Shown piece by piece: positions 1-55,049 of a stretch of 55,049 bases of DNA (positions are counted from its first letter, which is position 1; each line of letters begins with the position of its first letter). The notes beneath the pieces are model-generated. The model saw only the letters and a program-made list of their open reading frames with translations, was not told the DNA's origin and ran no database searches. The stretch covers positions 1 to 55,049 of the forward strand of contig BQIW01000020.1 of assembly GCA_021604105.1 (NCBI GenBank), given 5' to 3'. Origin of the DNA: Nitrospirales bacterium. Its GTDB lineage: Bacteria > Nitrospirota > Nitrospiria > Nitrospirales > UBA8639. The position numbers were made by a program, and so were the translations under genes.

Positions 1-117
1 CTGGTCTTAGAATATGGAGTGAATTCTGGCACCTTGTTTTATCAAACTGGCCTGGACATATCTACAGAGGTGATTCAGGCGTTGGATCGGGAAAGTGGTG
101 AGATCCGTACCCCCTAG
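1..117 (+). CDS. OmpH/Skp-family periplasmic chaperone, C-terminal end (partial)
   Basis: The reading frame is open from base 1 to TAG at 115-117 and gives the last 38 residues of a protein. The segment LFYQTGLDISTEVIQALD matches the conserved C-terminal pattern of OmpH/Skp chaperones, where a 'vlYa..slDiTd.Vi..L' block closes the protein. These chaperones carry outer-membrane proteins through the periplasm and are usually encoded next to bamA and lipid A genes, which fits the fabZ-lpxA operon that follows. LpxD was considered because it is often the neighbour of fabZ, but the ending does not look like its C-terminus. Confidence 0.7.
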   Translation: MVLEYGVNSGTLFYQTGLDISTEVIQALDRESGEIRTP

Positions 118-185
118 TTTCAAAGGGTGGTTTGTGGTCATGACGATCAATGGTGGCAGAGACACAAGGAGAGAAAGGGGTCAAT

Positions 186-641
186 ATGGCTGAGGGTGAG
201 TTAGATATTCTCCAGATTCAGGCATTGCTTCCGCACAGGTATCCATTCTTGTTAGTGGATCGAATCCTTGAAATCCAAGATGCGACAAGGATTGTGGGCA
301 TCAAAAACGTCACGGCCAATGAACAGTTTTTTCAAGGGCATTTCCCCGGGCATCCTATCATGCCCGGCGTGTTACTTTTAGAAGTGATGGCACAGGTCGG
401 CGGGGTATTGGCCAGGAAAACGGCAATGGGGACCGGGCACCCTACCGTTTTTCTCACCGGAATTGAAAAAGCCAAGTTTCGGCGGCCCGTCGTTCCTGGC
501 GATCAATTGCGGGTTGAGGTCGAGGTGCTCCGGCGAAAAGATCCATTTTGGAAAATGGCCGGGAAAATCCTGGTCGAGTCTTCCTTGGTCTGCGAAGCTG
601 AAATGACCGCCATGGTCAAAGTGGAAGGGAATGAGGCCTAG
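186..641 (+). CDS. fabZ: 3-hydroxyacyl-[acyl-carrier-protein] dehydratase FabZ
   Basis: Hot-dog-fold dehydratase that converts 3-hydroxyacyl-ACP to trans-2-enoyl-ACP in fatty acid elongation. It draws on the same 3-hydroxyacyl-ACP pool used by LpxA. The protein has 151 residues from this ATG, the usual family length. The GHFPGHP block carries the catalytic His52, and PGVLLLE carries Glu66. An upstream in-frame ATG at 150 would add 12 residues but has no ribosome-binding site, while the ATG at 186 follows AAGGAGAG/AAAGGGG. It sits 72 bp upstream of lpxA. Confidence 0.95.
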   Translation: MAEGELDILQIQALLPHRYPFLLVDRILEIQDATRIVGIKNVTANEQFFQGHFPGHPIMPGVLLLEVMAQVGGVLARKTAMGTGHPTVFLTGIEKAKFRRPVVPGDQLRVEVEVLRRKDPFWKMAGKILVESSLVCEAEMTAMVKVEGNEA

Positions 642-712
642 GTGCGGTCAACAGGGTTGTGACGCGAAGTCTGGTTTTGAAATCATTTTCAACGCAATAA
701 AGTGAGACATTG

Positions 713-1522
713 ATGAATATTCATCCCACTGCAATTGTCCATCCCAAAGCAACCGTAGGAGAAGATGTCGTCATCGGACCCTATTGCGTCGTGGGTGAAC
801 ATGTCACGATTGGAAGTCAAACCGAATTAGTGGCGCATGTGTGTGTGGAGGGGCATACGGATATTGGCCGGTGTTGCCGGTTTTATCCATTTGTCTCGAT
901 TGGAACCCCTCCGCAGCATTTGCAATATAAAGATGAGCCCACCAGGGTCTGTATGGGGGATCATAATATTGTTCGTGAGAATGTGACGATTAATCGGGGT
1001 ACGGCCTTTGGAAGCGGAGTGACCAGAATCGGACACCATAATTTTTTTATGGCGTATACCCATGTGGCTCATGATTGTGAACTGGGTAATCATATTGTGA
1101 TGGCCAATGCGGCAAATTTAGCCGGCCACGTGTCTGTGGGAAATTCTGTCGTGATCGGCGGCTTAGTTGGGGTGCACCAATATGTACGGATTGGTGAATA
1201 TGGGATGGTGGGAGGGTGTTCCGCCTTAGGACGGGATGTCCCGCCGTTTGTTCGTGCCGCCGGAGGCTATCGTGCACAGATGTTTGGGCTGAATACGATT
1301 GCCTTGCGACGCCATGGGTTTTCCGGAGCACGCATAAATACCTTAAAGGCCGCATTTGAACTTTTGTTCCGACAGGGACATCGTCTTCAAGAAGCCATTA
1401 AACTTGCCCGTAACGAGTACGGGGAAAGTACAGACGTCATGACGTTACTCACTTTTTTAGAAAGTACCAGCCGCGGGATCTGCCAAGTGTCCTCTCGGGA
1501 GTTGGATGATGATGAGGAGTAA
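713..1522 (+). CDS. lpxA: UDP-N-acetylglucosamine O-acyltransferase LpxA
   Basis: First enzyme of lipid A synthesis: transfers a 3-hydroxyacyl chain from ACP to UDP-GlcNAc in the cytosol. The 269-aa protein is made of left-handed beta-helix hexapeptide repeats and ends in the alpha-helical domain typical of LpxA (E. coli has 262 aa). His120 in VAHDCELGN corresponds to catalytic His125 of E. coli. The VGGCS motif keeps glycine (Gly168) where E. coli has Gly173, the acyl-chain 'ruler' residue, so a long (about C14) 3-OH chain is inferred. A TTG one codon upstream (710) is a less likely start. Confidence 0.95.
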   Translation: MNIHPTAIVHPKATVGEDVVIGPYCVVGEHVTIGSQTELVAHVCVEGHTDIGRCCRFYPFVSIGTPPQHLQYKDEPTRVCMGDHNIVRENVTINRGTAFGSGVTRIGHHNFFMAYTHVAHDCELGNHIVMANAANLAGHVSVGNSVVIGGLVGVHQYVRIGEYGMVGGCSALGRDVPPFVRAAGGYRAQMFGLNTIALRRHGFSGARINTLKAAFELLFRQGHRLQEAIKLARNEYGESTDVMTLLTFLESTSRGICQVSSRELDDDEE

Positions 1523-1549
1523 GTCTGTGTTCGACTTGGTGCGCAGGCT

Positions 1550-2419
1550 ATGATTTCTCCTGAACAAGATGAGCGGATTGGACTGATTGCGGGTAACGGG
1601 CGCTTTCCGATTATTTTTGCGGAGAATGTCCGGCGATTAGGGTTTTCAGTTTCCGCCATCGCACATGTGGGTGAGACTCTTCCTGAGCTTGAATCTCATG
1701 TGGATCGTATTCATTGGCTTAAGGTCGGGCAGTTTAGTAAGGCCTTGGCGGCATTAAAGGGGGATGGCATCCGTCAAGCCGTCATGTTGGGTGGCATCCA
1801 CAAATCGCATGTCTTTACGGCACTTCGGCCGGACCTCAGAGCCTTAGCGATTTTTAGCCGCTTGAAGCACTGGAAGGACGATGCCATCCTGAGAGCGGTG
1901 GCTGGAGAATTAGAGCGGGAGGGGATTCAGATTCGGGAGTCCACGTTTGGCCTTGAAGGTATTCTGGCGAGAGAGGGTAATCTTGCCTACCGGAAACCAA
2001 CGCGCAAAGAGTGGGACGATATTCAATATGGTTGGGATACCCTGGAAACTTTGGGAAAGTTAGATATTGGGCAATGTGTCGTGGTAAAAAATCGGGTGAT
2101 TGTCGCTGTTGAAGCCGTTGAGGGGACGGACGGGACCATTACTCGTGGAGGGACTCTTGGCGGCAAGGGAACCGTGGTGGTCAAACGAACGAAACCGCGG
2201 CAGGATCTTCGGTTTGATTTGCCGGCTGTTGGTCCTCAAACCATTCAATCCATGGTCGCCGGTAAGGCTTCAGTTCTTGCGATAGAAGCCGGGCGCACCG
2301 TCGTTCTTGATCGGGAAGAGATGTGTGCCAACGCCAAATTAGCAGGTATCGCGATTGTTGGAATCGCTCCATCCGGCCTTTTACAGCATGCCGCGTCCTC
2401 TGATGTTCCACCACGGTAA
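1550..2419 (+). CDS. lpxI: UDP-2,3-diacylglucosamine pyrophosphatase LpxI (DUF1009)
   Basis: Hydrolyses UDP-2,3-diacylglucosamine to lipid X (2,3-diacylglucosamine 1-phosphate) and UMP, the step done by LpxH in E. coli. The 289-aa protein starts with IGLIAGNGRFP, the hallmark N-terminal block of LpxI/DUF1009. A C-terminal half contains VVVKNRVIVAVEAVEGTDG and KRTKPRQDLRFDLPAVG, also conserved in the family. Its place between lpxA and lpxB supports the call. The gene follows lpxA by 27 bp, and no strong ribosome-binding site is seen. Confidence 0.92.
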   Translation: MISPEQDERIGLIAGNGRFPIIFAENVRRLGFSVSAIAHVGETLPELESHVDRIHWLKVGQFSKALAALKGDGIRQAVMLGGIHKSHVFTALRPDLRALAIFSRLKHWKDDAILRAVAGELEREGIQIRESTFGLEGILAREGNLAYRKPTRKEWDDIQYGWDTLETLGKLDIGQCVVVKNRVIVAVEAVEGTDGTITRGGTLGGKGTVVVKRTKPRQDLRFDLPAVGPQTIQSMVAGKASVLAIEAGRTVVLDREEMCANAKLAGIAIVGIAPSGLLQHAASSDVPPR

Positions 2420-2506
2420 GGGGCGAGGTTCCCAAGTGTGGTGTTTCGTGTGGTGTAACTGGAACCGCTGTCCCTGTTCTCCTATTCAGCGACGACCTAT
2501 CCCTAC

Positions 2507-3463
2507 ATGACACAATCCTTACGAGTTGGGGTGATTGGTGTTGGGCATTTAGGCCGACATCATGCTCGCATTTATGGAAGCTTGCCTTCTGTGACCTTGG
2601 TTGGAGTTTCTGATATCGATATCTCACGCGGGCATGTGGTGGCGAATGAATGTGGAGTCTCATATTTCCAGGACTTAGACGAACTGCTGTCCTTGGTCGA
2701 TGCGGTGAGTGTAGCCGTCCCGACCTCGGCACATGGTGCGGTGGTCACGACCTGCTTGCAACGCGGGTGTCATGTTCTCGTTGAAAAGCCAATTGCCAGC
2801 CATGTATGGGAGGGTGAGCAGTTAGTCGAACTGGCGAAAATCAGGGGGACCATCCTGCAGGTTGGACACGTTGAACGGTTTAATCCGATCGTAGAAGTCA
2901 TGCGTCCTCTCGTGAGTCAGCCTGGATTTATTGAATGTCACCGACTAAGTCCTTTTCAGCCTCGAGGAACAGATGTGGATGTGGTACGGGATCTCATGAT
3001 TCATGATTTGGATCTGTTGTTATCGTTGGGTTTGGGCCCTATCCTGCAGGTGGAAGCGAGAGGAATGCCGGTGTTTACCGATTTGCCTGATATTGCCAAT
3101 GTGCGGATTCTCTTCGAAAGGGGATGTTTGGCGAATTTGACGGCAAGCCGAATCTCGACCGGACGGCTGCGAAAGATCAGGGTATATCAACGGGATCGCT
3201 ATCTCTCGGTTGATTTTGGTGGAAAAGAGGCTGTGATGAACACCAGGAGAAGTTTGGAGGGTGGAACCTTTGAAGTTGAAACACAACATATCAAGGGTGA
3301 TGAGGGGGATGCCCTGACTCGTGAATTGGGCTGCTTCATTCAATCGATTCTGGGAAATCCTTCAGCCCGCGGTGTTTCGGGAGAAGAGGGGGTAGAAGCC
3401 CTGCGAGTGGCGACCCAAGTGGTTTCGCTCATTCAACAACATGCCGGGCAATCGCCACGGTAA
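2507..3463 (+). CDS. Gfo/Idh/MocA-family NAD(P)-dependent oxidoreductase
   Basis: The 318-aa protein has an N-terminal Rossmann nucleotide-binding motif (GVIGVGHLGRHHA, residues about 8-20) and the family's EKP motif in VLVEKPIAS, followed by the C-terminal alpha/beta domain. Members oxidise or reduce sugar nucleotides, sugars or biliverdin-like substrates. Lying between lpxI and lpxB, it probably acts on a lipid A or LPS sugar. GnnA, which oxidises UDP-GlcNAc for GlcNAc3N-type lipid A, belongs to this family, but its partner aminotransferase GnnB is not nearby, so the substrate stays open. Confidence 0.85.
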   Translation: MTQSLRVGVIGVGHLGRHHARIYGSLPSVTLVGVSDIDISRGHVVANECGVSYFQDLDELLSLVDAVSVAVPTSAHGAVVTTCLQRGCHVLVEKPIASHVWEGEQLVELAKIRGTILQVGHVERFNPIVEVMRPLVSQPGFIECHRLSPFQPRGTDVDVVRDLMIHDLDLLLSLGLGPILQVEARGMPVFTDLPDIANVRILFERGCLANLTASRISTGRLRKIRVYQRDRYLSVDFGGKEAVMNTRRSLEGGTFEVETQHIKGDEGDALTRELGCFIQSILGNPSARGVSGEEGVEALRVATQVVSLIQQHAGQSPR

Positions 3464-3511
3464 TTCGCGTCAGGGCCGCCTATTCGCCCCGAGCACTCTG
3501 TTAGAGTTCCG

Positions 3512-4642
3512 ATGCCAAAAATTTTCTTAGTGACCGGTGAAACGTCCGGTGATATTCATGGAGCGCACTTAGCCCTGGCACTTCGGGAGCTGAATCCCGC
3601 TGTAGAATTAATCGGTGTGGGTGGCAATCGGATGTTGGCCGCCGGGGTCTCGCTTCTACCGCATGTCAAACGGGTAGATGCCATGGGCGTTCCGGGGATC
3701 CGACAGCTCATACAGGGGTGGAAGACCTTACGAATGCTAACCCGTTACCTCAAACGAGAACGGTTTGATGCCATTATCCTTATCGATAGTCCAGGATTGA
3801 ATCTTCGCTTGGCCAAGGCCATCGCACAGAGATCACACAAAATCATCTATTATATTGCCCCTCAGGTGTGGGCATGGGGAAGCCGTCGCTTAGAGCTCAT
3901 TCGAAGAGTGATCAGCCATGTATTAGCAATTCTTCCATTCGAAGAGGCCTATTTCCAAAAAGCCGGCATTCCCTGCACGTATGTTGGGCATCCATTATTG
4001 GATGAGTTAAAGCCTGCTTATGATAGGGTTCATGAGCGTGAAAAATTTGGTTTGGAGAGAGAAGATCTGGTGATCGGTCTGCTGCCTGGGAGTCGTGTCC
4101 GGGAAGTCCGGGAAGTGTTACCGGCCTTCCTCAGTTCGATTGAACAGATCCGGACCCAATACCCTCGACTTCAGGTTCTTCTTGCCCAGGCGCATTCACT
4201 GTCCGATTCGGTGGTGAGGGACCTACTTGGACATTCCAGGCAACCGATAAAAGTGGTTAAAGGTCTGTCCAATGAGGTGATGTCGGCCTCAAATCTTCTC
4301 TTGGTGACCTCCGGGACTGCGACATTGCAAGCGGCCTTGATTGGAACACCGATGGTCGTGGTCTATCGAACATCTCCCTTGACCTATCATATTGGCAAAC
4401 GTCTGGTTAAAATTCCCTATATAAGTTTAGTGAACATTTTAGCCGGTAAAGAAATTGTTCCGGAGCTGATTCAGGATCGTATGACCCCGAGCTGTATTGT
4501 TGACGAAGCCTTAGACATCTTGCAAGACGTTCGCCGCCAGAACGACATGACCCAGGCTTTCCAGGCCATTCGGACTATTCTGGGGGAAACGGGGGCGTCG
4601 AAACGGGCTGCAGCATATATCCTTGCTGAGACCACCCTATGA
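3512..4642 (+). CDS. lpxB: Lipid-A-disaccharide synthase LpxB
   Basis: GT19 glycosyltransferase that condenses lipid X with UDP-2,3-diacylglucosamine to form the beta-1,6 disaccharide 1-phosphate at the inner face of the inner membrane. The 376-aa protein carries the family blocks VTGETSGDIHGA at the N-terminus, YYIAPQVWAWG in the middle, YVGHPLLDE, and LLPGSRVREV. Near the C-terminus are VTSGTATLQAAL and VYRTSPLTY. Its stop overlaps the msbA start by ATGA, indicating translational coupling. Confidence 0.95.
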   Translation: MPKIFLVTGETSGDIHGAHLALALRELNPAVELIGVGGNRMLAAGVSLLPHVKRVDAMGVPGIRQLIQGWKTLRMLTRYLKRERFDAIILIDSPGLNLRLAKAIAQRSHKIIYYIAPQVWAWGSRRLELIRRVISHVLAILPFEEAYFQKAGIPCTYVGHPLLDELKPAYDRVHEREKFGLEREDLVIGLLPGSRVREVREVLPAFLSSIEQIRTQYPRLQVLLAQAHSLSDSVVRDLLGHSRQPIKVVKGLSNEVMSASNLLLVTSGTATLQAALIGTPMVVVYRTSPLTYHIGKRLVKIPYISLVNILAGKEIVPELIQDRMTPSCIVDEALDILQDVRRQNDMTQAFQAIRTILGETGASKRAAAYILAETTL

Positions 4643-6393
4643 GGATCTTCTGGCGAATCGTATCGTATCTGAAGGAGTACCGCCTGCGGTTGATTGGCGC
4701 GTTTGTCTGTTCTGCCGGAGTGGCAGGATTATCAGCGGTCTATGCCTGGCTTGTCCAACCGGTTCTGGATGGAATCTTTATTGAGCGCAATCGGGACATG
4801 TTGCTCATCCTTCCGTTGGCTGTCCTGGGTGTCGCGATTTTGAAAGCGTCCTTTGCGTATGGACAGGGTTATCTCATGAGTTATGTCGGGCACTGGCTGG
4901 TGTCCGATATTCGGCAGCAGTTGTTTATTCATATCGTGCGCCTGCCTATTCGGTTTCACGATGCGAATGCCTCAGGACGGTTGATGGCCAGGGTGATTAG
5001 CGACGTCAACGAAATGGCAAATGCCATTCCCAGTGTGTTGAAGGATATCTTTCAACAGGGGCTGACGTTTGTAGCGATGCTGTCGGTGGTCTTTTATCAA
5101 AATTGGAAACTCGCGACGATTGTGTTGGTCGTATTGCCTTTTTCCTCATTTGTGTTGGTCCGGGTCGGCCAACGGATTCGTAAACTTTCAAAACGTGGCC
5201 AAGAATCCATTGGAAAAATGGCCTCCGTATTAAAAGAGGCATTTTCCGGTATTAAGATTGTGAAGGCCTATGGCCAGGAAGAGAAGGAGGCTCATCGATT
5301 CTCTTTGACGAATCAAGCCTTTCGGACAGCAAAAGTTAAATCGTCTCAAACCTCAGCGATGGCTTCTCCGCTCCTTGAAGTCATTGGAGTCTGCGGTGTG
5401 GCCTTTATCATCTGGTATGGGGGAGGATTAGTCATTGCCGGAGAGATGAAGCCCGGAGAGTTCTTTTCCTTTCTGGCTGCCATGTTTATGGCGTATGCCC
5501 CTCTCAGGAAAATGTCCGGAGCCAATGAGTCGGTCCAGCGTGCGCTTGCGGGTGCTCAGCGAGTGTTTCAAGTCCTTGACTTGGAAAGCGAATTAGCGAA
5601 AGACGAAGGCAAAAAGACTCTTCCCCCCATGGCGAAAAATTTGGAATTTTCCGGTGTTAACTTCAGGTATGAAGGCTCTGAAGAGGCGGCCTTGCATGAG
5701 ATCAATTTCACAATCAAGGTGGGGGAGGTGGTGGCGTTCGTCGGGGCCAGTGGTAGTGGAAAAACCACCCTCGTGAGTTTGGTGCCACGGTTTTATCGTC
5801 CTACGGAAGGAGCCGTGAAAATTGATGGTGAGGATATTCGGCTGGTTGATCGATCATCTCTAAGACGGCAAATCGGCATCGTGTCTCAAGAAACCGTGTT
5901 ATTTGATGATACGATCAGGAATAATATCGCCTATGGCCGTTTGGATGCGAGTGATGAGGCGATCATTGAGGCGGCTCGCGCCGCATTTGCCTGGGAATTT
6001 ATTGAGCGGCTGCCTCAGGGGCTGGACACCCTGGTTGGTGAGAATGGGCTGAGATTATCGGGTGGCCAACGTCAACGACTTGCTATTGCCAGGGCCATAT
6101 TGCGGAATCCGCCGATTCTCATTCTGGACGAGGCGACGTCCGCCCTGGATTCGGAATCTGAAAAGCTGGTGCAGAAAGCTCTGGCAAATCTGGTAAAGGC
6201 CAGAACGACCCTGATCATTGCCCACCGATTGTCCACGGTTCAACATGCAGATCGTATTGTGGTTATGAATCGTGGAAGAATTGAAGAGATCGGTACTCAT
6301 GCCGCCTTACTTCAGCAGGGAGGCCTTTATACTCGATTATATCAAACCCAGTTTTTACTGACACAACCCGAACCGTTACCGACCACCTCGTAA
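4639..6393 (+). CDS. msbA: Lipid A export ABC transporter MsbA (permease-ATPase fusion)
   Basis: Half-transporter of 584 aa that works as a homodimer and flips core-lipid A from the inner to the outer leaflet of the inner membrane. It has an N-terminal six-helix ABC transmembrane domain (about residues 15-300) and a C-terminal ATPase. The ATPase has Walker A GASGSGKTT, the signature LSGGQRQR and Walker B ILILDEATSALD, followed by the H-loop IIAHRLST. Its location in a lipid A operon, overlapping lpxB by four bases, separates it from general multidrug exporters of the same architecture. Confidence 0.92.
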   Translation: MRIFWRIVSYLKEYRLRLIGAFVCSAGVAGLSAVYAWLVQPVLDGIFIERNRDMLLILPLAVLGVAILKASFAYGQGYLMSYVGHWLVSDIRQQLFIHIVRLPIRFHDANASGRLMARVISDVNEMANAIPSVLKDIFQQGLTFVAMLSVVFYQNWKLATIVLVVLPFSSFVLVRVGQRIRKLSKRGQESIGKMASVLKEAFSGIKIVKAYGQEEKEAHRFSLTNQAFRTAKVKSSQTSAMASPLLEVIGVCGVAFIIWYGGGLVIAGEMKPGEFFSFLAAMFMAYAPLRKMSGANESVQRALAGAQRVFQVLDLESELAKDEGKKTLPPMAKNLEFSGVNFRYEGSEEAALHEINFTIKVGEVVAFVGASGSGKTTLVSLVPRFYRPTEGAVKIDGEDIRLVDRSSLRRQIGIVSQETVLFDDTIRNNIAYGRLDASDEAIIEAARAAFAWEFIERLPQGLDTLVGENGLRLSGGQRQRLAIARAILRNPPILILDEATSALDSESEKLVQKALANLVKARTTLIIAHRLSTVQHADRIVVMNRGRIEEIGTHAALLQQGGLYTRLYQTQFLLTQPEPLPTTS

Positions 6394-6412
6394 ATCGGAT
6401 GGCGAAGTGCCT

Positions 6413-7137
6413 ATGTTGAATTGGATCAAACTGTCGGTTGCTCCGCCATTGGCCGCAAAAATGATTCGCCTCTTGGGACAGACGATGCGTATATCCACCG
6501 TAGGTGGGGAAGCCGTGGACGACTTATATCGCCAAGGCCGACAGATCATTATTGCTTTCTGGCATGGCCGTCAGTTGATGATGCCGTTGGCCTACCGGGG
6601 ACGGCAGGCCTCAATTTTAATTAGCCAACATCGGGATGGAGAAATCATTGCGCGTATCATGGGTTATTTTGGATTCCAGTCCATTCGTGGATCGAGCACA
6701 CGCGGGGGGCTTCGAGCCACCAGGCAATTATTGAAGGCCGGGCGGAATGGCGGAGATCTTGTGGTGACGCCCGATGGCCCGAAGGGTCCAGCCTGCACGG
6801 TACAATCGGGAGTGATTTACCTGGCAAAAACGACGGGATTGCCCATTATCCCGTTAACCTTTGCCTGCTCAAAAAAAAAGTCTTTGCCAGTTGGGATCGC
6901 TTTCAGATTCCCTATCCAGGTGGGATAGGGTTATTTGTGTGGGGATCCCCCATCTGGGTAAGCGAAGACCTTTCCAACGAACAGCTGTCCGGTCCAGGGT
7001 TGAGGCTGGAAGATTCGTTGAATCGGCTTACGGCTCAGGCCGAATTGGCTGTTCACGATTCCGACCCGGTTGAATCATTTCTCCGCAGGATGTCCTCCAC
7101 TGACTTTATTGAAAAAAAACAAACATACGACGCGTGA
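6413..7137 (+). CDS. DUF374 lysophospholipid acyltransferase-like protein, interrupted by a -1 frameshift
   Basis: Lauroyl/LPLAT-type acyltransferase of the DUF374 family, common next to waaA in lipid A operons and likely to add a secondary acyl chain. The first frame (to TAG at 6926-6928) has the family blocks IIAFWHGRQLMMP, SQHRDGEII, RGSSTRGG and VVTPDGPKGP. After a run of nine A (6871-6879) the homologous sequence continues in the -1 frame (FASWDRFQIPYPG, then LRLEDSLNRLTAQAE) to TGA at 7135-7137. Read together the product has about 241 aa, a normal length. The break is either a recoding site, a real mutation or a one-base homopolymer error. GTG at 6407 is an alternative start. Confidence 0.8.
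6874..6880 (+). other. A AAA AAG slippery heptamer at the acyltransferase frame break
   Basis: In the zero frame the codons are AAA (6875-6877) and AAG (6878-6880), preceded by A. This is the X XXY YYZ heptamer used for programmed -1 frameshifting in E. coli dnaX. Slipping back by one base leads directly into the frame that encodes the rest of the DUF374 domain. The site lies in an A9 run, so transcriptional slippage or an assembly error would give the same picture. Confidence 0.5.
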
Positions 7138-7144
7138 CCCACCC

Positions 7145-8506
7145 ATGTATTATGTGATGTATAACGTGCTGCTGGTACTGGCCTTCCCCGTTATCATCGG
7201 TCTTCTCCTGACAAAAAAACGCAGTCAACGCGGCCTTTGGTGTCGGCTCGGCGCGTTTCCTGTCGAATTGCGGAAACTTCAGAAACCTGTCATTTGGATC
7301 CATGCGGTCTCTCTGGGGGAGGTGGCGGCCATGGTTCCTTTGCTCCAGGCGATGAAGCAGCGGTACCCTCAGTGCCCGTTGGTCGTATCTACTGTGACCG
7401 AGACCGGCCGGGAAGTCGTGATCAAGCGTTTGGAAGGGGTGGCTGTCCATTGTTATGCTCCCGTTGATTTTTGGTGGGCGGTTGACCGGTATATCCGCAT
7501 ACTTCAGCCACAGCTCTTTATTTTGGTCGAATCAGAATTCTGGCCCAATCTGCTTAAACATCTTCAACGGCATCGGGTGCCGATCTGTCTTGTCAACGGG
7601 AGAATCTCTTCACGATCATTTGCCAGGTATCGCTGGGTTAGAGGCATGATGAGGCAGGTGTTGAGCTGTCTCGATCTTGCCTTGATGCAATCGGAGCAGG
7701 ATGCCGAGCGCATCGGCCATTTCGGCGTTAAGCCGAATGTCACGCATGTCACCGGGAATATGAAGTTTGATCAAGGGCTTGAGCAAGGTCCGTCTGCCGA
7801 TGCCCATGCCTCTCTCAGGTCACTCTTCAGGGGCTGTGCTGCTGAGGGGCTGATTGTGGCTGGTAGTACCCATCCTCAGGAAGAAGAGTGTTTGTTGGAC
7901 GCGTACCGGCAGGTAATTGCGCAACACCCCCACGCCGTGCTGGTAATGGCTCCAAGACATATCGAGCGGGTGGCTAAACTTGAACAGGTCATTCGGCAGT
8001 ATGGATTTTCCTGTGTTCGCCGCAGTGCGTTGGTGCAGGGTGTCGGAGAGCGGGCTATGTCCCATGGCCCTCACGTCATCGTGTTAGACACCAGGGGGGA
8101 GTTGGCCTTTGTCTACCGGGAGGCGTGCGTCGCTTTTGTGGGGGGGACACTGGTTCCGGTTGGAGGACATAATTTGTTGGAACCTGCACAATGGGGTCGC
8201 CCCGTCCTGTTTGGTCCCCATATCGATCATTGCCGGGACATTGCCGGACGGCTTCTGGGAGCAGGAGGAGGCATACAAATACAGAATCAGGAGGATTTGG
8301 CCTCTCAGCTGATTCGTCTGATCGCGCATCCTTCAGAAGCCGGGGAAATGGGCCAAAGGGCATTGGAAATGGTCCGGACCCATCGGGGCGTCGTCACCAG
8401 GAATCTTCAATGGATTGATCAATTATTGTCTAAAGACAATTCGGCCATTTTCTCTTTGACGGCGGAAGGGTCTACGTCACGTAAATCTCAGGAAGTGCTC
8501 CGATAA
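7145..8506 (+). CDS. waaA: 3-deoxy-D-manno-octulosonic acid (Kdo) transferase WaaA/KdtA
   Basis: GT30 enzyme that transfers Kdo from CMP-Kdo to the lipid IVA precursor at the cytosolic face of the inner membrane. The 453-aa protein begins with the typical membrane anchor (MYYVMYNVLLVLAFP), then IWIHAVSLGEV, and VESEFWPNLL in the N-terminal domain. The C-terminal domain has GSTHPQEE, APRHIERV and VGGTLVPVGGHNLLEPA, where the GGHN-EPA block is diagnostic. The reading frame is open upstream to 7070, but family alignment favours the ATG at 7145, just after the acyltransferase stop. Confidence 0.94.
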   Translation: MYYVMYNVLLVLAFPVIIGLLLTKKRSQRGLWCRLGAFPVELRKLQKPVIWIHAVSLGEVAAMVPLLQAMKQRYPQCPLVVSTVTETGREVVIKRLEGVAVHCYAPVDFWWAVDRYIRILQPQLFILVESEFWPNLLKHLQRHRVPICLVNGRISSRSFARYRWVRGMMRQVLSCLDLALMQSEQDAERIGHFGVKPNVTHVTGNMKFDQGLEQGPSADAHASLRSLFRGCAAEGLIVAGSTHPQEEECLLDAYRQVIAQHPHAVLVMAPRHIERVAKLEQVIRQYGFSCVRRSALVQGVGERAMSHGPHVIVLDTRGELAFVYREACVAFVGGTLVPVGGHNLLEPAQWGRPVLFGPHIDHCRDIAGRLLGAGGGIQIQNQEDLASQLIRLIAHPSEAGEMGQRALEMVRTHRGVVTRNLQWIDQLLSKDNSAIFSLTAEGSTSRKSQEVLR

Positions 8507-8525
8507 GCTTCCGTTAAAGCCCTGA

Positions 8526-9659
8526 ATGAGGGGAGAATATGATCTCCGCCATGTATCCTCCGTGAACACGACTCCTGCAAATGGTGTGAACCCGGAACGG
8601 CTCTGGCGTTGGTTGGACCGGCGTTCCCCATGGATCCTCCGGTGGTGTGCTGTTCCCTACGGTGCGGTTGGCCGCTTGCGGAGGACGGCCTATCAATGTG
8701 GCTGGTTTCCTCAACATCGATTGCCAAAACCGGTTATCAGTGTGGGGAATATGACCGTAGGGGGAACCGGGAAGACACCATTGGTGATGTGGTTGGCCGC
8801 CAGACTCCATGAACGGGGCAAGCGGGTTGCGATTTTAAGCCGGGGGTATGGCAGACAAGGTTCGTCAGTGAATAGACTGGTCTCTGACGGCGTTTCGCTG
8901 ATGGGAGATTGGCGTTCGGTAGGGGATGAAGCCATGCTGATGGCCCACAAGTGCCCATGGGCGGTTGTGGCAGTGGGAAGCAATCGTTATCGGCTGGGAC
9001 AGTGGGTGTTGGAGCAAACCTCATGCGATTGCTTTCTTCTGGATGATGGCTTCCAGCATCTTTCCCTGTATCGCGATCTTGACGTGCTCTTATTTGATGC
9101 GACGGATGTTGAAGGCTTAAGCGGAGTCCTGCCGGCTGGCCGAATGCGTGAACCGCTGTCTGCCGCAAAATGGGCCACCACGATCATCTTTAGTCGAACG
9201 GAACGAGATGGGTCGGTCGCATCACTTCAGAATCAAATTGAACAGAGTGTGGGAACGTCCATTGTTCCCTTGCGACTGGAAACCGTACCTGGCTGTTTCA
9301 CGCATATTGCGACAGGGAAATCTCAACAGGGCGTCGCCTTCAAGGGTATATCCTGTATGCTCTTTTGCGGGATAGGCAATCCCGCCTCCTTTCGATCGAG
9401 TGTGATTTCCTGTGGGTTGACGGTAGGAGAGGAGGTTCGGTACCCCGATCATTTTGCCTATTCAGAACAAGATGTGAAAGCCATTCGTTTGAGAATGCAA
9501 CGTTTAGGGCTTGATCTCGCGATCACAACGGAAAAAGATGCTCTAAAAATTAAAGAGCATCTGAAACATGATGACCCTCTATGGGCGTTGGATGTGCAAG
9601 TGCGGATGACACAAGGGGAAGAACGGTTATTGGAACAGCTCCAGGCCATTTGTCCATAG
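8526..9659 (+). CDS. lpxK: Tetraacyldisaccharide 4'-kinase LpxK
   Basis: Membrane-associated P-loop kinase that phosphorylates the 4' position of the lipid A disaccharide. The 377-aa protein has the LpxK-type Walker A in VGNMTVGGTGKTP, then LSRGYGR, GDEAMLMA, and the DDGFQH motif in CDCFLLDDGFQH. PAGRMREPL follows, and FPDHF-like YPDHFAYS with TTEKDALK near the end. The first 20-odd residues are variable, so the exact start (ATG 8526 or a codon inside) is uncertain. The gene is 19 bp downstream of waaA. Confidence 0.93.
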   Translation: MRGEYDLRHVSSVNTTPANGVNPERLWRWLDRRSPWILRWCAVPYGAVGRLRRTAYQCGWFPQHRLPKPVISVGNMTVGGTGKTPLVMWLAARLHERGKRVAILSRGYGRQGSSVNRLVSDGVSLMGDWRSVGDEAMLMAHKCPWAVVAVGSNRYRLGQWVLEQTSCDCFLLDDGFQHLSLYRDLDVLLFDATDVEGLSGVLPAGRMREPLSAAKWATTIIFSRTERDGSVASLQNQIEQSVGTSIVPLRLETVPGCFTHIATGKSQQGVAFKGISCMLFCGIGNPASFRSSVISCGLTVGEEVRYPDHFAYSEQDVKAIRLRMQRLGLDLAITTEKDALKIKEHLKHDDPLWALDVQVRMTQGEERLLEQLQAICP

Positions 9660-9727
9660 AACTCAAATATGGTTGGTCGGATAGAGTCCAGGAGATTGGT
9701 TAAAGTGAGAGGGCATATCGTGTTTCG

Positions 9728-10813
9728 ATGAACATTCTCGTCCGCGTTCCCAACTGGATCGGAGATGCCGTGATGTGCCTACCGGCTCTCACGGATTTGC
9801 GGAATCATCATCCTCATGGCAAGGTCACGGTGTTGGCCAGGCCGGTCATCGGGGACCTGCTGAGAGGACAACCGGGAGTGGATGAGGTCATGATGTATTT
9901 CCATCAAGGGGAACATAAGGGACTTTTCGGGCTCTGGCATCTCATTCACCTTGTGAAGAAAAAGCAATTTGATTGTGCGGTGTTATTCCAAAATGCCTTT
10001 GAAGCCGCTCTCATTGCCTGGATGGCTGGCATCCCATCCCGCATAGGGTATGCGACGGATGGACGACGATGGCTTCTGTCCGAGGCTGTACTCAGGCCGG
10101 ATCGGGCTACCCTGCATCATACGGTGTATTACCAGGAACTCGTGAAAGGAATCGTCCAATCTTACGGGAAAGACCGGTCCCCCCAACTTTTTCTCTCTCC
10201 CGGGGTAAAGAATGCATGTGCCAGACAGTTTCCTGAAGTATTTTTTCCATCAGAGGATCTGATCATTGGGATGAATCCAGGGTCCGTGTATGGATCGGCC
10301 AAGCGATGGATACCGGAACGTTTCGCGGAGGTGGGTGATCGGCTGGTTGAGCGCCTAACAAAGGAATTAACCGGGACTCCCTTTGTCCGCTGTGTTCTGA
10401 TTGGAGGCAAAGGAGAAGAAGCACTTGCGCAGGACATTGCCGGGCGGATGCGGCATGAGCCGATCGTTTTGTCAGGACGGACGACGATCCAAGAACTAAT
10501 GGGGGTGTTGACACGCTGCTCCGTCTTGGTTACCAACGATACAGGACCTATGCATGTGGCTCAGGCTCTTGGGATTCCGGTCGCGGCGATTTTTGGTTCA
10601 ACGGATCCCTCCACGACAAGTCCTCATGGACAATCGGGTGGCGTGGTGACGGCATCGGTTCGTTGTGCACCCTGTTTATTGCGCGCCTGTCCGATTGATC
10701 ATCGTTGCATGACCCAGGTGTCCGTTGAACAGGTCGTGGACGTCGCGCTGTCTCAAATCAGGATGTCAAAAAATTACGGGAACGAAGGTCGGATCAAAGG
10801 GCATGCTGGATGA
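9728..10813 (+). CDS. waaF: LPS heptosyltransferase II (GT9)
   Basis: Adds the second L-glycero-D-manno-heptose of the inner core from ADP-heptose. The 361-aa protein opens with VRVPNWIGDAVM, the WaaF form of the GT9 N-terminal block, and has NPGSVYGSAKRW, VLIGGKGE, LSGRTTIQELMGVL and VTNDTGPMHVAQALG in the C-terminal Rossmann domain. The run of cysteines near the end (CAPC...CPIDHRC) is also seen in WaaF homologues. The stop overlaps the gmhB start by ATGA, linking heptose transfer with ADP-heptose precursor synthesis. Confidence 0.92.
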   Translation: MNILVRVPNWIGDAVMCLPALTDLRNHHPHGKVTVLARPVIGDLLRGQPGVDEVMMYFHQGEHKGLFGLWHLIHLVKKKQFDCAVLFQNAFEAALIAWMAGIPSRIGYATDGRRWLLSEAVLRPDRATLHHTVYYQELVKGIVQSYGKDRSPQLFLSPGVKNACARQFPEVFFPSEDLIIGMNPGSVYGSAKRWIPERFAEVGDRLVERLTKELTGTPFVRCVLIGGKGEEALAQDIAGRMRHEPIVLSGRTTIQELMGVLTRCSVLVTNDTGPMHVAQALGIPVAAIFGSTDPSTTSPHGQSGGVVTASVRCAPCLLRACPIDHRCMTQVSVEQVVDVALSQIRMSKNYGNEGRIKGHAG

Positions 10814-11412
10814 GAAATGATTCCGCTGTACGGGATACGGCCGTGTTTTTGGATCGGGATGGCACCTTGAACCACGATACGGGCTATGTCACTTCCCCTG
10901 AACAATTGGTGTTGTTCCCGGGAGTCCCTGAAGCCATCGCCCGATTAAATCACTTAGGGGCGATGGTGATTCTGGTCACCAATCAATCGGCCATTGGTCG
11001 GGGGATGATGACCATTGAAGGGTTGGAGCTGATTCATGAGAGATTGGCTGAGTTGATTCGCCCCTGTGGAGCCCGGATTGATGGTATTTTCTTCTGCCCT
11101 CATCATCCTCAAGACGGATGTGAATGTCGAAAGCCCAAAGCGGGGTTAATTCATCAAGCGGTCACTCGATTCGCTCTTGATATATCCCAGTGTTATCTGG
11201 TGGGGGACAAACGCAGCGATTTAGAGGCGGCTCGCACCGCCTCGGTACCCGGTGTCCTGGTCATGACGAGTTCATATAGTGCGGATGTGGTGAAGGCGAG
11301 AGACGCCGGACAGGTGCCGATTGATTTTGTTGCGGATAGCTTTGTCCATGCCGTGGACTGGATTGAACAGCAGATAGTCACTCGAGGCATGCGAAACAGG
11401 CCAAAACGATAA
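10810..11412 (+). CDS. gmhB: D-glycero-beta-D-manno-heptose 1,7-bisphosphate 7-phosphatase GmhB
   Basis: HAD-superfamily phosphatase that removes the 7-phosphate in ADP-heptose synthesis. The 200-aa protein has motif I FLDRDGTLN, motif II VTNQSAIGRG, and the GmhB-type zinc loop CPHHPQDGCECRKPKAG. Motif IV is VGDKRSDLEAA. The zinc-loop and N-terminal DRDGT pattern separate it from histidinol-phosphatase relatives, and the position between two heptosyltransferase genes supports heptose metabolism. No gmhA, hldE or hldD is in the window. Confidence 0.9.
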   Translation: MRNDSAVRDTAVFLDRDGTLNHDTGYVTSPEQLVLFPGVPEAIARLNHLGAMVILVTNQSAIGRGMMTIEGLELIHERLAELIRPCGARIDGIFFCPHHPQDGCECRKPKAGLIHQAVTRFALDISQCYLVGDKRSDLEAARTASVPGVLVMTSSYSADVVKARDAGQVPIDFVADSFVHAVDWIEQQIVTRGMRNRPKR

Positions 11413-11499
11413 GAACACCGGGATCAGAGAACATCCATTCAGACGGATTATTGGGATAACGTCTGTTGTCGATGAACTAGAGGTTTCTCGCGGGGAATT

Positions 11500-12600
11500 A
11501 TGGACATCACGCCTCAGCGCATCCTGATTATCAAATTAAGTTCGCTGGGTGATATTGTTCATGCTCTGCCAGCAGTGGCGACGTTGCGTCAACGGTTCCC
11601 GCACGCCCGGATGACCTGGATGGTTAAGGAGATCTGGGCGCCGATTCTGGAAGGGAACCCTGACATTGATGATATTTTGTCCGTGGATGTGTCCTGGCAA
11701 AATTGGCCGCATATCTTTCGTACACTCCGAAGAGGACAGTTTGATCTGGTTGTGGATTTTCAAGGGCTGTTCCGTTCAGGGATCTTTGGCGTGATGACCG
11801 GAGCTCGAATTCGTGTGGGTTTTGCGCGAGCCCGGGAAGGGGCGCCCTGGTTTTATACACACCAGGTGCCTTTGCCCGGAACGAAACCTTCTCCCTGGCG
11901 TTTGCTGGAGGTCCATGCCGTTGATCGGAATGTCGCGATCACCACATTTCTGGGCGGACATTCAACTACTCCGGTGTTCCATCTGCCCCAAACCTCTACC
12001 GATCGTCTCACCATTGACAGGATGCTTCAGAATGCAAACGTTCTTGATCATGAACACCTGATTGCTCTGGCACCTTGGACACGGTCGGCCATGAAGTCCT
12101 GGCCGTTTAAACGGTTTGTCGATCTGGCCGGCGAATTGGTGCAGTGGCCCGATGTTCGTGTTGTGCTTTTGGGTGGGGCGTCAGACATCCCGGCCGCCGG
12201 GGAATTTGACCGTCTTGTGCCACAGGGTTTGATCAATCTGGCCGGACGACTGTCTCTTTCCCAATTACCCTCACTCTTGCGAAGGATGCACCTGCTCATT
12301 GGAAACGATTCCGCACCCCTTCATCTTGCAGCGGGAGTGGGAATTCCTGTGCTCGCGATCTTCGGCCCCACGCATCCCAAAGCTACAGGTCCCTATCCCT
12401 TAGGACAACATGTGATTGTGCGTAAGGAATTGCCCTGCAGTCCCTGTGGAGCACGAACGTGCAAAAACCCCAACTATCTGGAATGCATGGAATCGATCTC
12501 GCTCGGGGATCTCCTTCGTGAGATCAACGTGATCGTTGGGGGCTTCTCCTGTCGAAGCGGCAATTGTGCGCCGGCAACCCAATTCTCGGTGAAACCGTAA
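11500..12600 (+). CDS. waaC: LPS heptosyltransferase I-like protein (GT9)
   Basis: Likely adds the first heptose to Kdo. The 366-aa protein has the WaaC-type N-terminus IIKLSSLGDIVHALPA, then VDFQGLFRSG, ALAPWTRSAMKSWP and the GT9 acceptor/donor block IGNDSAPLHLAAGVGIPVLA with FGPTHP. The GDIVHALPA form is typical of heptosyltransferase I rather than WaaF. It begins 87 bp after gmhB with GGGGA upstream of the ATG. Confidence 0.88.
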   Translation: MDITPQRILIIKLSSLGDIVHALPAVATLRQRFPHARMTWMVKEIWAPILEGNPDIDDILSVDVSWQNWPHIFRTLRRGQFDLVVDFQGLFRSGIFGVMTGARIRVGFARAREGAPWFYTHQVPLPGTKPSPWRLLEVHAVDRNVAITTFLGGHSTTPVFHLPQTSTDRLTIDRMLQNANVLDHEHLIALAPWTRSAMKSWPFKRFVDLAGELVQWPDVRVVLLGGASDIPAAGEFDRLVPQGLINLAGRLSLSQLPSLLRRMHLLIGNDSAPLHLAAGVGIPVLAIFGPTHPKATGPYPLGQHVIVRKELPCSPCGARTCKNPNYLECMESISLGDLLREINVIVGGFSCRSGNCAPATQFSVKP

Positions 12601-12631
12601 ACAGGGTGAAGAGGTCGAAGGGAGAAACCGT

Positions 12632-13399
12632 ATGACGGAACAACGCACGAGAGAAAAAGTTTCCGCTGTGGTGATTGCCTATAATGACGCACCGAATATG
12701 CGGAAATGTTTAGAAAGCCTTCATTGGGTGGATGAACTGGTGGTCATCGATTCTCATAGCACGGATGGAACGACTGAGATTTGCCGTGAATTTACCTCCA
12801 AAGTTTTCCACTATCCATTCGAGGGGTTTGGGGTGCTTCGGAATCACGCCCTGACCCATGCCGCGCACAATTGGGTCCTCAGCCTGGATACGGATGAACG
12901 GGTGACGGCCATGGTGCAGGAAGAGATTGAACGGGTGCTGCTGGAGGGACCTTCGGCACAGGCCTATAAGATTCCCAGAAGAAATTTTTTCCTCGGGCGA
13001 TGGATCAAGCATTGTGGATGGTACCCGGATTACCGGCAACCCCAGTTTTTTCATAAGGGACATATGCGATATCGGGAGGAGTTGGTCCATGAGGGCTATG
13101 AGTTGAAGGGGAAGCTTGGATATCTTCATGCCAGTCTGGAGCAGATTCCCTTTCGGGATATCGATCATTACTTTCGTAAAATGGATCGGTACTCCAGCTT
13201 GCGGGCGGAGGATATGCATCGTAATGGCCGGACATTCCGCCCTCATCAGTTGGTGCTTCGTCCACTATTTACCTTTCTGAAAATGTATGTGTTTCGGGGG
13301 GGGATATTGGACCGAAAACCGGGGCTGATTTTATCCATGTTGTATGCCTATTACACCTTTGTGAAATACGCCAAGTTGTGGGAAATGCAAAAAAGTTAA
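12632..13399 (+). CDS. GT2-family glycosyltransferase (WaaE/KdtX-like)
   Basis: The 255-aa protein has the GT-A nucleotide-binding start SAVVIAYNDAPNM, VVIDSHSTDGT and the DxD-like SLDTDERV. The pattern and length match WaaE-like beta-1,4-glucosyltransferases that decorate the inner-core heptose. The C-terminal block FVKYAKLWEMQ is nearly the same as that of a second GT2 gene at 15778-16620, so the two are paralogues. A good ribosome-binding site (AGGGAG) precedes the ATG. Acceptor and sugar cannot be told from sequence. Confidence 0.85.
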   Translation: MTEQRTREKVSAVVIAYNDAPNMRKCLESLHWVDELVVIDSHSTDGTTEICREFTSKVFHYPFEGFGVLRNHALTHAAHNWVLSLDTDERVTAMVQEEIERVLLEGPSAQAYKIPRRNFFLGRWIKHCGWYPDYRQPQFFHKGHMRYREELVHEGYELKGKLGYLHASLEQIPFRDIDHYFRKMDRYSSLRAEDMHRNGRTFRPHQLVLRPLFTFLKMYVFRGGILDRKPGLILSMLYAYYTFVKYAKLWEMQKS

Positions 13400-13478
13400 T
13401 CATATGGACCTCCTCTGCGATCCCGTTGATCCTCCAATGGCTAAGTCGATGATAAGCCCAACGTTCTCTCGTCCGCAA

Positions 13479-14609
13479 ATGCCCATGCGCATTCTTCACA
13501 CGGAATCTTCATCAGGAATGGGAGGTCAGGAATACCGCGTGCTGGAGGAAGCGCAAGGCATGGAAAAGCGAGGACATACGGTGGTCGTGGCTGCCCCCCA
13601 TGGGAGTCAGTTAGCGGCCCTGGCCGAACAGCGAGGGTTACAGGTCAGGTCAACGACTTCCGGCAAGCGGGGGTGGCTCACGTTGGTTCCGTTCTATTTG
13701 GGAATCTTGAAACACTATCAGATTGATGTGGTCAATACGCATGGATCTCTTGATAGTTGGACGGCATCAATTGCCGGACGGATCTCGTCCCGCCGTCCCA
13801 TTATTGTCCGGACCCGTCATAAAAGCACGCCAGTCTCCCGGACGTGGCGGCATCAACTCCTTTATGGGAAATTGCCGCATGTCGTTACCACCACCGGTGA
13901 GGCGGTCAGACAGGGATTGATGACACGAACCCGGCTGAGTCCTTCCCGTGTCATTTCAATACCCACAGGAGTTGATTTGGAGCGTTTCCAGCCTCAACTC
14001 CCGGATACCTCCTTACGAAGAAGTTTGGGGCTTGGAAGCCAGGGTCCTCTTGTGGGAGCGGTCACTTTTCTGCGTCCAGAAAAGGGCATGTCGGTCTTGA
14101 TCGAGGCGGTCCGATGGCTCAAGGAACGTTTTTCGACCGTCGAGTGCGTCATCATAGGAGATGGCGGAGAGAAGCCGGCACTGTTGGGGCGCATTCGAGA
14201 GCTTGGCTTGGAGCACTGTGTGCATCTCGTGGGGGTTCGACAAGATATTCCGGCTCTGCTGGCAATCCTTGATGTGGTGGTCATTCCTTCCTTTGAAGAA
14301 GGTATCCCTCAATCTCTCACGCAAGCTTTAGCCATGGAACGTCCTGTGGTCGCTTCTGCGGTGGGAGGAGTGCCCGAGGTGGTGCAGGATGGCCAGAGCG
14401 GTCTGTTGGTTCCTCCGCGAGACCCCGAGATCTTAGCCGAAAAAATTGGCTGTCTTCTGTCCGATCCCTTGGCCGCGACACGAATGGGGAAAATAGGGCG
14501 ACAGGTTATTCAAGAACGATTTTCCTTGGAACACATGTTGACACAGACAGAGTTGGTGTATCGGCAATTGATGCAATCACACTCCCCTGTTCTCGGGAAA
14601 GGTTCTTGA
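13479..14609 (+). CDS. GT4-family glycosyltransferase
   Basis: Retaining GT-B glycosyltransferase of about 376 aa. It starts with ILHTESSSGMGGQEYRV (a glycine-rich acceptor-side block), and the C-terminal half has the GT4 donor-binding region PSFEEGIPQSLTQALAMERPVVASAVGG. GVDLERF and VGAVTFLRPEKG lie between. The frame is open to 13404, but family alignment places the start at the ATG at 13479 or 13485. No ribosome-binding site decides between them. Likely role is outer-core or O-chain sugar addition. Confidence 0.85.
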   Translation: MPMRILHTESSSGMGGQEYRVLEEAQGMEKRGHTVVVAAPHGSQLAALAEQRGLQVRSTTSGKRGWLTLVPFYLGILKHYQIDVVNTHGSLDSWTASIAGRISSRRPIIVRTRHKSTPVSRTWRHQLLYGKLPHVVTTTGEAVRQGLMTRTRLSPSRVISIPTGVDLERFQPQLPDTSLRRSLGLGSQGPLVGAVTFLRPEKGMSVLIEAVRWLKERFSTVECVIIGDGGEKPALLGRIRELGLEHCVHLVGVRQDIPALLAILDVVVIPSFEEGIPQSLTQALAMERPVVASAVGGVPEVVQDGQSGLLVPPRDPEILAEKIGCLLSDPLAATRMGKIGRQVIQERFSLEHMLTQTELVYRQLMQSHSPVLGKGS

Positions 14610-14666
14610 ATGGATCCGGAGAGTGTTGGGGACGTGGCCGGGTTGAGCCGAAAAGGATTCTAGAGC

Positions 14667-15437
14667 ATGGTGTGTTTGACAGGTGATGTCCACCAACGCT
14701 CGTATCGGGGAACCGATACGCCATTTTCGTCTCAAACAGAAGTCGCGTTAGCCGCAAAATACTGTGATATTGCCAGGAAGTACGAAGTGAAGCTCACGCT
14801 GTTTTTTACCGGAAAAGCCTGTCAGGAAGAACCGGATACCGTGAAAATTTTATCGGATCTGCCGCATTGTGAAATTGGTGGCCATACCTTTGCCGCTTTT
14901 CGAGATCCGTTGTCTCGAATATTTAAGAAAGTGTATGGCACGCCATGGGGAACCACCGCGCACCAGCTTCGTGATATTCAGAGGACCATTGCCGGCATTC
15001 AGCAAGTGACCGGCCAACGAATTCAGACCTGGAGAAACCATAGTTATATACGAACAGCCGATACCGATCATTTGCTAGAATCCTGTGGAATCCATGTGGT
15101 GTCCGATGAAGTCTCCGATTCGAAATTATTCGCCGAATGGGTGCGTCCCGGCTATCGTTCCGTTCCAATGAATACTCTTCCGGATCACGAACACATCTTG
15201 CATGGAAAATATCAATATGGGAAAACCAAGCCGGATCGTCTTATCCACCGAATGCCTATCACGGAATGGGCCGATCGGGTGAAGTCGGGTATACGGAGTA
15301 TTTGCAATCAAGGAGGAACCGCGACAGTCCTTGCCCATCCGATGTGCATGGAGGTTGCCGATGGCATGGTGGTGTTTGAGGAGCTTTGTCAATATATTCA
15401 GCAGTATGGGACGGTTTGGCTATCAGAAGTCCAGTAA
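14667..15437 (+). CDS. Polysaccharide deacetylase-family protein (NodB homology)
   Basis: The 256-aa protein resembles the carbohydrate esterase 4 fold. LTGDVHQ at the N-terminus supplies the motif 1 aspartate, GGHTFAAF a metal-binding histidine, and TWRNHSYI the arginine-bearing motif 3. TVLAHPMCM carries a late histidine. Such enzymes remove N-acetyl groups from sugars, so this one may modify the core or an exported glycan made by the neighbouring transferases. There is no signal peptide, so a cytosolic, pre-export action is inferred. Confidence 0.75.
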   Translation: MVCLTGDVHQRSYRGTDTPFSSQTEVALAAKYCDIARKYEVKLTLFFTGKACQEEPDTVKILSDLPHCEIGGHTFAAFRDPLSRIFKKVYGTPWGTTAHQLRDIQRTIAGIQQVTGQRIQTWRNHSYIRTADTDHLLESCGIHVVSDEVSDSKLFAEWVRPGYRSVPMNTLPDHEHILHGKYQYGKTKPDRLIHRMPITEWADRVKSGIRSICNQGGTATVLAHPMCMEVADGMVVFEELCQYIQQYGTVWLSEVQ

Positions 15438-15457
15438 AGGAAATGCCGTTGGTAAAT

Positions 15458-15649
15458 GGGAGTGTTGAATAATAAGGATGTTCAAGAGCAAATTGGCGCA
15501 GGATGAGATTCCTCATCAAAGGCTCCGGGTCGGTTCAAAAAAGTCCGTCCAGCCATGCCGCAGCCGTTTGTACGCGCGGAGCGTACGCTGAGTACGTGAG
15601 CACGGGAAAATGGCGAGAACGCCACTGGCGGCTTTTTTCAACAGACCCT
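15458..15649 (+). repeat. Dispersed intergenic repeat, copy A (about 192 bp)
   Basis: The segment from GGGAGTGTTGAA to TTTTTTCAACAGACCC is near-identical to 44657-44873, and its reverse complement is recognisable at 19990-20175 and 55019-55049. It has imperfect inverted termini (TGTTGAA/TTCAACA), a perfect internal palindrome AGCGTACGCT and a GC stem followed by six T at the 3' end. No ORF is shared among the copies. It fills most of the 340-bp gap between the deacetylase and the next GT2 gene. Confidence 0.8.
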
Positions 15650-15777
15650 AAATGAAATATGCCGAATGGCGAGACAGGATGTTCTATGTGGAGCGCCCCC
15701 ACTGACGATGATGAAACGTTCAGGATTTTGTGCGGGCACAGATTTCCCGTATTGCCCGTGGTGGGTAGAGATTACGG

Positions 15778-16620
15778 ATGATTCATACTATGAAGAACCA
15801 GAATAGTTCTGCGCAAGAGAGTGCCACTTCGGTCAGGCGGGAAACGGTCTCTTGTGCGGTGGTGTCATTCAACGAAGAGAAAAATTTACAGCCATGCCTG
15901 GAAAGCGCAACGTGGATGGATGAAATCGTCGTGGTGGATTCATTCAGTACGGATCGGACCATGAATATTGCCAGAACGTTTACGGACAAGGTTTTTCAAC
16001 GACCCTGGCGAGGGTTTGGGGATCAGAAAAATTATGCGATGGATCAAACGTCCACGGATTGGGTCTTTATTTTAGATTCCGACGAACGAATTCCTGCTGC
16101 GCTTCAGGTTGAGATAGAAGCGGTGTTATCTGCCGGTTCGAAGGATGGACCCGTGGCGTATTATGTCCCACGGCATAATTACTATTTTGGCTCTCTGGTC
16201 CTCAATGCCGGATGTTACCCCGATTATCAATTACGGTTGTTTCGCCGGGGAATCGGCCATTTGGATGATGCAGAGCCGCACAATAAATTTCTCTTTTCGG
16301 GGGAATCCGCCTATCTCACGTGTCCATTGGTGCATCTTACAAGGCCCACGCTTCACAATTATTTTGAAAAATTCTTGAACTTCACGACATTGGCCGCACA
16401 GGACCGTGCAAGAACCAAGCGCTCTGTGCGTAGCACAGATCTCCTCTTTCGTCCGATTTTTACGTTTTCGAAATATTATTTCGTTCGTAAAGCCTATCGT
16501 GATGGCATGGCGGGGTTTTTGGTCAGCGCCTTGTCCAGTATGTATACTTTTGTGAAATATGCCAAGCTTTGGCACATGAGACAACTCGAAGCCCAGGGAT
16601 GTTCTCAGGAAACCAGGTAG
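15778..16620 (+). CDS. GT2-family glycosyltransferase (WaaE-like paralogue)
   Basis: The 280-aa protein has CAVVSFNEEKNLQPC, VVVDSFSTDRT and the DxD-like ILDSDERIP of GT-A family 2 enzymes. Its end (YTFVKYAKLWHMRQ) matches that of the GT2 gene at 12632-13399, so the pair probably arose by duplication and may add successive core sugars. The N-terminal 20 residues are rich in Ser/Gln and may be shorter if translation starts at ATG 15790. Confidence 0.85.
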   Translation: MIHTMKNQNSSAQESATSVRRETVSCAVVSFNEEKNLQPCLESATWMDEIVVVDSFSTDRTMNIARTFTDKVFQRPWRGFGDQKNYAMDQTSTDWVFILDSDERIPAALQVEIEAVLSAGSKDGPVAYYVPRHNYYFGSLVLNAGCYPDYQLRLFRRGIGHLDDAEPHNKFLFSGESAYLTCPLVHLTRPTLHNYFEKFLNFTTLAAQDRARTKRSVRSTDLLFRPIFTFSKYYFVRKAYRDGMAGFLVSALSSMYTFVKYAKLWHMRQLEAQGCSQETR

Positions 16621-16700
16621 CCAGTAGTGACGCGTTGGCCGGAAAATCAGTTTATGGCGATAGGACATGGTTCCATAATTCGAAACGGTTCCGATATCTG

Positions 16701-17804
16701 ATGCGGGTCGGGTTTGATGCCGGGCCCATGCGTTCCTCCTATAGCGGAATTGGACAGTATGTCCGATGTCTCTTTCCTGCCATGTTTGCCTGTTCCCAAG
16801 ATATTGAATGGGAGGCCTATGCCTCATCGAGTGTTTCATCCCAACCCATCGCACTTCACTTCCCCCCGCAAGTCTCCGTGAAGGCCTCCGAGTCATCGTG
16901 GTGGGGTGGCAAAATGAAGAAAGACCGGCGCCGACTCGATATTTTTCATGGGACCAACTTCAAAGCTCCAGATTATGGCCAACTTCACTCCATCCTCACG
17001 ATTCATGACGTTTGGTTGCCACGTCATCCGGAGTATTCGAAAAAACTTTTCGGACAGGCTCTTTCCTCCTGGAAGCTGGGACTTCGTGCCAGACAAGTCT
17101 CACGAGTCGTGGCGGTCTCACACTTTACGTCCCGTGAAATTCAAGAGGTGTTGCATCTCCCGCCTGATCGAATCACGGTCATTCATCACGGGCCTTCTCC
17201 CGACATGTTTCCTGAACGGGATCATCAGAAGTTGCAGGAGGTTCAAGCACGACTGCACATACCTGCCCGTCCGTTTGTGCTGTTTGTGGGGGGAGCGGAA
17301 CCGCGGAAAAATCATACGGCAGTTTTTACGGCGTTTGCCCGATCTCCGCGACTTGCCAAATCGGCGTCTCTGGTGGTTATTGGAGAGGTCCGTTCCCGTA
17401 GCGCCAGCCTGACGGAGACGGCACGAATGTTGGGGATCCTGGATTTGGTCTGTTGTCCCGGATATGTGTCCAGCGATGATTTGCGCATATTGTATTCCCA
17501 TGCGGAAGCCTTTGTGTTTCCGTCCTTATACGAAGGGTTCGGCATTCCACTTCTTGATGCGATGGCCTGTGGTGCGCCAATCATTACTGCGACGGGGAGT
17601 GCTCTGCCGGAAGTCTCGGGGGAGGCCGCTCTCTATGTCGACCCGCATGATCCGGAACAATTGGAAATGGAAATTGAGCGGCTGGTGAGTGATCGGGCAT
17701 TACAAACGCAATTACGCAACAAGGGGTTTGCGCGCGTAAAGCAATTTACATGGGAGCGGGCGGCACAGGATACGCTCAATCTCTATAGGGACGTGCTTGG
17801 CTAA
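16701..17804 (+). CDS. GT4-family glycosyltransferase (mannosyltransferase-like)
   Basis: About 367 aa from the ATG at 16701. It begins VGFDAGPMRSSYSGIGQYVR, the RGIG-type N-terminus of WbdB/mtfB-like GT4 enzymes, and has HDVWLPRHPEYSKKL, VSHFTSREIQ, FVGGAEPRKNH and PSLYEGFGIPLLDAMACG. The last motif holds the conserved Glu donor-site residues of GT4. The frame is open further upstream (to 16569) and overlaps the previous gene, but those residues do not fit the family. Likely role is sugar addition to the LPS core or O-unit. Confidence 0.85.
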   Translation: MRVGFDAGPMRSSYSGIGQYVRCLFPAMFACSQDIEWEAYASSSVSSQPIALHFPPQVSVKASESSWWGGKMKKDRRRLDIFHGTNFKAPDYGQLHSILTIHDVWLPRHPEYSKKLFGQALSSWKLGLRARQVSRVVAVSHFTSREIQEVLHLPPDRITVIHHGPSPDMFPERDHQKLQEVQARLHIPARPFVLFVGGAEPRKNHTAVFTAFARSPRLAKSASLVVIGEVRSRSASLTETARMLGILDLVCCPGYVSSDDLRILYSHAEAFVFPSLYEGFGIPLLDAMACGAPIITATGSALPEVSGEAALYVDPHDPEQLEMEIERLVSDRALQTQLRNKGFARVKQFTWERAAQDTLNLYRDVLG

Positions 17805-17817
17805 GAAACGGTGCTTT

Positions 17818-18150
17818 ATGAAATTTGCGGTGGATTGGATAATCTCCTGGCCGGCCTGGATGCTATTGATATCGGTTGGTGTAACGGTAGGGCTTCCCCG
17901 CGTTCCTTATTATCAGGAGGGTCTTCCCTATATCTATGCCCTCGGGGGTGTGGCCCTGGTGGCTTGGTACATTGGACTAGGGTTTCTTATTCTTGGTCTC
18001 TATTTCATCCTCATGGGATGTATGAGTGCAGAGGGATTCCTGAGTAAAAGGTTCCATGCGGTATTCTTTGGAGGTGTGGCGTTGATTCTTGCCGGGGGCT
18101 GTCACTGGTTCTATCTGATTGTGTTAGAGATGTCAGTCAAGGTGACATGA
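17818..18150 (+). CDS. Small membrane protein of unknown function
   Basis: About 110 aa with three hydrophobic segments near residues 8-27, 42-66 and 79-98. I recognise no family. It starts 13 bp after the GT4 stop and its own stop overlaps the next gene by ATGA, so it is co-translated with the glycosyltransferase cluster. A TTG seven codons upstream (17797) is an alternative start. Position suggests an envelope or glycan-export accessory role, but sequence alone does not show it. Confidence 0.65.
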   Translation: MKFAVDWIISWPAWMLLISVGVTVGLPRVPYYQEGLPYIYALGGVALVAWYIGLGFLILGLYFILMGCMSAEGFLSKRFHAVFFGGVALILAGGCHWFYLIVLEMSVKVT

Positions 18151-18878
18151 AACCGGGATGTTCTCAAATGTCCTCAGATAAGCTTTCACATTTCGGGGAT
18201 ACAGGTCACAAACATGTCCATGTGTGTTGGAAGAATCTTCTGGAGGCATTCACGTTTTGTTTGACGATGACGGTCCTGGCAAAGTGGTCGACCAATTTGC
18301 CGGCGTGGGGTGATGTGATTGCTTCAGAAAACGGGCCGGTTGAGATGATGAGTGCGGGCGTGTGGTTTGTTGCCATGGTGTGGTGCCTGACTGCAGGGCT
18401 CAGGCGTTCTCACCATCGCATTGAGTGGTTGGGGCTCACGGCTCTCTGTCTTCTCTTTGGGCTGCGTGAGTTGGATGCGCATGTCTGGGCGACCGGTTGG
18501 AATTTAGATAAGTCTGCCAATTATTGGAATCCGAGCTTCCCACTTTGGGAACGCCTGTTGGTGATTGGTGGCATGATTATTCCTGTCATGATTATTGGCA
18601 TAGTCCTTTGTTCTCGAATCTGGACACGATTGCCTGCAGCCTGGAATAGTCGTGCTCCCTGGATAGGCCAAATGATGGTGGGGGGGGTGCTGCTGGGTTT
18701 CTGTGTGGTGGTGGATAAAGTGCATGGCTATTATCTTCCACCTCTCGGGTTGGAGGACGCCCAGCTATTCCTCATGGGGATGGAAGAATTTGGGGAATAT
18801 GTGTTGGGGATTTATACCGTGTCCGTTTTATGGCCGTACTGGCAAGCGGCGCTTCCTTTCCATCATACGGATTTCTGA
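18147..18878 (+). CDS. Polytopic membrane protein of unknown function
   Basis: The 243-aa protein has about six predicted hydrophobic segments after a hydrophilic His-rich N-terminus (about residues 1-28). Notable conserved-looking polar positions are LRELDAHVW between helices, KVHGYY, and EEFGEYVLG near the end: acidic and His residues at helix edges, as in membrane-bound metal or lipid enzymes. No named family is recognised. It overlaps the small membrane protein gene by four bases and is followed by a GT9 gene, so the pair seems to be part of the LPS/glycan operon. Confidence 0.65.
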   Translation: MKPGCSQMSSDKLSHFGDTGHKHVHVCWKNLLEAFTFCLTMTVLAKWSTNLPAWGDVIASENGPVEMMSAGVWFVAMVWCLTAGLRRSHHRIEWLGLTALCLLFGLRELDAHVWATGWNLDKSANYWNPSFPLWERLLVIGGMIIPVMIIGIVLCSRIWTRLPAAWNSRAPWIGQMMVGGVLLGFCVVVDKVHGYYLPPLGLEDAQLFLMGMEEFGEYVLGIYTVSVLWPYWQAALPFHHTDF

Positions 18879-18927
18879 AATGAAGTGCCCCTTGGAGCGT
18901 ATTCCGAACGGTTCCGTTGTATGCTGA

Positions 18928-19962
18928 ATGTTTCAGAATAATCTCGATATCACCACGGTTCACGTGAAACGTCTCCTACTTATTAAACTTCGATATATCG
19001 GAGATGTCGTGTTATCCACCCCGCTTCTCCCCATTCTCCACAAGCGATTTCCCGATGCGTCACTCACCTTTCTGGTGAATCCCGGAACAGAGAGTGTGTT
19101 ATGGGGCAATCCCTATCTGGACCACATCATGGTGCTGCCTCGTGAAAATTGGTGCCAACAATTTGAGTGTTACCAGGTGTTGCGTCAGACTCGTTTCGAT
19201 GGGGTTGTGGACTTAACCGACGGGGATCGCTCCGCGTTCCTGTCATTTTGGACCGGTGCCGCTGTCAGACTGGGGTTTAACCGGGAGAATCGATGGCGTG
19301 GAAAGCTGTATACCCGTGTGCTGCCATCAGCCTATGGTTCTATGCACATGGTGGACTATCACGCCCAGGCCTTGCCCGCCTTTGGCATCAGTGATCCCGT
19401 GGGAAATCCGGAATTGTATCTGCGGCCTGAGGACCATGATCAAGGCGACCGTCTGATGGACTCGCTCCAAATCGGGGAGGCGCCATTGGCGCTTCTTCAT
19501 CCTCCAGCGCGATATGCCAATAAAGCCTGGCCTCTCGAGCGATTTGCCGCCCTGGCAGATTGGCTGGCCGATCAAGGAGCGGTCGTGGCCTTGATCGGGC
19601 ACCAGTCAGAGATGCTCATAGGAGAACGCATTGTTGATTTGACCAAATCCAAGCCACGAAATGTGATGGGGCAAACACGGTTGCGTCAACTGGCGGCACT
19701 GATGACGCGAAGCGCCTTATTGATTGGAAACGATGGTGGCCCGATGCATATGGCAGCAGCAGTCGGTTGTCCTGTTCTGGGCTTATTCGGTCCCTCTGAT
19801 CCTTATGTGTGGGGTCCGAGGGGAGGAAACGTTTCCGTGATTTACAAAGGACTGGACTGCGAAAAATGTGTTCATGACGGGTGTTCTCGCGGAGAAGAAG
19901 GCTGTATGCGGCAAATATCAGTTGAGGAAGTCTGCCGGGCCGCGCGTTCACTCCTTGATTAA
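18928..19962 (+). CDS. GT9-family heptosyltransferase (WaaQ/RfaQ-like)
   Basis: Third GT9 enzyme of the cluster, 344 aa. It has LLLIKLRYIGDVVLSTPLLP, the heptosyltransferase III/ADP-heptose:LPS form of the N-terminal block, then LLHPPARYANKAWP and LIGNDGGPMHMAAAVGCPVLGLFGPSDP. A cysteine pair cluster (CEKCVHDGC...C) near the C-terminus resembles that in the waaF product upstream. It probably adds a branching heptose to the inner core. It ends the plus-strand LPS cluster; a dispersed repeat follows. Confidence 0.87.
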   Translation: MFQNNLDITTVHVKRLLLIKLRYIGDVVLSTPLLPILHKRFPDASLTFLVNPGTESVLWGNPYLDHIMVLPRENWCQQFECYQVLRQTRFDGVVDLTDGDRSAFLSFWTGAAVRLGFNRENRWRGKLYTRVLPSAYGSMHMVDYHAQALPAFGISDPVGNPELYLRPEDHDQGDRLMDSLQIGEAPLALLHPPARYANKAWPLERFAALADWLADQGAVVALIGHQSEMLIGERIVDLTKSKPRNVMGQTRLRQLAALMTRSALLIGNDGGPMHMAAAVGCPVLGLFGPSDPYVWGPRGGNVSVIYKGLDCEKCVHDGCSRGEEGCMRQISVEEVCRAARSLLD

Positions 19963-19989
19963 GTGTTCGTGATCACTCAGGCACTAGCA

Positions 19990-20175
19990 GAGTGTTGAAA
20001 CAGTCCGCCAGCGGCGTTCGCGCTCCTTAGCCGTGCTCACGGGCTTCTCTGTACACTCCGCCCGTCCAAGCAGCTGAGCCCTTTCGTTCGAGAAGCCTCA
20101 GGACAGGACTGTCCAGTAAGGCTGCTGGCAGCCACTTCGGCCAGACTCAGGGCAGGATTTTTTCAACATTCCCTT
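19990..20175 (-). repeat. Dispersed intergenic repeat, divergent inverted copy C
   Basis: Starts AGTGTTGAAACAGTCCGCC and ends in GATTTTTTCAACATT. Its left part (CGCCAGCGGCGTTC then CCGTGCTCACG) is the reverse complement of the right part of copies A and B, so it lies in the opposite orientation and has diverged in the middle. It fills the gap between the GT9 gene and the convergent 353-aa gene, touching the stop codon of the latter. Confidence 0.65.
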
Positions 20176-21235
20176 ACGGGAAGGCGGGTAAGGGTGAATA
20201 AATGAGGGGATGACCAACCAACTCCTCCAGCCATTGTTCCGTGGCCTGATGAGGAAGAGGTCGTTGGTTGAGCCGGATCTCCAGGCGAAAGTCTCCATTT
20301 GTGCCCACCAGGCCCACGATGGCCGCGGCATCCTCACCTTCAGGAAGGAGATAGTCGGTCTGGAATTCTGCCAGGCTGCCATACACCCGCCCTTGCGGCT
20401 CTAAGAGCTGAAGCAATTCAGGCATATCAGACAGCGTGCAGTGAATGCTACAGCGATACATGAACCGGGGCTCGGGGGTGATGCCGGTAAAATCCAAGAG
20501 GGCGGCTTCGGGAAACCCTGTGAGATAGACGCGTAAATTAGCAGGTTTACCCTGGTAGGTCGCAGCCAGTTGACTGGCGGGAACTAAAAACTCAAAGGGA
20601 TCAGGCGAGTTGAGTTCGAATTGACAGGGTCCAAACCCATCCGGCCAGGAGCAAAAGAGCGGGGTATCCGTTCGGTCTGTCTGTAGCAGCACTCGTGCGC
20701 CTTTCTGTGTTACCTCAATCGGAAGATCCAGGATCTCAATGGCGGTCCGAAAGGCGTTTTCCCGGTCCGTGAGCCAAAATCGATCCCGCGACGTGCCAAG
20801 TGTTTCTCCAGGTGTGATGACTTCCGTGGTATGAACCCGGACCCGAATGAATCCATGGGTATGTCGGAATCCGAGCCACAGCCAGGCTTCCGGCAGGAGT
20901 GTCGTCAGCGGATAGGTTATACGCCAGGGGTGTGCGATCGAACAATAAGTGTTCACCGATTGGTGCGTTTGAAAAATGGAATGATAGTGGCCTGCCAGCA
21001 GAAAAAAGTCGCCCTGCCAGTTGTCCAGGAGATGTAACAAGGTGACATCCTCGGTGGGCCAGGGAGCGAGAACCTGGATCTGCTGTGGATGGTCCACCTC
21101 CCATTCTTCGATATAGCCGATCATCTCCTTGTCCTCATGGATCGAGGTCAAGCCTAACTGCCTCAATGTGCTCGCCACCGATAAAATGTCGTCGAAGGAG
21201 AGCGTCGCTCGAGTTTCCCAACGATGTTCACGCAT
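20174..21235 (-). CDS. Hypothetical protein, 353 aa, no recognised family
   Basis: Long, clean coding frame of 353 residues with balanced composition and many aromatic residues; no signal peptide and no transmembrane segment. I do not recognise a domain. The first third contains LLDNWQGDFFLLAGHYHSIF, and the C-terminal third FMYRCSIHCTL and QGRVYGSLAEFQTDYLLPEG. It looks soluble and cytosolic. Its TAA sits at the edge of the dispersed repeat, and the tRNA-Ser gene lies 131 bp upstream of its ATG on the same strand, so it is probably transcribed alone. Confidence 0.7.
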   Translation of the reverse strand: MREHRWETRATLSFDDILSVASTLRQLGLTSIHEDKEMIGYIEEWEVDHPQQIQVLAPWPTEDVTLLHLLDNWQGDFFLLAGHYHSIFQTHQSVNTYCSIAHPWRITYPLTTLLPEAWLWLGFRHTHGFIRVRVHTTEVITPGETLGTSRDRFWLTDRENAFRTAIEILDLPIEVTQKGARVLLQTDRTDTPLFCSWPDGFGPCQFELNSPDPFEFLVPASQLAATYQGKPANLRVYLTGFPEAALLDFTGITPEPRFMYRCSIHCTLSDMPELLQLLEPQGRVYGSLAEFQTDYLLPEGEDAAAIVGLVGTNGDFRLEIRLNQRPLPHQATEQWLEELVGHPLIYSPLPAFP

Positions 21236-21366
21236 GGGTCATATTCAGGAAAGTGAAACGCCAGGCAGGTGGATCATGCGGTTTCAACGATAGCGGATAG
21301 AGATGGACAGGGGAAGGGGTGACCGTTGAGGAACAAAGGCAGATCGGGAAAATGGGTGGAAGAATA

Positions 21367-21457
21367 TGGCGGAGAGGGCGGGATTTGAACCCGCGGTAGG
21401 CTTTTGACCTACGACGGTTTAGCAAACCGTTGCCTTCGGCCACTCGGCCACCTCTCC
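21367..21457 (-). tRNA. tRNA-Ser (anticodon GCU)
   Basis: Minus-strand cloverleaf with acceptor GGAGAGG/CCTCTCC, G discriminator and encoded CCA. The anticodon stem-loop CGGTTTGCTAAACCG presents GCU (reads AGC/AGU serine codons). A long variable arm (GTAGG...CCTAC) marks class II tRNA-Ser, and the T loop reads GGTTCAAATCC. Confidence 0.97.
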
Positions 21458-21484
21458 GCGCAAATATATGTCAATTGATTGTGA

Positions 21485-21715
21485 CTACTTATAGAGTAAC
21501 AGCATGGGTAACTTCAAGAGCAGATTGCGGTCGGGTTGCGGCTGAATCGCTGGTTGGAAAATCCCATCACCAACCACTGTGCCAATGATCCCCCTCAAAT
21601 CCCTGTTTCTCTCCGCCGGAATAGTGATCATACCATGCCCAAACGGTTCTTGGATATATTTTTCACAAGCTTTTTGTAGGATGATATGGGATGCAGAGAC
21701 AGGCCATTGGGTCAC
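21485..21715 (-). CDS. Small hypothetical protein, 76 aa
   Basis: GTG-started frame preceded by a good ribosome-binding site (GGAGGATCAC). The product has no signal peptide and no recognised domain; the middle contains IPAERNRDLRGIIGTVV. It lies head to head with the 5'-truncated golvesin-domain fragment and ends over the putative tRNA promoter. It may be a real small gene or a fragment of a longer lost one. Confidence 0.35.
   Translation of the reverse strand: MTQWPVSASHIILQKACEKYIQEPFGHGMITIPAERNRDLRGIIGTVVGDGIFQPAIQPQPDRNLLLKLPMLLLYK
21488..21517 (-). promoter_or_regulatory. Possible sigma70 promoter for tRNA-Ser
   Basis: On the minus strand TTGAAG (21512-21517) and TATAAG (21488-21493) are separated by 18 bp and would start transcription about 24 nt before the tRNA 5' end. 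It overlaps the end of a doubtful 76-codon ORF. Confidence 0.4.
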
Positions 21716-21732
21716 CGTGATCCTCCAAATAA

Positions 21733-22269
21733 ACCTTCGGGCAGTGGCATGTGTTGGGAACCTATGTGATGACGCCGGGGCAGAACCATTGGGTGGTCTT
21801 AGCTAATCAAGTGGGGGGTGATGTCGTGGCGGATGCCCTCAGGTTTCAAGCCGCGGGGTCGGGGACGCCGCGTACGGCCACGTGGGGCCTGTCGGTGCCG
21901 GCCACCGGGATGTATAACGTCTATGCACGGTGGGCGGCCGATCCAGGAAACGCCACCAACGCCTCCTATACCGTGTACTATGCGGGCGGCACCACTGCGG
22001 TGCCGATGAACCAGACGCAAAACGGCGGCCAGTGGAACCTCCTCGGCACCTTTACTTTGAATCCCGCGTTGAACCCCAAAGTCGAACTGTCCGATCAGGA
22101 CAATGGCCGGGTGGTGGCCGATGCGGTGATGGTGGTGCCCAGTGGCATGAGTACCGATCATGTCACCTTTACCCTCACGCTGACCACAGCAGGAACCCTC
22201 GACATCTATGCGAAATGGACGGGATCTGCCACCCTGCTCAATCACGGTGACGTATCTGGTCCAGTGTGA
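21733..22269 (+). pseudogene. Golvesin/Xly-CBD-like domain protein, internal fragment
   Basis: The open frame after TAA at 21730 encodes the middle of a repeat protein: GQWHVLGTYVMTPGQNH, VVADALRF, ATWGLSVPATGMYNVYARW, then a second unit NGGQWNLLGTFTL and VVADAVMV, and a third cut short at IYAKWTG. This W-x-LGT / VVADA / G-x-Y-x-VYARW pattern is that of golvesin C-terminal-like beta-sandwich domains, often found in large secreted or RHS-type proteins. There is no start codon with signal peptide and no normal end, so this is a remnant. It is clearly more GC-rich than the flanks. Confidence 0.65.
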
Positions 22270-22422
22270 TGGCGGAGTCGACCCAGATCTGCATGAATCA
22301 AAAGTCCCCGAGCCTGATGGTTCCGGCTTGGCGCATTCACGATGGCCCCTGACAGATTTGGTTGTTTGAGGACGTGAATTTTTTGAGAAGGACTATTGTG
22401 AACATAGGCGAAGTTTTGAGGG

Positions 22423-22655
22423 TTACGCAAAAACGAGTCGGCCTTTGAGTTCCGGGATAGCCCGTCCCAATTCCTTTGCGGTTTCCAGCCATTCTTGGAT
22501 CACCACTTCCACAATAGCTAGAGCCTGTTTGTATGTTGGTAAGTCGAATCGTCGGCGGAACACCCCGGCAACTCGGGAACTTCCGCAATGAAAGTCTGAT
22601 CTTTCGAATTGCAGAATATGGTGATTTCATATTTCAGTAGGATGAGCGTGATCAT
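22423..22655 (-). pseudogene. HicB-family antitoxin, frameshifted remnant
   Basis: From ATG at 22655 the frame reads LKYEITIF, then FIAEVPELPGCSADDSTYQ, and stops soon after. In another frame the homology resumes as QALAIVEVVIQEWLETAKE and LGRAIPELKGRLVFA to TAA at 22423. Both parts are textbook HicB (partial RNase H-fold antitoxin) sequence. The junction looks like an 8-nt insertion (CATACAAA) after the TYQ codons; without it the gene would encode about 74 aa. No hicA toxin is seen beside it. Confidence 0.75.
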
Positions 22656-22867
22656 CCTAAGTAGTAATTTGTTAGACCGGCTACATCGTCATTTAAGGCT
22701 TTTGCTTGGTAGCAATTTTCTCTCAATGAGGGTGCGTTTATGTCACATAGCAGCTGCCCCACCGGAGTATTCTCTCCTTGTATTTCCAGGCAACCGAAAG
22801 TAGTGCACCTTAGAGTCTTATGGTTTTTTGCGAGAGTGGAGCTGACTAGCTTCCACAGGGGAAGTAA

Positions 22868-23197
22868 TTATGTGGAAGCCAATTTCGCCAGTTCGGTATC
22901 GACGAATGTGAGGATTTTTTCAGCATCCTCGACCAGGCCGTCCGTGATGTTGAGCCCGAGAGCGAGATCTTCTTCATCCAAGGTATCGGCCAACCCGTTA
23001 TTTTGTAATAAGGTGACATCCCAAAATAAGATCCCCGCAGTGACCTGTTTCCTGTCGATGGTGGCGACCAGGTTAATGTTATCGCCATGCTCGGTTGGCG
23101 TACTGATAAAGGTCGGCTCGGCATTGTGTTGCTTCGCCAGTCGGATAAGGTCCATGAATGTTTTTAATCTTTGTAGACTGGCAGGGTCGGTCCCCAT
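22868..23197 (-). CDS. Hypothetical protein, 109 aa
   Basis: Soluble acidic protein with a good ribosome-binding site (GGGAGGGGGGAT) before ATG. It has alternating helix-like and strand-like stretches: RLKTFMDLIRLAKQHN at the start, INLVATIDRKQVTAGILFWDVTLLQ in the middle and a Glu/Asp-rich end. No family is recognised. A longer plus-strand frame overlaps it, but that frame is Ser/Arg-rich and looks like the antisense shadow. Confidence 0.55.
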   Translation of the reverse strand: MGTDPASLQRLKTFMDLIRLAKQHNAEPTFISTPTEHGDNINLVATIDRKQVTAGILFWDVTLLQNNGLADTLDEEDLALGLNITDGLVEDAEKILTFVDTELAKLAST

Positions 23198-23336
23198 CGA
23201 TATCTATCCCCCCTCCCGCGAAGGTTTCATTGCTTTACCTCCAATCTCCATGCAAACTCCTGTTCCTTAATTTGACGGGAAGGCCTGCGAGGAATCGATC
23301 GAAGGTGTAGAGCCTATGAGCAGCCAAAAATCGGAA

Positions 23337-23552
23337 TTAGGCCGTGCCCTGTTGTCCAGAGGTCGAAGGATCTTGCTGGTTTCGTTTCTGTGCTCGGGTG
23401 GCAATGTTTTCCATGAGCCCCGTCAGTTTTTGATATTGGGGATGGTCGGGAGAGAGCGGTTTGCCATCTTCATCGCACATCAGTTCCTGCATCCCTTCGA
23501 GCATTGCAGCCATTTCAGGGAAAAGTTCGTCATCCGATTTTTTTCGTCCCAT
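23337..23552 (-). CDS. Small hypothetical protein, 71 aa
   Basis: Charged soluble protein with methionine-rich helical centre (LFPEMAAMLEGMQELM) and a Gln/Ser-rich tail. AAAGGA precedes the ATG. It lies 54 bp downstream of the DsbA-like gene in the same direction, so the two may be co-transcribed. No family recognised. Confidence 0.55.
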   Translation of the reverse strand: MGRKKSDDELFPEMAAMLEGMQELMCDEDGKPLSPDHPQYQKLTGLMENIATRAQKRNQQDPSTSGQQGTA

Positions 23553-23606
23553 GATATTTTTCCTTTGTTATAAATTCGAAACGGATTGATACATTCATCG
23601 TTTACA

Positions 23607-24242
23607 TTAAGATTGATTGTCTTGATTCAGAATGCTTTCGATCACGGTCTTGAGGTTTTCCGCCGTTAAATTTGCCACGCGAATGTTTCCATCCAAGAGC
23701 ACGGTTGGCGTATGGGTGACCTTGATGCGTTCCCCCCATGTCCGGCCTTTCGCTAATGTTTTAAAAGGTTTTCCACTGGCGAGTCCTGCTTCAAATTCCG
23801 TAGGATCGAGCCCGATCTCTTTCAAAAGGAGGGCACGCATGGTCTTATCGAAGACCTGAATATCTTTTTCATGAATGGACTGAAAGAGAAGTTGCTTCAT
23901 CTCCGGCCCTTTTCCCATGGTGACGGCCTGATTGTACATTTCAAAGGCGGTCGGAAGTTTGCCGGGTATGACGGGAAATCCCACCATTCTTATCTCTAAC
24001 TTGTCGCCAAATTCCTTTTTCAGTTGGGTCCCGACTACTCGTTCGAACATGTGGCAATGGGAGCAGTAGAAATCAGCGAATTCAAACAAAATGACCTTGC
24101 CTGTTTCATGTTGAGACGGTTCTCCCTCCATCAGTTCGTATTCACCCTGTATCTTGCTCAGGGCCACATTGGCCCATCCGAGCAGGCTGATCAGGAGTAT
24201 GCCTCCAATGATGCGGGAAATTTGCGTCTGTCCTGATTTCAT
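23607..24242 (-). CDS. DsbA-like thioredoxin-fold thiol oxidoreductase, secreted
   Basis: The 211-aa protein has an N-terminal signal segment (residues about 10-28), then a DsbA-type domain with EFADFYCSHCHMF: the active site is Cys60-Ser-His-Cys63. Residues THTPTVLLDG provide the cis-proline loop (Thr-Pro) of thioredoxin folds. It would oxidise or isomerise disulfides of exported proteins in the periplasm. The start at 24242 follows GAAAGGATC; an in-frame extension to 24335 does not resemble a signal peptide. No dsbB partner is nearby. Confidence 0.85.
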   Translation of the reverse strand: MKSGQTQISRIIGGILLISLLGWANVALSKIQGEYELMEGEPSQHETGKVILFEFADFYCSHCHMFERVVGTQLKKEFGDKLEIRMVGFPVIPGKLPTAFEMYNQAVTMGKGPEMKQLLFQSIHEKDIQVFDKTMRALLLKEIGLDPTEFEAGLASGKPFKTLAKGRTWGERIKVTHTPTVLLDGNIRVANLTAENLKTVIESILNQDNQS

Positions 24243-24511
24243 GCTTGATCCTTTCTTGATTTCGATCTTTTTTTGAACGTTTTCTCTCGAATCGCCGAAG
24301 GCTGTTCGGGTAACATACTCCATTCTTGGAGACACTCACGATAGCCCATCATATCAGACTGAACCTATGGTCCTTCAAGGTTTCCGAAAAATGAAATCGC
24401 CTCGGTGAAGTCCGGGATGAGGAGAGGTTATTCGGGGTAGGAGATTTTTGAGGAGTATTGAGAGAATGATGGAGGCGGTATCGGCATTGTTCAATTGAGG
24501 AGGGCACTGAA

Positions 24512-24832
24512 GTGAATGTGGTGAATATCAAAGACTACAGCCAGTTTTCGAAGGAAAAGATGAAGAAGCAGAATGTGTTTCAATCACCAAGATTTTTTTG
24601 TGATGTGTATGGATTTGAGCCCGGTCAGGAGCAAAAAGGCCATGTGCATGCCGACCAGGACAAAGTCTATTTGGTCTTAGAGGGAGAAGGCACGTTTCGG
24701 GTCGGGAGTGAAAGCCGGGTCCTGGGGGAAGGGCAGGGGACGATGGCTCCCGCTGGTGAGGAACATGGCGTGGTAAACCATACGACCAACCGGCTTCGGG
24801 TGCTGGTCTTTATGGCGCCCAATCCAGGGTAG
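24512..24832 (+). CDS. Cupin-domain protein
   Basis: Single-domain cupin of 106 aa. The first motif is GHVHADQDKVYLVLEGEGTF (metal-ligand His-x-His and Glu), the second APAGEEHGV (third His). Small cupins of this sort bind a divalent metal and may be enzymes or sensors; the substrate is not evident. The GTG start is supported by TGAGGAGGGC just upstream. It is a single gene divergent from the dsbA-like gene. Confidence 0.8.
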   Translation: MNVVNIKDYSQFSKEKMKKQNVFQSPRFFCDVYGFEPGQEQKGHVHADQDKVYLVLEGEGTFRVGSESRVLGEGQGTMAPAGEEHGVVNHTTNRLRVLVFMAPNPG

Positions 24833-24935
24833 GGACTAAAAGAAGGGACTTAGTGGGGCTGTGGAAAAGTCGGAATGGATAAAGGGTCTTAGTGAATACT
24901 TTCACTCAGGCCCTATGGTGTGGAAAGAAAAAGGC

Positions 24936-25328
24936 CTAATTGGCTGATTCCATGGAATTAAAGATGGCAGGATTGTTTTCTCCGATGAAGGACAGAATGC
25001 CAACTGCCCCTTTAGCGACACGGAAAATGCTGTGATTAAGTAACAGATACGCCCCGGGCACATCCACTTTAAATTCTACGATGGTAGTTCCCGCTGCAGG
25101 AATCAGTGTGGTTTGCACGTTTTTATTGATGGTTCCACCAATGGCGCCTTCCACATAGACCTTGTCAAAAATCTCGCCAATGATGTGGAACGAGGACGTG
25201 CTATTCGGTCCGATGTTGCCGATATATTCTGCTCCGGAACAGCAACTGGTCGGATGTCCGCTGCTCGCTTTGGTGGTGGCCCGAATGTAATGGAGTTGAA
25301 GTTGATCGGTGCTCGGTGTCCGATGTAG
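24936..25328 (-). pseudogene. Transketolase N-terminal fragment fused to a NirK C-terminal cupredoxin fragment
   Basis: One continuous frame without a start codon. Its first part (TDQLQLHYIRATTKASSGHPTS) resembles the thiamine-binding N-terminus of transketolase. It then switches at about 25235 to YIGNIGPN, SSFHIIGEIFDKVYVEG, TTLIPAAGTTIVEFKVDVPG and NHSIFRVAKGAVG. The second part is the C-terminal cupredoxin domain of copper nitrite reductase NirK, with the type 2 copper region FHIIGEIFD and the late His of NHSIFR. The join appears to be a deletion that removed most of both genes. The NirK part alone is well supported, the transketolase part less so. Confidence 0.7.
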
Positions 25329-25395
25329 GGTATGCTGACTTGATGGTTACAAGAATACCCACCACATGTTCAATTAATGCTGGAGGCGAACGATC

Positions 25396-25593
25396 ATGGA
25401 TTGGAGTAATACCAGAACTCAGGTAATTGTCATCATGTGTTCGGCTTTCTTGATGGGAGCGCTGATGGTGGGGTGTTCTTCCACACCCGAGCCTCAACCG
25501 GATCCGTCCAAAAAGGACATTCAGCAGGATTCAGATCGGTTTTTCAAAAAGATGAGCCAGGAAGAAGAAGGGCGACAAGTTCCCACACGTTAA
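25396..25593 (+). CDS. Small lipoprotein, 65 aa
   Basis: Hydrophobic N-terminus ending in the lipobox LMVGC (Cys27), followed by a Pro/Asp/Lys-rich tail. GGAGGCG lies at the right distance before ATG. The mature peptide of about 39 residues is hydrophilic and probably anchored in a membrane leaflet. Function unknown; it lies between a decayed region and the convergent ABC cassette. Confidence 0.6.
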   Translation: MDWSNTRTQVIVIMCSAFLMGALMVGCSSTPEPQPDPSKKDIQQDSDRFFKKMSQEEEGRQVPTR

Positions 25594-25718
25594 GAGATAA
25601 CCATATGATAAATATATGGTTTTTTATGGTCGTGACTATCGATTGCTCTCCTGTTTAGGCCAATAGGGCAAGTAGGCCTTTTAAAGCCGCAAGCGGCGAT
25701 GAAGGAGTGGCAGGAAGT

Positions 25719-27092
25719 CTATTCGGTTAAGCCCGCCTGCCGTGTCAGTTGAGTTTTGGAGGGTATCTGATCAAGAATCGTCGATCGGACCTGGTATAAA
25801 CCCGGCAAGCCTGATCCCTTGGCGAAGACCAGGCCTCGTTCTCTTTTTCCCAAAACTAATTGCCCGATTTCCTGTCCCTTGCGGTTCAGGCCGGAAATAG
25901 TCGCGTTGGGTGAGGCCATCCCATGGTCTTTTGATGCGGCAGAGGAATCGGGATGGGCTATTTCTGCTGGTACGTCCACGATCCGACTGACAAAAAGTTT
26001 CACAACCTCCTGGTCTACCTCTGCTGAAGGATCGTCCTCTAAGATCCACTCATCGTGTTGATTGATAAGGACATAATGGTCCTGTGGCATATGGATCGTC
26101 AGCATGGCGATATCGGCGATTTCCATACCAAAGAGACGTTTGTCTTGAAAGTGAAACATGCCTTGCGTGATGGGTTTCAGGATGCCCGGTGGGATTTCAT
26201 AGAGTGGTCCGGAGGCATTCGTGATGGCATAGGCCTTTTCTGGATCAGCAAATTGATAGAGTTCCAGATGGTGTGTGCGTGCGCCTTCTAGGACTTGTAT
26301 CGCCGCCTGAATGCGGGCCGGCTGCTCCAGGATCTGTTTTTTCTCTTCCTCAGTGTCAATGAACCCGGTGGCGGCCAGACCTCCTAAATCCATAAGGAGT
26401 GTGCCCACGGCTGTTTTGTCTGCAGGTCCCTTGACCGGACTTTGCAACATCCAATTCGGCGTCAGGCTATGGGCTCCTGCTATTCGTGTCAGGATCATGG
26501 TGTTTGCCCCGATTTGAATGTGAAGCTCCCGGACTCGATCCCGTTCGAAAAACAAGAGGTCTTTGAGGCGAAAGTTCGTGAGAGACTTTTGAGCAAAGGT
26601 CATCACGTCCAAAGTGGTCAGCACGACCTGATTATCCGGTTTCGTTTGGATATACAGGGAGGGGGCAAAGGGGCCGGCATCCCCCAGAGCCATTTCCTGC
26701 GTCTCAGTCGGAGTGGTCAGGGTGAGGGTCAGATAAGGAGGCTCTAATCCGTACGTGGACAAATTGCTTGGCCCATCCTCGATATGCCGTTTGATTTTTC
26801 CTATTGTCAGGGCTCGGAGGATACGGCGAATTGCACGCGAATCCGCGGGGAATCGCATGGGCTCGGTTATCATCCACCGCCATTGGTCATCCCGTTCGAG
26901 ACGGATGGTGTCCGTGGGAGTGGCCCAGGTGATGTGCGTGACAGCCCGGTCATCAAACGGCAGGATCTGTCGTTCCTGGGTCTCCTGTTTTTCCAGTTGC
27001 CGGGATTGTGGAATATCAACAAGGAGGATATAGCCTCCCAATCCTAACACGAGAAGGGCCAAGATGATCGTCACTCGAACGGGATTTATCAT
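25719..27092 (-). CDS. DUF4340-domain membrane-anchored protein
   Basis: The 457-aa protein has one N-terminal transmembrane anchor (residues about 8-26) and a long extracytoplasmic part. LPFDDRAVTHITW and TEPMRFPADSRAIRRILRAL are typical of the DUF4340 beta-rich domain, and YGLEPPYLTLTLTT recurs in this family. DUF4340 genes regularly close a GldA-GldF-GldG operon, as here, where the start is one base after the gldG-like stop. A GC hairpin at 25686-25697 followed on the minus strand by TTT may terminate the operon. Molecular role is unknown. Confidence 0.8.
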   Translation of the reverse strand: MINPVRVTIILALLVLGLGGYILLVDIPQSRQLEKQETQERQILPFDDRAVTHITWATPTDTIRLERDDQWRWMITEPMRFPADSRAIRRILRALTIGKIKRHIEDGPSNLSTYGLEPPYLTLTLTTPTETQEMALGDAGPFAPSLYIQTKPDNQVVLTTLDVMTFAQKSLTNFRLKDLLFFERDRVRELHIQIGANTMILTRIAGAHSLTPNWMLQSPVKGPADKTAVGTLLMDLGGLAATGFIDTEEEKKQILEQPARIQAAIQVLEGARTHHLELYQFADPEKAYAITNASGPLYEIPPGILKPITQGMFHFQDKRLFGMEIADIAMLTIHMPQDHYVLINQHDEWILEDDPSAEVDQEVVKLFVSRIVDVPAEIAHPDSSAASKDHGMASPNATISGLNRKGQEIGQLVLGKRERGLVFAKGSGLPGLYQVRSTILDQIPSKTQLTRQAGLTE

Positions 27093-27093
27093 A

Positions 27094-28617
27094 TTACAGA
27101 CTTCGCCGCCTTTTCCAAACAGATAGACCGAGAAATAAGGTGAGGAGTGGAAGGAACAGGACTTGAAAAAATACGAGGGCTTGTTCCTGCGAGGGATTTG
27201 GGACGAACGGGTGAAAGGCGGGGTCTTTTGGTGTCAGGGAAACCAGGGCCTCCTCCTGAGCAAGCCAGGCAATGGCTTTTAAGAAAAAATCCGTGTTTCC
27301 CGGGTAGGTCAGATACCCATTGGTTGCAAACGCGGCATTGCCCACAATGAGGACGGCAGATTGAGATTTTGTGGACTGGTCGACCGGTTTGCGGGTCAAT
27401 AGGCCCGCGACGGTAAATGGGCCTTTGGCGTCCTGACCTTCGGTGAATTCTGGTTGAAGACTCATCAGGTCGGTTTCTTCCCAACTTTTCGGAGACGTTT
27501 GCGCTAAGGCGACATATTCCCAGGTCTTTCCTTGTGCCGCGTCGAAGGTCACTGAGCGGGATACGGGAAACAGGATAGGAGTCGTGAAGTCTTCGGTGAT
27601 GTCATGAGTGGTAAAGGTTCGAACGAGTAAGGCGGTGGGACTTCCACGACCCAAGCGATCTTGTTCATCAGCCAGAATGCCGGTTCCCAATTGAATGCCC
27701 CAGGACGTGAATAGGGGATCTAAGGACGTGCCGCTGCCTGGATCACCCATTACCAGGACCCGTCCTCCTTTTTCCAGAAATTGACTTATCCGTTGTTGGT
27801 CTTCGGTGGATAGGGCCTCTGTGGAGGAGGCCACGATGAGGACTGCCGCTTCATGGGAGGCCGTGTCTTGCCAATCCACTGTCCCGACCTCATAGCCTTG
27901 TTTGGTCAGGGCATCGCCGGCACGAGATAATCCTGACGATTCGGTATCGGAAAGACTTTTTTCGCCATGGCCCGTAACAAACGCAATGCGCTTTTTCTTG
28001 TCTTGCATGACGCGGAGCAGGGCATTGGTCATGTCGGCTTCGGAAGACCGTTGCAGATAGACTTTTTGGGAGCCACTTTCCACGACAACGGTATCGATTC
28101 GAGTCACTTGATACTCTTTTGCCTTGTCTGGTTGGCGTTCAGGATCGATGAATGCCACCGTGATAAGGGGACTTTCCTTGTCATAGGTCGTCAATAAATC
28201 CTGATAGGCCCCATAACCCGGACTCCCTTCATGAGTGAAGACCGTCATTTTCACTTCTCTAGGAAGAGTTCGAAGGACTTGGTAGGTCTGTCGGCTTAAT
28301 GTGAAATTTTGCGTCTCTGAGAAATCCCATTCCGGCGCATGTTTGGCAGCGAGGAAATTGAGTAAGGCTACGACGATGCCTGCAAGCAGAATTGAAAAAA
28401 GGCTGTGTGCGCCGAGTCGGGTAGACCGGGTTCGAGCTAACGCGGTGAGGCTCCGGAAATGGAAGGCAAAATAGCCCAGGAGGCAGAGTGTTCCCAGGCC
28501 GAGCAGGATTGAGGAGAGGCTCTCTCCAGCAGGATAGACCAAGGGGAGCCCCAGTCCTGTAAGGGCTAATATGGTTCCGGCTATTCCGAGAATTGAAGGC
28601 ACACGCGTTACTTCCAT
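27094..28617 (-). CDS. GldG-family ABC transporter auxiliary protein
   Basis: The 507-aa protein has two or three N-terminal hydrophobic helices, a large soluble region and a C-terminal helix (about residues 480-500) followed by WKRRRSL. The soluble region has TYDKESPLITVAFIDPERQPDKA and GHGEKSLSDTESSGL, matching the ABC_transp_aux (GldG) domain. In gliding Bacteroidetes GldG pairs with GldA/GldF, but elsewhere these cassettes occur in non-gliding bacteria. It overlaps the permease gene by 10 bp. Confidence 0.85.
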   Translation of the reverse strand: MEVTRVPSILGIAGTILALTGLGLPLVYPAGESLSSILLGLGTLCLLGYFAFHFRSLTALARTRSTRLGAHSLFSILLAGIVVALLNFLAAKHAPEWDFSETQNFTLSRQTYQVLRTLPREVKMTVFTHEGSPGYGAYQDLLTTYDKESPLITVAFIDPERQPDKAKEYQVTRIDTVVVESGSQKVYLQRSSEADMTNALLRVMQDKKKRIAFVTGHGEKSLSDTESSGLSRAGDALTKQGYEVGTVDWQDTASHEAAVLIVASSTEALSTEDQQRISQFLEKGGRVLVMGDPGSGTSLDPLFTSWGIQLGTGILADEQDRLGRGSPTALLVRTFTTHDITEDFTTPILFPVSRSVTFDAAQGKTWEYVALAQTSPKSWEETDLMSLQPEFTEGQDAKGPFTVAGLLTRKPVDQSTKSQSAVLIVGNAAFATNGYLTYPGNTDFFLKAIAWLAQEEALVSLTPKDPAFHPFVPNPSQEQALVFFQVLFLPLLTLFLGLSVWKRRRSL

Positions 28618-29378
28618 CGGTAGGCGTCAACGGCTTGGTGAGCGGCAAACCACATAAAACCTATGCCGGAGACGTAATAAAGAATATCTTTGAGGTTGAA
28701 TAGCCCACGAATCAATCGTTCATAATGTTCGCTAAAAGAGAGATAGGACAGAATGTGTCCGATCGTGGTGTCCCCAATAATGCCTCCTAACGCCCCCAGC
28801 ATCCACAGGCCTAAAATGCAGCCAAAGCTTAAAAAAGCCGCAATAATTTGGTTCTCGGTCAGGGCGGAGGCCAATAGGCCAATGGATATCAGAAGGGCTC
28901 CTTGGAGAAACAGGGCGACATACCCAAGATAAATCGGTCGCCAATCAAACGTTGCATAGGCGGAAAGGGTTACCGGAATGAGGCTGGTCAGTGATAAAAG
29001 GCCGCTATAGACGATAATCACACTCATGAACTTTCCAGACACGATTTCATTCACGCCAATGGGCGACGTGAGAAGGAGTTCGAATGTTCGAAGTTTGCGT
29101 TCTTCGGCGAAGAGACGCATGGTGAGTAATGGAAGAATTATCATGAGGATAAGGTTGATGCTTCGGAAAAGGGGCCGGAACAGCATATCATTGAGGTTGA
29201 GTTGTGCGTAGGTGTTTTGAATTTGCATCAGGCGGATAGCCTGGTTACTCGCATTGGCCGCCGCGGAATAGGCCAACAGGCCCACGATAGCCAAAAAGAT
29301 GGCCGCGATGACATAGACCACCGGAGACACAAAAGCACTTCGCAATTCTTTAGCAACAATTGTATGAACGGGAGTCAT
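28608..29378 (-). CDS. ABC-2-type permease (GldF-like)
   Basis: The 256-aa inner-membrane protein has six hydrophobic segments, starting with TIVAKELRSAFVSPVVYV. The short motif LTMRLFAEERKLRTFELLLTSP is the conserved ABC-2 permease block between helices 2 and 3. It would form the channel part of the transporter with the ATPase encoded upstream, 26 bp away. Substrate unknown. Confidence 0.87.
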   Translation of the reverse strand: MTPVHTIVAKELRSAFVSPVVYVIAAIFLAIVGLLAYSAAANASNQAIRLMQIQNTYAQLNLNDMLFRPLFRSINLILMIILPLLTMRLFAEERKLRTFELLLTSPIGVNEIVSGKFMSVIIVYSGLLSLTSLIPVTLSAYATFDWRPIYLGYVALFLQGALLISIGLLASALTENQIIAAFLSFGCILGLWMLGALGGIIGDTTIGHILSYLSFSEHYERLIRGLFNLKDILYYVSGIGFMWFAAHQAVDAYRWK

Positions 29379-29404
29379 GATGCGGTAATCCTGGTTAAGG
29401 GCGG

Positions 29405-30370
29405 TTAGTGTGGCCCACCTGGCGTGTTGATGGTGGGACCGCTGGGTGTGTTGGTTTGTGTGAGCACCTTAAATGCATCCTCTAGGGTGAGAGGTTGGGA
29501 TTTTAATTCCAGAAGGCCCACATTTCTGGAGACGACTAATTGAGTCAATTCCTCTCGGATATCTCGGCCCATTTGTGTGTCCAGAAGATAGGTGTGAGCC
29601 GTTGCTCCCTGAGAGACACGGATGACTCCGGGAATATGGTGAAGCGCTTCCAACAGGTCCGGGTCGGATTGCTTTACGGTTAGACTGAGTGTTTCCGATT
29701 TACGGAGTTTGGCCCCTAACTGTTCCGGGGTGTCCACGGCTACGATTCGGCCACGGTGTATGATAATGACCCGCTGGCAAATAGCGGTTGCCTCAGCCAG
29801 TAGATGTGTACTGAGAATAATGGTGTGGGAGCCCGCAAGGCTTTTAATGAGTTCCCGGATTTCAATAATTTGATTCGGATCCAGCCCTGTGGTTGGTTCG
29901 TCCAAAATCAATACGGGAGGATTGTGTAGAAGAGCTTGTGCCAAGCCAACCCGTTGTCGGTATCCACGGGACAAATGTCCAATGACCCGTCCCCGAACAT
30001 CGGACAGGCCCGTTTGGGTGATGATGGTATCCATCCGTTCGGGCAATTGATCCTCAGAAAGTCGTTTAATTCTTCCCACAAATGTCAAATATTCAGTGAC
30101 GGTCAGTTCCAGATACAGAGGGGGAGTTTCGGGGAGATACCCGATATGCTTTTTTACCTCCCAGGGAGTTTCCAGGCAATCAAACCCTGCAATGCGGACG
30201 GTTCCCAGGGTTGGGGGCATGAATCCTGTCAGGATACGCATGGTCGTGGTTTTTCCTGCGCCATTAGGCCCGAGAAAGGCCACGATTTCTCCCTTGTTGA
30301 TGGAAAAAGAGATGTCATCCAACGCAATGGTGTTGCCGTAGCGTTTGGTCACATGTTGAACGTCAATCAT
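29405..30370 (-). CDS. ABC transporter ATP-binding protein (GldA-like)
   Basis: The 321-aa ATPase has Walker A GPNGAGKTT (residues about 34-42), Q-loop GYLPETPPLY, signature LSRGYRQRVG, Walker B LILDEPTTGLDP and the switch His in LSTHLLAE. The form LSRGYRQR is typical of the GldA/CcmA-like class. A C-terminal extension of about 90 residues lies beyond the ATPase core. It is the first gene of the minus-strand cassette and starts divergently from pal. Confidence 0.9.
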   Translation of the reverse strand: MIDVQHVTKRYGNTIALDDISFSINKGEIVAFLGPNGAGKTTTMRILTGFMPPTLGTVRIAGFDCLETPWEVKKHIGYLPETPPLYLELTVTEYLTFVGRIKRLSEDQLPERMDTIITQTGLSDVRGRVIGHLSRGYRQRVGLAQALLHNPPVLILDEPTTGLDPNQIIEIRELIKSLAGSHTIILSTHLLAEATAICQRVIIIHRGRIVAVDTPEQLGAKLRKSETLSLTVKQSDPDLLEALHHIPGVIRVSQGATAHTYLLDTQMGRDIREELTQLVVSRNVGLLELKSQPLTLEDAFKVLTQTNTPSGPTINTPGGPH

Positions 30371-30504
30371 GATCGTGCCCAGCGAGTTGTGTCGTGAAAT
30401 GGAGAGAAAAGTGACTCAAGAAACCATGGCTCGACAGGATTTTGATCATACCTGTGTGAAAAAAAATCCGTCAAGGCTAAACATAAGGCCGGAACCGGAG
30501 GAGA

Positions 30505-30532
30505 TTGACTCTTTTGATGGAAGTAGTATGAT
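30505..30532 (+). promoter_or_regulatory. Probable sigma70 promoter of pal
   Basis: TTGACT (30505-30510) and TATGAT (30527-30532) with a 16-bp spacer, about 80 bp upstream of the lipoprotein start and inside the divergent gap. Confidence 0.5.
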
Positions 30533-30614
30533 AGCTTCACTGTTTAGTTTGTTATAAGCTATTCGAGCAAGGGACCTCCTTTCCTGCCTTGGGAGAGTGG
30601 GGTAACGGCCACCA

Positions 30615-31226
30615 TTGAGGAAGTTGTTTCAGGGAAATTGGGCGGTTCTTGGGCTGTTAGTTGCTATTCTGAGTGGGTGCAGTTCCTGGCATCATGTGTC
30701 CATTTTCAGCCATGGTGCCGAGCCGGACGAACAGTCCCCAGATTCATCTCCTGCTTCGGTGGTGGATGCCCCTACTGTTTCGGGGCCCGAATCGGAACCC
30801 TCTCTCCCAATCGTTTCTCACCCTCCAAATTCAGAAATGCCTCCGGCTATAGATAACATCATTGCACAATCTGCAGATGCTTACCTTCCTCCCACGACTT
30901 TGGAAGATGTGTTTTTTGACTACGATCAATATTATATACGGAGTGAAGCTGTTCCTATCCTGACGCAGAACGCTGAAATTCTCCTGAATCGACACGCTAC
31001 TCGTACTGTCCTCATTGAAGGGCATTGTGATGAGCGAGGCACCGAAGAATATAATCTTATTTTGGGTGAGCGTCGCGCGATGGCGGTGAAAAATTATCTG
31101 GTGGATTTAGGGGTGAGCCCTTCCTCTATCCGAGTCCTTAGCTTGGGGAAAAATGAACCGTTTTGTCTTCAGCCCACTCGTGAATGTTTTCAACAGAATA
31201 GACGGGCTCACTTTGTGTTGAAGTGA
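30615..31226 (+). CDS. pal: Pal-like OmpA-domain lipoprotein
   Basis: The 203-aa protein starts with a signal peptide and lipobox LSGC (Cys22), followed by a Pro/Ser-rich linker and an OmpA/Pal peptidoglycan-binding domain from residue about 95. VFFDYDQYYIR begins the domain; VLIEGHCDERGTEEYNL is the hallmark Pal motif and LGERRAMAVKNYL follows. It would tie the outer membrane to peptidoglycan as part of the Tol-Pal system, though no tol genes are nearby. The start is TTG, and no better ATG is in frame. Confidence 0.88.
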   Translation: MRKLFQGNWAVLGLLVAILSGCSSWHHVSIFSHGAEPDEQSPDSSPASVVDAPTVSGPESEPSLPIVSHPPNSEMPPAIDNIIAQSADAYLPPTTLEDVFFDYDQYYIRSEAVPILTQNAEILLNRHATRTVLIEGHCDERGTEEYNLILGERRAMAVKNYLVDLGVSPSSIRVLSLGKNEPFCLQPTRECFQQNRRAHFVLK

Positions 31227-31412
31227 TACTCTCATATCTTGTCTGATATGTGTTTAGGATTACGTCTTTAAAACTCATATGAATCTGGTCCATCAAGGCT
31301 GTCCCTCCTTTTAGGTTATTGAAGGGGGCAAAATCGCGGGATATTTTGGGAGAAAATTTGCAAGTCTCTCAACGAGATTTTAGCCCTTTTCCTCAAGAAA
31401 AGGAGGATGTCT

Positions 31413-31787
31413 ATGCGGTTTTGGTCTTTAATAATCTGGTTCTTCTTTTTGTTGGTTCCCCCGTCGGCTTTCTCGGAAGTTTGGGATTTTTCCTGTACTG
31501 AGGCTGTCTCTCTTTTGAGAGCCGCTCAGGAACAGGTCGTCCGGAAGCACGACCAATTGCAGGAAGCTAAATTTAGTCTCCGGCATGCTCCCAAGGAATT
31601 TGATGGATGCAGGCGGAGCCGCCGCGGATTTCAAGGCGGGAAGATCCATTGTGTGACCCATCAATCCCTCCAAGGGAATCCATTAAGAGATATCCTTGTT
31701 GCGCAACGAAGCCTTGATGCCTCTATCCAGGATTTCAAAACACACCAAAAAGGTCTGGTCCTTTCCTGCTCGGAGTCTTCTCCCTAA
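31413..31787 (+). CDS. Secreted hypothetical protein, 124 aa
   Basis: Signal peptide with hydrophobic core SLIIWFFFLLVPP and a probable cleavage at AFS-E. The mature part has four cysteines (in FSC, GC, HC and LSC) and a helical Gln/Lys-rich region, so disulfides are possible. The ATG at 31413 is favoured over that at 31407 because AAGGAGG is then 7 nt away instead of adjacent. No family is recognised. Confidence 0.6.
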   Translation: MRFWSLIIWFFFLLVPPSAFSEVWDFSCTEAVSLLRAAQEQVVRKHDQLQEAKFSLRHAPKEFDGCRRSRRGFQGGKIHCVTHQSLQGNPLRDILVAQRSLDASIQDFKTHQKGLVLSCSESSP

Positions 31788-31803
31788 TCCGATATTCTTT
31801 TTC

Positions 31804-31831
31804 CTACTTCGTATTCCATCCTACGAAGTAG
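31804..31831. repeat. 10-bp perfect inverted repeat (hairpin)
   Basis: CTACTTCGTA, an 8-nt spacer and TACGAAGTAG lie 16 bp after the preceding stop. There is no T-run, so it could be an mRNA-stabilising or operator-like site. The rest of the 357-bp gap 31788-32144 shows no other feature. Confidence 0.5.
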
Positions 31832-32144
31832 ATACGCCATCTCAGGGTGGTGCTTCACCGATCCTGCTGTCCAGAATTGCTCCGTTGAAATACAGGACGG
31901 GCAATGCTTTATTTTCTCCTTCCCCGAGGTGGGTGCCTGGAATCATCGCTTCTCGCACCCATGCCGGGCAGAGATCATGATTGTTTTAATCGTCATGCTT
32001 GAAGCGAATGCGGCTGCCTCCAGGCCAACACTCCTTTTGGCAACCAAGAATAAAAAAAATGGAAAAATTCGTATAATCATCAAACTGTTTCACCATGATG
32101 AATAGCCGGAGATTTTCCTGTCATCGATAGGAGTAAAGGACTAA

Positions 32145-32939
32145 TTGGTGCTCAGTCTTAAAAAAATTTTGGCCTCTTTTTTTTCTCCCCTTTCTCTTTG
32201 CATAGAGATAATAGCGTGTGGGATTCTCATTTTGTGTTTTTCCCGCAAACAATACCTTGGGAAAGTCCTTGTCGCCCTGGGATTCATTCTGCTTGTCACT
32301 AGCGGTTATGAAAGCGTCTCAGGGCGTATCATCCGTACATTGGAATCACAATATCCTCCCATTAATCTTTCCCAGGTTGTACCTCGAGGGGGTCTGTCCA
32401 ATACCCAAGAGTCCGTGAAATGGATTGTTGTCCTGGCCAGTGGTATTGCCGGAGATGCCACGATGCCTTATCAGCTTCGGGTGTCGCATCATTCCCGTGT
32501 TCGATTAATGGAGGGTATTCGGCTTCATCGCAGGCTGCCGGGCAGTAAAATCATTCTGACCGGAGGCACGGGATTTGAGGGGTCCCCTGAAGCGACCACA
32601 ATGAGTCGAGTCGCCGAGGAATTGGGCGTCAACCGGGCAGATATGGTTCTGGAGGTTGAATCCCGTGACACCAAGGATCACCCTCTTTATGTTCGTGATA
32701 TCGTCCATGATGAGCCTTTTATCCTGGTCACAAGTGCTTTCCACATGCCACGTGCGGTCAAATTATTTGAAAAACAGGGATTATTCCCAATTCCGGCTCC
32801 TACAGGACAATGGGTTCCTCCTATGCAGTTTTGGTCTGTAGGGAACTTTTTCCCGAGCTCCTCGGGAGTGCGCCTTGCCGAATTGGCCTATCATGAGTAT
32901 ATGGGATTATTGGAGGCCTGGGTTCAAGGCCAGATTTAA
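32145..32939 (+). CDS. YdcF/ElyC-family (DUF218) membrane protein
   Basis: The 264-aa protein has two N-terminal transmembrane helices and a DUF218 domain: IVVLASGI, HSRVRLMEGIRLHRRLPGS, LTGGTG, and LVTSAFHMPRAVKLFEKQG. This is the ElyC arrangement, an inner-membrane factor linked to peptidoglycan and lipid carrier homeostasis. Starts at TTG (32145) or GTG (32148); AGGAGTAAAGGA lies upstream. Precise reaction unknown for the family. Confidence 0.82.
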   Translation: MVLSLKKILASFFSPLSLCIEIIACGILILCFSRKQYLGKVLVALGFILLVTSGYESVSGRIIRTLESQYPPINLSQVVPRGGLSNTQESVKWIVVLASGIAGDATMPYQLRVSHHSRVRLMEGIRLHRRLPGSKIILTGGTGFEGSPEATTMSRVAEELGVNRADMVLEVESRDTKDHPLYVRDIVHDEPFILVTSAFHMPRAVKLFEKQGLFPIPAPTGQWVPPMQFWSVGNFFPSSSGVRLAELAYHEYMGLLEAWVQGQI

Positions 32940-33147
32940 AGGAGCAGGGGTGAGGCTCTGAATCCTGGCCTTTTTAAGGTGAAGAAACACTCAATTGAGA
33001 GAATTAATGTACCTGCCGCCGAATAAGGTTGAGGTTACGGCAGGGGTTATTTCTTGGCTCAGGCTTTCCGATAGAGATACAAAAGAATGTAATCTGGGTA
33101 TTGTGTTCTCTCATTGATGGCTGGGATTTTTGGAGATCAGCAAAATA

Positions 33148-33471
33148 ATGATTTGGCAAAGATGTGGAGGAGGCACCCTCATCATGTGTCTCAGTATCTT
33201 TTTTGTGGGGGGGTGTAGCATATGGGAATCGTATTATCATCCGAATCATGGATCCAAGCGTGCGGATCGCATGTGCCATCCCTTTGGGGACTGCTTACAA
33301 GGGGAATGGGTTTCCACTGATGGAAAAGGAACGGATCCGATCGAAGCCCATTCAGCCTGTGTTGCGCAGGTTTCTGCAGAACAGGGGAATGATTGGAAAA
33401 GAGATTCGGTTACACAGGGATTGGAAATAGGTGAATGTATGGAACGACAAGGATTTACTCTCAAGCCGTGA
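33148..33471 (+). CDS. Small lipoprotein, 107 aa
   Basis: Signal peptide with lipobox FVGGC (Cys23). The mature part has six cysteines and RADRMCHPFGDCLQGEW, then a C-terminal CMERQGF, so a disulfide-stabilised fold is likely. No family recognised. ATG at 33148 is preferred to the TTG at 33130; ribosome-binding signal is weak in both cases. Confidence 0.6.
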   Translation: MIWQRCGGGTLIMCLSIFFVGGCSIWESYYHPNHGSKRADRMCHPFGDCLQGEWVSTDGKGTDPIEAHSACVAQVSAEQGNDWKRDSVTQGLEIGECMERQGFTLKP

Positions 33472-33555
33472 CAACACGAGAAAGCTTTACTAGATCATTG
33501 AAAGTAAACGACCCCCAAATGAGGCTGAAAAAGGAGGGTTTTGGCTTGCGCAAGG

Positions 33556-34107
33556 TTATCCCTCGTGGCCATTCGTGTCGGTCGCGGTTATGCAAATTGT
33601 GACTTGAAGAGTTTCCTCCGGTTTAAGATTGAATGGAACTTTTTCTCGAATGGTTCCCCCTCCTCCGGGATTGGTCGCCCTGATCTCTTTATATTTGACT
33701 AAACCTTTTCCTATATCTTTGTAAATGGTAGTCTTGGCAAGATTTGTTAATGTCTGCCCGTTGGCTTTTGTTGTAGGCTCAATATACGAAATGCTGACAA
33801 CAGGATTTGATGCTGTAACGTTGATTTGGGCAGACGTGAGACAGTTCGAAACATCCCCTGTTCCAGAAGAGGAAACCTGCGGAGAGATGGGTTGAGGCCC
33901 TTCTGAGGAACCGAATGAGTTGATTGGCTTTGATGGTGTATCGGCTTGAGTGGCTTTTTCGGTGGGGGATGGGAGATCTGAGGGAAGGCAGGATGGACGT
34001 AGCCAACATAGTACGGTGTCAAGTCTTTCCTGAGATTGGGGGGATGAACAGGAAAGAAGACCGGAGTAAAGAGCAAGGAGCAGGAGAAATCGGAAATTAG
34101 AACTCAC
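33556..34107 (-). CDS. Hypothetical lipoprotein, 183 aa
   Basis: GTG-started protein with signal peptide and lipobox LLSC (Cys20), a long Ser/Pro/Gln-rich linker (about residues 40-85) and a C-terminal beta-rich domain with SAQINVTASNPVVSISYIE and GGGGTIREKVPFNL. The linker suggests an outer-membrane-anchored surface or periplasmic domain. No family recognised. It converges with the lipoprotein gene at 33148-33471. Confidence 0.6.
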   Translation of the reverse strand: MSSNFRFLLLLALYSGLLSCSSPQSQERLDTVLCWLRPSCLPSDLPSPTEKATQADTPSKPINSFGSSEGPQPISPQVSSSGTGDVSNCLTSAQINVTASNPVVSISYIEPTTKANGQTLTNLAKTTIYKDIGKGLVKYKEIRATNPGGGGTIREKVPFNLKPEETLQVTICITATDTNGHEG

Positions 34108-34284
34108 AGGGGACCCTTGTCTGAACCGGTTTTGTGAATCTGAAATACGGAAGTAATAAAAATAATAAAAAGCGGATGATGGATTGTTAAATTTGGCTGC
34201 GTATGTATTCTATCCCTCCTATGGCCTTAACGGAAGGCCTGTCTTAAACTGAAACATATCATTAGGATTCACTGGATATGACAT

Positions 34285-34893
34285 GTGATAAAGAAAGGTA
34301 GAAATGAACCGGTGAGAAAAAACCGTGAGACTGCTTCTCTATCGAAAGGGACTAAAACAGCTATTCCTCTCAAAAAAAAAGATTTCCCACAATCGTTAAA
34401 TAGACCAGAGAAGGTTTTTAAATCGCTGAAATTATTTGCAACGGATGTGGATGGAGTTCTGACCGATGCCGGCATGTACTATGGGGAGTCGGGCGAGGAA
34501 TTGAAAAAATTTCACACGCGTGATGGCATGGGGATTAAACTCTTACAGGCCCAAGGGTTGATCACTGCTATCATAACCATGGAAAACACCAAAATTGTCG
34601 CTCGCCGGGGAAAAAAACTGGGCATTCCCGAAGTCTTTCAAGGTGCAAAGGATAAGGTCGCCATTCTCCGCCATCTGTCTGACAAATACGGGATTCCCTT
34701 TGCACAAATGGCCTACATTGGGGATGATGTGAATGATGTGGAAGCGTTGCAAACTGTGGGATATGCCGCAGCTCCTGCGGATTGTGTAGAGCAAGTCCGT
34801 CAGGTTGTGCATTATGTCTGCAAAAAAAAGGGAGGTGAGGGAGCCGTTCGGGAAGTTATCGATAAAATTTTGGCTGGGAAAAACCCACAGTAG
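34285..34893 (+). CDS. KdsC-type HAD phosphatase (Kdo-8-phosphate phosphatase-like)
   Basis: The HAD core begins at LFATDVDGVLTD (nucleophile Asp54, acid/base Asp56) and continues GEELKKFHTRDGMG, IITMEN, RRGKKLGI, VFQGAKDK and IGDDVNDV. This is the capless, tetrameric KdsC subfamily that hydrolyses Kdo 8-phosphate to Kdo. Here an unusual basic N-terminal extension of about 45 residues precedes the core, containing an A9 run in frame (34372-34380). GTG at 34285 or 34312 can start it. KdsA, KdsB and KdsD are not in the window, so substrate is inferred from family. Confidence 0.82.
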   Translation: MIKKGRNEPVRKNRETASLSKGTKTAIPLKKKDFPQSLNRPEKVFKSLKLFATDVDGVLTDAGMYYGESGEELKKFHTRDGMGIKLLQAQGLITAIITMENTKIVARRGKKLGIPEVFQGAKDKVAILRHLSDKYGIPFAQMAYIGDDVNDVEALQTVGYAAAPADCVEQVRQVVHYVCKKKGGEGAVREVIDKILAGKNPQ

Positions 34894-35033
34894 GCGTTCA
34901 AGTATTTAGTGGATTGTTGTATGTCTCATTCCGACAATTTTTCTTTATGAGCAAAAAACCTGTAGTCAATTGAGTATGGTTTTTTGTCCGGTTCATTGGA
35001 CCGTTTGAAACCCTTGGAGGAGAAGGACCGAAC

Positions 35034-36506
35034 ATGAACCCTCATGTTTATGGAGTGATTTTAGCCGGTGGGAGTGGGACCCGGTTTTGGCCGTTGAGCC
35101 GGGAACGATTTCCCAAGCAATTGTTGAGAATTTTGGGAGAAGGAACTCTGTTGCAACAGACGTTTGAGCGTCTATTACAAAAGATTCCCGCGAATCGGAT
35201 GTCAATTGTGACCAACGCTGTTCAAGCGGAGTCCATCAAACTCCAACTCAATCAGTGGAAAGATGACATCGCTGACAATGTCATTCTTGAGCCGGAAGGA
35301 AGAAATACCGCACCGGCGATCGCGCTAGCGGCACTACACCTGATACGCCAAGATCCTGAAGCCGTAATGGTGGTGGTACCGGCAGATCATGTGGTGAAAG
35401 CCTCCAAGAAATTTATGCGGGCGGTACAATTTGCCAGTGAACTGGCAATGGGTGGGCATCTTGTGACGTTTGGCATTCAGCCGACTCGTCCTGAAACCGG
35501 GTATGGCTATATTCAGCCTTTGAAGCGAATGAGGGTCGGGGCCAAGGGCCCTTTCATCGGGTATTCGGTGGCCCGCTTTGTTGAAAAGCCGAACCTCACA
35601 ACTGCCAAACGATATCATCGATCGGGAAATTATTTTTGGAATAGCGGTATTTTTGTCTGGAAAGCTTCGCAGATTTTATCAGAATTAGCCTTTCATCAAC
35701 CGGTGTTATCCAAAATGTTGACTGGTTTGCAATGCAAGATGGGAAGTGAGGAGTTTCCCTCCCATCTTCGGAAGGTGTATGCCAAAATCGAATCACTTTC
35801 TATTGATAATGCGGTGATGGAACATTCTTCTCATAGCGTAGTGATACCCATAGACTTTGGTTGGTCGGATGTGGGGAGTTGGAGCAGTTTGGGAGAAGTG
35901 GTGCCTTTGGATAAAGATGGAAATGTCCGGAATGGGAATGTTCTAGATCTGGGAAGTCGGGATTCCGTGCTGTTTGCGGATCGCAGGGTCGTGGCAACAA
36001 TTGGCCTTAACAATATGGTGGTGGTGGATACGCCCGATGCCACGCTGGTTTGTCCGAAGGATCGCGCACAAGATGTCAAAGCCATTGTCAATCTATTGAA
36101 GCGACAGGGTGCCCCTGAACATTTAGAACATCGAACCGTGCATCGTCCTTGGGGTTCCTATACCGTCATGGAAGAGGGGAAGGGATACAAAGTTAAACGG
36201 ATTGAAGTTGCTCCTGGAAGACGGCTTTCCCTTCAACTCCATCATCAACGCAGTGAGCATTGGGTGGTCATTGCAGGGACGGCCAGAGTGACTCGCGGCG
36301 AAGAAGTCTACGACCTCCAGGCGGGAATGAGTACGGGGATCGCTAAGGAAACTCCGCATCGCTTAGAAAATCCCGGCCAGATCCCATTAGAGATTATTGA
36401 AACGCAAAATGGGCTCTATCTTGGAGAAGATGATATCGTCCGACTTCAGGACGATTTTGGGCGATTACGACCCATTGGGTGGGAGTCGGAAGGAAAGAGA
36501 GTCTGA
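35034..36506 (+). CDS. manC: Bifunctional mannose-1-phosphate guanylyltransferase / mannose-6-phosphate isomerase
   Basis: The 490-aa protein combines an N-terminal nucleotidyltransferase (ILAGGSGTRFWPLSRERFPKQL, then FVEKPN and YFWNSGIF) with a C-terminal cupin type II isomerase domain (HRPWGSYTVMEEG, LQLHHQRSEHW). It makes GDP-mannose from mannose 1-phosphate and interconverts mannose and fructose 6-phosphates. A strong GGAGGAGAAGG precedes the ATG. The stop overlaps the start of the phosphomannomutase gene by one base, so both steps are coupled. Confidence 0.94.
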   Translation: MNPHVYGVILAGGSGTRFWPLSRERFPKQLLRILGEGTLLQQTFERLLQKIPANRMSIVTNAVQAESIKLQLNQWKDDIADNVILEPEGRNTAPAIALAALHLIRQDPEAVMVVVPADHVVKASKKFMRAVQFASELAMGGHLVTFGIQPTRPETGYGYIQPLKRMRVGAKGPFIGYSVARFVEKPNLTTAKRYHRSGNYFWNSGIFVWKASQILSELAFHQPVLSKMLTGLQCKMGSEEFPSHLRKVYAKIESLSIDNAVMEHSSHSVVIPIDFGWSDVGSWSSLGEVVPLDKDGNVRNGNVLDLGSRDSVLFADRRVVATIGLNNMVVVDTPDATLVCPKDRAQDVKAIVNLLKRQGAPEHLEHRTVHRPWGSYTVMEEGKGYKVKRIEVAPGRRLSLQLHHQRSEHWVVIAGTARVTRGEEVYDLQAGMSTGIAKETPHRLENPGQIPLEIIETQNGLYLGEDDIVRLQDDFGRLRPIGWESEGKRV

Positions 36507-37903
36507 TGGGAATTTTTCGAGAATATGATATTCGCGGAATTGTTGAACAGGATTTAGGACCCGATGTGGTTGAGCGAATCGGTCGTGCCTATGCCACCCT
36601 GGCTAAAGCCCGCGGAGTTCGCACTATCGCGCTGGGACGGGACGGCCGTCTCACTTCACCAGCCCTTCGGAATCATCTTGTTGCCGGCCTGACTCGTTCT
36701 GGGGTCAATGTACTTGATCTTGGCCTATGCGCGACCCCATTACTGTATTTTTCTCTGTTTTCCTGTGATGTTGACGGGGGCATCATGATTACCGGCAGTC
36801 ACAATGCTGCTGAGTATAATGGGTTTAAGATGTGTATAGGCCGGGAAGCATTGTACGGGGCTGATATTCAAGAATTACAGGTAATTTATGAGAGCGGCGA
36901 GTTCGCATTAGGGACAGGTACAGTTTTAACGCAATCCATCATCCCTGAATATCTCAAATTTTTACAAGAACATTTTTCTTTGGTGAGCGCCCGGGGTCTT
37001 CGGGTGGTGATTGATTGCGGAAATGGGGCAGCCTCTCTGTTTGCCAAAGATGCTTTGGAGCAATTGGGATGCGATGTAACCGGATTGTATTGCGATCTAG
37101 ATGGTCATTTCCCCAACCATCATCCGGACCCCACTGTGCTGGATAATCTTAAGGACCTGATTTCGAAGGTCAAAGAAACTGGAGCCGATGTGGGAATCGG
37201 GTACGATGGTGATGCTGACCGAATCGGCGTAATCGATGAACAGGGCCAAATTATGTGGGGGGACCGGTTATTACTCCTTTTTGCTCGGGAGGTGCTGGAT
37301 AATCATCCAGGGTGTTCCATTATTTCGGAAGTGAAAGCCTCTCAGGGATTGTATGACGATATTCAAAAACTAGGTGGACGGGGTATTATGTGGAAGACTG
37401 GGCACTCCATTATTAAAGCCAAAATGAAAGAGGAAAAGGCTTTGCTTGCCGGAGAGATGTCGGGTCATCTGTTTTTTGCCGATAGATATTATGGATATGA
37501 CGATGCAATCTATGCCTCCTGTCGACTTATCGAAATTCTTGTGAAGCGGAAAAAGCCGTTGTCATCGCTGTTGGCTGATATTCCTCAAACTGTGGTGACC
37601 CCTGAAATTCGGGTAGATTGTTCAGATAATCAAAAATTTTCATTAGTCGAAATCGTCAAAAACCGTTTGAAGCACGTGGCCAACACACAAGATCCGAAAA
37701 CATCAACGTTGCCCATTCGTGACATTATCTCCATTGATGGCATTCGTGTCCTTTTTGACGAAGGGTGGGGCCTGATTCGAGCCTCGAACACCCAACCAGC
37801 ATTGGTCCTTCGCTTTGAAGCCTCTTCCCATTCTCATCTCACTCAAATTCAGGACTATCTGGAAGGACAACTTTCAGAAGCTACTTTCGAACTCACCCCC
37901 TAA
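36506..37903 (+). CDS. Phosphomannomutase/phosphoglucomutase
   Basis: The 465-aa enzyme interconverts mannose 6- and 1-phosphates (and probably glucose phosphates), supplying ManC. It starts FREYDIRGI, has the phosphoserine loop ITGSHNAAEYNG, the magnesium loop GYDGDADRIGV and sugar-binding GEMSGHLFF, and ends with the phosphate-binding RASNTQPALVLRFEA. The ATG at 36506 lies in the TGATG overlap with manC; the frame is open a little further upstream. Similar to AlgC/ManB. Confidence 0.93.
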   Translation: MGIFREYDIRGIVEQDLGPDVVERIGRAYATLAKARGVRTIALGRDGRLTSPALRNHLVAGLTRSGVNVLDLGLCATPLLYFSLFSCDVDGGIMITGSHNAAEYNGFKMCIGREALYGADIQELQVIYESGEFALGTGTVLTQSIIPEYLKFLQEHFSLVSARGLRVVIDCGNGAASLFAKDALEQLGCDVTGLYCDLDGHFPNHHPDPTVLDNLKDLISKVKETGADVGIGYDGDADRIGVIDEQGQIMWGDRLLLLFAREVLDNHPGCSIISEVKASQGLYDDIQKLGGRGIMWKTGHSIIKAKMKEEKALLAGEMSGHLFFADRYYGYDDAIYASCRLIEILVKRKKPLSSLLADIPQTVVTPEIRVDCSDNQKFSLVEIVKNRLKHVANTQDPKTSTLPIRDIISIDGIRVLFDEGWGLIRASNTQPALVLRFEASSHSHLTQIQDYLEGQLSEATFELTP

Positions 37904-38154
37904 CCCCTCACCACGGTATTTCACTTTTTTTAAATCGTTTCTGGTCTCATCTCAACCATTTCCGGTGAAGGTCTGGTCAATCAGATTAATGATATCTCCC
38001 GCCATGAAACCTATGTGGTTATTAAGGTAGCCGGATTCATCAATGAGAATATTTTCCCACGATCGAACGCGAATTTCTGTTGAACTTGCGTTGCTCCTTA
38101 ATGCTGAAAAGCATATAATGGAAATCCTCTAGTATTCTCTATGGATCATGACTG

Positions 38155-39162
38155 ATGACTCCGCGTTTTTCCTTATCGACACATACCTTTCGTGAGCAAG
38201 CATCCATTTCTGGAACATCCGGAGAATTTTCCCGCATCATCATGCAAATTGCCCTGGGTGGGAAACTTATTGCCCAGGATCTTCGAAAAGCCGGATTGAG
38301 TCAGTTTCTGGGCACGACGGGTTTAATGAACGTGCAAGGCGAAGAGGTCCAAAAATTAGACGAACGAGCCAATCAGATATTTCTGGATGTGTTTGAGCAC
38401 ATGGAACTGGTGAGTACGCTGGTTTCAGAGGAAATGGAAAAGCCCTATCTCATCAAAGAAGCCGATGGACAAGGGCGGTATGCGATATTTTTGGATCCTT
38501 TGGATGGCTCCTCCAACATTGATGTGAATGCGTCTTTGGGGTCAATTTTTTCTATTCATCGGCTTTCCGTTGAGGGTTTCCCCACTTCTGAAGATGCTTT
38601 GCGAAAAAAGGGATGCGATCAGGTTGCGGCCGGATATGTCCTGTATGGATCAAGTGTGCTTTTGGTGTATACCTGCGGCCATGGTGTGCACCAATTCACG
38701 TTGGATCAGGAAGCCGGTGAGTTTTTCCTCTCAGCAAGGGATATTCAAATCCCCAAGCGTGGGAAAATATATAGTGTGAATGACGGTAATTACCAAAAAT
38801 GGTCCGCCGGCACTCAACAATTTCTTCATTATCTTCACGAAGTTGATGCCCAGACAGGCAGACCATATACCAGCCGTTATTCGGGGTGTTTTGTGGCTGA
38901 TGTGCATCGTGTGTTGTGTAAGGGTGGCCTCTATATGTATCCGGGGGAGCAGAAGAACCCAGAGGGAAAATTGAGGCTCATGTATGAAGCCGCACCCTTA
39001 TCTTTTTTGGTTGAACAGGCCGGTGGTATGGGGAGTACGGGTGTTGAGCCTGTCAATCAACTAATCCCGAAAACCCTTCACCAGAGAGTCCCTTTATATA
39101 TTGGCAGTCAGGATGATGTGACCAAAGCTGAAGCATTCCTGCGGTCTGAGTTACCGATCTAG
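38155..39162 (+). CDS. fbp: Class I fructose-1,6-bisphosphatase
   Basis: Hydrolyses fructose 1,6-bisphosphate to fructose 6-phosphate in gluconeogenesis. The 335-aa protein has the metal site DPLDGSSNIDVN, an upstream VSEEMEKP and late CFVADVHRVLCKGGLYMYPG with MYEAAPLSFLVEQAGG. These are standard class I FBPase blocks. Together with the FbaB-type aldolase downstream it gives a gluconeogenic pair, consistent with an autotroph building hexoses for LPS. Confidence 0.95.
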   Translation: MTPRFSLSTHTFREQASISGTSGEFSRIIMQIALGGKLIAQDLRKAGLSQFLGTTGLMNVQGEEVQKLDERANQIFLDVFEHMELVSTLVSEEMEKPYLIKEADGQGRYAIFLDPLDGSSNIDVNASLGSIFSIHRLSVEGFPTSEDALRKKGCDQVAAGYVLYGSSVLLVYTCGHGVHQFTLDQEAGEFFLSARDIQIPKRGKIYSVNDGNYQKWSAGTQQFLHYLHEVDAQTGRPYTSRYSGCFVADVHRVLCKGGLYMYPGEQKNPEGKLRLMYEAAPLSFLVEQAGGMGSTGVEPVNQLIPKTLHQRVPLYIGSQDDVTKAEAFLRSELPI

Positions 39163-39178
39163 GGAAGGAGAATCTCCT

Positions 39179-40204
39179 ATGGTGTTGCGTATGATATTTC
39201 TGGTCATTGGGGTAGTATTCGGTGTGGCCTTGGCATGGGGAGCAACCAATGGCCAAATGGGCTTTTTGCTCATGGGCGGTGGAATCGGGGCGGGGGTTGG
39301 GGCAATCATTCTGTCTGTAGAGCACCGATTGAAAACCGCGCCCTTACCATTCGTCGTGTGTGGAGCGGGCGGATTAATTGTTGGACTCCTTGTGGCAGGA
39401 TTGATTGCCTCATTGACGGGATTAGTTGCACGCTCTCCATATACCGTCTTTACCCTTCTGGCCAGCTTGGTGATCTTTTTGGGAATACCTTATTGGGGAT
39501 TAATCATGGGACTACGATTTGCCACCGAAGGATGGGCCACATCAACCATTCCAACAGGTGATACGGAGTCAGTTCGCACCAAAAAACTTCTTGATACCAG
39601 TGTCATCATTGATGGTCGGATTGCAGATTTGTGCGAAACGGGCTTTATTGAGGGAACCCTTGTTGTTCCATATTTTATTCTCCAGGAGTTACAGCATATT
39701 TCCGATTCCTCTGATGGATTAAAGCGGGCACGTGGGAGACGAGGTTTGGACATTTTGAATGTCCTTCAAAAAGTCAGCAATATTAAGGTCGACCTGGTAG
39801 AAGATGATTTTCCTCATGTTAAAGAGGTGGATACAAAGCTCATTGAACTCGCAAAACAAATGGATGCCAAGGTGCTGACCAACGATTTTAACCTCAACAA
39901 GGTGGCCGGGATCCAGGGTGTCAGGGTGCTGAATATTAATGACCTGTGTAATGCGCTGAAACCGGTGGTGCTTCCTGGTGAAACCATTCGGGTTTTTGTT
40001 TTGAAAGAAGGGAAAGAGGCCGGGCAAGGTGTGGCCTACTTAGATGATGGCACCATGGTGGTGGTTGATCATGCCAAGCGGTGGATCGGCAAAAATGCGG
40101 ATGTGATTGTGACGAGTGTTCTGCAAACGAGTGCTGGTCGAATGATTTTTACCCGCCTGAAAGAAGAAACTGAACACGAGGAGTTAAGCTTCTCGCGTGT
40201 TTAA
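39179..40204 (+). CDS. PIN-TRAM domain membrane protein (YacL-like)
   Basis: The 341-aa protein has four N-terminal hydrophobic segments, then a PIN nuclease-like domain with LLDTSVIIDGRI, VVPYFILQELQ, RGRRGLDIL and VLTNDFNLNKVA, where conserved acidic residues are present. A C-terminal TRAM RNA-binding domain ends in VVDHAKRWIGKNADVIVTS. In many bacteria this protein is encoded just before ispD, as here. Proposed to be a membrane-bound ribonuclease; not shown by sequence alone. Confidence 0.9.
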   Translation: MVLRMIFLVIGVVFGVALAWGATNGQMGFLLMGGGIGAGVGAIILSVEHRLKTAPLPFVVCGAGGLIVGLLVAGLIASLTGLVARSPYTVFTLLASLVIFLGIPYWGLIMGLRFATEGWATSTIPTGDTESVRTKKLLDTSVIIDGRIADLCETGFIEGTLVVPYFILQELQHISDSSDGLKRARGRRGLDILNVLQKVSNIKVDLVEDDFPHVKEVDTKLIELAKQMDAKVLTNDFNLNKVAGIQGVRVLNINDLCNALKPVVLPGETIRVFVLKEGKEAGQGVAYLDDGTMVVVDHAKRWIGKNADVIVTSVLQTSAGRMIFTRLKEETEHEELSFSRV

Positions 40205-40901
40205 TTCTGTTGTGGCGGTGGTGCTTGCCGCGGGCCTTGGTACCCGCATGGGCGGAAATACTCCTAAGCAATATCTTACTCTGGGGAATCTCCCACTTTT
40301 AGTATATTCACTTCAGGTTTTTCAACATTACGAGGGGGTCGGTGAGGTCATTCTGTCTGTTCCGGCATCGGATTTGGAATATTGCTGGAGCGCAATCGTA
40401 AAACCTTTTGGGTTGGAGAAAGTTACTAAAGTGGTGGCGGGGGGAGCACGGCGACAAGATTCTGTCAGCAACGGCCTTGCCGCCATTTCCGATCGACCTG
40501 ACGGGGTTTTGGTTCATGATGGTGTCCGTCCCTTTATCGACCCATGCATGGTTAAGAATGTGATCGACTGTGCCGGAAACACAGGGGCGGCTGTAGTGGC
40601 AATGCCGATCCATGATACGGTAAAAAGGGTTGATTCATCTGGGATCATTCAAGAGACCCTGAAGAGGGAAGAGCTCTGGCAGATTCAGACACCCCAGGTG
40701 TTCCGATATGATTGGCTGGTCGAGGCACATCACCAGGCGCAATTACATCAATGGGAGGTCACCGATGATGCAGCCCTCATTGAACGGATGGGCTATCCCG
40801 TTTCCGTAATAGCGGGAAGTTGTTTTAATATAAAAGTGACAAAGCCGGATGACCTGGTGTTTGGGGAAGCGATTTTGGAAACGATAAGAAGGCAAAGGTG
40901 A
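40197..40901 (+). CDS. ispD: 2-C-methyl-D-erythritol 4-phosphate cytidylyltransferase IspD
   Basis: Third step of the MEP isoprenoid pathway. The 234-aa protein has VVLAAGLGTRMGGNTPKQYL, VHDGVRPFI, KRVDSSGIIQETLKR, QTPQVFRYDWL and TDDAALIERMGYPV. The GTG start overlaps the preceding gene by eight bases. ispF follows after 55 bp, forming the common ispD-ispF pair. Confidence 0.95.
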   Translation: MFNSVVAVVLAAGLGTRMGGNTPKQYLTLGNLPLLVYSLQVFQHYEGVGEVILSVPASDLEYCWSAIVKPFGLEKVTKVVAGGARRQDSVSNGLAAISDRPDGVLVHDGVRPFIDPCMVKNVIDCAGNTGAAVVAMPIHDTVKRVDSSGIIQETLKREELWQIQTPQVFRYDWLVEAHHQAQLHQWEVTDDAALIERMGYPVSVIAGSCFNIKVTKPDDLVFGEAILETIRRQR

Positions 40902-40956
40902 AATTTCAGGCCAGCCTGCATGGAGATGTTTTTTTTTCGCGCGTTTTTGATTTGAT

Positions 40957-41439
40957 ATGAGAGTTGGTCAGGGTTATGACATTCATCCCCTCCGGGAAGG
41001 CCGTCCACTGATTCTGGGTGGCGTGGGTATTCCCCATTCTCAAGGGTTGGAGGGCCATTCCGATGCTGATGCCTTGACCCATGCCGTTTGCGACGCCATT
41101 CTAGGAGCTATGGGAGAAGGAGATCTCGGAACTCGGTACCCAAGCAGTAATCCAGAATACAAAAATCTCTCGAGTTTGGTTATGCTACGAAGTGTCGCTC
41201 AAACCCTTCGTGATAAAGGGTTTTACTTGGTGAATCTGGATACGGTCATTCTAGCCCAGGCCCCGAAATTAGCCCCATATATGGCCTCGATGCAAGAAAG
41301 TCTTGCGCAGGTGCTGGAGGTTTCCCTTTCTCAGATTAATGTCAAAGTCAAAAGTGGAGAGGGAGTTGGAATGATTGGGCGTGAAGAAGGCATTGCGACA
41401 TTGGCCATTTGTCTGATTGAATGCATCACGCCGCCATGA
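40957..41439 (+). CDS. ispF: 2-C-methyl-D-erythritol 2,4-cyclodiphosphate synthase IspF
   Basis: Cyclises CDP-methylerythritol 2-phosphate in the MEP pathway; works as a zinc homotrimer. The 160-aa protein has the metal ligands in GQGYDIHPL (Asp8, His10) and GHSDADALTHAVCDAILGA (His42), then NLDTVILAQAPKL and VKVKSGEGVGMIGR. Length is normal. Confidence 0.95.
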   Translation: MRVGQGYDIHPLREGRPLILGGVGIPHSQGLEGHSDADALTHAVCDAILGAMGEGDLGTRYPSSNPEYKNLSSLVMLRSVAQTLRDKGFYLVNLDTVILAQAPKLAPYMASMQESLAQVLEVSLSQINVKVKSGEGVGMIGREEGIATLAICLIECITPP

Positions 41440-41486
41440 AATGATCTCGTCTTTTCTTTATTGGGGTTTATCTGGATGGTGGGATT

Positions 41487-42137
41487 ATGCGGTTGGTTAA
41501 ACGAATTGCCGAAGATCTTCATGCGGTCTTTGAGCGGGATCCGGCGGCAACCAGTCGTTGGGAAGTGCTGCTGGCCTACTCGGGTTTTCATGCGTTATTG
41601 GCCTATCGCTTGGCGCATTGGTTATGGAGGAAAAACATTCCGATTATCCCACGGTTGATTTCGCAATTAGCTCGGTGGGTGACCGGTATTGAAATTCATC
41701 CAGGAGCACAGATCGGACGGGGATTTTTTATTGACCATGGGATGGGGGTGGTGATTGGCGAGACTTCAGTCATTGGTGACTTTGTCACCCTCTTCCAAGG
41801 CGTGACCCTCGGGGGGACCGGCAAAGAACGTGGTAAACGTCATCCGACATTAGGTAATCATGTTGTGGTCGGAGCCGGGGCGAAAGTGCTGGGGAATATT
41901 ACGATCGGAGATTTTGTTAAAGTGGGAGCTAATTCGGTAGTTCTTCGGTCAGTGCCATCAAATTCAACGGTCATCGGAATCCCTGGCCGTATTATCAAAA
42001 CTATTGGAGATCGTGTGCCTGAAGCGACCATGGATCATGCTAATATTTCCGATCCCATTGCCGAACGATTTGATGCGATGGAACAAGAACTCATTGCTCT
42101 AAGGAAACGGGTGGAACAATCTGAAAAACCATCCTAA
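41487..42137 (+). CDS. cysE: Serine O-acetyltransferase (CysE/EpsC)
   Basis: Acetylates L-serine for cysteine synthesis. The 216-aa protein has the short N-terminal helical part and left-handed beta-helix typical of bacterial EpsC-type enzymes: [48 protein letters not shown] and [18 protein letters not shown] and KRHPT hold active-site residues. A C-terminal tail of about 50 residues is less conserved. Confidence 0.93.
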
Positions 42138-42241
42138 CGGCCGTGAGGGAATTTTTGATATTGTCATAGGCCGTGAGGTTTTTTACACTACAAACCACAA
42201 GCTGAGCAAAGCGAATATTCCGTTGAAAGGGAGGGATTTTT

Positions 42242-43183
42242 GTGAAGGAATCCAACGTGATTACACCACGAGTCAAAGAAATATTACGAAATTATGAGGG
42301 CAATGTTCCTGGAGTTCTTGCAAATATCGCTCGTTTATTGATGACAGGGCGGTTGGCCGGGACTGGTCGCTTAGTTATTCTGCCGGTAGACCAGGGCTTT
42401 GAGCATGGTCCTGCCAGAAGTTTTGCGGTCAATCCTGCCGGGTATGATCCTCACTACCATTTTCAGCTGGGAATTGATGCCGGATGTAATGCTTACGCCG
42501 CTCCTCTCGGATTTCTTGAGGCCGGGGCAGCAGAATATGCTGGTCAAATTCCCCTCATCCTGAAATTGAACAATAATGATTCCCTGTTTGAGAGTAAAGA
42601 TCCTAATTCTGCCATCACCGGCAGTGTGCATGATGCCCTTCGGTTAGGATGCTGTGCCGTGGGATATACGATTTATCCGGGGTCTGCCCATAGTCAGGAC
42701 ATGTATAACCATCTGCGGGAAATTGCTCAAGAGGCCAAATCCCACGGATTGGCGGTGGTGGTATGGTCGTATCCCCGTGGTGGAGGACTTAGTAAGGAAG
42801 GGGAGACGGGAATTGATGTTGTAGCCTATGCCGCACAAATCGCAGCCCAACTCGGGGCTCATATTATCAAAGTAAAGGTACCATCGAATCATATTGAACA
42901 GTCGGCCGCTAAAAAAGTCTATGAGTCGGAAAAGATTCCCATTAGCACGCCTGCTGAGCGTATCCGCCATGTTGTACAGAGCACTTTTCAGGGACGGCGT
43001 ATTGTCATTTTTTCGGGTGGGGCCAAAGGGGAAGATCAGAAAATTTTCGATGAAGCCCGAGGAATACGTGATGGTGGAGGATTTGGGTCCATTATTGGGA
43101 GAAATTCATTCCAACGGCCCAGACCCCAGGCTCTTGAATTTCTTTCAACTGTTATGAAGATCTATGGGGGAGAACTCTCTTAG
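42242..43183 (+). CDS. Class I fructose-bisphosphate aldolase, DhnA/FbaB type
   Basis: Schiff-base aldolase of 313 aa that splits or forms fructose 1,6-bisphosphate. VILPVDQGFEHGP begins the barrel, AVGYTIYPGS and VVVWSYPRG follow, and the catalytic lysine lies in AHIIKVKVPS. IFSGGAKGED and DGGGFGSIIGRNSFQR give the phosphate-binding loops. The GTG start has GAAAGGGAGGG upstream. Confidence 0.92.
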   Translation: MKESNVITPRVKEILRNYEGNVPGVLANIARLLMTGRLAGTGRLVILPVDQGFEHGPARSFAVNPAGYDPHYHFQLGIDAGCNAYAAPLGFLEAGAAEYAGQIPLILKLNNNDSLFESKDPNSAITGSVHDALRLGCCAVGYTIYPGSAHSQDMYNHLREIAQEAKSHGLAVVVWSYPRGGGLSKEGETGIDVVAYAAQIAAQLGAHIIKVKVPSNHIEQSAAKKVYESEKIPISTPAERIRHVVQSTFQGRRIVIFSGGAKGEDQKIFDEARGIRDGGGFGSIIGRNSFQRPRPQALEFLSTVMKIYGGELS

Positions 43184-43216
43184 TAATGTAATCGCTGGGA
43201 TTGAGAGTGTATGAAC

Positions 43217-44491
43217 TCAGGGGTATAACCCCCGACATTGATGGGCTTGGGCTACCTCCTGAATTCCTGCGATCAAGGCGGCGGTCCTCATTGTCAGTTT
43301 TTTCTCCTCGGCATGATTGAGAATACGGCAAAACGCCCCTGTGATGATGTTCCTGAGTCGACTGTGAATATCTGATTCCTGCCAAGAAAAACGTTGGGCG
43401 TCCTGAACCCATTCAAAATACGAGACGATAACACCGCCGGCATTGGCGAGAATATCCGGCACCACAAAAATTCCTCGTTCCCGCAAAATAGCATCGGCCT
43501 CCAGAGTTGTTGGGCCATTGGCTGCCTCGATCAGGTACTGGCATTGAATGCGCGATGCGTTGTTAACAGTGATTTGTTCGGACACGGCCGCCGGAATGAG
43601 CACATGGCAGGGTAGGAGGAGTAAATCTTCGTTCATAATCTGTTCACCGAATTGGGTGAGAGAAGAAATCGACGATTTTTCGGTAGCCAATTGAGACAGA
43701 ATCCCTGGAATATCCAGACCTTTTTGGTTATACAGTCCCCCCATCTGATCACTGACTGCCAATATTTTTACCCCCTCCTGATGAAGAATTCGTGCAGTTT
43801 GGGATCCGACGTTCCCAAACCCTTGAATGACGACGGTCGTGTCTGAAGGAAGCAGACCAAAATGCCGTAAGACTTCCAATGTGACATCCACCACTCCACG
43901 ACCCGTCGCTTCTTCTCTACCAAGGGTTCCTCCAATGGAAATGGGTTTCCCCGTGACCACTCCACGGACGGTAAACCCAACCTGCTGGCTGAAGGTATCC
44001 ATTACCCACCCCATGACTTGCTGATTGGTTCCAATATCAGGAGCGGGAATATCTTTGTCCGGCCCCAATAATGGAAAAATTTCTGCGATGTAACGGCGGG
44101 TCACACCTTCAAGCTCCGCCGGAGAAAGCATGGCAGGGTTGACTGCAACCCCTCCTTTGGCCCCTCCGAATGGCAACCCTGCCAAGGCTGTTTTCCATGT
44201 CATCCACATCGCCAAGGCTGCGACTTCTCCAAGGCTGACGTCGGGATGGAAGCGAATACCGCCTTTTGTTGGGCCGCGGGCTACATCATGATGCACGCGA
44301 TAGCCACGAAAGACTTGAACCTGTCCGGTATCCATCCGGACCGGCACACTGACGCAGAGAGAGCGTTGAGGAGCTTTGAGCCGCTCAAGCAATCCTGAAT
44401 CCAGGTTCATATGGTGGGCAGCTTGATTAAATTGGTCAACGGCCAAGCGGAACGTTGGATGGTTGAACTCTGGAGTGAGGTCATTGTTCAT
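43217..44491 (-). CDS. gdhA: Glutamate dehydrogenase (Glu/Leu/Phe/Val family)
   Basis: Reversibly aminates 2-oxoglutarate with NAD(P)H. The 424-aa enzyme has RGPTKGGIRFHPD, LPFGGAKGGVAVNP (catalytic Lys region), GPDKDIPAPDIGTN and the Rossmann motif VVIQGFGNVGSQTA. GGVIVSYFEWVQD near the end is also conserved. It converges with the aldolase gene. Coenzyme preference is not clear from sequence. Confidence 0.93.
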   Translation of the reverse strand: MNNDLTPEFNHPTFRLAVDQFNQAAHHMNLDSGLLERLKAPQRSLCVSVPVRMDTGQVQVFRGYRVHHDVARGPTKGGIRFHPDVSLGEVAALAMWMTWKTALAGLPFGGAKGGVAVNPAMLSPAELEGVTRRYIAEIFPLLGPDKDIPAPDIGTNQQVMGWVMDTFSQQVGFTVRGVVTGKPISIGGTLGREEATGRGVVDVTLEVLRHFGLLPSDTTVVIQGFGNVGSQTARILHQEGVKILAVSDQMGGLYNQKGLDIPGILSQLATEKSSISSLTQFGEQIMNEDLLLLPCHVLIPAAVSEQITVNNASRIQCQYLIEAANGPTTLEADAILRERGIFVVPDILANAGGVIVSYFEWVQDAQRFSWQESDIHSRLRNIITGAFCRILNHAEEKKLTMRTAALIAGIQEVAQAHQCRGLYP

Positions 44492-44656
44492 GGAGATTAT
44501 CTCGTGGGGCAGAAATTTTCAGTCCTACTTTTCAGTATATCAAAAATGAAATTTGAAATTTCCCTTTTTCCCACAGCAGGTGAATGGGTGAACGGAAAAC
44601 AAGGAAAATGATGGGGATTCAAAATGGCTCATCCGGCAAGGCCGCAGATACTTGGT

Positions 44657-44873
44657 GGGAGTGTTGAATAATAAGGATGTTCAAGGGCAAATTTGCGCAG
44701 GATGAGATTCCTCCTCAAAGGCTCCGGGTCGGTTCAAAAAAGCATGCCCTGAGTCTTCCCGAAGGGTCCGTCCAGCAAGGCCGCAGCCGTTTTTCCGCGC
44801 GGAGCGTACGCTGAGTACGTGAGCACGGGAAAATGGCGAGAACGCCGCTGGCGGCTTTTTTCAGCGGACCCTT
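44657..44873 (+). repeat. Dispersed intergenic repeat, copy B (about 217 bp)
   Basis: Same orientation as copy A at 15458-15649 and near-identical at both ends (GTGTTGAATAATAAGGATGTTCAA; GCTGGCGGCTTTTTTCA). It differs by an extra segment of about 25 bp (CATGCCCTGAGTCTTCCCG) in the middle. An open frame crossing its 3' end is not conserved in copy A and is not a gene. Confidence 0.8.
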
Positions 44874-45470
44874 CTATGTTGACCGCGGCCCCGATGATTT
44901 CCTTGGTATGAGGTTAGGTGGAGGGTTCAACCCGAACTTTCCACGCCATGAGGGCGTGCCTCAAAGGCAGGACCCGATTCGGAGAGATCCGAAAAGATTT
45001 TTTAATTGTTCCCTTCAACAATATAAGGTCGCAGTTTCCCGATTTTGGCCATCACCTCCTCATATGCCCTATTTTTTAATGACACTCGTAAGGTATAGCT
45101 CGGGAAGTGAGAGCATCTTTCCTAAGATCACGGCAGAAGGGAAGGATCGCAAAAGCTGAAAAGATTCCCTGGTAAAGAGGTGTTGAATTATGTTTTCCAT
45201 CATAATGGTATCCCACACGGCTTTCATCTGACTACCCCCAACGGATTTTCCAGATTCTTTCCATAGCTGTCATTGGGGATATTCTGCATGGGGAATTCCC
45301 ATTTCATGCCATAGGGCGTGTTCTGACCCCTGCCATAGAGCATGAACACGTTGGTGTGATAAATTGGCCTCTTCTAATTGATCAAGCTAGGGTAACGTTC
45401 ATACAAAAAGGGCTCTCATTTCACTATGAGCTAGGGCGTGAGAATGGAAAACAATCGAGAGTACATCACA
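44874..45470. other. Intergenic region without supported gene
   Basis: Nearly 600 bp between the repeat and ppnN. I see no conserved coding frame, RNA structure or clear promoter. The sequence AGGGCGTG occurs three times between 45316 and 45500, with no known meaning. Confidence 0.4.
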
Positions 45471-46853
45471 ATGAAGCGTACCGCTTCAAGTCAGGGCGTG
45501 AGTGTGAGCATCACCCCCGATACGTCAATGCACATGCTGTCGCAGCAGGAAGTTGAAAAGCTCAGGGAGACCAGTGAGGGCGGCCTCCATGAACTGTTTA
45601 GAAGCAGTGCCTTGGCGGTCCTGACGAGTGGGAATGATACGGACGACACGAAAGCATTTTTCGCCCGCTATGCAGATTTCGACATTGCCTTAGAGCAACG
45701 GGATCGTGGAGTGAAGCTTGAGCTTATCAACGCTCCGGCCAGTGCGTTTGTGGATGGGAAGATAATTCAGGGGATTAAAGAGCATCTCTTTTCGGTGCTC
45801 CGTGACATTATCTATGTCCAGAACGAAATACAGCACAATAAAAAATTTGATTTAACGACCTCCAATGGAATCACCAACGCGATTTTTCATATCTTACGAA
45901 ACGCCGAAATCATACATTCTGTTGATGATCCACATTTGGTGGTGTGCTGGGGAGGCCATTCGATCAGCGAAGTCGAATATCGTTACACGAAAGAAGTCGG
46001 GCATCAACTAGGCTTGCGTTCCATGGATATTTGCACGGGTTGTGGGCCAGGGGCTATGAAGGGACCGATGAAAGGAGCCACCATTGCTCATGCCAAACAA
46101 CGTATTAAAAACGGGCGATATTTGGGCATCACCGAACCAGGCATCATTACGGCTGAAGCTCCGAATCCCATTGTGAATGAACTGGTCATCATGCCGGATA
46201 TTGAAAAACGCCTTGAAGCATTTGTTCGTGTTGGACATGGGTTTATTGTGTTTCCCGGCGGGGCGGGGACCTTGGAGGAAATTCTTTACCTACTTGGCGT
46301 CCTGCTACATCCGAACAATAATGAGGTGCCCTTTCCGCTTATTTTTACGGGCCCCAACGGCAGTGCCAGCTATTTTGAAACGATTGATATCTTTATCAAG
46401 CAAACACTCGGGCCTCAAGCCGCGCAACGATATCAAATCATTATTGACGATCCTCAGCGTGGGGCCTATGAAATGACGACAGGCATACAACGTGTACGGG
46501 AATTTCGAAAACTGACTCATGATGCCTTCTATTTTAACTGGCATCTGACCATCGACCATGAATTTCAAAGACCCTTTGAGCCCACTCATGAATCGATGGC
46601 GCAACTGAATCTTCATGTCGACCAACCCATCCATATGTTGGCTGCGAACTTGCGTCGGGCATTTTCAGGAATCGTTGCCGGTCATGTGAAGCCCCAAGTG
46701 CTCAATGCCATTGAAAAAAATGGGCCATTTACCATACACGGGGATTCAACGATTATGAAACTCATGGACGAACTTTTGCAATCCTTCATCAATCAACACC
46801 GCATGAAAATTGATCAACAAAACTTCGAGCCTTGTTATGAAATTATCGCCTAG
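45471..46853 (+). CDS. ppnN: Pyrimidine/purine nucleotide 5'-monophosphate nucleosidase PpnN (YgdH/LOG family)
   Basis: Cleaves nucleoside monophosphates to base and ribose 5-phosphate; in E. coli it is tuned by (p)ppGpp. The protein of about 460 aa has MLSQQEVEKL and RGVKLELINAPASAFVDG in the N-terminal region, then VVCWGGHSI, GCGPGAMKGPMKGA, and the LOG motif PGGAGTLEEI. The start is uncertain: GTG 45438, ATG 45444 and ATG 45471 are all in frame and E. coli length favours a late one. It stands alone between two gene-poor stretches. Confidence 0.9.
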   Translation: MKRTASSQGVSVSITPDTSMHMLSQQEVEKLRETSEGGLHELFRSSALAVLTSGNDTDDTKAFFARYADFDIALEQRDRGVKLELINAPASAFVDGKIIQGIKEHLFSVLRDIIYVQNEIQHNKKFDLTTSNGITNAIFHILRNAEIIHSVDDPHLVVCWGGHSISEVEYRYTKEVGHQLGLRSMDICTGCGPGAMKGPMKGATIAHAKQRIKNGRYLGITEPGIITAEAPNPIVNELVIMPDIEKRLEAFVRVGHGFIVFPGGAGTLEEILYLLGVLLHPNNNEVPFPLIFTGPNGSASYFETIDIFIKQTLGPQAAQRYQIIIDDPQRGAYEMTTGIQRVREFRKLTHDAFYFNWHLTIDHEFQRPFEPTHESMAQLNLHVDQPIHMLAANLRRAFSGIVAGHVKPQVLNAIEKNGPFTIHGDSTIMKLMDELLQSFINQHRMKIDQQNFEPCYEIIA

Positions 46854-47510
46854 TCGTTGCGTGGCATGGTTCGTTTTTCGAGTGTTTAGTTTTCTCTAAA
46901 TCTCTCATGCGCATTTTCTGGCTTGAGCAATTCCACTCACCGTCTTCCTATTTCCCCCATCTTCCATCATACCTGTGAATGTCCACGTCGCTTGCAGGCG
47001 GGATTGTCCTCGTTGATCTCTTTCCAAAATCCAAAAGACCAAGTCAATGGATAAGTTAGGGATTCTAAATGCCTGGAATCTCCAATACTCATCGAGTCTT
47101 CTTAGTTACATTTCAGTTTGAACTGTAGGGATTTCATGTGTCTTCGTAGGGTCTTCCCTACGCTATTTGTAGGAAAATCAGGATCATCAAAAAATGAAAC
47201 TTTCGCGCCGGATTTTGTGCCCATGACTTAAGTTATGCCTTGCGCAAAGGTATTTCTGCACCTCGGCCGCTGATTTTGGCCTGGCTTTTGCTTTATATGG
47301 CTAAACGATGGGATGAAAAATAACGTTATGAACGTTTTTCACGTATCCTTAATCCTTTTCATGCCTCTAAAGGAGAAGTGATTGATTGTACGAGAGACTC
47401 CCACCCTGAGATTGCGGTTTTACCGTTTGGAAAAGATAAATTGACAAGTGTGGTTATCGGATCTCAGCTTGCTGGGAATGTTTATGCAAACTTAACAAAG
47501 GAGAAAGGGT
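46854..47510. other. Intergenic region without supported gene
   Basis: About 650 bp. An open frame from 47378 overlaps the DUF4168 gene in another frame and has its ribosome-binding site too close to the start, so it is not accepted. The tandem AACGTT motif near 47325 is the only structure noticed. Confidence 0.4.
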
Positions 47511-47918
47511 ATGAATTCCATGACAATGGGTTTACAAAAATTGAGTGCGTTGTTCGTGATCCTGAGCGTATCGGGCTTGGGACTTCTTTCTGTGGCGAAT
47601 GCGCAAGATGTGAATTCCCGATCACAGACAGTTGAATCCCAACCTATGCAGAAGGAATTGATTGAGCCCAACCTCGAACCTTTTGTTGGAGCCTACAAAG
47701 AAATCTCCCAGATCCATACGACATACAAAGAACGTATCATCCAGTCAGATGATCCCACCAAAAGTGAAGCTCTTCAAGAAGAGGCCAACCAGAAAATGAG
47801 TCAGGCCGTGACGGATCATGGATTGACCATCACGGACTACAATACGATTTTTCAATCAATTCAAAATGACCCGGCCCTCAAGGAAGAATTCATGACGGTA
47901 CTGAATCGAACACAGTAA
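47511..47918 (+). CDS. DUF4168-domain exported protein
   Basis: The 135-aa protein has a signal peptide (SALFVILSVSGLGLLSVANAQ, cleaved after NAQ or ANA) and a helical DUF4168 domain with FVGAYKEISQIHTTYKERI and LTITDYNTIFQSIQND. Members are small periplasmic proteins of unknown role. AAAGGAGAAAGG lies at proper spacing before the ATG. Confidence 0.8.
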   Translation: MNSMTMGLQKLSALFVILSVSGLGLLSVANAQDVNSRSQTVESQPMQKELIEPNLEPFVGAYKEISQIHTTYKERIIQSDDPTKSEALQEEANQKMSQAVTDHGLTITDYNTIFQSIQNDPALKEEFMTVLNRTQ

Positions 47919-48040
47919 AAGGATGACATCATCCCCACTCTTCTGGATTTTTCCAATGAAGAGCAACCGCTCAGTCTGTAACAACCCGGTTTTTCAGCAT
48001 GGGAAGGGAGAGAGGGGACTATTCGGATGGAAGGGAACAC

Positions 48041-48667
48041 ATGCAAGCCATGTCTCAGACTCTTGGGCAGACAGCAACGTTGATTATGTTGGTTGTCTTC
48101 AGTGGATGTTCGGACTCATCCACGGACTCTGCAACCCAAGAGCCGAAGGTGGATCAGTCGGGATTTACCGCAAGCCTATCCGGGTCTGTGAATGGTGAAG
48201 TGTCGGGGGCAGGTATCGTGACCTACCTCCCTCCCAAGGAAGGGGATCCCGTGACTGGAGTGCGGCCCGGTTATTTTTTGGTTACGAATCTCAATTCGGA
48301 TAGGAATGACAAAAGAGAATTTCTTATTATTTTTCGAGTCCCTGGTGAGGCGCAACCTGGTCATTATGATCTGGTGACTCCCGATCCATTGAGGGTGGGG
48401 GAAATTTTTGATGTGCAGGTTGAAATGGTTGAAGAAGGCAGATCCATTTCATACCAAACCAATACCGAGGGGACCATTACTTTAGAGGATTTTGCCCCCA
48501 CTCGTGCAGGCTCCGGTGATAGTAATATTACCGGCACATTTCAATTTGTGACGGAGAACAGCGAAGGGGGACAGATTTCAGCCACAGGCACGTTTGATTT
48601 GCCTTTGAGTCGGAGGATCGCATTCGGGGATTCAGCCCATTCCCGGAGGAACGTGTCCAAGGGTTGA
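48041..48667 (+). CDS. Hypothetical lipoprotein, 208 aa
   Basis: Signal peptide with lipobox FSGC (Cys23) followed by a Ser/Thr/Asp-rich linker and a beta-rich domain (GSVNGEVSGAGIVTYLPP, PGHYDLVTPDPL, NITGTFQFVTEN). The repeating Gly/Thr strand pattern suggests a beta-sandwich. No family recognised. AAGGGAACAC supports the ATG at 48041 over the frame opening at 47999. Confidence 0.65.
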   Translation: MQAMSQTLGQTATLIMLVVFSGCSDSSTDSATQEPKVDQSGFTASLSGSVNGEVSGAGIVTYLPPKEGDPVTGVRPGYFLVTNLNSDRNDKREFLIIFRVPGEAQPGHYDLVTPDPLRVGEIFDVQVEMVEEGRSISYQTNTEGTITLEDFAPTRAGSGDSNITGTFQFVTENSEGGQISATGTFDLPLSRRIAFGDSAHSRRNVSKG

Positions 48668-49214
48668 GGGATTGCCACATTCTCGCCTTTTGAAAGAGTG
48701 ATGAGACGAATTGTATGGGGAGAACCACCATGGGTCTGAAGTGCACCTTCGGTGGCGTTCTCCGAAGTGAACGAAGAATAGTGTTGGATCAATAGTCCGT
48801 TTCGCCACCTAATCCTCCCGATCTATCTCGTTTCTTGCCCTGTTGTTTGGTTCAATTTTCTTATGGTGCCCCGGCTCTCTTATCCAGGGTTTCTCCCTGT
48901 TTCATGTCTAGCTTTTATTTGACAATTTTGGCACAGTTTAATGAAGGATCCCCGCCACAAGCAGCGTGGAATCCAACGGTACCTGTTTACCTTCCTCATA
49001 AGGTAGGGCGGAAGCAAGCTGCGGTGATGAGGAGTGAATCAACTGTTCGTATTCCTCCATTTGAACCCAGCACCTGCTTAAAGGATGCATGTAGGGTGCG
49101 ACTTCCCTTCCATACGGGAAAATCTCAACGGCATCGTTGGGAATCATTTTGTGGCAATAGTCCTGTTTCCCATCACATGGGAACATACGTTCAGGCATAA
49201 AGGAATTTAAGTCT
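48668..49214. other. Intergenic region without supported gene
   Basis: About 550 bp; opposed short frames exist on both strands (48835-49200 plus, 48938-49198 minus) but neither has a ribosome-binding site or recognisable protein features. Confidence 0.4.
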
Positions 49215-50192
49215 ATGGCAAAGATAATTCCTGGTCCAAATTTAGAGGTGGTGTTACCTCCAAATTTGAAACACAGATATTTCGCCGAGGCCAGCCAACA
49301 TCCATTCCGGTTTCAGTCCCAAAGCTTTCAACTGGTAAATGCCTGGTGGTTGGCGGAAGCCGCCTTACTGGCATACGCCGAACAGGAATTTGCAATTCCT
49401 CAATTCACAAAGGCCGGTTTGACCGTGGAAGGCAATCAGCCCTTTAGCGATGGTGGAAGTACTCAATGCTATGTGGCACATAATCAGGATGTGGTGATTG
49501 TGGCCTTCCGCGGCACGCAGGTGCTGAAACGGGTAGAGGGTAAAATCCCTGGCGAAATGTGGCGGCAGGTAGTCAAGGATTTGTGGACGGACGGGAAATT
49601 TCGGTTAATCGTATCTGGTCAGGGTGGGGCTGTACATGAGGGCTTTAAAAAGGCGTTAGACGAAGTGTGGGATTCCCTTAAGACATATTTGAATGGATTG
49701 AAAGAGGAAAATCGAGCTCGGACATTTTGGTTCACCGGCCATAGTCTTGGCGCGGCTCTGGCGACATTAGCTGCCGATCGCTATGGGGATGTGCAAGGGC
49801 TCTACACCTTTGGGTCTCCGTTGGTAGGTGATGAGGTCTTTGCGAGGGATTTCTATGTAAGTGGGTATCGATTTGTGAACAATAATGATGTCGTTGCTCG
49901 AATACCACTCTGGGGTCCCAATGCGTTGAACCTGATGAAGTGGGGTCGGTATGAACATGTCGGTCTTCTAAAATACATCGATGAAAACGGGAAGCTTTTT
50001 GATAATCCCTCCATGCTGGAAAGGTTGCAGCGTGGTGTGGGAGGCCAGGTCCAACTTCTTCGTGGGATGATGAATCAGTGGTCCAATGGGGAATTTGGAG
50101 ACATACCCATTGATTGTTTCAATGATCACGCTCCACTGTATTATGCTCTTCGTATTTGGAATTGTTATGAGGAGGAACTCCAACGTGACTAG
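49215..50192 (+). CDS. Class 3 lipase-family protein
   Basis: The 325-aa alpha/beta hydrolase has VVIVAFRGTQ (oxyanion region), the nucleophile elbow GHSLG (Ser177), YTFGSPLVGDEVF, then NNNDVVARIP with the likely Asp225. His305 in NDHAPLYYAL is the probable third catalytic residue. No signal peptide is seen, so it is probably cytosolic or exported by another route. AGGAATTTAAG precedes the ATG. Substrate could be a triglyceride or phospholipid; not determinable here. Confidence 0.88.
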   Translation: MAKIIPGPNLEVVLPPNLKHRYFAEASQHPFRFQSQSFQLVNAWWLAEAALLAYAEQEFAIPQFTKAGLTVEGNQPFSDGGSTQCYVAHNQDVVIVAFRGTQVLKRVEGKIPGEMWRQVVKDLWTDGKFRLIVSGQGGAVHEGFKKALDEVWDSLKTYLNGLKEENRARTFWFTGHSLGAALATLAADRYGDVQGLYTFGSPLVGDEVFARDFYVSGYRFVNNNDVVARIPLWGPNALNLMKWGRYEHVGLLKYIDENGKLFDNPSMLERLQRGVGGQVQLLRGMMNQWSNGEFGDIPIDCFNDHAPLYYALRIWNCYEEELQRD

Positions 50193-50854
50193 GAGTAGAT
50201 TTCCGCCAGGTGTCCAATGCGAATGCCGCAGGTGTGAACTCCTGCCATCATGAGAGGCAGATTCACTGGGTCAGCCACTCTTGTTGTATCTCTCTGTCAT
50301 TCGGTTCGTTTAACCAATGAATCGTGAGCCTCTCTCTTCACGACAACAAGACGGCCTTCAAGCCAAGGTAGCTGAGGCGAAATCCATCCATCTGGCGAGG
50401 AGCAGATTGACCGTTTCGGAAATCCGGAAAACCTAGTATGGAAGCCAATGGGCAATTCCGGTTTGAAAACTGTATTTCTGGCCTGTTCCACATTGCACAT
50501 GGGGGCCTGGAAGAGATGGCTTTCTGATTGAACCCTGAAAATGCTAAGAAAATGGCCTTCTGTCTCAATTGCTTGGAGCCAGGCTCATATTTCAATCAAA
50601 CTTTTCGGCTCCCTCTTGCTGGAATGTGCTATCTTCTTCACTTCTCTTGTGCTAGTTTGGATGAGCTTAACGCCTAGGGCTTGGCGATGAGCAAACAAAT
50701 TATCAAAGCCCGTAACCGGTGTTGTTTTGCCCGAGAGATTACTCGGAAGTGTCTGTCCACTGTCGCATGAATGCAGCGTCCGCGGCCTACTCCTTCTCCA
50801 GATTGTACCCTTCTCGAGCCTAAGACAATATCATTTTTCAAAAGGAGGACCCCC
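50193..50854. other. Intergenic region without supported gene
   Basis: About 660 bp. No coding frame with convincing start or homology. Its last part is the untranslated leader of the RNA-binding protein gene; its promoter is not obvious. Confidence 0.4.
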
Positions 50855-51163
50855 ATGGGTTCAAAATTGTATGTAGGTGGATTGCCGTATTCCGCGACTC
50901 AAGCAGAATTAACCGACTTGTTTTCGGCACACGGCACCGTCCAGTCAGCCAATGTCATCAGCGACAAGTTCACCGGCCAATCGCGCGGGTTCGGATTTGT
51001 CGAAATGTCTTCGGGAGAGGAAGCGGAGGCCGCAATTTCAGCCCTGAATTCTACCGAGTTTGGTGGTCGCACATTGACGGTCAACGAAGCCAAACCACAA
51101 GCTCCACGTACGGGTGGTGGCGGTGGAGATTTTGGTGGCGATAAACGTCGCAGCCGATTCTAA
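50855..51163 (+). CDS. RRM-domain RNA-binding protein
   Basis: The 102-aa protein is a single RNA-recognition motif with RNP2 LYVGGL near the start and RNP1 RGFGFVEM, plus a short Gly-rich tail ending in Arg/Lys. Such small RRM proteins in bacteria (Rbp type) bind RNA and are often cold-induced. A strong AAAGGAGG stands before ATG 50855, so the longer open frame from 50771 is rejected. An intrinsic terminator follows at once, so the gene is monocistronic. Confidence 0.92.
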   Translation: MGSKLYVGGLPYSATQAELTDLFSAHGTVQSANVISDKFTGQSRGFGFVEMSSGEEAEAAISALNSTEFGGRTLTVNEAKPQAPRTGGGGGDFGGDKRRSRF

Positions 51164-51185
51164 CCAGAACACCAAAACGTTTCAT

Positions 51186-51221
51186 AAAAGGGAGAGATCA
51201 GGACGATCTCTCCCTTTTTTT
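51186..51221 (+). terminator. Rho-independent terminator after the RRM gene
   Basis: Perfect 13-bp stem (AAAGGGAGAGATC / GATCTCTCCCTTT) with a 5-nt loop, closed by an unbroken T run. It lies 22 bp after the stop codon. Confidence 0.92.
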
Positions 51222-51566
51222 GCCAAAATTCTGTGGTTGGAATAGATAGTCCCATCCAAATGTGCTGCATTGGACCTGTGGAGCCTGGATGGTCTAGAAA
51301 ATGGGTAGTATGTTGCCGGACATTCAGACTGCTGACCCAACCTTGGGAAAAGCTATTTTTCAGGAGAGGCTCACCATTGAAGCTCAAAGGTGTCAGACCT
51401 TCAACCTGACTGCTTCGAAATAAACCCTATTTACTGTTTTCTCCTCCTACTTCAAGGATCCGAATTCCATGCTGAAAACAGGCCTTTCGGTAATATCTTG
51501 TAACCTCACGGACAAGCCGGACTAAAGCAAATTTTTGGGAGATGACGAATTCCGGGAGTACCCGTT
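51222..51566. other. Intergenic region without supported gene
   Basis: About 340 bp between the convergent RRM and receiver genes; no coding frame or structure supported. Confidence 0.4.
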
Positions 51567-51944
51567 CTACGATTCCGGCAATTTGAGGGCTTTATTGACC
51601 ATCGCCACAAAATCTGAAAAATTGTACGGTTTGTTGAGCACGGCCAGAGCACCTACCCCATTTGCCCGTTGGTAGATCTCATCGGTGATGTTTCCCGAAT
51701 ACAGAATGAACGGGATGGAGCGGAATTGAGGGTTGGCTTTCACCTGGATGAGAAAGTCCATGCCGGTCATGACCGACATGTGGTTATCGGAAACGATGAG
51801 GTCTACGTTCGGTTCTTGCTCCAATCTAGCTAGAGCGGCGGCTCCATGTTCGGCTTCCACGCAGGCATACCCATGATGCTCAAGAAAGTGTTTCATGGCT
51901 TTCCGGGCCATCTCATGATCATCGACAAGGAGAATGCGTTTCAT
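51567..51944 (-). CDS. Single-domain response regulator (CheY-like receiver)
   Basis: The 125-aa protein is only a receiver domain: acidic pair Asp8-Asp9, phosphoacceptor Asp53 in IVSDNHMSVMTG, Ser83 in ILYSGN and Lys105 in LNKPYNF. The usual proline after SDxxM is replaced by serine. No histidine kinase or output domain is nearby, so it is an orphan whose partner lies elsewhere. Confidence 0.92.
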   Translation of the reverse strand: MKRILLVDDHEMARKAMKHFLEHHGYACVEAEHGAAALARLEQEPNVDLIVSDNHMSVMTGMDFLIQVKANPQFRSIPFILYSGNITDEIYQRANGVGALAVLNKPYNFSDFVAMVNKALKLPES

Positions 51945-52738
51945 GATGGACGACCTGTTTCAGAAAGGTTAAGAATTTGCAACCCTTCAATGAAGCATGC
52001 ACCGAATCTCTTCCATCGGATCGAGCTTTACCGGAAAGGATTTACTGTATTCTCTTCTTTCAATAATTTCAAAGGCGGAGTGATCCAGGGGGGGGATGCT
52101 AATTTTATCCCACGGAAAATTATGGTGATTTTAACCAATCTTATGAACGGAAAATAGCTGGTTGTGGTTTTGTGGCAACCCATAAGAACTGTCACAGCAC
52201 GGTTGGGCAATTGATCTTCAGACTTTCCTTCATCTCCGCAGAGTGTAAATTTCTAATAGACACCAGGGCTGTTCTAAAAAATCCAGCTGAAATGAGGATC
52301 TGGAAGAGGCTCAGAAGCTGGCTAGAGCATGAGATGGAAGAGTGATTTGCCTGCGGTGATGAGGGATTAGTGTTGGCATTTAATACATGAGATTCGGTTC
52401 GATGCAATCATGGCTAGGCGGGGAGAGGTAATTCCCGCCGTCCAAATGCCGGTTTGGCAACGAGCGGGATCTGAGTCTGCATTCTCCACTCGGATAGCGT
52501 ACCACAATATACTGCCGATGTGTTTCAAAGATGTGGGAAACGGGGGTGATCGTGAGTCGTATGAATGGGGCGCGAAAATTCGGCGACCACCCAGAGAGAG
52601 GAATGTTTCAACCAAAGACGAATCAACAGACAAAACCTTCCCTCTAGATTTGGGTCAGGCGGGAGAACGGTAGGGATGTGTTTCCTTGAGGGAGATGCTT
52701 TTGAAGCGAAGTAATCTTGTTTGCGGAGTTTTTTTGTA
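51945..52738. other. Long intergenic region without supported gene
   Basis: About 790 bp. Short frames on both strands have no recognised domain or clear ribosome-binding site. The minus frame at 52525-52932 crosses the Fur-box/RNA region and is judged spurious. Confidence 0.4.
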
Positions 52739-52776
52739 TTGACGAACAGGTTAGGTTTATAATAATAATCACAATC
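52739..52776 (+). promoter_or_regulatory. Fur-box-like operator overlapping a promoter
   Basis: Bases 52758-52776 match the 19-bp Fur consensus GATAATGATAATCATTATC at 15 of 19 positions. They overlap a possible -10 (TAATAA at 52763, 18 bp after TTGACG at 52739-52744). A second -10 with extended motif (TGTATAAT, 52811-52818) lies further down. The downstream FecI/FecR genes make iron control by Fur likely. The AT-richness of the site raises the chance of random matches. Confidence 0.5.
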
Positions 52777-52946
52777 AATATCAAATTTTGATTTTACAGG
52801 AAACAACCTCTGTATAATTGGTGGACATCTCTTTCTATTAATATGATGTAATTGAATGACAACATTGACATGCTGTTTAGAGAGCGTGAGGCTAGAGATC
52901 CGAGAGACCAAAGCCCAATCGTGCAAATGCACATTGGGCTTTTTTT
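52777..52946 (+). ncRNA. Candidate iron-regulated small RNA or fecI leader ending in a terminator
   Basis: The stretch between the Fur-like operator and the strong terminator at 52911-52946 has no supported ORF. It could give a transcript of about 120-170 nt depending on which -10 is used. The layout (Fur box, promoter, short RNA, intrinsic terminator) resembles RyhB-type sRNA genes. It could also be an attenuated leader of fecI. No sequence family was recognised. Confidence 0.4.
52911..52946 (+). terminator. Rho-independent terminator upstream of fecI
   Basis: Stem AAGCCCAAT / ATTGGGCTT extended by GTGC / GCAC around an AAAT loop, with one unpaired C, and a run of seven T. It lies before, not after, the fecI genes. 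Confidence 0.9.
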
Positions 52947-52968
52947 ATGCATATGAAAAGAGGGTTTC

Positions 52969-53106
52969 ATGGCCAATGACTACGATACTGTAGGATTAGG
53001 CAATCTTGTGGATCGACCTTACATAAGGAAGACATATGTACTGGAGTCAGAAAATGGAACTAATGTGAAGACCCTTCTCCCATATATCGGACGAAAAGGT
53101 ATATGA
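52969..53106 (+). CDS. 45-aa micro-ORF overlapping the fecI start
   Basis: ATG with AAGAGGG upstream, 45 codons, TGA at 53104-53106. Its stop overlaps the fecI ATG (53103) as ATGA, the arrangement of translational coupling. The product is hydrophilic (begins MANDYDTVGLGNLV) with no recognised domain. It may be a leader peptide controlling fecI or a small partner protein. Confidence 0.5.
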   Translation: MANDYDTVGLGNLVDRPYIRKTYVLESENGTNVKTLLPYIGRKGI

Positions 53107-53627
53107 TTCAGTTACAGGTGGCACACATCTTTGATGAGCATAGACAAGATGTGAAGCGTTTTCTCATCAGTCGGGTTGCCTGTGAAGCGACCGCTGCGGA
53201 TCTGACTCAGGAAACCTTCCTCCGATTATCTCAATTGTCGGATCTTCAATCGATTCGCAACATTCGATCCTATCTTTTCCGTATTGCTGCCAATTTGGCA
53301 ACCGATCATCTCCGAACACAAATACGATGGAAAATGGCCTCTTCGGAAGATGAGCCTCTCCTGCTTGAGAAGCCGGATACCTCATCCACCCCGGAATCGG
53401 TTCTGTTAGCAAAAGAAGAATTGAGGATTGTCCTCCAGGCTATTCAGGAATTGTCGCCGTTGTGTCGGGAAATTTTTTTGTTGAATCGATATGAAGGTCT
53501 TGCGCATCGTGAAATCGCGGATCGATTGAATATCTGCATGAGTACTGTGGAAAAAAATATTGCCCGCGCGCTGAATCAATGCCGTCGCCGACTGAATCAA
53601 GCGACAGAATTCTCCAAGAAACCCTAG
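53103..53627 (+). CDS. ECF sigma factor, FecI-like
   Basis: RNA polymerase sigma factor of 174 aa with region 2 (AADLTQETFLRLSQL, then IRSYLFRIAANLATDHLR) and region 4 (LSPLCREIFLLNRYEGLAHREIADRL and MSTVEKNIARALNQCRRRL). It would transcribe an iron-uptake receptor gene when released by the FecR protein encoded 310 bp downstream. No canonical ribosome-binding site precedes ATG 53103; coupling to the micro-ORF may serve instead. Confidence 0.9.
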   Translation: MIQLQVAHIFDEHRQDVKRFLISRVACEATAADLTQETFLRLSQLSDLQSIRNIRSYLFRIAANLATDHLRTQIRWKMASSEDEPLLLEKPDTSSTPESVLLAKEELRIVLQAIQELSPLCREIFLLNRYEGLAHREIADRLNICMSTVEKNIARALNQCRRRLNQATEFSKKP

Positions 53628-53936
53628 CCGGTTTTTCCAAAAATCCTCATATTCAATATTAAGGGTCCTGAACACTCTCATAACCCTGAAATTTATCCAG
53701 CCTCCCGCCCGGATTTTCAAGTACACCGTAGGGTTCGATTGGAACTGGCGCAGCCCGCTTGCCATTCGTTCAATATCCATGGGTGGGCAAACGATGGAAC
53801 GTAAGGTGTAACGCCGTTTTTTTGAACACCATCCGGTTTTTGTTGATTGAATCGTTCTTATAGTGAATTACTTGAACAACACAGGGTATTATTCGATGGA
53901 AAATACTGAATATATGGGGAAGAGGGACACTGCCTG
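53628..53936. other. Gap between fecI and fecR
   Basis: 309 bp without a supported gene. Such pairs are usually close together, so this spacing is unusual. I saw no clear promoter or terminator. Confidence 0.4.
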
Positions 53937-54962
53937 ATGTCGGGCACTGAATATCCAGATAGCGAAGAAGATCAACTGGAAGCGGAAGCCGTAACGTGGA
54001 TAGTCCGTCTCACATCAGGGGAGACGACTGAGGATGACCGTCGTGCGGCGGATTTGTGGCGCCGGCAAAGTCTGGTACATCAGCGAGCCTTCGAGAAGGC
54101 ATGCCGGCTTTGGGATGGAATGGAACCTTTGCGGGATTCTCTGATCAGACCGGATAGATCCAGCGAAGTGTGCGGACAGATCCAGCAAGCTGTTGGCGAT
54201 TCTCCTAACGCATTACCGTATTCATGCAGTTCGAATTGGTGGGTTTGGAGAGGAATCGTCGCCGCAATCGCGGTATTAGCCCTTTCCTATACGCTTCAAT
54301 CCGATTTTCTCACCCACTGGAGGGCGGATTACTCCACGGGAACGGGAGAGCAGGCCACATGGAATTTGACGGACGGCAGTATGGTCCAGTTAAACACACA
54401 GGCTGCCTTACGCCTTGACTATTCGCCCAAAATACGGGGTGTGGATCTACTGAAAGGAGAGGTGGCGTTTCGTGTTGCCAAGGATCCCTCCCGGCCATTT
54501 ATTGTCCAAGCCAACCAAGGAACGATTCGGGCGGTCGGGACTGAATTCTTCGTCTATAGGTTAGATCGCTCTGTCCGGGTAACGGTGATAGAAGGAATCG
54601 TTGATGTATCGCTTCCTCCATTGCTCGGACGGTCCAACTCATCTGTCCGTCTGCAAGCAGGTCAAAGCGTTCAATTCGGGGACGACTCCGGCTTGGGCGA
54701 AGTGAAAGACGTGGATTTACGCTTGGCCACAGCCTGGCAGCGTGGAAGACTAATTTTTGAAGCTGTCCCCTTGACCGAGGTGGTTGAGGAGATCAACCGT
54801 TACCGGTCCGGATACATCGTTATATTCAATGACACCCTTCGAGAGCACTTGGTTAGCGGTGTATTCGATCTTGATAGATTAGACTCCGCTGTGGCCACGA
54901 TTGAGCGGACTTTGCCGATGGCCTCGCTGCATCTCACCGATCAGCTCATTATTCTTCAATAA
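53937..54962 (+). CDS. FecR-family anti-sigma/signal transducer
   Basis: The 341-aa protein has a cytoplasmic N-terminal domain (DUF4880-like: AVTWIVRLTSGETTEDDRRAA, LWRRQSLVHQRAFEKA) that would hold the sigma factor, one transmembrane helix at about residues 102-120, and a periplasmic FecR domain. This has YSTGTGEQATWNL, DGSMVQLNTQAALRL, LLKGEVAFRVAKDPSRPF and VRAVGTEF-like IRAVGTEFFVY. The C-terminal LTEVVEEINRY...IERTLPMASLHL resembles the STN fold. A TonB-dependent receptor probably follows outside the window. Confidence 0.9.
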   Translation: MSGTEYPDSEEDQLEAEAVTWIVRLTSGETTEDDRRAADLWRRQSLVHQRAFEKACRLWDGMEPLRDSLIRPDRSSEVCGQIQQAVGDSPNALPYSCSSNWWVWRGIVAAIAVLALSYTLQSDFLTHWRADYSTGTGEQATWNLTDGSMVQLNTQAALRLDYSPKIRGVDLLKGEVAFRVAKDPSRPFIVQANQGTIRAVGTEFFVYRLDRSVRVTVIEGIVDVSLPPLLGRSNSSVRLQAGQSVQFGDDSGLGEVKDVDLRLATAWQRGRLIFEAVPLTEVVEEINRYRSGYIVIFNDTLREHLVSGVFDLDRLDSAVATIERTLPMASLHLTDQLIILQ

Positions 54963-55018
54963 GTTTGCCTACCCGCCCTAACTGCCCTTTTCACCCAACA
55001 TACCTTCCTGCGGAATAA

Positions 55019-55049
55019 AGGGTCTGTTGAAAAAAGCCGCCAGCGGCGT
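55019..55049 (-). repeat. Dispersed intergenic repeat, copy D (partial, runs off window)
   Basis: AGGGTCTGTTGAAAAAAGCC then GCCAGCGGCGT is the reverse complement of the right end of copies A and B. The repeat continues past the window end. Confidence 0.75.

Follow-up and report, generated by a model that had tools for sequence, protein, structure and literature searches.

The predicted DUF374 acyltransferase gene of a Nitrospirales bacterium changes reading frame at a run of nine adenines, and the same split recurs at the identical place in 183 of the 204 Nitrospirota genomes in which we read the junction, far beyond what chance would give. We consider it probable that this is a conserved recoding site on which the enzyme obligatorily depends and that it works through slippage of RNA polymerase on the A tract. 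The likeliest account of the comparative data is that such slippage is required for the enzyme and that, across several classes of a single phylum, purifying selection has maintained it. Few cellular bacterial genes show conserved recoding, dnaX and prfB being the textbook cases. Here, an envelope-lipid enzyme has kept an interruption across several Nitrospirota classes, including in the nitrite-oxidizing Nitrospira, and the question of why selection retains a gene dependent on an error becomes testable. Annotation software will tend to call such a gene broken, so that protein databases and proteomics searches would miss the enzyme's last third.

Genomic context and position of the frame change

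The window (the whole stretch of DNA analyzed, 55,049 nucleotides) is contig 20 of a 4.9-Mb genome in 217 contigs. It carries a lipid A-LPS operon with the gene order lpxB-msbA-DUF374-waaA-lpxK-waaF; the DUF374 acyltransferase gene, present in one copy in its genome, sits between msbA and waaA/kdtA. The features discussed here are as follows:

3512 to 4642, + strand: lpxB, lipid-A-disaccharide synthase (TIGR00215, 330 bits)
4639 to 6393, + strand: msbA, lipid A export ABC transporter (TIGR02203, over the cutoff)
6413 to 6928, + strand: DUF374 (PF04028) acyltransferase, zero-frame part, 171 aa from ATG 6413 (PF04028 match)
6871 to 6879, + strand: A9 tract, putative recoding (slippage) site, with C before it and G after it
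6871 to 6877, + strand: A AAA AAA, the classical -1 heptamer, on a reading of the sequences common to relatives of both codon phases
6874 to 6880, + strand: A AAA AAG heptamer, with G at its last base in only 42 of 160 relatives with a phase-2 A9 and C in 118
6880 to 7137, + strand: DUF374 acyltransferase, -1-frame part, the C-terminal third (VFASWDRF...), with the stop TGA at 7135 to 7137
7145 to 8506, + strand: waaA/kdtA, Kdo transferase (PF04413, 216 bits)
8526 to 9659, + strand: lpxK, tetraacyldisaccharide 4'-kinase (TIGR00682)
9728 to 10813, + strand: waaF-like heptosyltransferase II (TIGR02195)

The zero frame opens at ATG 6413 (alternatively GTG 6407) and closes at TAG 6926 to 6928, and PF04028 matches the first half of the gene (8.2e-29; 99.4 bits against a gathering cutoff of 26.8). 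Read in the DUF374 frame, the tract is TCA AAA AAA AAG; the zero-frame peptide at the junction is ...F A C S K K K S L P V G..., of which residues 157 to 171, past the A tract, form a nonhomologous tail. DUF374 homology resumes in the -1 frame at GTC 6880 (VFASWDRFQIPYPG..., V F A S W D R F Q I P Y P G) and runs to the TGA. The initial annotation of the window had the homology pass from the zero frame to the -1 frame at the A AAA AAG of 6874 to 6880, and these positions are right. Given the codon usage of these genes, TCA-AAA-AAA-AAA would be expected by chance at about 0.9% per gene.

A run of eight As (window positions 7112 to 7119) also occurs toward the end of the -1 frame, where the C-terminal tail is poorly conserved. 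Coupling of translation to waaA was considered as a purpose of the arrangement and rejected, because the spacing between the -1-frame stop and the following start is unconserved (-4 to 271 nt; median, 61).

Distribution of the shifted gene among relatives

We searched 235 genomes of the order and 198 of the phylum. All 183 genomes with the C-terminal half in the -1 frame have 9 or 10 consecutive As at the junction. The tract is an A9 beginning at codon position 3 (phase 2) in 160 of them, an A10 in 14, and an A9 beginning at codon position 1 in 8; one further phase-2 A9, in G118, was counted by hand, the apparent in-frame state of that genome being due solely to a stretch of Ns. The shifted set spans families f1, f2, and f3 in the order, f5, f6, f8, and f9 in the class, and f13, f14, f17, and f24 elsewhere in the phylum, that is, ten family-level groups besides the window's own. 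Phase and length of the tract vary between these families; the required shift is still -1, and the length is still at least nine.

In family f14 (L132, L133, L134, and L136), the A9 starts at codon position 1 and a zero-frame TGA follows one codon later, so that the short product would end almost exactly at the tract.

Alignment of close relatives at the junction, which the initial annotation had proposed as a check, recovered this A9 together with its frame change. In the first search, matches in 59 relatives covered the entire zero-frame product including its tail, because those relatives carry the same A9. A sequencing or assembly error of one base in the A9 had been the main competing explanation. 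Homopolymers are error-prone, and the window's genome is in 217 contigs, but an error is ruled out by the occurrence of the same A9 and frame change in 183 genomes, 16 of which are single-contig (including G010, G018, G053, G077, G094, G102, G104, G109, G111, G145, G169, and G182); we give it a negligible probability.

Frame and tract go together: lineages that are back in one frame have lost the tract, with one exception. The frame is continuous and the tract is gone in G024 (TCG CAC AAG CAT GTC), in G149 (TCC CAA AAA ACA CTC), and in family f4 (AAG AAA TAC GTG). Distant families f16, f19, f20, and f30 have a single frame without a long in-phase run, as do outgroups from other phyla (L053 to L066), which are in frame where readable. 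The exception is the metagenome-assembled genome (MAG) G005 (L021, L045, and L196), the sole genome with both a tract (A10) and a continuous frame. On the tree, in-frame rows inside the order are interspersed among shifted rows; the shifted state is therefore old in the order and was lost a few times, mostly along with the tract. Only four of the tree contrasts are independent on well-supported branches, and they are not significant alone.

G005 would suit phase variation, in which replication slippage toggles the gene between on (A10) and off (A9), and lipopolysaccharide genes with homopolymers are classical contingency loci. However, many genomes in the on state would then be expected, and just 1 of the 185 tract-bearing genomes is in frame. 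In addition, the A10 of some families still needs the shift, because there the run was lengthened by substitution and not by insertion. We regard phase variation as very improbable.

One other genome departs from the common pattern. In the MAG G229 (L234), the tract is an A10 with one T fewer than in the close relative G029, and the C-terminal half needs a +1 instead of a -1 shift. This could be a MAG error or a true switch of direction, and a true switch would favor slippage. In L139 (G044, family f4), the DUF374 gene matches as two pieces that share a frame and lie ~300 bases apart, owing to either an insertion or a misassembly.

Selection on the A tract and on both halves of the gene

The A tract is constrained at the nucleotide level beyond what the protein needs. 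Among aligned genes, both full Lys codons of the tract are AAA (182/182 and 182/182; 100% each) and the Ser codon is TCA in 172 of 173 (99.4%). By comparison, the commonest third base accounts for 32 to 78% in 64 conserved degenerate columns outside the tract in the same 182 genes, and codon usage elsewhere in these genes is 41% AAA for Lys and 13% TCA among TCN codons, at a median GC content of 61%. The ninth A is never G, although the resulting AAG would leave the -1-frame protein unchanged. The 182 genes were chosen for an A9 or longer and the -1 frame. This choice is not the source of the tract's constancy, since the wider set, assembled by homology, holds no shifted gene with a shorter run. 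Where shifted genes have Lys-Lys-Lys, in-frame relatives carry HKH, QKT, or KKY, so the three lysines are dispensable for the protein. Judged by these codon patterns, the selected feature is the entire A9/A10 tract and not the A AAA AAG heptamer alone.

The conservation that had been noted for both halves of the gene is confirmed by substitution rates. In the window's genus, dN/dS is 0.08 for the N-terminal half and 0.17 for the C-terminal half, and in wider pairs the values are 0.13 and 0.21, respectively. Within 53 codons, stops occur in the -1 frame in none of 180 genes, compared to 170 in frame zero and 153 in the +1 frame. Both frames, by these measures, encode selected parts of one protein. 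An interrupted DNA frame and an early end of frame zero might suggest a pseudogene or an enzyme that has become dispensable. The C-terminal dN/dS of 0.17 and the stop-free -1 frame instead lead us to conclude that the gene is not a pseudogene and that the full-length enzyme needs a -1 shift; the interruption also predates the order, since other families share it. The probability that we assign to gene decay is vanishingly small.

The C-terminal third might also start independently or by reinitiation and assemble with the first part as a second polypeptide, and translational coupling was found in several apparent frameshift clusters by Antonov et al. (PMC3711429). Yet the -1-frame stretch that separates the last stop from the conserved Trp contains an ATG, GTG, or TTG in only 69 of 182 genes (ATG in 5; a start preceded by a Shine-Dalgarno-like motif in 6), and the position of the start is unconserved. 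Two polypeptides are thus highly unlikely. The earlier proposal of a functional -1 recoding event, by programmed shifting or by slippage, is strongly supported by the conserved frame arrangement of the relatives together with their tract.

RNA polymerase slippage as the probable route to the full-length enzyme

Most likely, the cell gets the full enzyme through RNA polymerase slipping on the A run. The polymerase would slip on the A9 such that a fraction of transcripts gain one A (A10) or, equivalently, lose two. Slipped mRNA would read TCA AAA AAA AAA GTC and yield the full-length enzyme, and unslipped mRNA would yield a truncated protein without the end of the core fold. We infer that the shift is made at transcription, along with its +1 A product, its efficiency, and the setting of dose as its purpose. 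Insertions in bacterial transcripts are mainly of a single A or T in homopolymers, and their frequency increases exponentially as the run lengthens (PMC5574713), and a single-base insertion of this kind is the change needed at this A9. A 9A run with a length conserved among homologs was taken as a sign of purposeful slippage by Baranov et al. (PMC1088944).

The alternative of programmed -1 ribosomal frameshifting, in which tRNA-Lys would slip as in dnaX on the A_AAA_AAA or A_AAA_AAG of an unaltered A9 mRNA, is in our estimate unlikely but of real weight. All shifted relatives carry a zero-frame A_AAA_AAA, the window also has A_AAA_AAG, and E. coli ribosomes prefer V_VVA_AAR motifs (PMC4066793). 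The required direction is -1 in all relatives but one, and Antonov et al. (PMC3711429) take a constant direction among homologs as favoring ribosomal frameshifting, which counts against slippage. Ribosomes, too, are prone to shift on nine As, and the two mechanisms may operate jointly.

Classical -1 ribosomal frameshifting requires seven bases, but nine are constrained here. The first A, the third base of the Ser codon, is superfluous for A_AAA_AAG, and the ninth is superfluous for A_AAA_AAA; both are fixed, even though A_AAA_AAA would tolerate G as the ninth base. In 118 of the 160 genes with a phase-2 A9, the heptamer is A_AAA_AAC, a poor motif in bacteria, where ribosomes favor A or G at the last base (PMC4066793). 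No Shine-Dalgarno-like motif was found at positions -20 to -6 upstream of the tract in any of 182 genes, and the fold of the 55 nt just after the tract (on average ~3 kcal/mol below shuffles) is matched by similar values elsewhere in the gene. Because nine As are constrained, most relatives have A_AAA_AAC, and a Shine-Dalgarno-like stimulator is lacking, slippage fits better than dnaX-type ribosomal frameshifting. The emphasis of the initial annotation on the dnaX heptamer holds for the window, where the motif is present, and does not extend to the relatives, where it is in the minority, other families have another tract phase, and the stimulator is missing.

A point against A9 as a signal is that at least 6 of the first 30 A9 matches listed in this genome lie inside open reading frames (ORFs) that are open for at least 90 codons on both sides; A9 alone is therefore not strongly avoided. 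The lone apparent frame change among these 30 matches (L211) was rejected as a second case, as it is the boundary between two different genes. The window itself holds a second A9 (34372 to 34380; CTC AAA AAA AAA GAT), in frame and close to the 5' end of an ORF resembling a KdsC-type phosphatase (FATDVDGVLTDAGMYYG; possible GTG start at 34313), where slippage would lower the amount of product.

We suggest tentatively, as a possibility short of an even chance, that slippage is the source of the sole functional product and was kept through the history of the phylum because its efficiency sets the amount of lipid acylation and may adjust it to physiology (for example, nucleotide levels or transcription speed).

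Predicted enzyme fold and the short product

An AlphaFold2 model (pLDDT, 94.7; pTM, 0.91) was built on the in-frame relative L045, which had been aligned to both halves of relatives. A sequence search of the PDB gave no match. The structural matches of the L045 model were to PlsC (5kym; Z, 13.8; rmsd, 4.5 over 192 residues), plant GPAT (1iuq; Z, 13.7), PatA (Z, 13.7), and LpxM (5knk; Z, 11.8). In the model, the PlsC/GPAT/LpxM acyltransferase fold continues across the junction over nearly the whole chain, and the protein is a predicted acyltransferase. The junction corresponds to residues 154 to 156, in the sheet region, and truncation there takes away a strand (172 to 177) and a helix (189 to 213).

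The short form is probably a by-product, because the zero-frame tail varies among relatives from 1 to 88 codons without a conserved end. Both a short and a full-length product had been predicted from this gene. The full-length product of a -1 shift is supported; a useful short form is not, given the unconserved end of the tail and the core fold elements missing in the model.

Comparison with known recoding systems

In E. coli dnaX, ribosomes shift to the -1 frame on A_AAA_AAG; the window shares this heptamer, its frame, and the -1 direction of the shift. Unlike E. coli dnaX, the DUF374 site has no Shine-Dalgarno-like stimulator, its heptamer is unconserved, and the conserved element is longer (9 to 10 As). 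Thermus thermophilus dnaX likewise has an A9 within a cellular gene, on which slippage reframes part of the mRNA (PMC1088944 and PMC3711429). There, however, the unslipped A9 gives full-length tau and the slipped mRNA gives a short form, and both are used, whereas in the DUF374 gene slipped mRNA would be needed for full length and the end of the short form is unconserved.

In the two-ORF dnaX genes with A10 runs in the GeneTack clusters, ORFs in different frames are likewise joined at poly-A, the longer product needs recoding, and slippage has been proposed (PMC3711429); dnaX is a different gene, and the DUF374 arrangement extends across a phylum. Magnesium chelatase genes, too, are enzyme genes split at A7 to A11 that need a -1 shift and have full-length fusions in relatives, and their sites gave 10 to 63% frameshifting in an E. 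coli reporter, with higher values for longer tracts (PMC3711429); the enzyme is unrelated to the DUF374 acyltransferase. The same survey took in one Nitrospirae genome and includes a cluster named "tetraacyldisaccharide kinase/acyltransferase," a name that indicates lpxK linked with an acyltransferase (PMC3711429). The literature searched, which covers the surveys only partly and does not include that of Sharma et al. from 2011, contains no mention of the DUF374 gene as recoded, and earlier notice is possible.

In Citrobacter rodentium tssM, transcription similarly bypasses an interruption at the DNA level, but that is one interrupted gene in one species (PMC4256274), whereas the DUF374 interruption is phylum-wide. 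The DUF374 site adds an unusually deep case to a known kind of recoding.
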